From the IMG/VR virus record IMGVR_UViG_3300022221_000020, positions 1 to 29,449 of that record: DNA of 29,449 nucleotides. One strand, written 5' to 3'. The notes under the pieces were generated by a model that was not told the origin of the DNA, did no database searches, and saw only the letters and a program-made list of their open reading frames with translations. The position numbers and the translations under genes are program-made. Of this stretch, positions 1 to 29,449 are shown piece after piece. The DNA is from a virus. Each line of letters opens with the position of its first letter. The stretch's first letter is position 1.

Positions 1-195
1 GTTTGTGTAGCGCGCCGCTGAATTTGGATCATTCTGTCATTCAATCTGCATCACCATTTTAGTCACATTTTACACTCATTTTGGATCAAGTTTGTCTTTG
101 CCTTGGGATTGGGTTGGGGTGAATTTGTGTTGCTGTGGGTGAAAGTCTGTGTCATGGGGTCAAGTCGGGCTGGGGGTGTGCCAATATACCCATAT
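1..195. other. Non-coding stretch, possible transposable-phage end
   Basis: No convincing gene is seen here. TTTGGATCA occurs at 23-31 and again at 80-88, and GGGTCAAGTC at 157-166 resembles GGATCAAGTT at 83-92. Between them lie three CATTTT motifs (55-60, 66-71, 77-82). Mu-type ends carry several short, similarly oriented transposase-binding sites, and this stretch lies just past the last late genes, where the right end of Mu would be. The end assignment is inference: the phage/host boundary cannot be fixed without the opposite end. Confidence 0.3.
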
Positions 196-432
196 ATGAC
201 AGGTTTTGTTGTGACAATCTATGAGCCGGATGATGTGTTGTTTGAACAGGTCAGCCGGGTGTACGAGGCGGCTGGGCGGATGGTTCGGCGGGTGGAGTCG
301 GTGGCAGAGTTGGCTTCGGCAGGTGGGGATGGTCTGGTGGTGGGGCCTGGTGGTGAGGCTGGGGTGGTGATCCAGGATTGTCATGAGGTGCATGTCCATT
401 ATCACTGGCCAGAAGGCCATCCCAAAGAATAA
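196..432 (+). CDS. Small hypothetical protein
   Basis: About 78 residues from ATG at 196; a GTG at 211 is an alternative, and neither has a strong ribosome binding site. The protein is acidic in its first half (EPDDVLFEQVSRVYEAA), Gly/Val-rich in the middle, and ends in a His-rich tail (CHEVHVHYHWPEGHPKE). That tail resembles the NVNIHHHYPKE stretch of the small protein at 22331-22525. It is convergent with the minus-strand genes to its right. Opposite-strand frames here are rich in Pro and His and look like shadows. No family is recognised, and the gene itself is uncertain. Confidence 0.4.
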   Translation: MTGFVVTIYEPDDVLFEQVSRVYEAAGRMVRRVESVAELASAGGDGLVVGPGGEAGVVIQDCHEVHVHYHWPEGHPKE

Positions 433-501
433 CCAATTACACTCCAAAATTGCCCCATGCCTGTGTCTGGGTTGGGTGGCGTTTGGGGCTGTGGTGGCTT
501 C

Positions 502-675
502 TCAGTCGGTCGATATTCTGGCCACATCACTGAAACTGGCGATTTCCCGATTGAGGATGGTCTGGGCTTCTTTGAGCCAGGCCACACGGGCCTGATCGTT
601 CATGGCGCGAGAGCGTTTGATCTGCTCTTCGTATTTGGTCAGGGTATCTTCATACAGTAGCTGGTATTGGTTCAC
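502..675 (-). CDS. 57-residue charged helical protein
   Basis: The frame starts at a GTG (675-673) that overlaps the TGA of the upstream membrane protein as GTGA, with AGGGGA seven bases upstream. The coupling and the ribosome binding site support a real gene despite its small size. The product begins MNQYQLLYEDTLTKYEEQ and is rich in Glu, Lys, Arg, Gln and Ala with no Pro or Gly, so it is probably one or two long helices. It has no signal peptide or membrane segment. It is the last minus-strand gene of the terminal block. No family is recognised; it may work with the membrane protein encoded just before it. Confidence 0.6.
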   Translation of the reverse strand: MNQYQLLYEDTLTKYEEQIKRSRAMNDQARVAWLKEAQTILNREIASFSDVARISTD

Positions 676-1358
676 TTTAATGTCCCCTGAGAATTAACAA
701 TAGTTGACCACATTTGGCCCACATCATACTCATAATTGATAGCCAGGATGACTGCACAATAAAAAATCAAATACGGAAAAAGATATGATCCAAATCCGGG
801 CTTTGTGAGTAGCGCTAGAGTGTATAGCCAGAACTTTATACATGCACCACCTAGTCCTATAATTTGAACCTCTTCAATATCTATATTTGATCTGCTCATT
901 ACCACTCCCTGATCACTTTTCCTTTCGATAATCTTGGGGTCAGCCAAACCAACTTGAATCACCCACCCCTTACTTCCCATACTTATGCTCCTTACAGAAA
1001 AATTTTTAACGGACAGACCTGTCTTTTTACTTACATAACCAGCTACAAATGTGTTTCTCTTGAGTGAGAAAGCGTCCTCTCTTATTTTATACAAGGCTGT
1101 ACCTCTGTGGGTTTGCCAATATCGTATAAAAAACCAAAACAAAAGCACCCACGCTAATACTGCTAAGGCATCCATATTTAAAAATTTGAGGTTGACGACC
1201 AAGACTCTTATTTCATTATTTATTGGCTGAGCTTCCCCCACATAAAACAAGATAAATGCAAACGAGGTTAGGGTTAGGTTTCTTCTTTCTGGGTTGCTGT
1301 CGGATGCTGGCACGTTGGTATTCCGTTTAATGTTTTGTACCCCATTAGACTGCTGCAT
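672..1358 (-). CDS. Four-helix integral membrane protein, probable accessory gene
   Basis: The protein has 228 residues. A basic, soluble N-terminus (1-27) precedes hydrophobic segments at about 29-41, 63-80, 172-184 and 189-207. A soluble domain of about 90 residues (82-170) lies between the second and third, so the shape is two hairpins flanking a soluble domain, probably cytoplasmic. The ERRNLTLTSFAFILFY start and the NEIRVLVVNLKF...LAWVLLFWFF stretch resemble an uncharacterised membrane family I associate with prophages and islands; that is recall, not a search. By eye the gene is more AT-rich than the tail genes, which suggests separate acquisition. It lies 10 bases after the methylase and overlaps the next small gene. 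The start is uncertain because no clear ribosome binding site precedes it. The function is unknown; superinfection exclusion or defence is possible. Confidence 0.7.
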   Translation of the reverse strand: MQQSNGVQNIKRNTNVPASDSNPERRNLTLTSFAFILFYVGEAQPINNEIRVLVVNLKFLNMDALAVLAWVLLFWFFIRYWQTHRGTALYKIREDAFSLKRNTFVAGYVSKKTGLSVKNFSVRSISMGSKGWVIQVGLADPKIIERKSDQGVVMSRSNIDIEEVQIIGLGGACIKFWLYTLALLTKPGFGSYLFPYLIFYCAVILAINYEYDVGQMWSTIVNSQGTLK

Positions 1359-1368
1359 GGGTGGGCCG

Positions 1369-2121
1369 TCAAGTCCAGGACCGGATGATCAGTTCCTTTC
1401 TGGGGGTTCTGCCTTGTTTGCCGACCGTGTAGGTGATGGGCACTGTCTTGATCTTGAGGCCCTTGAACACTCGGCGCATTTCTTTGTGGTCGTTGACGCT
1501 GATGATCATATTGCCCTGGATTGATCCTGCCAGGCTGGCCATCTCTTCGTATTGCTCGATGCCGAATTCGACACCATAGCCTTCGGTGGCCCAGTATGGA
1601 GGATCCAGGTAGAACAAGGTGTGTGGCTTATCATATCGTTTAATGCATGCCATCCAGTCAAGGTTCTCAATGACAACACGTGATAATCGCAGGTGTGCAG
1701 CACTGATATCTTCTTCAAGCCTCAACAAGTTGAGTCGTTTAGGGGATTTGGTGTCGTTGCCAAAGGCATCGCCCAGGGCGGCGAAGCTGGTCTTCTGCAA
1801 ATAAAAGAATCGGGCTGCACGCTGGATATCCGTCAGGGTTTCTGGCTCTTTCGTCTTTTCCCATTCAAATACTTTGCGGGATGTTAAGGCCCACTTGAAT
1901 TGGCGCACGAACTCTTCCAGGTGGTGTTGGATCACTCGGTACAGGTTGACCAGTTCACCGTTGATGTCGTTGAGGACTTCGACTTTGCTTTCTTCTTTTT
2001 TAAAGAGCAAGGCACCGGCACCGGCGAAGGCTTCGACGTAGCAGGTGTGCGGTGGATACAGTGGCAGGATTTTGTCTGCCAGGCGGCTTTTGCCACCCAT
2101 CCAGGGTATAAACGGTTTCAC
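1369..2121 (-). CDS. dam: DNA N6-adenine methyltransferase, D12 class (Dam-like)
   Basis: The enzyme would transfer a methyl group from S-adenosylmethionine to adenine N6 in DNA. The 250 residues open with PFIPWMGGKSRLADKI, typical of the D12 class. The SAM-binding motif I is FAGAG (32-36), LNDIN follows at 50-54, and the catalytic DPPY is at 173-176. The length is normal for the class. The start is GTG at 2121-2119, preceded by AGGAGG at a good distance; an internal ATG lies too far inside the conserved N-terminus. It is the first gene of the terminal block after the tail fibre, the position in which Mu carries mom, so protection of phage DNA from host restriction is a reasonable inference. 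The recognition site cannot be read from the sequence, and GATC is only a guess. Confidence 0.92.
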   Translation of the reverse strand: MKPFIPWMGGKSRLADKILPLYPPHTCYVEAFAGAGALLFKKEESKVEVLNDINGELVNLYRVIQHHLEEFVRQFKWALTSRKVFEWEKTKEPETLTDIQRAARFFYLQKTSFAALGDAFGNDTKSPKRLNLLRLEEDISAAHLRLSRVVIENLDWMACIKRYDKPHTLFYLDPPYWATEGYGVEFGIEQYEEMASLAGSIQGNMIISVNDHKEMRRVFKGLKIKTVPITYTVGKQGRTPRKELIIRSWT

Positions 2122-2310
2122 GGCGTGAGCCTCCTATATATATGTGATAGGCTGACCCTGCCGTCATGACGGTGGAAGGGTCTTTGCCTGGCTCGGTGCG
2201 TGTTCACCGTTCTGGGGATCGGGTAGTCGTTGGCGCGACTGCCCGGTCGCCCTTTCTTAATTTTTTGTTGGGGTTCATGCTTCACCCCAACCTAAGTTCT
2301 GATATGTTAT
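2122..2310. promoter_or_regulatory. Methylase leader with palindrome, hairpin and AT tract
   Basis: CCGTCATGACGG (2161-2172) is a perfect 12-bp palindrome upstream of the methylase. A longer inverted repeat, GTTGGGGT...ACCCCAAC (about 2266-2290), follows the tail-fibre stop. TATATATAT (2135-2143) abuts the AGGAGG ribosome binding site. Read on the minus strand, an ATG at 2278 opens a 24-codon basic micro-ORF (MNPNKKLRKGDR..., stop at 2204) with GGGGTG upstream. It may be a leader peptide or nothing. A separately controlled methylase is plausible, but no good -35/-10 pair is visible. Confidence 0.35.
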
Positions 2311-3417
2311 TTAATGTGCTGCTGCTACCTTGTATATTTTGTTGTCAGCTGGTGATGTACCCCAAATATGCACACCATCAAAGACCAACCAATCAATACT
2401 TGTTGATGGAAACTGCACTTTTAATGTTGCTACCTCTTCAGAAATATCAACTTTGCTAACCGATGAATCAGTCGTGTGGCCTAGCCATACATGACTGCCA
2501 TCACCTGCGATACCCTGTACTCCTAAAGCTGTAAATAACACAGTCGCAACAACGGTATTTGTTGCAATATCGATTTTTGATAACGATTCGCCCACATTGT
2601 TTACTACCCATACATGAGTGCCATCAAACACAGCGTTTTCTGGTGCATCCCCAACTATAACAGTAGCGTCGACCACGTTTGTTGAAATATTTATTTTTGA
2701 GACGTTGTCTGACAAGTAATTGGCCGTCCAGATATGAGTTCCATCAAAACAAGCCGCTCTTGGGTTAGTGCCAACCGTCACCGTAGCAACAACAGCATTT
2801 GTTGATATGTTTATTTTAGAGACGTTGCTACTTGTGTAATTCACAACCCATATAAACTCTCCATCAAACACTATACCTCTTGGAGCGCCTCCTACTGTTA
2901 TTGTGGCAACAACAGTATCTGTTGAAATATTTATTTTTGAGACTGTGTTATCCGTCAGGTTAGATACCCAAATAAATCCGCCACCGTAAGCAACATACTG
3001 CGGGCTTGATCCGACAGTAACGGTTGCAACGACGGTTTCAGTTTCTACGTCTATTTTTGATACTGTTCCGGCTGTGTTGTTAGCCACCCAAATATGGCTA
3101 CCATCAAAGGCTGCTCCTCTTGGATCGGTACCAACTGCGATTTCAGTTTTCCTTTTCAAGGATAAATTAAGATCTAATGTTTGCGCCAACAATGGAATAT
3201 TATTTGCTCGGCCATATATTTTTTTGGAAAGCCCCTTATGCAATTGATTGTCGTCAGCGGATCCAGGTGTTAAACCGCACCACTCGACAATTTTTATCAA
3301 CTCTCTTTGGACAGTATTAAACCAGGGTGCCTTCCCATGCGTTGGGCCGGGCGATGTTTCTGTCCATTCTTTTGCGCCATCTGCAGTGGCTGGGGTGTCA
3401 TCTCCAATCTTATGCAT
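2311..3417 (-). CDS. Tail fibre with seven-bladed beta-propeller (YVTN-like repeats)
   Basis: Residues 1-70 (HKIGDDTPATADGAKEWTE...FNTVQRELIKIVEWCGL...DDNQLHKGL) resemble the N-terminal attachment region common in phage tail fibres. From about residue 92 to the end there are seven tandem units of about 40 residues with the pattern P-R-x-x-x-F-D-G-x-x-I-W-V-x-N...V-S-K-I-(D/N)-I-x-T-x-x-V-V-A-T-V. This is the hallmark of YVTN/NHL-type beta-propellers; seven units make a closed ring. ATG at 3417 is chosen because AAGGAG precedes it at the right distance and it overlaps the gp48 stop by 8 bases. The longer frame to 3540 only shadows gp48. Its place just after gp48 is where Mu-like phages carry the fibre, so host-receptor binding is the likely role. 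No separate chaperone gene is seen. Confidence 0.85.
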   Translation of the reverse strand: MHKIGDDTPATADGAKEWTETSPGPTHGKAPWFNTVQRELIKIVEWCGLTPGSADDNQLHKGLSKKIYGRANNIPLLAQTLDLNLSLKRKTEIAVGTDPRGAAFDGSHIWVANNTAGTVSKIDVETETVVATVTVGSSPQYVAYGGGFIWVSNLTDNTVSKINISTDTVVATITVGGAPRGIVFDGEFIWVVNYTSSNVSKINISTNAVVATVTVGTNPRAACFDGTHIWTANYLSDNVSKINISTNVVDATVIVGDAPENAVFDGTHVWVVNNVGESLSKIDIATNTVVATVLFTALGVQGIAGDGSHVWLGHTTDSSVSKVDISEEVATLKVQFPSTSIDWLVFDGVHIWGTSPADNKIYKVAAAH

Positions 3418-4012
3418 AGAGCTGCTCCTTATAAGTGTATGTAATTGAATATTTCTCGGTGGCACCATAAGTGAAAGTGGGCACGGCATGGGCCTGGTTG
3501 AGTCGCATGAAGACACACTCCAAAGCCTTTTCATCTCCATAGGTTCTTAATGGCTCACCGACTGAATGACCTGCACCTTCACCGACGCTCCAGACTGTGG
3601 CCTCTACCCCTGGCACCTTGATCTCATAATGATGCGGTGTGACTTTGTCGGCGATGGTGATGGTGAAGCCCATCTGCTTGGCGACTTCAACCAGGTATGG
3701 GATGTTGTGGCCACCGTTGCCATAGTGTCTGCCAGCCACTGCTGCCTGGCGTTCGGCGATGGTGGGTGATGCGTTGCTGCAGGTGTCGGGCAGGCCGTGG
3801 GCGGCTTCCCACTCTGGTAGCAGTTCAACGGCTTTGGCCGGGTTGCTTTCTACTTCGATCAATAACATCACACGTTGATGGAGTGCATAAAAGGCATCAC
3901 CAATGGCGTGCATGAAGGCAGCCAGGTTGGCGGTGATGTCTCTGGTCCAGGCTCGGCCCCTGGGCAGCAGGGCCAGCAATTGATCGCGATAGTTGCTGGC
4001 GTTTATGGCCAT
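3410..4012 (-). CDS. Baseplate/tail-fibre connector, Mu gp48-like (DUF2313)
   Basis: The 200 residues begin AINASNYRDQLLALLPRGRAWTRD, the characteristic opening of the Mu gp48 family (YmfQ/DUF2313). Then come ELLPEWEAAHGLPDTC and a GFTITI...PHHYEIKVPG stretch that match the family layout. The protein is thought to link the baseplate wedge to the tail fibre in contractile tails. It follows gp47 with a 10-base overlap and overlaps the fibre gene by 8 bases, so translation is probably coupled. The length is typical and all expected segments are present. Confidence 0.88.
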   Translation of the reverse strand: MAINASNYRDQLLALLPRGRAWTRDITANLAAFMHAIGDAFYALHQRVMLLIEVESNPAKAVELLPEWEAAHGLPDTCSNASPTIAERQAAVAGRHYGNGGHNIPYLVEVAKQMGFTITIADKVTPHHYEIKVPGVEATVWSVGEGAGHSVGEPLRTYGDEKALECVFMRLNQAHAVPTFTYGATEKYSITYTYKEQLYA

Positions 4013-5058
4013 GTGAATGCACCTACAACAGGTATCTCGGTGGTGAGGCTGGTGACATCGGCGGCCGGTGATGTGAGGGTGTGATCTTCTTCACCTTCGG
4101 CGATGCTGATGGCCTCGTTGATTTGGGTTAACAGGATCGTGCCACCGGGTTCGGCACGGCGACGGAACAGGTCTTTGATCTCATCTTCTACTGCAGTGCG
4201 GTTGTCTGCCGTATCGGGTGTGACGGTCAAAGTGAAGTTGATGACCTTGGCCACGGGTGCCTGTGCATCCACATCGGCAGTGGCAGGTCGCAGATTATCA
4301 AGATAGGTTTGCACTGCAGTAACATCACCGGCCAGAGGAATGCCATCACCATAGGTATCATCCATCATGAACCTGACCACGATGGTGCCATCACCATTTT
4401 CCAATGGATAAGACCAGGACCTTGTGACACCGGCGACCTCTTTGGCCCAGCCAATGTAATCATCCTTGTTGCCACCCTGGGTGGGCTTCTTCCAGCGCTC
4501 ACTGACTCGCGCACGATAATCTTCGATGTCTTCTTCATCGGTGCCACCGGTGGTGCCACCGGTATCGATGGTGGCTTCGCTGGTGATATCCGGTATGGGT
4601 GATGTGAGGGTGACTTTGACACCGGCGACGGTGTTGCTGTTGGCATCGGCCAGCACGGCGGTGACGGCGGCCGTGGCGGTACCGGCGGCAATGGTAACCA
4701 GGGCATCGGTGGTGAAGGCGACACCATCGGCACGCTGCACTTCGGTACCGGCCGGGATGTTGGTGGTGTCCACTCCGGTGAAGACGACACTGCCGGTGGA
4801 CTGGGTGGCGACCTTTAAGGTGATGCCACGGCGCAGGCCATGCAATAACAAAAAGAAACGATCAGCCGTTTCTGGGAACAGTTGTTTGACGGCCCAGTCG
4901 ACATAGCCATAGAGGTGATGGAATGCACCGGCGACACCGATGGCGACAATATTGACCACAGTGAAGGGTAGCCTGGCCTCAACACCGTCAAGGCGCGAAT
5001 TGAAATAGCCTTTAAGTTGCTCGACCAGTTCTTTTTTGGTGGGTCGGTTAAACGCCAT
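4003..5058 (-). CDS. Baseplate wedge protein, Mu gp47-like (Baseplate J family)
   Basis: The protein has 351 residues. The N-terminus (AFNRPTKKELVEQLKGYFNSRL) and the segment GTEVQRADGVAFTT...GVKVTLTSPIPDI are typical of Baseplate_J proteins. So are DEEDIEDYRARVSERWKKPTQGG and the conserved GVTRSWSYP...DGTIVVRFMMDD region. This is the wedge subunit that surrounds the central hub and triggers sheath contraction. It overlaps gp46 upstream by 11 bases and gp48 downstream by 10. Full length, with no sign of damage. Confidence 0.93.
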   Translation of the reverse strand: MAFNRPTKKELVEQLKGYFNSRLDGVEARLPFTVVNIVAIGVAGAFHHLYGYVDWAVKQLFPETADRFFLLLHGLRRGITLKVATQSTGSVVFTGVDTTNIPAGTEVQRADGVAFTTDALVTIAAGTATAAVTAVLADANSNTVAGVKVTLTSPIPDITSEATIDTGGTTGGTDEEDIEDYRARVSERWKKPTQGGNKDDYIGWAKEVAGVTRSWSYPLENGDGTIVVRFMMDDTYGDGIPLAGDVTAVQTYLDNLRPATADVDAQAPVAKVINFTLTVTPDTADNRTAVEDEIKDLFRRRAEPGGTILLTQINEAISIAEGEEDHTLTSPAADVTSLTTEIPVVGAFTWP

Positions 5059-5461
5059 TTAACTGTGCCTCCCAGATGTTGTTAAATTTAAAGGTCTCAT
5101 CGGTGCCGTCTGGTTTGGTGATGATGACCAACAGGCCAAGGATGTCGTTATAGATGCCACCGAATTCAGCCGTGGCATCGATGCTGGCAGCCACACCCAG
5201 GGTGATGAGGGGTTGCAGTGCTTCTGTTGCATAACGTTCGGCATCGTTGAGGGTGTCCTGTGTGGCCTTTGCTGTTTCAAGTTTGTATAACTCGCTGCCG
5301 ATCGGTTGATCAAAGAATTCATCTCCCCACCAATGACCTTTGTCGGTAAACAGTAAAATAATGACGGCGGTTTCGAGGCCATCATCGGTGGCCAGATCTG
5401 GCGCATCGATACCAATGTCGAATTTGCCGTGGCCTGTTTGTATTAAGGCGATATCAGTCAT
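5048..5461 (-). CDS. Baseplate protein, Mu gp46-like (GpW/gp25 type)
   Basis: The 137 residues contain DIALIQTGHGKFDIGIDAPDLATDDGLETAVIILLFTDKGHWWGDEF, which fits the Phage_Mu_Gp46 family, a relative of T4 gp25. It is a small wedge protein connecting the baseplate to the sheath. The ATG (5461) follows directly on the TAG of the preceding 63-residue gene. The order gp45, small gene, gp46, gp47, gp48 matches Mu apart from the extra small gene. Confidence 0.9.
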   Translation of the reverse strand: MTDIALIQTGHGKFDIGIDAPDLATDDGLETAVIILLFTDKGHWWGDEFFDQPIGSELYKLETAKATQDTLNDAERYATEALQPLITLGVAASIDATAEFGGIYNDILGLLVIITKPDGTDETFKFNNIWEAQLNGV

Positions 5462-5653
5462 CTATGTCACCGAATAAGTGCCAGCACTTGAACCACCTGC
5501 AACAACGACTTGTGCATTGGCAGTGATATGTTCAACAACCGCTTCTGCAATGGCCTTGGCCATTTCACCAGCCTCACCGGCCACCAGGTCAAAACCAGCA
5601 GCCTGCAGTTTTGTGTCAATCAGTGCTTCTAATGATGTTGCGCTTAATGGCAT
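5462..5653 (-). CDS. Small baseplate-region protein
   Basis: 63 residues (LSATSLEALIDTKLQAAGFDL...EMAKAIAEAVVEHITANAQVVV) ending in a Gly/Ser tail GGSSAGTYSVT. It is mostly helical with a hydrophobic amphipathic helix and has no signal peptide. It sits between gp45 (spike) and gp46 with almost no spacing, so it belongs to the baseplate block. I recall similar small proteins beside spike genes in other myoviruses but cannot name a family. A structural or assembly role at the spike is inference from position. Confidence 0.7.
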   Translation of the reverse strand: MPLSATSLEALIDTKLQAAGFDLVAGEAGEMAKAIAEAVVEHITANAQVVVAGGSSAGTYSVT

Positions 5654-5655
5654 TG

Positions 5656-6195
5656 TTATACTCCTGCCTTACATTTGGATGACCCTGCCGGGTGAGGTGA
5701 ACCCGTGAATGCACAGGTATGGGCGGTTGTAACAACCTGTCCATCACTGCCATTGAGATGAATCTCTGCTGCAGTGACCACGGCATTGCCATCGGCGTTG
5801 ACGTTGACATCACCTCCCGCATTGACGGTTGTGTTCTTGCTTGTCTCAATCACAATGCCTTCACGTGTCAGGTGTATCTTTTGAGCCTGGTCGTCATAGA
5901 GGGCGACCTCACCCTGCTTTAATCCGGTGAGTCGATAACGCCGATCCCCCACTATGATGGCCAGGCTGTTAGCACGACGGCCACCGGGGGAAAGCAGTAT
6001 GCCTTCGGCATCTTTAAAGGGTGCCGATGTCATGCCATAGGGTTCGACATGCTCAACGTGATCCAGGGTTTCATCTTTAAATACCTGCACCTTGAGTTCG
6101 CGCCATTGTTGGTCTTCATACGCATCGTTGACGATGCAACGGTTGATGACCAGGTTCAGCCGGTTTCTTAAATTATTTAATAAGCGTTCTATCAC
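5656..6195 (-). CDS. Central spike / baseplate assembly protein, Mu gp45-like
   Basis: This is the membrane-puncturing spike at the tail tip. The 179 residues show the gp45 layout: helical start (IERLLNNLRNRLNLVINR), an OB-fold region (QQWRELKVQVFKDETLDHVEHVEPYGM...), then a beta-helix shaft with repeating strands (KIHLTREGIVIETSKNTTVNAGGDVNVNADGNAVV). The tip segment contains AHTCAFTGSPHP and SSKC, with His and Cys that could bind metal, as the Mu and P2 spike tips hold iron; this is inference. The start is a GTG (6195) overlapping the gpP stop as GTGA. Length is close to Mu gp45. Confidence 0.9.
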   Translation of the reverse strand: MIERLLNNLRNRLNLVINRCIVNDAYEDQQWRELKVQVFKDETLDHVEHVEPYGMTSAPFKDAEGILLSPGGRRANSLAIIVGDRRYRLTGLKQGEVALYDDQAQKIHLTREGIVIETSKNTTVNAGGDVNVNADGNAVVTAAEIHLNGSDGQVVTTAHTCAFTGSPHPAGSSKCKAGV

Positions 6196-7235
6196 CAGGC
6201 CGACTCCTGTTCTTCTGCAGGCAGTGGAATGAGCTGCAGGGCTTCAGGTGGTATCAAGGTGAGATTGGTTTTCTCGCCTTCATCATCCAGCACATATTCG
6301 AGTTCGTTGATTAACAACCATTGATCAATGATGCCCATATATCCATCGATGACCTTGACCAGGCGATTGGTTCGCCAGATGTCATCCTCATGCTGCCAAC
6401 CGGCAACGACGTAGGTGACCTGTCGACTGCGGCCATAGTTGACATTGCGTTGCCACTCGGCGCGCTGTTTCATTTTTGCCAGACCAGGTGCATCGTCGAC
6501 CACGATGACCGTGGGCCGGTAACGCATGCGAACGTCTTCGGCCTGACCTGCAATGTGGGCCGAGGCGGCACCGTTGTTGTTGCTCCATCCAGATTGTTGG
6601 CCAGAGGTATAGTAGTGACTGAACCGGTCCTGCATGCTGAAGTCACCTTCGGCAGAGAGGATGTTCTGCCCCAGGATCAATGGTGTGGCGATGCGCTCAT
6701 TGCCTGCGCGGGTGATAAACAGATCACCGGCTTCATCACAGGTAAGTCGAACGGCATGCAGGCGGGCCTGATCAACCAGGTAGCTATATATTTTTTGACC
6801 AGGGTCAATTCGTTCCACACGGATGCTGCTATCAAAACCATCGACATCAGTGATTGCCTCAAGACCAAAGGGTTTGACCAGGGCCTGGGCCACTTCCATG
6901 AAGGTCTTATTATTAAATTCATTTTTTTCTTGTTCAGCGATGGGCAAGCTGCAGTCCACCAGGTCGGCGGTTTTGCTTCGACCAATCGCCTGCACGCTAC
7001 GCTGACCGGCATCATAGACTGGCCGCATGTTATCGATGTAACCGGTGAGAACAAGCTCATCATCAAGTTCAATGGTGCATTCGCTGCCTGCCCGGATGGG
7101 TCGAAACCCATCGTCATGAATGTCAGTGAGTTCAAGCTCAAACTTGTCGGCCACACTCTCCAGCGATTTGGTGAGGCTGACTGATTTCCAGCCTTTATAA
7201 TCATAGCCATTGATCTTGAGGACCAGCTCAGTCAC
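6192..7235 (-). CDS. Baseplate hub protein, Mu gpP-like
   Basis: The 347 residues open TELVLKINGYDYKGWKSVSLTKSLESVADKFELELTD, matching the Mu gpP (gp44) hub family, a relative of T4 gp27 and P2 gpD. PIRAGSECTIELDDELVLTGYIDNM and RSKTADLVDCS follow, as expected. The protein forms the trimeric hub on which the spike sits. The start is GTG at 7235, overlapping the N stop by 8 bases. A plus-strand frame covering the same bases is a shadow. No defects are seen. Confidence 0.92.
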   Translation of the reverse strand: MTELVLKINGYDYKGWKSVSLTKSLESVADKFELELTDIHDDGFRPIRAGSECTIELDDELVLTGYIDNMRPVYDAGQRSVQAIGRSKTADLVDCSLPIAEQEKNEFNNKTFMEVAQALVKPFGLEAITDVDGFDSSIRVERIDPGQKIYSYLVDQARLHAVRLTCDEAGDLFITRAGNERIATPLILGQNILSAEGDFSMQDRFSHYYTSGQQSGWSNNNGAASAHIAGQAEDVRMRYRPTVIVVDDAPGLAKMKQRAEWQRNVNYGRSRQVTYVVAGWQHEDDIWRTNRLVKVIDGYMGIIDQWLLINELEYVLDDEGEKTNLTLIPPEALQLIPLPAEEQESAW

Positions 7236-8394
7236 TTAGCACCTCCAGCTTTTCACCGGCTGGCACAAACAATGGGTGGCTGAGATTGTTGCGTTCGATG
7301 ATTTCATCGGCACGGTCTGAATCACCATAGAGCCGATAGGCCAGGACCAGGGCAGGTTCTTGCACCAGACCAACATGCTCAACCAGCCTTGGTAACTTGG
7401 CACCACGTATGGCCAGGTCTGTGCTGACAGAAGTGCGCAAGGCCATGAGGGATTGATAGACGTTGTCGTGGATCGGGCTGGCATCCACGGCACTCTCGAA
7501 TTCAAGCTGGGCATCGATGGCGGCATTGATGTTGTCGCGCCAGCGAATGGCATCGTTACTGGTGGCGAAGGTAGTGGTGCTGGTGAGCCTGGCGGCCTCG
7601 GCAATGGCGGCACGGCGTGTCAGGCCGTGCATGTGTTCGATGTTGGCGGCCTGCTTTTCCCGGTTGCTGGTGGTGGTGGGTGTGGCAGGTGAATTTTCTC
7701 CAGCATTAAATAACTGTTTAAGGCCGTTTAATGCCCGTTCGGGTTCTTCCACGGCGGTGCTGATGCGGGCAATGGAACCGGTGATAAGGGCAGCCATGTC
7801 ACCGGGGGCACGAATCACAGCAGCAATGGGGCCGGTGATGGAGCCGACCAGGTTCTCGACAGCAGCAAAGGTGTTGTCGATTTCATCCACCACACCCTGC
7901 ACATAGTCGGCAGCCTGACCCAGCACACTGAAGTTTTCAGCAAAGTCATCGATGGAATCGGCCAGGGTTTTATCGGCCGCATCACCCACCACACTGGCGG
8001 TGTCGACACCGGCAGCAGGATAGGCAGGCTCACCAGCTTCCAGGAAGGTGGCGGTGAAACTACATCGACCACCCTGGCTGGTTTTTTCGTCTGAACTCCA
8101 GGTGTCCACCACCACCTGCAGTTTGCCGTGGCGTGGATGGTTCAGTTGACCAGGGCCTTCGGCATCCAGGGCATCGATGAGCTTGTCACGCTGTTTGTCG
8201 TAGTTGTCACCGTCAACAAAGAAGTCGAGAAAATAGGCGCGTGTTTTTTTGCCATTGTCTTCGACCCAGCCGATCTCTTTTTTGGGGTATTCATGGGCCT
8301 GGGTACGTCGACCCCCTGTGGTGCGGTTGGAGGGGCAGACAAACTCGACACCTCGGAAGTCACCTTTGGCATTGAAGCGACGACGCCAGGACAT
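7228..8394 (-). CDS. DNA circularisation / tail protein, Mu gpN-like
   Basis: 388 residues. The N-terminus (SWRRRFNAKGDFRGVEFVCPSNRTTGGRRTQAHEYPKKEIGWVEDNGKK) followed by ARAYFLDFFVDGDNYDKQRDKLIDAL-type sequence matches the Mu gpN family (DNA circularisation protein, N-terminal). The middle (150-235) is Ala-rich with membrane-like helices; the C-terminus ends PLFVPAGEKLEVLSD, a LysM-like binding segment as in T4 gp53-type proteins. In Mu, gpN is a baseplate component. The start has AGGAGG eight bases upstream, directly after a TATATATA tract. Its 5' side abuts the divergent plus-strand gene at 8430. Confidence 0.9.
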   Translation of the reverse strand: MSWRRRFNAKGDFRGVEFVCPSNRTTGGRRTQAHEYPKKEIGWVEDNGKKTRAYFLDFFVDGDNYDKQRDKLIDALDAEGPGQLNHPRHGKLQVVVDTWSSDEKTSQGGRCSFTATFLEAGEPAYPAAGVDTASVVGDAADKTLADSIDDFAENFSVLGQAADYVQGVVDEIDNTFAAVENLVGSITGPIAAVIRAPGDMAALITGSIARISTAVEEPERALNGLKQLFNAGENSPATPTTTSNREKQAANIEHMHGLTRRAAIAEAARLTSTTTFATSNDAIRWRDNINAAIDAQLEFESAVDASPIHDNVYQSLMALRTSVSTDLAIRGAKLPRLVEHVGLVQEPALVLAYRLYGDSDRADEIIERNNLSHPLFVPAGEKLEVLSD

Positions 8395-8421
8395 TACACT
8401 GGCCTCCTATATATATAGAGG
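8372..8421 (+). promoter_or_regulatory. Possible promoter and ribosome binding site for the inserted plus-strand gene
   Basis: TTGAAG (8372-8377) and TACACT (8395-8400), 17 bases apart, form a fair sigma-70 pair inside the first codons of gpN, pointing right. They are followed by the palindrome CTATATATATAG (8407-8418) and AGAGG (8417-8421), eight bases before the ATG at 8430. The same AT tract lies just upstream of the AGGAGG of gpN on the other strand, so the two start regions overlap back to back. The promoter call is by eye. Confidence 0.4.
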
Positions 8422-8429
8422 ATGGAACC

Positions 8430-8780
8430 ATGCGAATGCTGATCATATTGCTGGCCCTGCTGCCGTTGAGTCTGCAGGCTGAACAGACGCCACGGGGCAC
8501 GGTGTTTGGCTATGAATGCAAACAGGTGAACAAGATGAAGGTGGGCTTTTCCTGCCAGTTCAAAAAGAATGGCGACCTGCATTTTCAATGGCACATTAAA
8601 CCGGCCAGCATGAGCGAAGCAAAACGAGAACGACCAGTGTATGAATTTGAAAAAATTGCGCTGAGATATATTCAACTCGGAGGCAAGGACTTTTCTATTG
8701 GCTTTGATCACTGGACGAATAACAAAGTGCGTCATTGTTATAGAAAAAGTGATCATCATTATTATTGTGCGGGTGACTAA
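8430..8780 (+). CDS. Secreted small four-cysteine protein, moron-like
   Basis: The 116 residues begin with a clear Sec signal peptide: Arg at 2, hydrophobic core LIILLALLPLSL, and probable cleavage after LQA near residue 17. The mature part of about 99 residues has exactly four Cys (in YECK, FSCQF, RHCYRK and YYCAG), suited to two disulfides in the periplasm. It is basic, with a His/Tyr-rich end (KSDHHYYCAGD). It is the only plus-strand gene within the late cluster and fits the gap between gpN (starts 8394) and the tape measure (ends 8783) almost exactly, with its own AGAGG. That is the pattern of a moron: a gene inserted later and expressed on its own, often in the lysogen. The function is unknown; altering the cell envelope or blocking superinfection is a guess. 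Confidence 0.75.
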   Translation: MRMLIILLALLPLSLQAEQTPRGTVFGYECKQVNKMKVGFSCQFKKNGDLHFQWHIKPASMSEAKRERPVYEFEKIALRYIQLGGKDFSIGFDHWTNNKVRHCYRKSDHHYYCAGD

Positions 8781-8782
8781 CA

Positions 8783-10090
8783 TCACTGCACCATCCTCTC
8801 TGAACCGGTATCCACATCCACCTTCATGTCCCTGGTCTGCAGGGATTTGACTTTGACCTTGGCATCCTTCGATTCAATTTCGACTTTGAGTTTGCCTTCG
8901 GGCTGTGGCTGTTTAGCTTCCTGTTGTTGTGGCCCTTTCAAAAATTGTGAATAGAACTTCGTGGTTATGTTAAACCACCGATCCAGTACATCGACGGAAG
9001 TACTCTTCACATCTTCGATCCTGGCGTTGCTGGTTTTGGCCATGCGGGTACTATCACCAATGATGACAGAGCCATCAGCATTGACCTGCATAAACTTGTT
9101 GAGGGTGTCCAGTTTTCCCGTGCGTTGAAATTCTGAGCCAACAAAGTTGAAAGCACGCATGGCTTCTGCATCAAAGATGGTGCCGAGTTTGGTTTTCTGA
9201 CCTTTTGATTTTTGAATAATCTCGGCCAACAATTCATTGATGGGTCGGAGTACTTCTTTACCTTTTTCGAGCTGTTCAGCATCGAACACTTCAATGCCAG
9301 CCAGGTCGCGAAGTTGTTTCACCTTTACCGGATCGGTCAATGTTCTGATGGTGGCTTCCCATGCGGTGGCTGCCTGTTCCGCATTGCCGGTACCCATACG
9401 GATCACCTGCAGGGCCGCACCCATCTCCAGCATGGCTTTGGTACCTGTGCGACCGGTTGAGGTATAGGCAGTAATGACACGAGGGCCAAGTCTAGCCAGG
9501 TTCTGCAGAGTGAATGCGCCTTCCTTACCTTGCACGGTTAATATGTCCAGCACCTTCAATACTTCATCCGGGTCTTTGATGCCCATCTTTTGCAACTCAG
9601 CGGCAATGGAACCGATGGCCGGGCCTTCGGCACCGGTGGCCTGGATGGCCAGTGCCAGGTTGCGAATGTTCTTTTGTGCAAATTCAAGGTCGCCGGTCTT
9701 CTCAACGATCTCTTCTATCGCGCCAAGGACCTTGGTGGGATCAACACGCACATCTGATGCTTGCGCTGTTTCAAACACCTGACGACGCAGATTGGTGGCC
9801 TTTTCTGGTGACACCTTGGCCTGCACGCCGAGCCGTTCATAACGTTCTTCAAGCGATAACAAATGACGACCGGCACCAATGGCTGCTGCACCGGTTGCGA
9901 AGGGGGCAAAGTTTCTCAGCATGCCACCACCAGAAAATGATTTATTAAGCTTGGCAGTTTTACGATTCAGTTTTTCGATATCACGCTGGCCACGGGTGCT
10001 GAATTTTTTAATGGAATCAGAAAACTTGCGGGCACGCTTTTGCAAGTTGCCTTTCAGATCAATAGTGACTGATGTATTGAGTTCACCCAT
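8783..10090 (-). CDS. Tail tape measure protein
   Basis: 435 residues. A basic coiled N-terminus (KGNLQKRARKFSDSIKKFSTRGQRDIEKLNRKTAKLNKSF) is followed by a short hydrophobic stretch (APFATGAAAIGAG) and the conserved TP901-type core: ERYERLGVQAKVSPEKATNLRRQVFETAQ through LDILTVQGKEGAFTLQNLARLGPRVITAY. The protein sets tail length and is threaded through the tube. The C-terminus is charged with Lys/Gln/Val repeats. It is short for this role, which predicts a short tail. The ATG (10090) overlaps the end of the gp42-like frame by 8 bases. Mu has the tape measure in the same place, after gp41/gp42. Confidence 0.88.
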   Translation of the reverse strand: MGELNTSVTIDLKGNLQKRARKFSDSIKKFSTRGQRDIEKLNRKTAKLNKSFSGGGMLRNFAPFATGAAAIGAGRHLLSLEERYERLGVQAKVSPEKATNLRRQVFETAQASDVRVDPTKVLGAIEEIVEKTGDLEFAQKNIRNLALAIQATGAEGPAIGSIAAELQKMGIKDPDEVLKVLDILTVQGKEGAFTLQNLARLGPRVITAYTSTGRTGTKAMLEMGAALQVIRMGTGNAEQAATAWEATIRTLTDPVKVKQLRDLAGIEVFDAEQLEKGKEVLRPINELLAEIIQKSKGQKTKLGTIFDAEAMRAFNFVGSEFQRTGKLDTLNKFMQVNADGSVIIGDSTRMAKTSNARIEDVKSTSVDVLDRWFNITTKFYSQFLKGPQQQEAKQPQPEGKLKVEIESKDAKVKVKSLQTRDMKVDVDTGSERMVQ

Positions 10091-10283
10091 TTATATATTG
10101 CCTGTACCTTAATAATCGACTCAGCGACAAACCTTGCACGTCTGATAATGACAAACCCACCCAGGAGGCGACGATCACACTTTCACGATCAAGTAGTGTC
10201 GCCATCCTGTTCAGTTCGCCCCCGTTGCGCCACCGCCTTAGACGCGGCAAGTGATGCTGTTTCCAGCTCATCGGCCCTGGCAT
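10083..10283 (-). CDS. Second tail assembly chaperone, Mu gp42-like frame reached by -2 frameshift
   Basis: The useful part of this frame is about 10220-10083, which encodes GELNRMATLLDRESVIVASW... and ends DVQGLSLSRLLRYRQYING, a pattern typical of the second tail chaperone (helix, then SL-x-EL-x-x-W/YR). The upstream part of the frame is out-of-frame gp41 coding and has no ribosome binding site, so independent initiation at 10283 is unlikely. A ribosome reading gp41 that slips back two bases at CGGGGGC (10224-10218) enters exactly this frame, giving a fusion of about 162 residues. Such fusions help fold the tape measure before tail assembly, and Mu is known to use a -2 shift at this locus. 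Confidence 0.75.
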   Translation of the reverse strand: MPGPMSWKQHHLPRLRRWRNGGELNRMATLLDRESVIVASWVGLSLSDVQGLSLSRLLRYRQYING

Positions 10284-10569
10284 TAATCAAATCATAATCA
10301 ACTTTATGCAGACGTTTGAGATCATCAATTGAGAATGGCCCCTGGTAGTTACCGATGCGAACAATCTGACGACGGAGGGTTTCATTGTTCATGACCGTTG
10401 GACTGGCCACCCACTGTGGACCATCCTCAGTGTTGGCCAGTTTCTCAGCGGCTTCCTGTGACTCGATGAGATCTTTGGTGGTGACCTCTCGCAGCACACA
10501 ATCTTTCATTGCTGTATTTTCTTCACCAATAACCAGGCCGTGGATGAGCTGGAATTCAATCTCTGCCAT
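10189..10569 (-). CDS. Tail assembly chaperone, Mu gp41-like
   Basis: The 126 residues (AEIEFQLIHGLVIGEENTAMKDCVLREVTTKDLIESQEAAEKL... then ETLRRQIVRIGNYQGPFSIDDLKRLHKVDYDLINARADELE) match the Mu/FluMu gp41 family of short tail chaperones. It lies between the tube and tape measure genes as in Mu. The frame stops at 10189, but a slippery CGGGGGC lies nine codons before the end, so a minority product should continue into the gp42-like frame. ATG at 10569 follows the tube gene stop with a one-base overlap. Confidence 0.87.
   Translation of the reverse strand: MAEIEFQLIHGLVIGEENTAMKDCVLREVTTKDLIESQEAAEKLANTEDGPQWVASPTVMNNETLRRQIVRIGNYQGPFSIDDLKRLHKVDYDLINARADELETASLAASKAVAQRGRTEQDGDTT
10215..10224 (-). 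other. Programmed -2 ribosomal frameshift site
   Basis: On the coding (minus) strand the bases are CGGGGGCGAA, read in gp41 as CGG GGG CGA A. Moving back two bases after GGG gives GGC GAA CTG, the frame of the gp42-like chaperone. The five-G run allows the tRNA to re-pair. The overlap of the two frames is long enough, and no -1 shift would enter the right frame. Confidence 0.7.
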
Positions 10570-10919
10570 CAGATTTTCTCCAGTGCCTGGCCGAACATTT
10601 TGATCGCGGCCTTGCCTTCACCATTTAATTCCACAGCTTCCTCGGTGGTGGCTTCACGCATCACGTACTGCAGGCCGGTATCGGTTTCGATATGCACAGT
10701 GGCATCGACAATGTTGCTGAGGTAGATGACATCTACATCCTTGGTGAGCAGCACATTAGCTTCGAGCATGGCGTTGGTTTCTTCTTCGTTGTAATACTTG
10801 CGACCACCGTGGCGCTCATGGTTACGCTTATATCCATCAGGCGTAACTGATGATCCGTTTTCCGCTGGAATTTCTGCACCATCGACACGGATGGTGATCT
10901 TTCCGATTATTTTGCTCAT
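10569..10919 (-). CDS. Tail tube protein, Mu gpM-like
   Basis: The 116 residues (SKIIGKITIRVDGAEIPAENGSSVTPDGYKRNHERHGGRKYYNEEE... and YVMREATTEEAVELNGEGKAAIKMFGQALEKI) match the Mu gpM tube family. Hexameric rings of this beta-barrel protein form the inner tube through which DNA passes. It directly follows the sheath gene (14-base gap with a GGAG site), the usual order L then M. Full length. Confidence 0.92.
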   Translation of the reverse strand: MSKIIGKITIRVDGAEIPAENGSSVTPDGYKRNHERHGGRKYYNEEETNAMLEANVLLTKDVDVIYLSNIVDATVHIETDTGLQYVMREATTEEAVELNGEGKAAIKMFGQALEKI

Positions 10920-10932
10920 AGTTCAGTCTCCT

Positions 10933-12390
10933 TTATTTACGGAATTCAGTGTGGCCTGCAGTGACACGCAGGTTGCCGACCAGCTTGGGTGAGTCATACC
11001 AGTTGAGGCGTTCGCTGTTGGCGTTATCAACTTCTAGCAACAGGGTCTCGGCATAGCCGTCATAATCCTGCGCCCAGCCTTTGGCTTCGAAGTCGCGATA
11101 AAGGGCCAGCAGTTCAGCACGGGCCAGCTTGGGTTGCATGACCGGTTGACCAGGTGCAGGCCGTGCATCATCCGATGCCAGCTTGTGACGTGGATATTTC
11201 AGACCAAACCTTGCACGCTGCTCATAGCGAATGCGTTCCAGCGTTTCGGGCGTATTGATGTACAGGTAACTGTCATCAGCAATGGCCAGATCATTTTTCT
11301 GGTAGTTGGTGATCTGTTGTTCGATCAGCACTTTGCCATCAGCGGTGACGGTGTAAGTGCTGATGCCATCAAACAGCAGGCTGTTGCGCTCGGTGTCATC
11401 CCATCGATCGGCAATGGCCGGTGGCAATACACCGGTCAGTTCCAGGGTGCGCACCTGCCTGGCGGGATCAAGGGCCAGGGCAGCACCGGCGACCACGGCA
11501 TTCACGGCGGCCCATTCATAAGGCGGTGTGGGTGATGTGTTGGTGCCCATTGTGGTGACGTGTGGATTGTTGCGACCATTACCGAAGGTGGCGGTGTTGG
11601 CCAGGTTTTCACGATAGGCCGTGAAGGTGCGGGCACCGATCTGTTTTAGTGGGCCATAACGATCATCCAGTTCGGTATCCAGTGCAGCCAGGTTAGTGGC
11701 ATCGTTCCAGGGGTTGACGATCCAGTTGTACCATTCATCGGCCATTGCCGCGAGTGCGGTGGTGATGTCTGGATTGGTGGCACCGGTTACACCATCTGCA
11801 ACCGCTATCGCTACACCTGCGGGCAATGACTCCCCATTGTAACCAACACGCACATCGATATCGTTGGCGGCTTCGCCTTTGTTTTTGGCGGTCAGTGTGA
11901 CCACGCCCAATGTGTTGGCAGCCGTAAACGGCAACAGGGTGTCGGCCGTGACGGCGGCAACAATGGCGGTGGCGATGGCGGTGACATCATCCGTATCAGC
12001 AATGGTCGCAACGACTTTCTTGCCACCCATATATATAGTGGCAGCACCTGCCTCGGTAGCGGCACCTGTGACGGTGAGTGTTTTGGTGCCAGCAGTACTG
12101 CCAACACCATCATCCATTGCAATCGCCCACGTCTCAAAATAAGGGTCGGCCTTTTTGAGGGCGATGAACATCAGGTGCAATTGCGAACCGCGACCGAAAA
12201 ACTTCTCAGCATCGTCGGCATTGTAAACACGCACAGGCACACCTTCGGCCACAGTGCCAGCCGCCAGGCGTTGACCTAACACCACCAGCTTGAATTCAAT
12301 TTGTGAGTTACCACCCAGGCGATTGCTGAATTCAATGTATGTGCCTGGCACACGGAGATTGCTGGGGACGGAATCAAATGAAATGGGCAT
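10933..12390 (-). CDS. Tail sheath protein, Mu gpL-like
   Basis: 485 residues. The N-terminus (PISFDSVPSNLRVPGTYIEFSNRLGG) and the C-terminal domain (ERIRYEQRARFGLKYPRHKLASDDARPAPGQPVMQPKLARAELLALYRDFEAKGWAQDYDGY) are strong Mu gpL signatures. Contractile sheath subunits surround the tube. The middle carries an Ala/Thr/Val-rich insertion (about 95-185: TKTLTVTGAATEAGAATIYMGGKKVVATIADTDD...), an outward domain known in several Mu-like sheaths. A TATATATA tract (12030-12037) lies inside the coding part of that domain. The start has a GGAG-type site after the DUF2635 gene. Confidence 0.94.
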   Translation of the reverse strand: MPISFDSVPSNLRVPGTYIEFSNRLGGNSQIEFKLVVLGQRLAAGTVAEGVPVRVYNADDAEKFFGRGSQLHLMFIALKKADPYFETWAIAMDDGVGSTAGTKTLTVTGAATEAGAATIYMGGKKVVATIADTDDVTAIATAIVAAVTADTLLPFTAANTLGVVTLTAKNKGEAANDIDVRVGYNGESLPAGVAIAVADGVTGATNPDITTALAAMADEWYNWIVNPWNDATNLAALDTELDDRYGPLKQIGARTFTAYRENLANTATFGNGRNNPHVTTMGTNTSPTPPYEWAAVNAVVAGAALALDPARQVRTLELTGVLPPAIADRWDDTERNSLLFDGISTYTVTADGKVLIEQQITNYQKNDLAIADDSYLYINTPETLERIRYEQRARFGLKYPRHKLASDDARPAPGQPVMQPKLARAELLALYRDFEAKGWAQDYDGYAETLLLEVDNANSERLNWYDSPKLVGNLRVTAGHTEFRK

Positions 12391-12392
12391 GA

Positions 12393-12578
12393 TTATTTAT
12401 CTCCCTTGGTTGATTTAGGTGGCTTTTTGCTAACGACAACAGAGCCGTCATTGATGCGGCGCTGCCAGTAAACGCATTTATTTACCTCTTCACCTTCAGC
12501 GGCAAGTGGCTTGGCACCGTTGTCGGGATTGCGAACAATCGAACCTTCGACGGTGGGTTTGATAAATAGCTTGGTCAT
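12393..12578 (-). CDS. DUF2635 small protein, Mu gp38-like
   Basis: The 61 residues (TKLFIKPTVEGSIVRNPDNGAKPLAAEGEEVNKCVYWQRRINDGSVVV) fit DUF2635, the short protein encoded just before the sheath in Mu-like phages. The pattern L-x-V-K-P...R-x-P-x-x-G-x-x-L-x-x-x-G...V....YW.RR..DG.V is clear. The role is unknown, but it is constant in position; it may help sheath or terminator assembly. A good GGAG site precedes the ATG. Confidence 0.88.
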   Translation of the reverse strand: MTKLFIKPTVEGSIVRNPDNGAKPLAAEGEEVNKCVYWQRRINDGSVVVSKKPPKSTKGDK

Positions 12579-12590
12579 GGTCTTGGCTCC

Positions 12591-13157
12591 TTATGAAGTC
12601 GGTAGTGTTACGGTTGTTTCAGTTTTCGGTGCATTGGCCGCCAGGGTAGACTCACCGGCAAAGGTGACAAAGTTGTCCAGCGTGATGGCCTCCTGTTCAA
12701 AGGCCATCTGCATACCAAAGCTGGCAACATATAACTGGATGCCGGTTTTATCTCTTTGCCGTGTGAACAGGTTTTGCAGCCTGCGGAATTTCAGCGTGCC
12801 CGCATCGGATACCGTGAAGCCATTCACGGCGGGCAAAACTTTTGATGCCATCTCGAACAGGCCGATGGTGGTTTTGTCACCACGCAGCCTGGCCTGATAA
12901 CTGCCCGCATGTTGCACCGACATGAAGGCCATCCAGATACCGTCCAGCACGGCATAGCTGGATGTATCCATGCCACTGTTGCCACCCACAAAGGCCCAAT
13001 ACACCGATGGGGAGACCTTGATCATTTCATTGATGGTGTCGGCACTGCTGATGTCACCGGGCACGGCATCCACGACTTTATAAACTGGCTTACCTGCTGA
13101 GTTGGTCAGTTGTTTTTTGGTCAGGGCGATCAAAGCGTCTTCGATAAGATCGATCAT
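12591..13157 (-). CDS. Tail terminator-type protein, Mu gp37-like (DUF1834)
   Basis: 188 residues. IDLIEDALIALTKKQLTNSAGKPVYKVVDAVPGDI at the start and VYWAFVGGNSGMD...WMAFMSVQHAGSYQARLRGD in the middle match the Mu gp37 family. This protein is thought to cap the tail or join it to the head. Its ATG overlaps the gpG stop as ATGA. The order gpG, gp37, gp38, sheath is compact with no gaps. Confidence 0.85.
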   Translation of the reverse strand: MIDLIEDALIALTKKQLTNSAGKPVYKVVDAVPGDISSADTINEMIKVSPSVYWAFVGGNSGMDTSSYAVLDGIWMAFMSVQHAGSYQARLRGDKTTIGLFEMASKVLPAVNGFTVSDAGTLKFRRLQNLFTRQRDKTGIQLYVASFGMQMAFEQEAITLDNFVTFAGESTLAANAPKTETTVTLPTS

Positions 13158-13600
13158 GAGTTCAATTCCCTTGCAATAAAGTCCCGCACGATGAAGCCGA
13201 TCTCTTCTTCATCATCGGCGTTGATGCCAATGATGGGCCGGGGTGGTAACTCTGTTGCCAGGTTGCGACCGGTTTCACCTCCGAAGTGGTGGATGGCGGC
13301 ATAAACCATGTCCGATCCCCACTCCAGACCTGAGCCGTCCAGAAATAGTTGATAGGTATAACTGTCACGCAGATGACCATAGTCGATCAGTGTTTTGCCA
13401 CCTTCACGCAATGCACGTTCAGATGGCTCAAGGGGTTGACCCTGCCAGTCGATGGACTCATCAAAGCGGCGTTCTGTTTCACTGTTTAGATAGCCACCGA
13501 TGTCATCAAACATTTCACGCGCTTTGAAGTGGCCAAGACGATCCAGCGCCTGCAGTACTTCGCGATCATCAATCTGGTATGTGGCCTGGATACCTGACAT
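13154..13600 (-). CDS. Virion morphogenesis protein, Mu gpG-like
   Basis: The 148 residues (IQATYQIDDREVLQALDRLGHFKAREMFDDIGGYLNSETERRFDESIDWQGQPLEPSERALREGGKTLIDYGHLRDSYTY... PPRPIIGINADDEEEI) match the phage virion morphogenesis family, which includes Mu gpG and P2 gpS. It acts in head-tail joining or tail completion. In Mu the G gene lies before the protease gene; here it follows gp36, so it has moved. It overlaps gp36 by one base (TGATG). Confidence 0.92.
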   Translation of the reverse strand: MSGIQATYQIDDREVLQALDRLGHFKAREMFDDIGGYLNSETERRFDESIDWQGQPLEPSERALREGGKTLIDYGHLRDSYTYQLFLDGSGLEWGSDMVYAAIHHFGGETGRNLATELPPRPIIGINADDEEEIGFIVRDFIARELNS

Positions 13601-14004
13601 CAGTATGACTCCCAGCCGATTTTGCTTTCACCCTGGGCGACGGTCACACTGCCACCGACGTTGTCGGCTGTGGCTTCATCGATGCCTAGGGTGGCTTTGC
13701 CATTGGCTACACGCATCAACCAGTCGATGGCATCCTTATGACGGTTTTCTACTTCTTCGGTCACTCTGTCTTTGGATAACTTATAACGCACAATGTCGCA
13801 GGCATAATTGACCAACACATCGGGCACAGTGGACAGTGGCAGGCCATAACGTGATCCGATATAGCTGTCGACGATGGCATCGGTTTTTGTAATGGCCAGA
13901 TCCAGCTTGCTGTCATCAATGTCACCGGTGTCATGTTCATCGGTAAGCTGCACCAGCTCAGTCAGGCTAAAACTATCAATCATGTCCTGTTTGGTTACAT
14001 ACAT
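13600..14004 (-). CDS. Head-tail adaptor, Mu gp36-like (DUF1320)
   Basis: 134 residues: YVTKQDMIDSFSLTELVQLTDEHDTGDIDDSKLDLAITKTDAIVDSYIGSRYGLPLSTVPDVLVNYACDIVRYKL. This is a textbook DUF1320 sequence, with the conserved A/D-x-x-x-DSYIGxRYGLPL core. The family forms the adaptor ring between portal and tail. The start overlaps the preceding gene's stop by one base. The portal partner is not in the window. Confidence 0.93.
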   Translation of the reverse strand: MYVTKQDMIDSFSLTELVQLTDEHDTGDIDDSKLDLAITKTDAIVDSYIGSRYGLPLSTVPDVLVNYACDIVRYKLSKDRVTEEVENRHKDAIDWLMRVANGKATLGIDEATADNVGGSVTVAQGESKIGWESY

Positions 14005-14336
14005 TATTTAATTACCTTTAACGATCTACCGTCGATCCAGACAATGCCATCCGGGTTGCTGGCATCAATGGCGATTAACCTTGCCTCATGTGTTCCTGCA
14101 GCCAGGGCATTTTTTGTTGATGTTGATAACAATTTTGGATTCATTACTATTTGCCCAGTCTGGATATCAAAAAACGTTGTCTCAGAAACTGAATCAATGG
14201 TGACCGTGGTGCCTCGGTGTTCCAACTCCAGCACAAGCCGAGTGATCGCAGTGTGATCTGGTAGCGCAACATCATCATCCGTGAGTTGCCAGCGCACATC
14301 ATTATCATGATCCAGATACCAGACATTGCTATGCAT
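14004..14336 (-). CDS. Hypothetical virion-cluster protein
   Basis: 110 residues, mostly beta-strand in appearance (RLVLELEHRGTTVTIDSVSETTFFDIQTGQIVMNPKL...GTHEARLIAIDASNPDGIVWIDGRSLKVI). No signal peptide, membrane segment or Cys pattern. The composition suggests a small beta-sandwich such as those found in fibre or baseplate accessory proteins. It sits at the left edge of the six-gene insertion between the gp35 and gp36 homologues. I do not recognise a family. Confidence 0.75.
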   Translation of the reverse strand: MHSNVWYLDHDNDVRWQLTDDDVALPDHTAITRLVLELEHRGTTVTIDSVSETTFFDIQTGQIVMNPKLLSTSTKNALAAGTHEARLIAIDASNPDGIVWIDGRSLKVIK

Positions 14337-14338
14337 CG

Positions 14339-14977
14339 TTACACCGACACCGGATCAGGGAAGCCAAATTTAAACGAAGCAATATTGATCGGGTTGCCAC
14401 TCACTATGGGCTGGTCACTGCTGATGTCGCCAACATAAAGCAGACGCGGTGTGCCACCACCGTCATAGATGGCCACATGCAAATCTTCCAGAATTTCATA
14501 TTGCGAGGTGGCATCCGGGTTTATGGTCCAGTTGGTTGTGGTGGTCAGCACCGTGGCCGTGTTGGAAGCAATGCGACGGATCTGACCGATACCGGTACCG
14601 GCTGTGATCTTCACCATCTTGTCGGTGTAGGCATTGATGGTCCATGTTTTACCGGTATCGGCCAGGGTATTGGCACTGCCTGATGTGGCGGTACCTGTGT
14701 CGATGGCGGGAATGTTCACCGATGCCGAATCACTCTTTGCCGCAACGGTGACCTCACGGCCGCCACCGGTACGATCGGCCAGGGTAAAGTCACCACCGGC
14801 CATCACAATTTCACCACTGATGCGGTTACCTGTGGGGTGCAGTGTGGATGCGGCAGTCTGGCTGGCTGGGTGCCCAACCGTCACCACCATGCGCAGGATG
14901 CCACCACCCCAGTTGGCACTGTTGCTGATCTGCTCCAGACCCTTGTCCATCACATCATTATGAAATTCGGGATTCAT
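14339..14977 (-). CDS. Putative virion structural protein
   Basis: 212 residues. After a short helical start (NPEFHNDVMDKGLEQISNSANW) the protein is rich in Gly, Thr, Ala, Ile and Val with alternating strands (GDFTLADRTGGGREVTVAAKS..., TDKMVKITAGTGIGQIRRIASNTATVLTTTTNW). The segment TGKTWTINAYTDKMVKI...GQIRRI resembles strand repeats often seen in phage fibre and decoration proteins. The end (DISSDQPIVSGNPINIASFKFGFPDPVSV) is hydrophobic and extended. It is probably exposed on the virion, perhaps with the LamG protein next to it. No family is named. Confidence 0.75.
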   Translation of the reverse strand: MNPEFHNDVMDKGLEQISNSANWGGGILRMVVTVGHPASQTAASTLHPTGNRISGEIVMAGGDFTLADRTGGGREVTVAAKSDSASVNIPAIDTGTATSGSANTLADTGKTWTINAYTDKMVKITAGTGIGQIRRIASNTATVLTTTTNWTINPDATSQYEILEDLHVAIYDGGGTPRLLYVGDISSDQPIVSGNPINIASFKFGFPDPVSV

Positions 14978-14987
14978 GTTATGGCTC

Positions 14988-16355
14988 CTATAAATCTTTC
15001 ACTGACCGGCGTGGGGTCAGATCATTAAAGTGATAATCGTGAGACAGGTCGTTGATAGCATAACGATGTGTCAGGTCATTGAACCCTGGTGCATTAATCT
15101 CACCGAGTTGCTTTTCAAATATCTGTGCAGCTTGCGCATAGGAATACGACAGGCCATCAAACAAGGTGAGCAGATGATCCTGTGTAGCGTTCGCGGCTTC
15201 GGCATAGCTGTCGCTATACGCTGGCATGATGCTCAGGTTGTAAACCACATCAGAACTGATCGTGACAGACTCAGCAAAGCTGGCTGATTCGGCATCATCA
15301 ATTGATAACTGATGATCCTGAGTGACGGTGACATCATCAGCATAGCTGTCGCTATACGCACCTAATGGTGTGAGGTCATACGCTTGCGCAATGGCCACTG
15401 CCTCGGCCTCGGCCTGGGCGATGGCTTCATTCACATCAAATTGATGATCCTGTGTCAGCGTAACAACATCAGCAAAGCTGGCCGACTCGGCATTGCTGGC
15501 TGATAGCTGATGATCCTGTGTGAGGGATGGTGTAGCAGAAAAAGCGGCCGACTCGGCATTGTCTGCGGTCAGGCTGTGACCGACTGCAGCCGACACCGGC
15601 ACCCAGGAACCCGATGCAGCAGGTCTTAATAACTGGAACTGGTCGCGGTAATAACGAAGATATTCATCTTCATCGATGTATCGACCTGGCCAGATGGCGG
15701 CGGTGTAGATGCCACCGGTTAATTCAAAGGCTGTGGCAGGATAAACATTCCACCTATTACCCAATGAAAGATTGATATTTTGCCGGGTGTTTTTTGTCGA
15801 TATGCTTGTACCATCGACACCGTCATCCAAATATGTCGTGATGAGATTGGCACCGTGATCCCTTGCCATGCCCACCATGTGAAAGTTTCCGTCTGCCACA
15901 CTAGTCACACCAGGAACCACAAGACTCGCTGACCTGAAGGTCATCACGCCAGCATCCAGATAAAACTGAAATTCAACCGCAGAACCATCACGTTTGCCCA
16001 TGATGGTGCTGTCGATATCAGTGGTGCGTATTGTTGCAATCATGGACAACAGATCAACCGAGGTATCAATATCGACACGGCTTTTTGTGCCGCAATCTAA
16101 ACCATCACCTGTGCCATCCAATTCAATATGCATACCATTTGCATCTACCTCCCAGACAGCATTGCCAATCAACACACCATGATTGCCGTTGACATAGTCA
16201 TAAGCCATGCCACTGCCCTGGTTGATGACCCAATAGCCTGCGAGGTGATCAAAGAATTCATTGTCCTGGTCCAGGACAACATTGCCCAATGGCTTTTGAC
16301 CAGGGATTAATAACTCTGGCGCATGGATCAGCTTGTCGAGTTCAAACCCCATCAA
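14988..16355 (-). CDS. LamG-domain virion protein with tandem Ala-rich repeats
   Basis: 455 residues. About 38-245 form a LamG/concanavalin-like jelly roll (HLAGYWVINQGSGMAYDYVNGNHGVLIG..., then IATIRTTDIDSTIMGKRDG..., DGNFHMVGMARDHG, and GGIYTAAIWPGRYIDEDEYLRYYRDQFQLLRP). Such domains usually bind glycans. Residues 255-412 are tandem repeats built on TQDHQLS and AESASFA or YSDSYA. The end (424-447) has three NDL(S/T)(H/P) units. It starts by overlapping the upstream gene (TGATGATGG). Its position among head-side genes, away from the tail fibre, suggests a capsid fibre or decoration that adheres to surface sugars. That role is inference. Confidence 0.82.
   Translation of the reverse strand: MMGFELDKLIHAPELLIPGQKPLGNVVLDQDNEFFDHLAGYWVINQGSGMAYDYVNGNHGVLIGNAVWEVDANGMHIELDGTGDGLDCGTKSRVDIDTSVDLLSMIATIRTTDIDSTIMGKRDGSAVEFQFYLDAGVMTFRSASLVVPGVTSVADGNFHMVGMARDHGANLITTYLDDGVDGTSISTKNTRQNINLSLGNRWNVYPATAFELTGGIYTAAIWPGRYIDEDEYLRYYRDQFQLLRPAASGSWVPVSAAVGHSLTADNAESAAFSATPSLTQDHQLSASNAESASFADVVTLTQDHQFDVNEAIAQAEAEAVAIAQAYDLTPLGAYSDSYADDVTVTQDHQLSIDDAESASFAESVTISSDVVYNLSIMPAYSDSYAEAANATQDHLLTLFDGLSYSYAQAAQIFEKQLGEINAPGFNDLTHRYAINDLSHDYHFNDLTPRRSVKDL
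15120..15593 (-). repeat. Degenerate tandem coding repeats in the LamG protein
   Basis: The repeated protein unit is about 24-30 residues, built on TQDHQLS followed by AESASFA or YSDSYA. At DNA level GATGATCCTG recurs four times (near 15173, 15311, 15445, 15512), and a 20-base stretch (GCATAGCTGTCGCTATACGC) is identical at 15202-15221 and 15340-15359. Such identity in a fast-changing region points to recent unit duplication or recombination. Confidence 0.8.
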
Positions 16356-16792
16356 GACCCCCAGCCAAATGGACGAACTTTCAAACCCCAGTCCGTGGCA
16401 GGCATGGACTGGCCGGTTGCATTGTTAAACAGGTAAAACGTGGCCTCCTTGGGGATAGGGGCATCAAGCTTGAGATACTGCTGAGTTGTGACGGCATCAG
16501 GATAAAACGATCCCAGGTAACGACGCTTAAAGGTTGTCGAGGGTGCCGGTGACTTGTTGGTGCCTGCTATTTCCTGGTCACGAATATAAACATCAATCGA
16601 CTTGTCAGCAGCCGGTGCCACACTGAAAGTCACATCCAGCTCAAACTCACCCATTGGGTTGTCACCGTGATTGCCTGAATTTAACTCGGCCGACTCGGCT
16701 GACATGGCATTATTGGCCACAACAGCCGTGGATGCCTTGGTGTGCAGTGTGGTGGTGGTACCGTGATAAATCTTTTTAGTTTGCAATGCCAT
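16352..16792 (-). CDS. Putative virion structural or decoration protein
   Basis: The 146 residues (ALQTKKIYHGTTTTLHTKASTAVVANNAMSAESAEL..., GEFELDVTFSVAPAADKSIDVYIRDQEIAGT..., RRYLGSFYPDAVTTQQYLKLDAPIPKEATFYLFNNATGQSM) look like one beta-sandwich domain. Proteins of this look are found beside capsid or fibre genes in other phages; the family name is not certain. It is tightly packed between the 148-residue gene at 16792-17238 (one-base overlap) and the LamG gene (four-base overlap), so the three are probably co-translated. Confidence 0.75.
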   Translation of the reverse strand: MALQTKKIYHGTTTTLHTKASTAVVANNAMSAESAELNSGNHGDNPMGEFELDVTFSVAPAADKSIDVYIRDQEIAGTNKSPAPSTTFKRRYLGSFYPDAVTTQQYLKLDAPIPKEATFYLFNNATGQSMPATDWGLKVRPFGWGS

Positions 16793-17238
16793 CAGGCACC
16801 TGCCTTGTTGACCCAGTCGGTCAACACTTCATCTGTCAAACCACCAAAGCCAATCGACTCGGCGGGCGATATTCTTGCTGCTAACTTCTCAGCATCACGC
16901 AGGGCGACCAATGCGTTGATGGTAGTTGTGCGACCTGCAAAGGCTGCCGCCAGAAGGGAGGCATCCGACCCTTCCACAGCAATTGAATCTGACGACAGAA
17001 CTGATAACACCAGGCGTTGCTGGCTTGCGCTCATCAACTCCCATTCGGATGGGTCAAAGGCAGAGCGAATTTTTTCCCGGCTAACATAAACATCAGCACC
17101 GGGAACGTCGACCGTCCTGGCCTGCAGGGCAGCAACCTTATCGGCGGTGGACATGCCGTTGTAAGCTGGCTTGGCTAACTCAGTGGTCAAGTTGTTTGGG
17201 TTCACAGGTTTACCTTTTTTTAATGTTTCGTTTTTCAT
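16792..17238 (-). CDS. Hypothetical virion-cluster protein
   Basis: 148 residues from the ATG at 17238, chosen because GGAGG precedes it at the right distance; a longer frame to 17316 overlaps the upstream gene and lacks a site. The start is basic (KNETLKKGKPVNPNNL). Then come STADKVAALQARTVDVPGADVYVSREKIRSAF and a helical C-terminal half (ASQQRLVLSVLSSDSIAV..., ALVALRDAEKLAARISPAES...). There is no signal peptide or membrane segment. It resembles small accessory proteins seen near phage fibre genes, but no function can be given. Confidence 0.75.
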   Translation of the reverse strand: MKNETLKKGKPVNPNNLTTELAKPAYNGMSTADKVAALQARTVDVPGADVYVSREKIRSAFDPSEWELMSASQQRLVLSVLSSDSIAVEGSDASLLAAAFAGRTTTINALVALRDAEKLAARISPAESIGFGGLTDEVLTDWVNKAGA

Positions 17239-17308
17239 AATCAGCCACCTCCGGTTTGTAGCTGTTTGTGAAAAACGACCCCACCACCAGGTGGGGACGT
17301 TTTCTAAG

Positions 17309-17713
17309 CTACACAATCAAGCTATGAGACACAGACCATTGCCAGGGCACTTTGGTCAGCACGCCTTTGAAGTGCCGATCATGTTTGACAGTGAACACCG
17401 TTCGAAGCATGGCCGGGCTGATGTCGTAATAACTGACCTCAGTTCGGTTTCGGGTTGCATCCGCATCGATATCAAAGTTGGCATGGTTGTGATGGCATGA
17501 CTGGCTGCAGCTGTGTTTTGCCTCGCTGGCAAAAAAGCCAGGCTGCAACACATCACCACTGGCCAGCGTGACTTCATTCATCACATCTGCCGTGTTAAAG
17601 ATGGCCACCGGTTCTGCCTGGGCCGTGTTGATACTGGCAGCACCGGCAAACAGCATCATGCTGAAGCAGGTTGCCAGACCGATCACAAGTTGTTTAAATG
17701 ACGGGAATCGCAT
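17309..17713 (-). CDS. Secreted small protein in the head gene block
   Basis: 134 residues with a strong Sec signal: RFPSFKQ then the hydrophobic core LVIGLATCFSMMLFAGAASI and a likely cut after AQA near residue 33. The mature part has a Cys/His cluster (KHSCSQSCHHNHANFD, residues about 66-81) that could bind metal or form a disulfide, followed by a basic beta-rich tail. The ATG overlaps the stop of the preceding gp35-like gene (TAATG), so it is co-translated with virion genes. That is unusual, because virion parts are not normally exported; it may be a lysis helper, an envelope modifier or a moron. No family is recognised. Confidence 0.75.
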   Translation of the reverse strand: MRFPSFKQLVIGLATCFSMMLFAGAASINTAQAEPVAIFNTADVMNEVTLASGDVLQPGFFASEAKHSCSQSCHHNHANFDIDADATRNRTEVSYYDISPAMLRTVFTVKHDRHFKGVLTKVPWQWSVSHSLIV

Positions 17714-18198
17714 TACTCATCTCCTTTGTTGGTATTAAAACGTGCCCAGGCGATGTTGCGTTCTTCGGCTCGCACCTGGTGTTTGAAGTCCCAGCCCAGC
17801 ACTTCGTTCAGGGCCTTGGCATCGGGAACACCACCGGATATCCAGTGGCCTTCATTGTCTTTGTCCAGATCACCAATGGCGGCAGTGATGGCCGTGATGC
17901 GCGCTTCGGTGTCGGCAACGTCAATCTGCTGAACCTCACCAGCATCCATTGCAGCCAGTTCGGCCTGCAGGTCAGCCATCTGCTGGGTGATCTGTTCCTT
18001 GCGAGCAGCAGGATCAACAGCATCAGCATTTTCAGACTCGGCATCACCACCATCGCCACCCTTGGCCTTGATGGCCTTGGCTGCCACCAGGCCATCAATG
18101 ACCTTCTGGTCTTTATGGCTGAAGCTGTCACCGATGCTGTAATCTTTGCCATCACACTTCACCGGTGATGCAACTTCATATTCTTCGAGTTCTTTCAT
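17713..18198 (-). CDS. Head-region protein, Mu gp35 / HI1506-like
   Basis: 161 residues. The N-terminus (YEVASPVKCDGKDYSIGDSFSHKDQKVIDGLVAAKAI) has the layout of phage head-cluster proteins. The middle is an Ala/Glu/Gln-rich coiled coil (about 65-105). The end (GHWISGGVPDAKALNEVLGWDFKHQVRAEERNIAWARF) matches the C-terminal motif of FluMu gp35 (HI1506), with G-x-P-x-x-x-AL-x-x-x-LG and ER-x-x-AW. It follows the major capsid gene as in Mu. The precise role is unknown. Confidence 0.75.
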   Translation of the reverse strand: MKELEEYEVASPVKCDGKDYSIGDSFSHKDQKVIDGLVAAKAIKAKGGDGGDAESENADAVDPAARKEQITQQMADLQAELAAMDAGEVQQIDVADTEARITAITAAIGDLDKDNEGHWISGGVPDAKALNEVLGWDFKHQVRAEERNIAWARFNTNKGDE

Positions 18199-18268
18199 TT
18201 TGAATCTCCTGTGGGACTTATGCGCCCGGCTTGGACACCGGGCGCTGCCTCTTCTTCACGGGTTGTTA

Positions 18269-19195
18269 TTAGGCAACAGCGTTCTGGATGAAATAACCCA
18301 GATCGTTGGCAGTGATCAGTTCCTTGACAGACTCACCGGCACGAACGCGCTCACCACCACGGAGGCCAATATTGGGATCAGGGTTTGCGCCTGCCACACG
18401 ACTTCCAAACTGCGCAGTCAGCGCGAACGTGGTGCCGTTACGGGTATCTGCTGTCGCATCACGATTGATGAGTGCGATGTGTTTACCCCAAACACGCTGC
18501 ATAACTGCCGTCTGGCCTTTACGTGCTGTGTTGACATAACCTTCACCGACCAGGATGTCTTCAAGCTCAAACAGTTCAGCGATAGCCTGTCGTGTGGCGA
18601 TACCTTTAACACCACTATTGTGCTGGGCTGCACTCACGATATCGGGGTGACGAGCGAGGATTGAAAATGCAGCACGACCAATGGTCATGATATTTGGACG
18701 CATGATCACAGTATCCAGCGCATCAGTAATCACACCGATGGGATCTGAGTTGGCAAAGTCACTGAACTGGGAAGTGCCCGACAAGGTCTGCTGGTTGGCA
18801 GCAGCGTAGTTGGCTGCGTTGAATACCAGGCCTGCTGTGCGCACTTCACGATCCAGCATAATAATCTTGCTGATGTACTCGACAGACTTGGCGCGAGGAT
18901 CGTAGTTCGTTGGAGCCTGATCGATATCCTTCTGAGGAATAGGATCATCCAGACCATAGTCCTGCGTGGAGTCAGTCAACTCTTCAGCAGTAAAGCTGAT
19001 CTCGTTGGGTTTGGATTTGCGGCCCACCTTCGTGTCAGGCACAGTGAAACCTTCTTCCATTGTGTGCTTGAGGTATTTGAATTCTTCAGTACCTACAGGC
19101 ACACGAGGGGCAACTTCATCGGCAATCAATTTTTTATTGCTATATCCAATCGCAATGGCCGTGAGTTCAGGCTGAATGGGAAACGGTGCTTTCAT
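18269..19195 (-). CDS. Major capsid protein
   Basis: 308 residues, close to Mu gpT in length. IAIGYSNKKLIADEVAPRVPVGTEEFKYLKHTMEEGFTVPDTKVGRKSKPNEI at the start and the segment NIMTIGRAAFSILARHPDIVSAAQ...ELFELEDILVGEGYVNTARKG are typical of HK97-fold capsid proteins of transposable and related phages. Some relatives are annotated as family E/DUF2184, and I cannot settle the subfamily. It follows protease/scaffold and the DUF2190-like protein, as expected. It has a clear GGAG site (AAGGAGCC). Confidence 0.88.
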   Translation of the reverse strand: MKAPFPIQPELTAIAIGYSNKKLIADEVAPRVPVGTEEFKYLKHTMEEGFTVPDTKVGRKSKPNEISFTAEELTDSTQDYGLDDPIPQKDIDQAPTNYDPRAKSVEYISKIIMLDREVRTAGLVFNAANYAAANQQTLSGTSQFSDFANSDPIGVITDALDTVIMRPNIMTIGRAAFSILARHPDIVSAAQHNSGVKGIATRQAIAELFELEDILVGEGYVNTARKGQTAVMQRVWGKHIALINRDATADTRNGTTFALTAQFGSRVAGANPDPNIGLRGGERVRAGESVKELITANDLGYFIQNAVA

Positions 19196-19213
19196 GTTTT
19201 TGGCTCCTTATGA

Positions 19214-19585
19214 TTAACCCTGGATGCGACCAGGTGCGAGTTGAATACCGACGACGTCGCCAGCGACACCACTCAGCAGTGCAATACCGATGATGCGGCT
19301 GTTGACACCAGCACCAGGAGCAGCCGCGACCGCCTGGCCACTGGCGTTGGCTGTGAGTAGATCGCCACGTGTCACCACGCCGCCATACTCCACATCGACC
19401 AGGCCAACCACATGAATGTCGACGCGCTCATCGGCAACCACATCCAGCTCAGCGTTCACACCGAACATGGCATCACCCACGGCTGCTGCCTGGATAACAC
19501 TGCCATCTGCTGTGCCAAACTTAACGATGCGGTGTTTTGTGATCGCACCCTCGGCAGTGAAGTTTTTAGTTAACAACGGATTCAT
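19214..19585 (-). CDS. Capsid decoration protein, DUF2190-like
   Basis: The 123 residues (NPLLTKNFTAEGAITKHRIVKFGTADGSVIQAAAVGDAMFGVNAELDVVADERVDIHVVGLVDVEYGGVVTRGDLLTANASGQAV) match the DUF2190 family of small beta-rich capsid stabilising proteins. The C-terminus (NSRIIGIALLSGVAGDVVGIQLAPG) completes the domain. It is encoded between scaffold and capsid and overlaps the protease stop as ATGA, with AAGGAGC upstream. Confidence 0.85.
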   Translation of the reverse strand: MNPLLTKNFTAEGAITKHRIVKFGTADGSVIQAAAVGDAMFGVNAELDVVADERVDIHVVGLVDVEYGGVVTRGDLLTANASGQAVAAAPGAGVNSRIIGIALLSGVAGDVVGIQLAPGRIQG

Positions 19586-20109
19586 GATTTTGCTCCTTTA
19601 GTTACATGGGCCACGGCATCACTGATACTGACTGTGACGCCCTTGGTAGCCTGGGCGGATTGATACTCAACAGCCGCATTGGCAATGGCCTGCGGATCAC
19701 CACCGAAGTCAGTCACGGTGTCATCACCGGCACCGCTTTCACCCAGCTCAACCTGCTTACCAATCGACTTGGTGAAGTTGGTGAACCAGTCAACAGGTGA
19801 CTGCTTTTTGGTTTCAGCCTTGTCACCTTCACCGGTGCTGAATTCAAACTCGGTGGCTTCACCGGCTGCATCCAGTGCCAGCATGAAGTCGACCATGCCT
19901 TCGGCCTGGGCCGGGGTGAGCTGGCCTGCATCGACAAGCGCATCCACCTGGGCAGCGAAGTCAACACGCAGACGATCTTCACGGGCTTTGTTAAGTTCAG
20001 ATTCAAGGTCGGCTTTCTTTTGAGAAAAGTCGCCTTCGGCTTTGGTGCGCTCTTCCTGCCGCGCCTTTTCTACAGCTTCATCGAGCTGTGCCTGGGTAAA
20101 CTCAGACAT
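19582..20109 (-). CDS. Nested internal-start scaffold protein
   Basis: An in-frame ATG at 20109-20107 is preceded by AAGGAGAT six bases upstream, a better site than that of the full-length protein. The product would be 175 residues (SEFTQAQLDEAVEKARQEERTKAEGDFSQKKADLESELNKA...), an acidic coiled coil that directs capsid assembly and is then removed by the protease. This matches the nested scaffold of the Mu I gene and lambda C/Nu3. Confidence 0.8.
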   Translation of the reverse strand: MSEFTQAQLDEAVEKARQEERTKAEGDFSQKKADLESELNKAREDRLRVDFAAQVDALVDAGQLTPAQAEGMVDFMLALDAAGEATEFEFSTGEGDKAETKKQSPVDWFTNFTKSIGKQVELGESGAGDDTVTDFGGDPQAIANAAVEYQSAQATKGVTVSISDAVAHVTKGAKS

Positions 20110-20796
20110 GGATTTATCTCCTTCGGGTTTATTAAAGGATGTGAGGGGTTGATCGGGATCTTCATTGTCATGCAATGAATTGGCATGACTGGTCATGGAT
20201 TCGATTTGATAATCGGGGACGACCTTGTCGGCGGTTTCAATATCAAACTTATCAATAATAAAATCACGCATGCCACGCATGAAGCGTGTCAGCACATTCG
20301 GGGTGTAAGTATCGGCATCGGCATAGTCGAAGAACTCACCTTCATCGGCGGCGTAGATGGCATCCATCCCTTTGACGGCTGGAGGTGCCGCCCCCAGGAA
20401 GCCGACATGCGCAAGATAAAAACCATTGTCATCTTTGGCAATGCGCACAGACCGGTTGGGCCAGCGACCTTCTTCAACACCATTGGCAAATTCATCGTGC
20501 AGGGTTTTGTCATCTGCCTTGACCTGCAGATCATCACCGTCACGCTTTACATCCAGTAACCAACCATAAGCAGGACCATTAGTCGCTGGATGACCCACCA
20601 CCAATGGCGAACCATTGAAAATATTTTTTTCAGCGCGCGCTTTAGTGTTGGAGACAATCTGATCCAGCTCTTCATGGGTCCAGTCCTTGGTGTTACCTTT
20701 GGAGTCGGTTTGTGTGCCAGCTTTAAAGACGGAGAAAAAATCCGTCAGCCCTTTGAAGTCGTGTTGTTTGTTTTGAGTTGTCATGCCGCGAAGCAT
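19582..20796 (-). CDS. Prohead protease with C-terminal scaffold, Mu gpI-like
   Basis: 404 residues. The protease part shows SPLVVGHPATNGPAYGWL (GHP at 68-70), GRWPNRSVRIAKDD (RS at 115-116) and HVGFLGAAPPAVKGM, all marks of the Mu I family. His69 and Ser116 are the likely catalytic pair. From about residue 230 the sequence becomes an acidic coiled-coil scaffold. It should cleave scaffold during head maturation. The start is uncertain: ATGs at 20796 and 20784 both lie inside an inverted repeat and neither has a ribosome binding site. It is the first gene of the leftward late block; the portal and gpF genes that precede it in Mu are absent. Confidence 0.9.
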   Translation of the reverse strand: MLRGMTTQNKQHDFKGLTDFFSVFKAGTQTDSKGNTKDWTHEELDQIVSNTKARAEKNIFNGSPLVVGHPATNGPAYGWLLDVKRDGDDLQVKADDKTLHDEFANGVEEGRWPNRSVRIAKDDNGFYLAHVGFLGAAPPAVKGMDAIYAADEGEFFDYADADTYTPNVLTRFMRGMRDFIIDKFDIETADKVVPDYQIESMTSHANSLHDNEDPDQPLTSFNKPEGDKSMSEFTQAQLDEAVEKARQEERTKAEGDFSQKKADLESELNKAREDRLRVDFAAQVDALVDAGQLTPAQAEGMVDFMLALDAAGEATEFEFSTGEGDKAETKKQSPVDWFTNFTKSIGKQVELGESGAGDDTVTDFGGDPQAIANAAVEYQSAQATKGVTVSISDAVAHVTKGAKS

Positions 20797-20839
20797 GACG
20801 GAGGGGGGAGAAAGAATCAGGGGGGAAATGTTTCCCCCC
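20780..20839. promoter_or_regulatory. Two inverted repeats at the start of the late block
   Basis: GTCATGC (20780-20786) pairs with GCATGAC (20793-20799) around CGCGAA and buries both candidate start codons of the protease. Next to it GGGGGGAAA-TG-TTTCCCCCC (20820-20839) is a perfect 20-base hairpin. No T-run follows on either strand, so neither is a normal terminator. They may control translation of the late mRNA or bind a protein. Confidence 0.5.
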
Positions 20840-20993
20840 TGTGGTGATAGCTATTTGTTATAGACTGCCTGTGACGACTGACTCAGTCAAGTCGAACATT
20901 CAAACTAGATTGCGAGAATTTAATATGGAGGGTTTGATCATGCTGCGCCACAAGTAACGGCTCATACCTTATATCACTATCCGCAAAACATGC

Positions 20994-21019
20994 AAAAGGG
21001 CCACTTGCTGGCCCTTTTT
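20994..21019. terminator. Bidirectional rho-independent terminator
   Basis: AAAAGGGCCA-CTTGC-TGGCCCTTTTT forms a 10-base stem with a five-base loop and a T-run on the plus strand; the A-run gives a shorter T-run (four Ts) on the minus strand. It lies between the repressor-side genes (ending at 21170) and the late genes, so it can stop leftward lysogenic transcripts before the capsid block. Confidence 0.8.
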
Positions 21020-21049
21020 GTCATTCTGCCCTGGCTAACAGGGTGACAC

Positions 21050-21071
21050 CCCTCCCAAAACCCTCCCAAAA
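21050..21071. repeat. Perfect tandem 11-base repeat
   Basis: CCCTCCCAAAA occurs twice in direct succession (21050-21060 and 21061-21071). It is non-coding and lies between the terminator and the 283-residue gene. It may be a protein-binding site or a scar of recombination. Confidence 0.6.
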
Positions 21072-21131
21072 TCGTTTCTGGCCGCTGATCAGTCTGATCC
21101 GGGTCTAGGTGTCGCAATCAACAGGGGTTTG

Positions 21132-21168
21132 CGGCCCTGTGGGGCCGAGATTTGGTTTTAGTAAAACC
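21132..21168 (-). terminator. Two hairpins after the 283-residue gene
   Basis: GGTTTTA-G-TAAAACC (21154-21168) and CGGCCC-TGTG-GGGCCG (21132-21147) follow the stop codon at 21170 on the minus strand. Each is perfect but lacks a good T-run, so they are weak terminators or mRNA-stabilising structures. Confidence 0.4.
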
Positions 21169-21169
21169 G

Positions 21170-22021
21170 TTAAAGATACGTTTTGAAATTTCTAATATTC
21201 TCTATATTTGACTGAAGTAAGAACCTGTTGCAGTCATCGATAATATCGTTGGCCTCTCTCAACCACCTGTCTGTTTTGTTATGCCATCTGTGCCAGTGCT
21301 GTAGTGTTTTATAATCTGACTGGCTTATATCGACTTCCTTAAACGCCTCAACATCAGTCCCAAGGCGCACATCAAGAATCGTCTTTAATTTTTTATAAGT
21401 AATAACCGAGCCAATTCCTCCAATCACACACAGCGTCTCAGTTTTGAATTCACTTTTGCCACCAGTCTCCATTGCCAGTTCTTTCTCTTCTTCTGTCATA
21501 GCAAGCTCACTGGAAATAATCGCATCCGACCGCTTTGCACGGGCTATCAGTTTTTTTTCAATAAACTCAGGAAACAACCGGGTAAGCTGTGAATGCATTT
21601 TCTTATAACACCAGTCCCCTTTATTATCTCCATCACTTAGAACTCTTACTCGCTGTTCTAATAGACCCAATTGGTTTTTCGCTGCAGTTAAATCTTCCCT
21701 ATATCGTTGTGCATTCATGTCACGGTTAAAAATATCTTGGAGCTGCTGGAATTCGACACCAAAAATACCTTTTCCACAAATGTTTCCGACGTTAGTTTTA
21801 ACACCGTTTTCAGCAAGCACAAGATACCCACGATTATGAGGTGTCCTACAACTTTTTAAACCGCATGGATGTTTTTCTGGAAGTGAGTATTTCCCAATGA
21901 TCTGTTTGAGTTTAATTTGTTTGTGGTCAACCTGTCCTTCAAAACCTGGTTCCTCCAGGATATCGGACCATTCCTTTATTTCAACAAAGGGCTGACCGTT
22001 TTCACCACCATAGATAATCAT
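21170..22021 (-). CDS. Uncharacterised 283-residue protein with Cys/His knuckle, lysogenic-side accessory gene
   Basis: Residues 1-45 are a short soluble domain. At 53-88 a probable zinc knuckle, CGLKSC...HNRGYLVLAENG...GNICGKGIFG, has C53, C58, H62 and C82. Residues about 95-130 form a coiled coil (LQDIFNRDMNAQRYREDLTAAKNQLGLLEQR). A charged helical C-terminus follows, with two Trp/His-rich helices (LQHWHRWHNKTDRWLREANDII). There is no membrane segment. By eye it is more AT-rich than the tail genes. AGGAG lies 13 bases before the ATG, which is far. A promoter-like pair upstream suggests its own transcription. Its position between repressor and late genes is typical for superinfection-exclusion or defence genes, but that is inference; the family is not recognised. 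Confidence 0.75.
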   Translation of the reverse strand: MIIYGGENGQPFVEIKEWSDILEEPGFEGQVDHKQIKLKQIIGKYSLPEKHPCGLKSCRTPHNRGYLVLAENGVKTNVGNICGKGIFGVEFQQLQDIFNRDMNAQRYREDLTAAKNQLGLLEQRVRVLSDGDNKGDWCYKKMHSQLTRLFPEFIEKKLIARAKRSDAIISSELAMTEEEKELAMETGGKSEFKTETLCVIGGIGSVITYKKLKTILDVRLGTDVEAFKEVDISQSDYKTLQHWHRWHNKTDRWLREANDIIDDCNRFLLQSNIENIRNFKTYL

Positions 22022-22057
22022 CTGGATTTGTTAACTCCTAAAAAATGTCGACCGGAT

Positions 22058-22084
22058 ATTCTACCACTTTTTAAGCCCTGACAA
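22058..22084 (-). promoter_or_regulatory. Possible promoter for the 283-residue gene
   Basis: Minus strand: TTGTCA (22084-22079) and TAGAAT (22063-22058), each matching five of six consensus bases, 15 bases apart. The spacer is shorter than the ideal 17. It sits in the 74-base gap upstream of the gene, suggesting expression independent of the repressor transcript. Confidence 0.4.
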
Positions 22085-22095
22085 ATCCATCAGCT

Positions 22096-22380
22096 TTAAA
22101 TGCTGACATTATTGTCACTGGGTGTGCATTTCAAAGCAGGCAAATTCTGATACAGATCAAAGCCACTCTCGCGCCAGCCATTAAAGCCGGTTTGATGGTT
22201 TACTTTTTTAATCAGCGCCTGGTGCTGGTCTGCCATGTTCACAATGACAAAGAACTGTGCCATCGCCAGCAGCATCAGCACACTGATGGTGATGGCTGCA
22301 AACTTGTGTCGCTTAACGGTGGCGGCCGGTTTAATCAACAGGCTCTGGATATCGTTTTCGATCTGATTCAGTGATCGCAT
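22096..22380 (-). CDS. Small single-pass membrane protein
   Basis: 94 residues. The cytoplasmic N-terminus RSLNQIENDIQSLLIKPAATVKRHK is followed by one membrane helix (FAAITISVLMLLAMAQFFVIV, about 27-47) and a periplasmic part of about 45 residues ending in PALKCTPSDNNVSI. AAGGAGAGG precedes the ATG, a strong site. It overlaps the end of the preceding gene by 50 bases in another frame. By location it is co-transcribed with the repressor, which suggests expression in the lysogen. The function is unknown; membrane proteins of this size in this place sometimes give immunity. Confidence 0.75.
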   Translation of the reverse strand: MRSLNQIENDIQSLLIKPAATVKRHKFAAITISVLMLLAMAQFFVIVNMADQHQALIKKVNHQTGFNGWRESGFDLYQNLPALKCTPSDNNVSI

Positions 22381-22525
22381 TTCCCCTCTCCTTTGGATAG
22401 TGATGATGTATGTTTACATTTTGATTATTGTATATATAGAATTGTGGCATATCGGCCAACGTTGGCCGATTGTTGTTGATGAGTTGATCGATCTTGCGTT
22501 GAAGGTCTTCTGGTTTTTTTGTCAT
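22331..22525 (-). CDS. Small Asn/His-rich soluble protein
   Basis: 64 residues: TKKPEDLQRKIDQLINNNRPTLADMPQF then YIYNNQNVNIHHHYPKE and a basic end. GGGGGA precedes the ATG at a suitable distance. The first half looks like a short coiled coil, and the middle is rich in Asn and His. The palindrome ATCGGCCAACGTTGGCCGAT (22451-22470) lies inside the coding sequence and encodes RPTLAD. The HHHYPKE stretch resembles the end of the small gene at 196-432. No family is recognised. Confidence 0.65.
   Translation of the reverse strand: MTKKPEDLQRKIDQLINNNRPTLADMPQFYIYNNQNVNIHHHYPKERGNAITESDRKRYPEPVD
22451..22470. promoter_or_regulatory. 20-base perfect palindrome, copy 1
   Basis: ATCGGCCAACGTTGGCCGAT is a perfect palindrome whose 14-base core GGCCAACGTTGGCC recurs at 24832-24845. 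It lies within the 64-residue gene, on the repressor side of the switch. A dimeric DNA-binding protein such as the repressor, Ner or another factor could use it. Confidence 0.5.
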
Positions 22526-22543
22526 TATTCCCCCAGTCCATTT

Positions 22544-23053
22544 TCACTGCCCCAGCACTTTGGCAAAGTGGATGACGTTGTCAGCCTCTATCTTGGGTGG
22601 CTCTTCAGTATCCCCATACTTAGCCCTGGCCCATTCGCACAGCAGTGGTATCAGCTTGGATTTTGTATCCGGATCAAGATCCGGTCTGCTTATCTCGACG
22701 GCTTTAATCACCGCCTGTAATAACCCTAGGTCATCTAGGGGGGAATACAACCTGTCAGATTTGGCAGTGGCATATTCAGAATCAGCACTCTCATTGATCA
22801 TGAAAACTTTTCGATCACCGGCATGACCTGGCTGATATTGACCGGCTTCATCTAATCGCTTTCCAGTCACTATATATAAGACGTCGGCCCCCTGGTCTGC
22901 AATGGCAGCCAGGTATTCTGCATCGGGGGAGCGTTCATCCCTTTCATAAAGGCCCTGGCTTTTCCTGCCCACACCACCAATGTCACCGAACTGGGTCTGA
23001 TTGTGCCCAATTCGTTTTCGTTCTTCTTCTAGTCTGTTTCCTATCGTGGACAT
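22544..23053 (-). CDS. c: Phage repressor (c-type), XRE helix-turn-helix
   Basis: 169 residues from the ATG at 23053, chosen because STIGNRLEEERKRIG is the normal start of this class; the longer frame to 23101 runs through the operator palindrome. The HTH region is about 1-65 (GNRLEEERKRIGHNQTQFGDIGGVGRKSQGLYERDERSPDAEYLAAIADQGADVLYIVTG). The C-terminal part (PLDDLGLLQAVIKAVEISRPDLDPDTKSKLIPLLCEWARAKYG) lacks a LexA-type protease fold, so induction is not by simple RecA-driven self-cleavage. It faces ner across a 123-base control region, as Mu c does. It should keep early genes silent and its own gene controlled. Confidence 0.85.
   Translation of the reverse strand: MSTIGNRLEEERKRIGHNQTQFGDIGGVGRKSQGLYERDERSPDAEYLAAIADQGADVLYIVTGKRLDEAGQYQPGHAGDRKVFMINESADSEYATAKSDRLYSPLDDLGLLQAVIKAVEISRPDLDPDTKSKLIPLLCEWARAKYGDTEEPPKIEADNVIHFAKVLGQ
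22992..23009. promoter_or_regulatory. Operator candidate O2, imperfect
   Basis: TGGGTCTGATTGTGCCCA shares one perfect half-site (GTGCCCA) and the overall 18-base layout with the perfect site at 23077-23094, but its left arm differs at three positions. It lies inside the repressor gene, 85 bases from the other site. Confidence 0.45.
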
Positions 23054-23076
23054 TTGTGCATCCGTAGACTTGACTC

Positions 23077-23094
23077 TGGGCACTATTGTGCCCA
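23077..23094. promoter_or_regulatory. Operator candidate O1 and leftward promoter overlap
   Basis: TGGGCAC-TATT-GTGCCCA is a perfect 18-base inverted repeat. Minus strand: TTGAGC (23114-23109) and CACAAT (23090-23085), 18 bases apart, form a modest promoter for the repressor whose -10 lies in this repeat, as would suit autoregulation. The promoter is by eye. Confidence 0.55.
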
Positions 23095-23106
23095 TACTCA
23101 TCAGAC

Positions 23107-23130
23107 AGGCTCAAATATGAGCCTATTTGA
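23107..23130. promoter_or_regulatory. Overlapping inverted repeats in the ner control region
   Basis: AGGCTCA-AATA-TGAGCCT (23107-23124) is perfect, and it interlocks with TCAAATA...TATTTGA (23111-17 and 23124-30). These differ from the GGGCAC operator type and could be Ner-binding sites or early promoter elements. The rightward early promoter should be here, but no clear -35/-10 pair is seen. Confidence 0.5.
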
Positions 23131-23139
23131 ACCCATAAA

Positions 23140-23156
23140 AAGGGGCCGCGCCCCTT
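23140..23156 (-). terminator. GC hairpin with T-run on the minus strand
   Basis: AAGGGGC-CGC-GCCCCTT forms a seven-base stem; read on the minus strand it is followed by TTTTTA. It would stop leftward antisense transcription from the gene at 23365-23736 before the repressor promoter. It also lies in the ner leader. Confidence 0.45.
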
Positions 23157-23176
23157 GTAACAAACAAGGACAGATT

Positions 23177-23431
23177 ATGCACCATGCTGATATTACTTGT
23201 CGCCTGACCAAGGCCGGTTTTTCGCACACAGACATTGCCAATGAGGAAGGCGTCTCTGTGCGGTTTGTAGGCCAGGTCATCAGTGGCGAAAAAATCAGTC
23301 ACACCGTGGCAAAAAATATCGCCAAAAAAACCCGCCTGAAGATCAACACACTCTGGCCCGGTCGTTATAAACATGATCCGCGCCCATTGCGTCGAGCTTC
23401 CAAACCCAAATCACGGAGCCGTGCCGCATGA
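23177..23431 (+). CDS. ner: Ner-like transcriptional regulator
   Basis: 84 residues from the ATG at 23177, six bases after AAGGA. An upstream ATG at 23117 lacks a site. HHADITCRLTKAGFSHTDIANEEGVSVRFVGQVISGEKISHTVAKNIAKKTRLKINTLWPGRY matches the Ner/Nlp family helix-turn-helix, with the typical SH-x-V..IA...G....LWP..Y ending. Ner of Mu lowers both early and repressor transcription soon after infection. The C-terminal tail (KHDPRPLRRASKPKSRSRAA) is very basic and longer than usual. Its last 67 bases overlap the antisense gene at 23365-23736. Confidence 0.85.
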   Translation: MHHADITCRLTKAGFSHTDIANEEGVSVRFVGQVISGEKISHTVAKNIAKKTRLKINTLWPGRYKHDPRPLRRASKPKSRSRAA

Positions 23432-23736
23432 GCCAACTGGCCATCAGCGCACGACGGACACCAGGCAATGGTCCAGTCCACCAGTTCACCTCCCATGATG
23501 ATCGATGTGGGGGCAATCACCCAGCCATCGAAGGTGGCCTGCCAGTGCAGGCTATCCAACGGATTCAAATCAGTGGGGGGGCAATCCTGCTTCACCCACT
23601 CACTGATCACTATGTCATGAACCTTGCCGCAATGGTTACATTGCAACGCACCCTGATCGGTCACCGGCCTGATAGGGCCAGGGCTGATCGCCTTGCGGTA
23701 CAGGTTCCTGATGGAATGTTGTGCGGTTCCTCGCAT
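23365..23736 (-). CDS. Antisense zinc-ribbon protein in the early region
   Basis: 123 residues from the ATG at 23736, with AGGAGAT upstream at good spacing. The upstream ATG at 23784 has no site. Two CxxC knuckles (CNHC at 33-36, CPSC at 93-96) enclose a compact domain with SLHWQATFDGWVIAPTSIIMGGELVDW, which reads like a real fold. The plus-strand frame 23428-23808 over the same bases is low-complexity and Pro/Gly/His-rich, so the minus frame is preferred. It runs against the early operon and overlaps ner by 67 bases at its end. It may be a late or lysogenic gene inserted between ner and the next early gene. The function is unknown. Confidence 0.65.
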   Translation of the reverse strand: MRGTAQHSIRNLYRKAISPGPIRPVTDQGALQCNHCGKVHDIVISEWVKQDCPPTDLNPLDSLHWQATFDGWVIAPTSIIMGGELVDWTIAWCPSCADGQLAHAARLRDLGLEARRNGRGSCL

Positions 23737-23791
23737 GACGCATCTCCTAAAAAAACAAACTGTGCAAATAGCGTATCGCCGCAAGGAGGAA

Positions 23792-24280
23792 ATGTCAGTG
23801 GAAAATAATGATCAAAAAATTTCCATCAACCCGCCACAGGACCAGACCGACCTGTTTCAACGATTCGATAGCGTGCCGGACTACCTGGCCGAGAATGCCC
23901 CTGATCTGGATATCGAGCAGGAATTCATGGGGGCCATTAAATATTGTCTAAGGCAAGCCAAGAAGCACGGCCTGAGTCGTGACCGTATTGTGGAACGCAT
24001 GAATCTGTGCCTGCCTGAATCATTACACATCACCAAACGCCAGCTTGATGCCTGGTGTGCCGAGTCAAAAGAGTATCACCTGTTTCCTGCCATCTATGTG
24101 CCTGCCTTTATCTGGGCAGTACGTGGTCTGCTGCATGCCATCACCGTGATCGCCGAGTCCATTGATCTGGTGGTACTGGATCGACAGGAACAGCTTGCTG
24201 TGCAACTGGGCAAGGCCGTGATCGACAAGACCAATGCAGCCAAAACCGAACGCACCATCAAACAACTGTTGAGGACTTAA
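23792..24280 (+). CDS. Early hypothetical protein, probable DNA-binding accessory
   Basis: 162 residues from ATG 23792; a GTG two codons later (23798) has better spacing from AAGGAGG, so either may be used. The middle (QEFMGAIKYCLRQAKKHGLSRDRIVERMNLCLPESLHITKRQLDAWCAESKEYHLFPAIYVPAFIWAV) has a helix-turn-helix look (LSRDRIVERMN...ITKRQLDAWCAES). Proteins like it occur upstream of transposase A in many Mu-like phages, and the function is not known. It is the first plus-strand gene after ner, 360 bases away. Confidence 0.75.
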   Translation: MSVENNDQKISINPPQDQTDLFQRFDSVPDYLAENAPDLDIEQEFMGAIKYCLRQAKKHGLSRDRIVERMNLCLPESLHITKRQLDAWCAESKEYHLFPAIYVPAFIWAVRGLLHAITVIAESIDLVVLDRQEQLAVQLGKAVIDKTNAAKTERTIKQLLRT

Positions 24281-24282
24281 TC

Positions 24283-24522
24283 ATGGCAATAGCAGAACAG
24301 CAGGAATCAGAAGATCAAAAACGCTACCGGGAAATGCGCCCAATATGGGATGCACTGAAGATCACCATCCACCTGGATTGTGAAAACGGCCATCAGTTTT
24401 CTTTTGATGCCGATCCCAATAGCCCCAGCAATGAAGTCAACGCCACTCGCATGGCATACGACCTTGGCTGGCGTGAAGTGGGTGGCAAGATTTACTGCAA
24501 GACCTGTATTGAAAAATTATAA
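24283..24522 (+). CDS. Small early protein with zinc-ribbon-like cysteines
   Basis: 79 residues. ITIHLDCENGHQFSFD and the end GWREVGGKIYCKTCIEKL place Cys33, Cys72 and Cys75 and His37 as possible zinc ligands. Charged N-terminus. GAGGA precedes the ATG by about seven bases, and the gene starts two bases after the stop of the previous one. It is part of the tightly packed early operon. No family is known. Confidence 0.7.
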   Translation: MAIAEQQESEDQKRYREMRPIWDALKITIHLDCENGHQFSFDADPNSPSNEVNATRMAYDLGWREVGGKIYCKTCIEKL

Positions 24523-24533
24523 GGAGAACAAAC

Positions 24534-25520
24534 GTGAGCAAGAACATCGCCATCCCCAACCACATCGCCAAATTTGTTGAAGGCTTACAACTCACCCCCG
24601 TTGATCAACTGCCAGGACTGACCCCTGAAAAGCGTGTCGATGCTGCCGGTTTTGGTTTGAAGCTGGAACTGGCCGGTAAACTCTATGCCGGTTTTGCCCT
24701 GCTTGGCCTGAAGGATGAAATGGGCCACGGCATGTATATGGCCGAGCTGGCCAAACGCAGCATCCCGGCAAGGTCGGCATCCCGTTGCGTGAGCCTGGCC
24801 ATGCTGGCCACACGAGTGCCAGCATCAAACTGGCCAACGTTGGCCAATTTAGAACCCAGCAAGCTGGAGCTGATCACCGGCTGGGAAGACAAGGAGATCA
24901 AAACCTTCTGCAAGGGCGATGAGGTTCGCGGCATCACTATTGATGATGCAACCGAATCATCGGTGCGTGAACTCAATGGCCTGTTAAAACAGGCCAACCT
25001 GAGCAACAACGAACTGGCACAGCAAAATGAAAAGCTCACCAAATTATTAGCCAGGACTGAAGAAAAAAACAAACTGCTCACCAAAAAGAATCTGGAACCG
25101 GAAGGCTTCATCTATCCCGCCAGTGTTGAGAAGGTGCGCATTGAATCATCGGTGCTGGCCAGCCTGGCCACCACCTGCATCGACGATCTGGAACAGCACA
25201 TGATCGATCTTACGCAGGCCAGTGACCTGAGCAAAGACAAAAACAAACAGCTTGCCGAATTTGGTGCCGGTGCCACTGCCCTGTATCTCAACATCAAGGC
25301 CATTCAATCAAAGGCCAGTTACCTGTTGACCTGGTTCATTGAATCCATTGGTGAGGACTATGTCACCGATGACCCGGAAAGCATTCCCACCATGACCGAA
25401 CAGGAAGCCCTGCGCATCAAGAGCATGCACGAGGTGATGTTAAGCCAGCACCGGGCTGAACAACTGGCCCGTGAATCGAAGCGCAAAAGCCATCGTCGGA
25501 GTAAAGGCAATAAAAAATGA
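24534..25520 (+). CDS. Early coiled-coil protein upstream of transposase
   Basis: 328 residues from the GTG at 24534, seven bases after AAGGAG. N-terminal domain (about 1-105): VDAAGFGLKLELAGKLYAGFALLGLKDEMGHGMYMAELAKRSIPARSASRCVSLAML. This is similar in style to DUF3102-type proteins. Then follows a long coiled coil (about 140-190: LNGLLKQANLSNNELAQQNEKLTKLLARTEEKNKLL) and a helical domain with a basic end (ESKRKSHRRSKGNKK). It overlaps transposase A by 4 bases. A DNA-binding or partition-like role in replication or transposition control is inference. It contains the palindrome copy at 24831-24846. Confidence 0.75.
   Translation: MSKNIAIPNHIAKFVEGLQLTPVDQLPGLTPEKRVDAAGFGLKLELAGKLYAGFALLGLKDEMGHGMYMAELAKRSIPARSASRCVSLAMLATRVPASNWPTLANLEPSKLELITGWEDKEIKTFCKGDEVRGITIDDATESSVRELNGLLKQANLSNNELAQQNEKLTKLLARTEEKNKLLTKKNLEPEGFIYPASVEKVRIESSVLASLATTCIDDLEQHMIDLTQASDLSKDKNKQLAEFGAGATALYLNIKAIQSKASYLLTWFIESIGEDYVTDDPESIPTMTEQEALRIKSMHEVMLSQHRAEQLARESKRKSHRRSKGNKK
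24831..24846. promoter_or_regulatory. 16-base perfect palindrome, copy 2
   Basis: TGGCCAACGTTGGCCA lies inside the 328-residue early gene, where it encodes WPTLAN. The 14-base core GGCCAACGTTGGCC is identical to that at 22451-22470, where it encodes RPTLAD. Both lie in the regulatory half of the genome. Confidence 0.5.
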
Positions 25521-27199
25521 GAACCACAGTTCAGCGTGCAGGATTTCATAGCGTGACAACCAAGCAACTGGCCACCACGGATGATGCCTGGAGCCGCCTG
25601 CCAGAGAGCAAGCGCAAGGTGGCCAATGATCGCAACAAGATTGTCGCGGCCGTGAAGCAGCTCATCGATGATGACTATTCTCAACGTGCCGCCATTGAAT
25701 TGCTGCTGCTGCGCATTGACGCCAATGAAGCCGATGATGCCTTAATCGAGATCGCCAGAACCCTTGGCCGGGCTGGCAAGCCACCGGGCTATTCCACCGT
25801 CAAGCGCTGGATGGATGATTATAATAACTATGGTCTGGTCGGCCTGGCCCCCAGCCACAAGGGCAGCGAATCAAAACAATACGGCTGGGAAGTGCGCGCC
25901 CTGCATTTATATAGCCTGCCATCAAAACCTTCCATCAGTGCCGTGGCGCGCAAGTTGATTGCTGAAGGGTTTGACCACGTCACCGAAACCCGTGTGCGTC
26001 GTTTCATCAACAACCTGCCAGCCGACAAGGCCGAACTGAGTCGGGGCCGGTTGGGTACCAAACTGTTCAACAACACCCAGAAGACATTCAAACGCCGCAG
26101 CACCGAGAACCTGCCAGTCGGGGCATTGTATAGCGGTGACGGTCACACCCTGGATGTGTACCTGCAGCACCCCAGTGGTAACAAGCCGTGGCGTGCGGAG
26201 TTGACTCTATATATAGATGTAACCAGTCGCACCATCGTCGGCTGGTATGTGAGCGAGGCAGAAAGTGCCCACAGCACCCTGTTTGCATTGAGTCATGCCC
26301 TGATCACCCTGGACCACATTCCGGCCTATCTGCACATTGATAATGGCTCGGGTTATAAAAACAAAATGATGAGTGATGATGCCACCGGCTTTTATGACCG
26401 GTTCGGTATGAGCGTGATGCACTCGCTACCCTACAACGCCAAAGGCAAGGGCCATGTGGAACGCTTCTTTAAAACAATGGAGTGTGACTTCAACAAGTGG
26501 TACCCATCTTATTGTGGTGCCGACATGGCCGATGAGGCCGTTCAGCTTTTATTAAAGAAACATAAAAAGGGTGAGGTGCAATTGCCCACTCTCGATCAGT
26601 GGTGCCACGACTTTGAACAGTGGCTGGAACAATACCACAACACCAAACACCGTGGCCTGAATGGCAAGACCCCTGCCGAAGTCTGGGCCACGCTGGAACG
26701 CCACCCAGTGGAACCTAGAAGTGCAGCCATCTTCTGGCCACGCACCACCCGCACCGTGAGTCGTGAATGTGTTCGACTGGATAACCGTGAATACATGGCC
26801 CCTGAACTCATTCAATACAACAGTCGCCAGGTGCAGATTGAATACAACCTGCATGACGATGGCTTTGTGCGCGTGATGGATAACAAAGGCCGCTGGGTAT
26901 GCGACGCCAAACTGGTGAACAAAATCGACTACCTGCCCACCAGCCGACTTGAAGAAGCCAAACAGAAAAGACTGCAAAGCCAGATCAAACGACTGGAAGT
27001 GCATGCCAATGAAAAGCGTGAACGTGCCGGACTGGCGATCACGCATGACCAGGTTCTGGGTGATGTGGAGCAGCTTGTGAACAACACGACTGCATTGCCT
27101 GAAACAAAAACGGGACCAGCGCTCACTGATCCCGATTTAAACCAGCTTGATGATTTGCTTGAGCTGGATATCACCGACACATCCTATATCGACGACTAA
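25517..27199 (+). CDS. A: Transposase A, Mu-type DDE recombinase
   Basis: 560 residues. The N-terminal DNA-binding region (about 1-195) has helix-turn-helix-like units (AAIELLLLRIDANEADDALIEIARTLGRAG, PGYSTVKRWMDDYNNYGLVGLAPSHKG). The RNase H-fold core holds the catalytic triad Asp208 (SGDGHTLD), Asp275 (HIDNGSGY) and Glu315 (GKGHVERFF). The C-terminal beta-barrel is followed by a helical tail (EEAKQKRLQSQIKRLEVHANEKRERAGLAITHDQ) and an acidic end that probably contacts B. The length is somewhat less than Mu A because the enhancer-binding part is reduced. It should cut and join the phage ends during integration and replication. It overlaps the upstream gene by 4 bases. Confidence 0.95.
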   Translation: MRTTVQRAGFHSVTTKQLATTDDAWSRLPESKRKVANDRNKIVAAVKQLIDDDYSQRAAIELLLLRIDANEADDALIEIARTLGRAGKPPGYSTVKRWMDDYNNYGLVGLAPSHKGSESKQYGWEVRALHLYSLPSKPSISAVARKLIAEGFDHVTETRVRRFINNLPADKAELSRGRLGTKLFNNTQKTFKRRSTENLPVGALYSGDGHTLDVYLQHPSGNKPWRAELTLYIDVTSRTIVGWYVSEAESAHSTLFALSHALITLDHIPAYLHIDNGSGYKNKMMSDDATGFYDRFGMSVMHSLPYNAKGKGHVERFFKTMECDFNKWYPSYCGADMADEAVQLLLKKHKKGEVQLPTLDQWCHDFEQWLEQYHNTKHRGLNGKTPAEVWATLERHPVEPRSAAIFWPRTTRTVSRECVRLDNREYMAPELIQYNSRQVQIEYNLHDDGFVRVMDNKGRWVCDAKLVNKIDYLPTSRLEEAKQKRLQSQIKRLEVHANEKRERAGLAITHDQVLGDVEQLVNNTTALPETKTGPALTDPDLNQLDDLLELDITDTSYIDD

Positions 27200-27216
27200 C
27201 AAGGGGAGTATATCAC

Positions 27217-28260
27217 ATGCCAAGAACCACTCACACACAAAGCCTGATGGATATCCCTGAATCGTATTCTAAGAAGTATACGGATCAGGACATCAATCAA
27301 GTTCAGGTTATTATCGACTGGATTAACGAAGGTCAGGATCATGAGCCGGGCTATCAACATCAACGCTCGGTCACCAAGCTGGCCAAAGCCGCCAACATGA
27401 ACGACTCAACGCTGGGTGACATTTTGCGTGGCAAGTATCCCAGCCCACCCACCAAACACATTGCCAAGGCAATGGATGCCATTCGCATGCATGAGCAACG
27501 TGAGGCCGAAGGTGTGCATGATTGCCCATTGGTTGAAACGTCAGTATTTAAAACCGTGAATGCAGCCTGCAAGCGTGCCCATGTTCGGCGCAACTTTGCA
27601 GTCGTGTCGGCCTTTGTGGGCACCGGCAAAACCCGCGCCCTGAAAAACTACGCGGCCAATCATTCTAATGTCTATCTGGTTGAAGCCACCCCCGACATGA
27701 ACGCCAGTGTCTTGATCAGTGAGCTGGTGACATTGACCAATGCCGTGGTCCACAAAACCAATAAATACAGTTATGGCACCAAGGCCGAGAAAATGGCCGC
27801 CATCATTCGCACGCTGAAGGACACCAACAGCCTGCTGATCATGGATGAGGCCGAGACCGTATCACCTGCCACGCTGGAATATGTTCGCCGTATTTCAGAC
27901 AAGGCCCACATCGGTGCTGTGCTGGCGGGTACCGAACGGCTCAAACCTTTACTCAAAGACCCGCACGGTCGGTTCGGGCAGATCAGTTCGCGCACTGGCT
28001 TCTGGCCCAGGGTCATCAAAGGCATCACCGAGGACGATGCGGTTGCCCTGGCCAGGGCTTCATTCGATAAAAAACACAAGCTCACCGATGAAGTGCTGGA
28101 TGCCCTCTGGCAAATGTGTGATGGCTCGGCCCGTGTGCTGGTGTCTTCACTCATCCCTGGCATCAAGGACTATGGCCTGAGCAAGGGCATCAAGTTATCA
28201 CCCGAGCTGGTTTTCCGAGTTGGCCAGCAGGTTCTGGGCTTTACACCACGGAGGACATGA
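27217..28260 (+). CDS. B: Transposition ATPase B, AAA+ target-selection protein
   Basis: 347 residues. The N-terminal helix-turn-helix (about 45-85: RSVTKLAKAANMNDSTLGDILRGKYPSPPTKHIAKAM) binds DNA. The AAA+ core has Walker A GTGKT at 135-139 and Walker B LLIMDEAE (D210, E211). Other features are GTERL (a sensor-type loop) and a helical C-terminus (LVSSLIPGIKDYGLSKGI). In Mu, B polymerises on DNA, brings targets to A and gives immunity to insertion nearby. It follows A after a 17-base gap with AAGGGGAG. Confidence 0.94.
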   Translation: MPRTTHTQSLMDIPESYSKKYTDQDINQVQVIIDWINEGQDHEPGYQHQRSVTKLAKAANMNDSTLGDILRGKYPSPPTKHIAKAMDAIRMHEQREAEGVHDCPLVETSVFKTVNAACKRAHVRRNFAVVSAFVGTGKTRALKNYAANHSNVYLVEATPDMNASVLISELVTLTNAVVHKTNKYSYGTKAEKMAAIIRTLKDTNSLLIMDEAETVSPATLEYVRRISDKAHIGAVLAGTERLKPLLKDPHGRFGQISSRTGFWPRVIKGITEDDAVALARASFDKKHKLTDEVLDALWQMCDGSARVLVSSLIPGIKDYGLSKGIKLSPELVFRVGQQVLGFTPRRT

Positions 28261-28262
28261 TC

Positions 28263-28625
28263 ATGCCTGCTACCTATAGCGATGAATATATCGAACGTTG
28301 GGGCAATGTGTATGTGGCCAACCACATCAAAAACACCGGTGTACCTTTCGATCAGTTCTTACGTCGACCCAATGAACACCTGGTCAACTTCATGAACACA
28401 AAGCCACCCCTGTGTGACAACGGCCCTTATCCCTTGCTGCAATCACAAATCAGCGTGCAGCAGAATCTGGCTTTTCAAAACTTGCTGGATGAATTGACCG
28501 AAGAAGGCGAGGCCGATCATCACGGCAAGATTGTAGAACTGCATGGCGATCATCTTGTTGAACCCATTCGCCAATACCAACCCGCCAAGAAGTGGAAGAC
28601 CAACACACGGAGGAAGTTATCATGA
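28263..28625 (+). CDS. Hypothetical early protein
   Basis: 120 residues (PATYSDEYIERWGNVYVANHIKNTGVPFDQFLRRPNEHLVNFM...). The second ATG (28263) is chosen because it is about eight bases after GGAGGA; the first (28257) is too close. A His-rich, helical C-terminal half (EEGEADHHGKIVELHGDHLVEPIRQYQPAKKW) ends basic. No known domain is seen. It lies in the A/B operon with almost no gaps. Confidence 0.7.
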   Translation: MPATYSDEYIERWGNVYVANHIKNTGVPFDQFLRRPNEHLVNFMNTKPPLCDNGPYPLLQSQISVQQNLAFQNLLDELTEEGEADHHGKIVELHGDHLVEPIRQYQPAKKWKTNTRRKLS

Positions 28626-28918
28626 AAATGAACAAGGTAAAAATGTGGACACACCATTGCAAAGTACAGGGCACGATTGATGTAGCTCTCGGTTGCACCT
28701 GTGACTGGTGTGGGGCTGCCCAGTCTACCGAGTCGGCATATTGTGCCGCCTGTGGCCTGCTGGCCAATGAACTGCACAACGACCTGTGCCCAAGCTGCCA
28801 TAACAAGGTTATCACTATTGAAGTTGACGATGATCCCCTCGGCATGGAAGCGGCCGATGTGAACAGTGTGGATGGCTTTTTTTCCGACCAGCCAAATCGC
28901 AAGGAGGCCACAGCATGA
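28622..28918 (+). CDS. Small zinc-ribbon protein
   Basis: 98 residues from the ATG at 28622, preceded by GGAGGAAG. Eight Cys are arranged as C13, C25-x-C27-x2-C30, C41-x2-C44 and C56-x2-C59 (CTCDWC, CAAC, CPSC), so at least two zinc-binding ribbons are likely. The acidic C-terminus has EVDDDPLGMEAADVNSVDGFF. It overlaps the previous gene by 4 bases (ATGA) and the HD gene by 4. Nucleic-acid or protein binding is inference. Confidence 0.72.
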   Translation: MKMNKVKMWTHHCKVQGTIDVALGCTCDWCGAAQSTESAYCAACGLLANELHNDLCPSCHNKVITIEVDDDPLGMEAADVNSVDGFFSDQPNRKEATA

Positions 28919-29449
28919 CACCGCAAGTTGAAACCTATAACGGCAACATGGTGAACCTGATCAATCCAGAGTCAGACACCATTGAACTGGAAGACATTGC
29001 CAGGGCACTTTCCAAGATGTCACGCTATAACGGCCATACGCGATCCGAGTTTGGTTATAGCGTTGCCCAGCACAGTGTGTGGGTGGCGGCTGCGTTGACT
29101 TACTTTGATGAGTTTGGTGTTCATAATGATGCCTTCAAGGCAGCACTGTTACACGATGCCCATGAAGCCTACACCGGCGACATTGTCAAACCACTGAAGC
29201 AGTACATCGACCCGGCAGTCACGATCATGCAGAACAAACTGGATGATGTGATCATGGATGCATTGAACGTGGCACGCCCCAGCGTGGATGTGAAAGAGCA
29301 GATCAAGATCATCGACCAGTGGGCATTGAGTATGGAGTCGCGCAAGTTCATGCACTCAGGTGGTATTGGCTGGAACCTGCCCGAGGCACCCAACCACCTG
29401 CTGCCCGAAGTGATGGAACCCCTGCCACCCAGTGATGCCTGCCAGCTAT
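28915..29449 (+). CDS. HD-domain phosphohydrolase, partial at window end
   Basis: ATG at 28915 overlaps the previous stop and follows AAGGAGG. 178 residues are visible with no stop before the window ends. The sequence (SRYNGHTRSEFGYSVAQHSVWVAAAL..., KAALLHDAHEAYTGDIVKPLKQYI, IIDQWALSMESRKFMH) shows the HD metal centre: His53, His80-Asp81 and Asp134. The layout is of YfbR-type 5'-deoxynucleotidases, which remove phosphate from deoxynucleoside monophosphates. In phages it may adjust nucleotide pools during replication. The C-terminal end is unknown. Confidence 0.85.
   Translation, partial: MTPQVETYNGNMVNLINPESDTIELEDIARALSKMSRYNGHTRSEFGYSVAQHSVWVAAALTYFDEFGVHNDAFKAALLHDAHEAYTGDIVKPLKQYIDPAVTIMQNKLDDVIMDALNVARPSVDVKEQIKIIDQWALSMESRKFMHSGGIGWNLPEAPNHLLPEVMEPLPPSDACQL

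Follow-up and report, generated by a model that had tools for sequence, protein, structure and literature searches.

The junction between the genes for the tape measure protein (TMP) and gpN in Mu-like phages is, on comparison of gene content across relatives, a dedicated cargo slot. In the window (the whole stretch of DNA analyzed here, a complete virus record of IMG/VR with 29,449 bases and no host genome), this slot is occupied by a gene for a four-cysteine (four-Cys) protein, and comparison with related sequences strongly supports its status as a moron. We consider it very probable that the gene is part of an independent moron cassette that encodes an envelope protein. The best explanation, which we give an even chance of being correct and which leans on analogy with known systems, is that a cassette in the TMP-gpN slot supplies a periplasmic product that would cause superinfection exclusion at DNA entry. 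More tentatively, though still as a serious candidate, we propose that in a large Mu-like group the junction may serve as a promoter-equipped exchange slot for interchangeable superinfection-exclusion proteins from at least five unrelated envelope-aimed families, lying antisense so that they would be on in the lysogen and turned off by late transcription.

By its gene content, the window phage is transposable and Mu-like, and its tail is contractile. Besides the MuA- and MuB-type genes (Table 1), it carries genes on the minus strand for a major head protein, a protease, the sheath, the tube, a gp41-type chaperone, TMP, and gpN. Between positions 22544 and 28260, late genes and a putative helix-turn-helix repressor are on the minus strand and the transposase genes on the plus strand; this reverses the layout of Mu and B23 and is the same in the L002 contig. 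The preliminary description had placed a plus-strand gene tightly between TMP and gpN, within a tail cluster on the opposite strand and with its own ribosome binding site. This placement was borne out, as the ORF was found, its borders were identified by PHROG and Pfam, the main neighboring genes are on the minus strand, and a ribosome binding site lies at the expected place.

Table 1. Positions of the features of the TMP-gpN slot and of the transposition genes in the window
Feature	Position	Strand	Basis
Four-Cys exported-type protein gene, slot family A, 116 aa, ATG start	8430..8780	plus	ORF; 75% identical homologue at same place; dN/dS 0.13; six-member family
Signal-peptide-like N-terminus, residues 1-17, MRMLIILLALLPLSLQA	8430..8480	plus	Sequence; hydropathy 2.92; low model confidence there
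Codons of C30, C42, C103, and C113	8517..8768	plus	Invariant in 6/6 homologues (alignment)
Shine-Dalgarno GAGGA of slot gene	8418..8422	plus	Sequence; GGAGGA in L002
Shine-Dalgarno GGAGG of gpN, divergent from that of slot gene	8403..8407	minus	Sequence
Promoter-like site TTGAAG-17-TACACT; -10 directly upstream of gpN start codon, -35 inside gpN coding sequence	8372..8400	plus	Sequence
Antisense shadow ORF, 130 aa, judged non-gene	8394..8786	minus	Open in window and L002, but dN/dS >1
gpN (DNA circularization/baseplate hub), downstream border of slot	7228..8394	minus	PHROG 184, E 7e-93; Pfam DNA_circ_N, E 2e-26
TMP, 435 aa, upstream border of slot	8783..10090	minus	PHROG 973, E 3e-54; Pfam PhageMin_Tail
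MuA-type transposase	25517-27199	plus	PHROG/Pfam
MuB-type protein	27217-28260	plus	PHROG/Pfam

The strand of the gene required testing, because a minus-strand ORF that is also open in L002 likewise fills the 388-base gap that separates the TMP stop at 8783 from the gpN start at 8394 (both on the minus strand). Differences between the window and L002 fall on plus codon positions 1, 2, and 3 in the numbers 19, 12, and 54, and the maximum likelihood dN/dS for this pair is 0.14/1.08 on the plus strand and 0.36/0.17 on the minus strand. Together, the codon-position pattern and dN/dS point to a plus-strand gene under purifying selection with the minus ORF as its shadow; the minus ORF was thus ruled out as a true gene, and the plus-strand gene is, judged by its substitutions, real. 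It is very improbable, and already contradicted, that the slot gene is a late-expressed tail or lysis component or that the minus ORF is a real gene of the tail operon. Although the minus ORF touches both the TMP stop codon and the gpN start codon, the substitutions favor the plus strand, the four-Cys gene is absent at 65 junctions and in Mu, unrelated genes replace it in the slot, and its signal peptide-like start and cysteines are conserved.

The homologue in L002 is 75% identical over its full length and lies at the same junction in the same orientation, the corresponding identities being 71% for gpN and 31% for TMP. The TMPs of both are short, with 435 aa in the window and 447 aa in L002 (L002:4363-5706 (-)), compared with 560-650 aa in most relatives. 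The GC content of the slot gene in the window is 45%, that of gpN 57%, and that of TMP 50%. A single terminator-like hairpin is present within TMP (8828-8846 (+)), but shuffled sequences give 0.9, so there is no excess over chance.

Six members of the four-Cys family, designated family A, were found: those of the window, L002, L024 (a Chromatiales MAG), L129 (a viral contig), L183 (a gammaproteobacterial MAG), and L184. In each case, the gene occupies the TMP-gpN junction and runs against the tail operon, and each of the six proteins begins with a signal-peptide-like N-terminus as judged by hydropathy. Their alignment retains only ten invariant columns, four of which are the cysteines, in agreement with the earlier proposal that the product would be an exported protein of the disulfide type. 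Only 3 of the 369 genomes of the class contain a match to family A, and all three matches are in the TMP-gpN slot. The AlphaFold model of the window protein is good (mean pLDDT 85.3, pTM 0.75) and predicts a helix, two strands, a second helix, and three strands in this order; the low model confidence at residues 1-17 is as expected for a cleaved leader. Searches with the four-Cys protein against PHROG, Pfam, PADLOC, and PDB sequences gave no useful match, a plasmid search gave none, and Foldseek found no match to the model in PDB or BFVD at E <=0.001. The best VIA-align rows were designed mini-proteins and small periplasmic domains (secretion-ring modules, the pilotins AspS/EpsS, and PA3611); their Z of 4-8 is in the range of common small alpha/beta arrangements, and we do not claim them as homologues. 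A tblastn match to a Bacillus phage was weak (E 0.2) and was disregarded. Neither by sequence nor by fold does the four-Cys protein have a recognizable relative of known function.

For a comparison of TMP-gpN junctions among related phages, which the preliminary description had suggested as a check on presence or absence of the gene, 157 loci were retrieved from bacterial genomes and viral contigs with gpN as bait, annotated phages were added, and Mu was examined separately. TMPs were assigned by a TMP similarity search and near-duplicates were removed, leaving 109 non-redundant Mu-like junctions. L024 was included by hand because its TMP is too divergent for the seed search; other loci lacking a recognized TMP were left out of this count. 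The gap between the two genes is bimodal: it is shorter than 100 bases at 65 junctions (empty), at least 200 bases at 41 (filled), and in between at 3. The junction of Mu is empty. At 38 of the 41 filled junctions, an ORF on the opposite strand ends about 15 bases or less from the TMP stop, and a hydrophobic N-terminus of the signal or membrane type is present in 35 of these 38 ORFs, compared with 113 of 1068 antisense control ORFs (11%). The three slot ORFs below the cut-off encode a membrane protein just under it (L145), a protein with a hydrophobic C-terminal tail (L033), and an addiction-module antidote protein (L004). In a minority of cases, the junction holds a larger insert or one on the same strand, namely an addiction module with an antirepressor-like gene (L004:1336-3491), an HEPN-like gene (L021:2250-3439), and two unidentified ORFs (L056:4738-5990).

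Grouped by eye and by alignment, the cargo of the slot falls into at least five unrelated families, A to E, plus singletons. Family A comprises the four-Cys proteins. Family B proteins have about 68 aa with membrane segments and are sometimes duplicated in tandem, within one ORF in L057:5595-5975 and L127:2072-2431 (-). Families C and D are exported-type proteins that occur singly except in L163, where they are fused in a protein of ~290 aa with family D as its N-terminal and family C as its C-terminal half (L163:4093-5001 (-)). Family E combines membrane segments with a hydrophilic part. Pairs from families B, C, and D are under purifying selection. In a Pfam scan of the opposite-strand slot representatives, none reached the cut-off except the antidote of L004. 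PADLOC models likewise gave no match for most slot representatives, and the sole match among those scanned was a weak one of L016 to a generic 2TM effector model (E 8e-4).

The cargo is exchanged between otherwise similar phages. L031 (family B) and L032 (family E) are 98% identical in gpN DNA and 94% identical at the 3' end of TMP, and L043 (family D) and L047 (family B) are 92% and 89% identical in these regions, while the cargo is unrelated in both pairs. The gpN genes of B23 (family C) and L120 (family D) are 86% identical, and the leaders of their cargo genes, including the -10 element and the ribosome binding site, are nearly identical. Presence and absence also vary, since L144 carries family E and L142 and L143, with gpN 93% identical, are without cargo. 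Strict pairing of cargo and TMP is unsupported, because the cargo changes while the 3' end of TMP stays 94% identical. The GC content of the cargo is below the mean of its two neighbors in 37 of 37 loci, with a median difference of 9 points.

A promoter-like site precedes the slot gene in the window, matching the consensus at 8 of 12 positions and staying under the cut-off of a generic promoter scan; both of its hexamers are retained in L002, where the spacer has drifted. A hexamer TAnnnT is present on the cargo strand, no more than 14 bases from the gpN start codon, at 33 of the 41 cargo loci and at 4 of the 65 empty ones; for the extended -10 form [TG]GnTAnnnT, the numbers are 29 of 41 and 1 of 65, respectively. 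Because the motif was spotted on the first few loci before counting and related phages are not independent, the p-values of about 1e-15 overstate the certainty, although the contrast itself is large.

The cargo is oriented against the late operon. In B23, a Marinobacter/Alteromonadaceae phage, only 3 of the 50 genes run against the rest: the slot gene, one gene that lies upstream of ner in the repressor position, and one at the right end. Similarly, the slot gene (ORF44) of the Chromohalobacter phage YPCBV-1 shares its reversed orientation only with ORF1, which encodes a helix-turn-helix protein (PMC9769972). The transposase gene shares the cargo strand in the window and L002, where the tail genes are opposite, and in the L024 genome a MuA-like gene 25 kb away is on the tail-gene strand. 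Across these layouts, the cargo thus consistently runs against the late operon, irrespective of how the early region is oriented.

The preliminary description had recognized the signature of a moron in this gene, and the empty junctions (Mu included), the swapped cargo, its consistently low GC content, and the promoter-like site at cargo loci all support this view. It had also set against a moron the case of a tail part with the same strand arrangement everywhere. The uniform arrangement was indeed found, with six homologues at the same place on the same opposite strand, but the cargo is dispensable and swappable and is no tail gene.

What the moron does for its carrier is a separate matter. 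The main rival to exclusion at DNA entry, which we regard as less likely, is a lysogenic-conversion moron that benefits the host in some way other than phage exclusion, such as in stress, inhibition of periplasmic or cell-wall enzymes, or competition, with the slot being merely a tolerated insertion point. All of the moron evidence fits such a role equally well, and the same-strand inserts with addiction module, antirepressor-like, and HEPN-like genes indicate that the junction can hold other functions. However, a generic insertion point leaves unexplained why nearly all of the opposite-strand cargo is aimed at the envelope and why two cargo families are fused in one protein.

In the reading that we prefer, superinfection exclusion at DNA entry, the cassette would consist of a promoter-like site, a ribosome binding site, and one envelope-protein gene, read against the late operon. 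Because it is antisense to the tail operon and has a putative promoter of its own, the slot gene could be expressed from a silent prophage, and late transcription would run over it once the lytic cycle starts. The signal-peptide-like start and the four invariant cysteines suggest that the four-Cys product may be exported to the periplasm and form two disulfides. There, it might stop the tape-measure/baseplate machinery of an incoming phage, or the inner-membrane partner of that machinery, from passing DNA into the cell. We infer this last step with less certainty; it draws on the bias toward the envelope that unrelated families share, on the fusion of two such families, and on the precedents set by HK97 gp15, TP-J34 Ltp, and P22 SieA.

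All three precedents are envelope proteins of prophages that keep DNA from entering the cell, and for gp15 and Ltp, the changes that allow escape map to tape-measure genes (PMC10883804). HK97 gp15 is described as an inner-membrane protein that blocks DNA injection, and phage hybrids with other tail tube/TMP genes escape it (PMC10883804). Like the slot genes, gp15 is a small envelope protein (62 aa, annotated as a moron product) encoded beside TMP in the tail cluster, but its gene is on the tail-gene strand and upstream of TMP. By eye, gp15 has a single membrane segment; the four-Cys protein is another type of protein. Homology of family B to gp15 is unsupported, as comparison with the family B profile gave -1.6 bits and the best BLASTP E was 8.7, i.e., no similarity. 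Ltp of Streptococcus phage TP-J34 is an exported prophage protein that blocks DNA injection, targets TMP, and is regarded as a moron (PMC3952083; PMC10883804); it differs in being a lipoprotein of a Gram-positive host and is not known to lie in a TMP-gpN slot. SieA resembles the proposed product as an envelope protein that is expressed from a prophage and prevents the entry of phage DNA (PMC10883804), but is an inner-membrane protein of a short-tailed phage with an unrelated genome context. A soluble periplasmic protein would be an untypical form for an entry blocker when compared with the membrane proteins gp15 and SieA and the lipoprotein Ltp, and this counts against exclusion at entry.

It is also conceivable, but quite improbable, that exclusion acts at the receptor, with the periplasmic protein binding or altering an outer-membrane receptor from inside, like T5 Llp or phi80/N15 Cor, so that related phages do not adsorb. 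A small exported-type protein with disulfide-type cysteines would suit this role, and receptor inactivation is a common route of exclusion (PMC11436027; see also PMC9586334). Contrarily, the window protein is without a lipobox cysteine and hence no lipoprotein, the inner-membrane-type segments of families B and E are ill suited to a receptor plug, and the slot is flanked by TMP and gpN, with no receptor-binding genes beside it.

Morons, reverse morons, and exclusion genes beside TMP have all been described before. The 'reverse moron' gp23 of HK97 is, like the slot gene, an annotated opposite-strand moron within the tail cluster, but it lies between I and J and overlaps its neighbor gp22. The regions of genomic plasticity known from Mu-like phages of Pseudomonas are similar as fixed sites with variable small genes; they lie mainly in the left genome arm, and the passages considered mention neither a TMP-gpN opposite-strand envelope slot nor a shared promoter element (PMC4378225). 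In the open-access papers searched, we found no description of one slot that combines many unrelated envelope families with a constant antisense orientation and a promoter element next to the start of gpN, and a description outside open access is possible.

Morons and exclusion proteins have mostly been discovered singly. The slot would offer a fixed address as a search rule for small envelope-acting prophage genes: the opposite strand of the TMP-gpN junction, behind a -10 element beside the gpN start. This rule already yields at least five uncharacterized families, with no strong Pfam, PHROG, or PADLOC match among the members scanned. If the proposed exclusion role is true, the slot families would form a testable set for studying how lysogens keep Mu-like phages from delivering their DNA, and the antisense layout would be a simple way to switch expression between lysogeny and the lytic cycle.

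Other genes of the window lie farther from the slot. The tail cluster has a gene for a D12-class adenine-specific DNA methyltransferase at its left end (1369-2121 (-)). Downstream of the baseplate genes, a protein of 409 aa (2311-3540 (-)) has a YNCE-like beta-propeller match and may be a tail fibre or a receptor-binding component. Between the head and tail genes, a 455-aa protein (14988-16355 (-)) has a weak PHROG tail-fibre match (E 5e-5).
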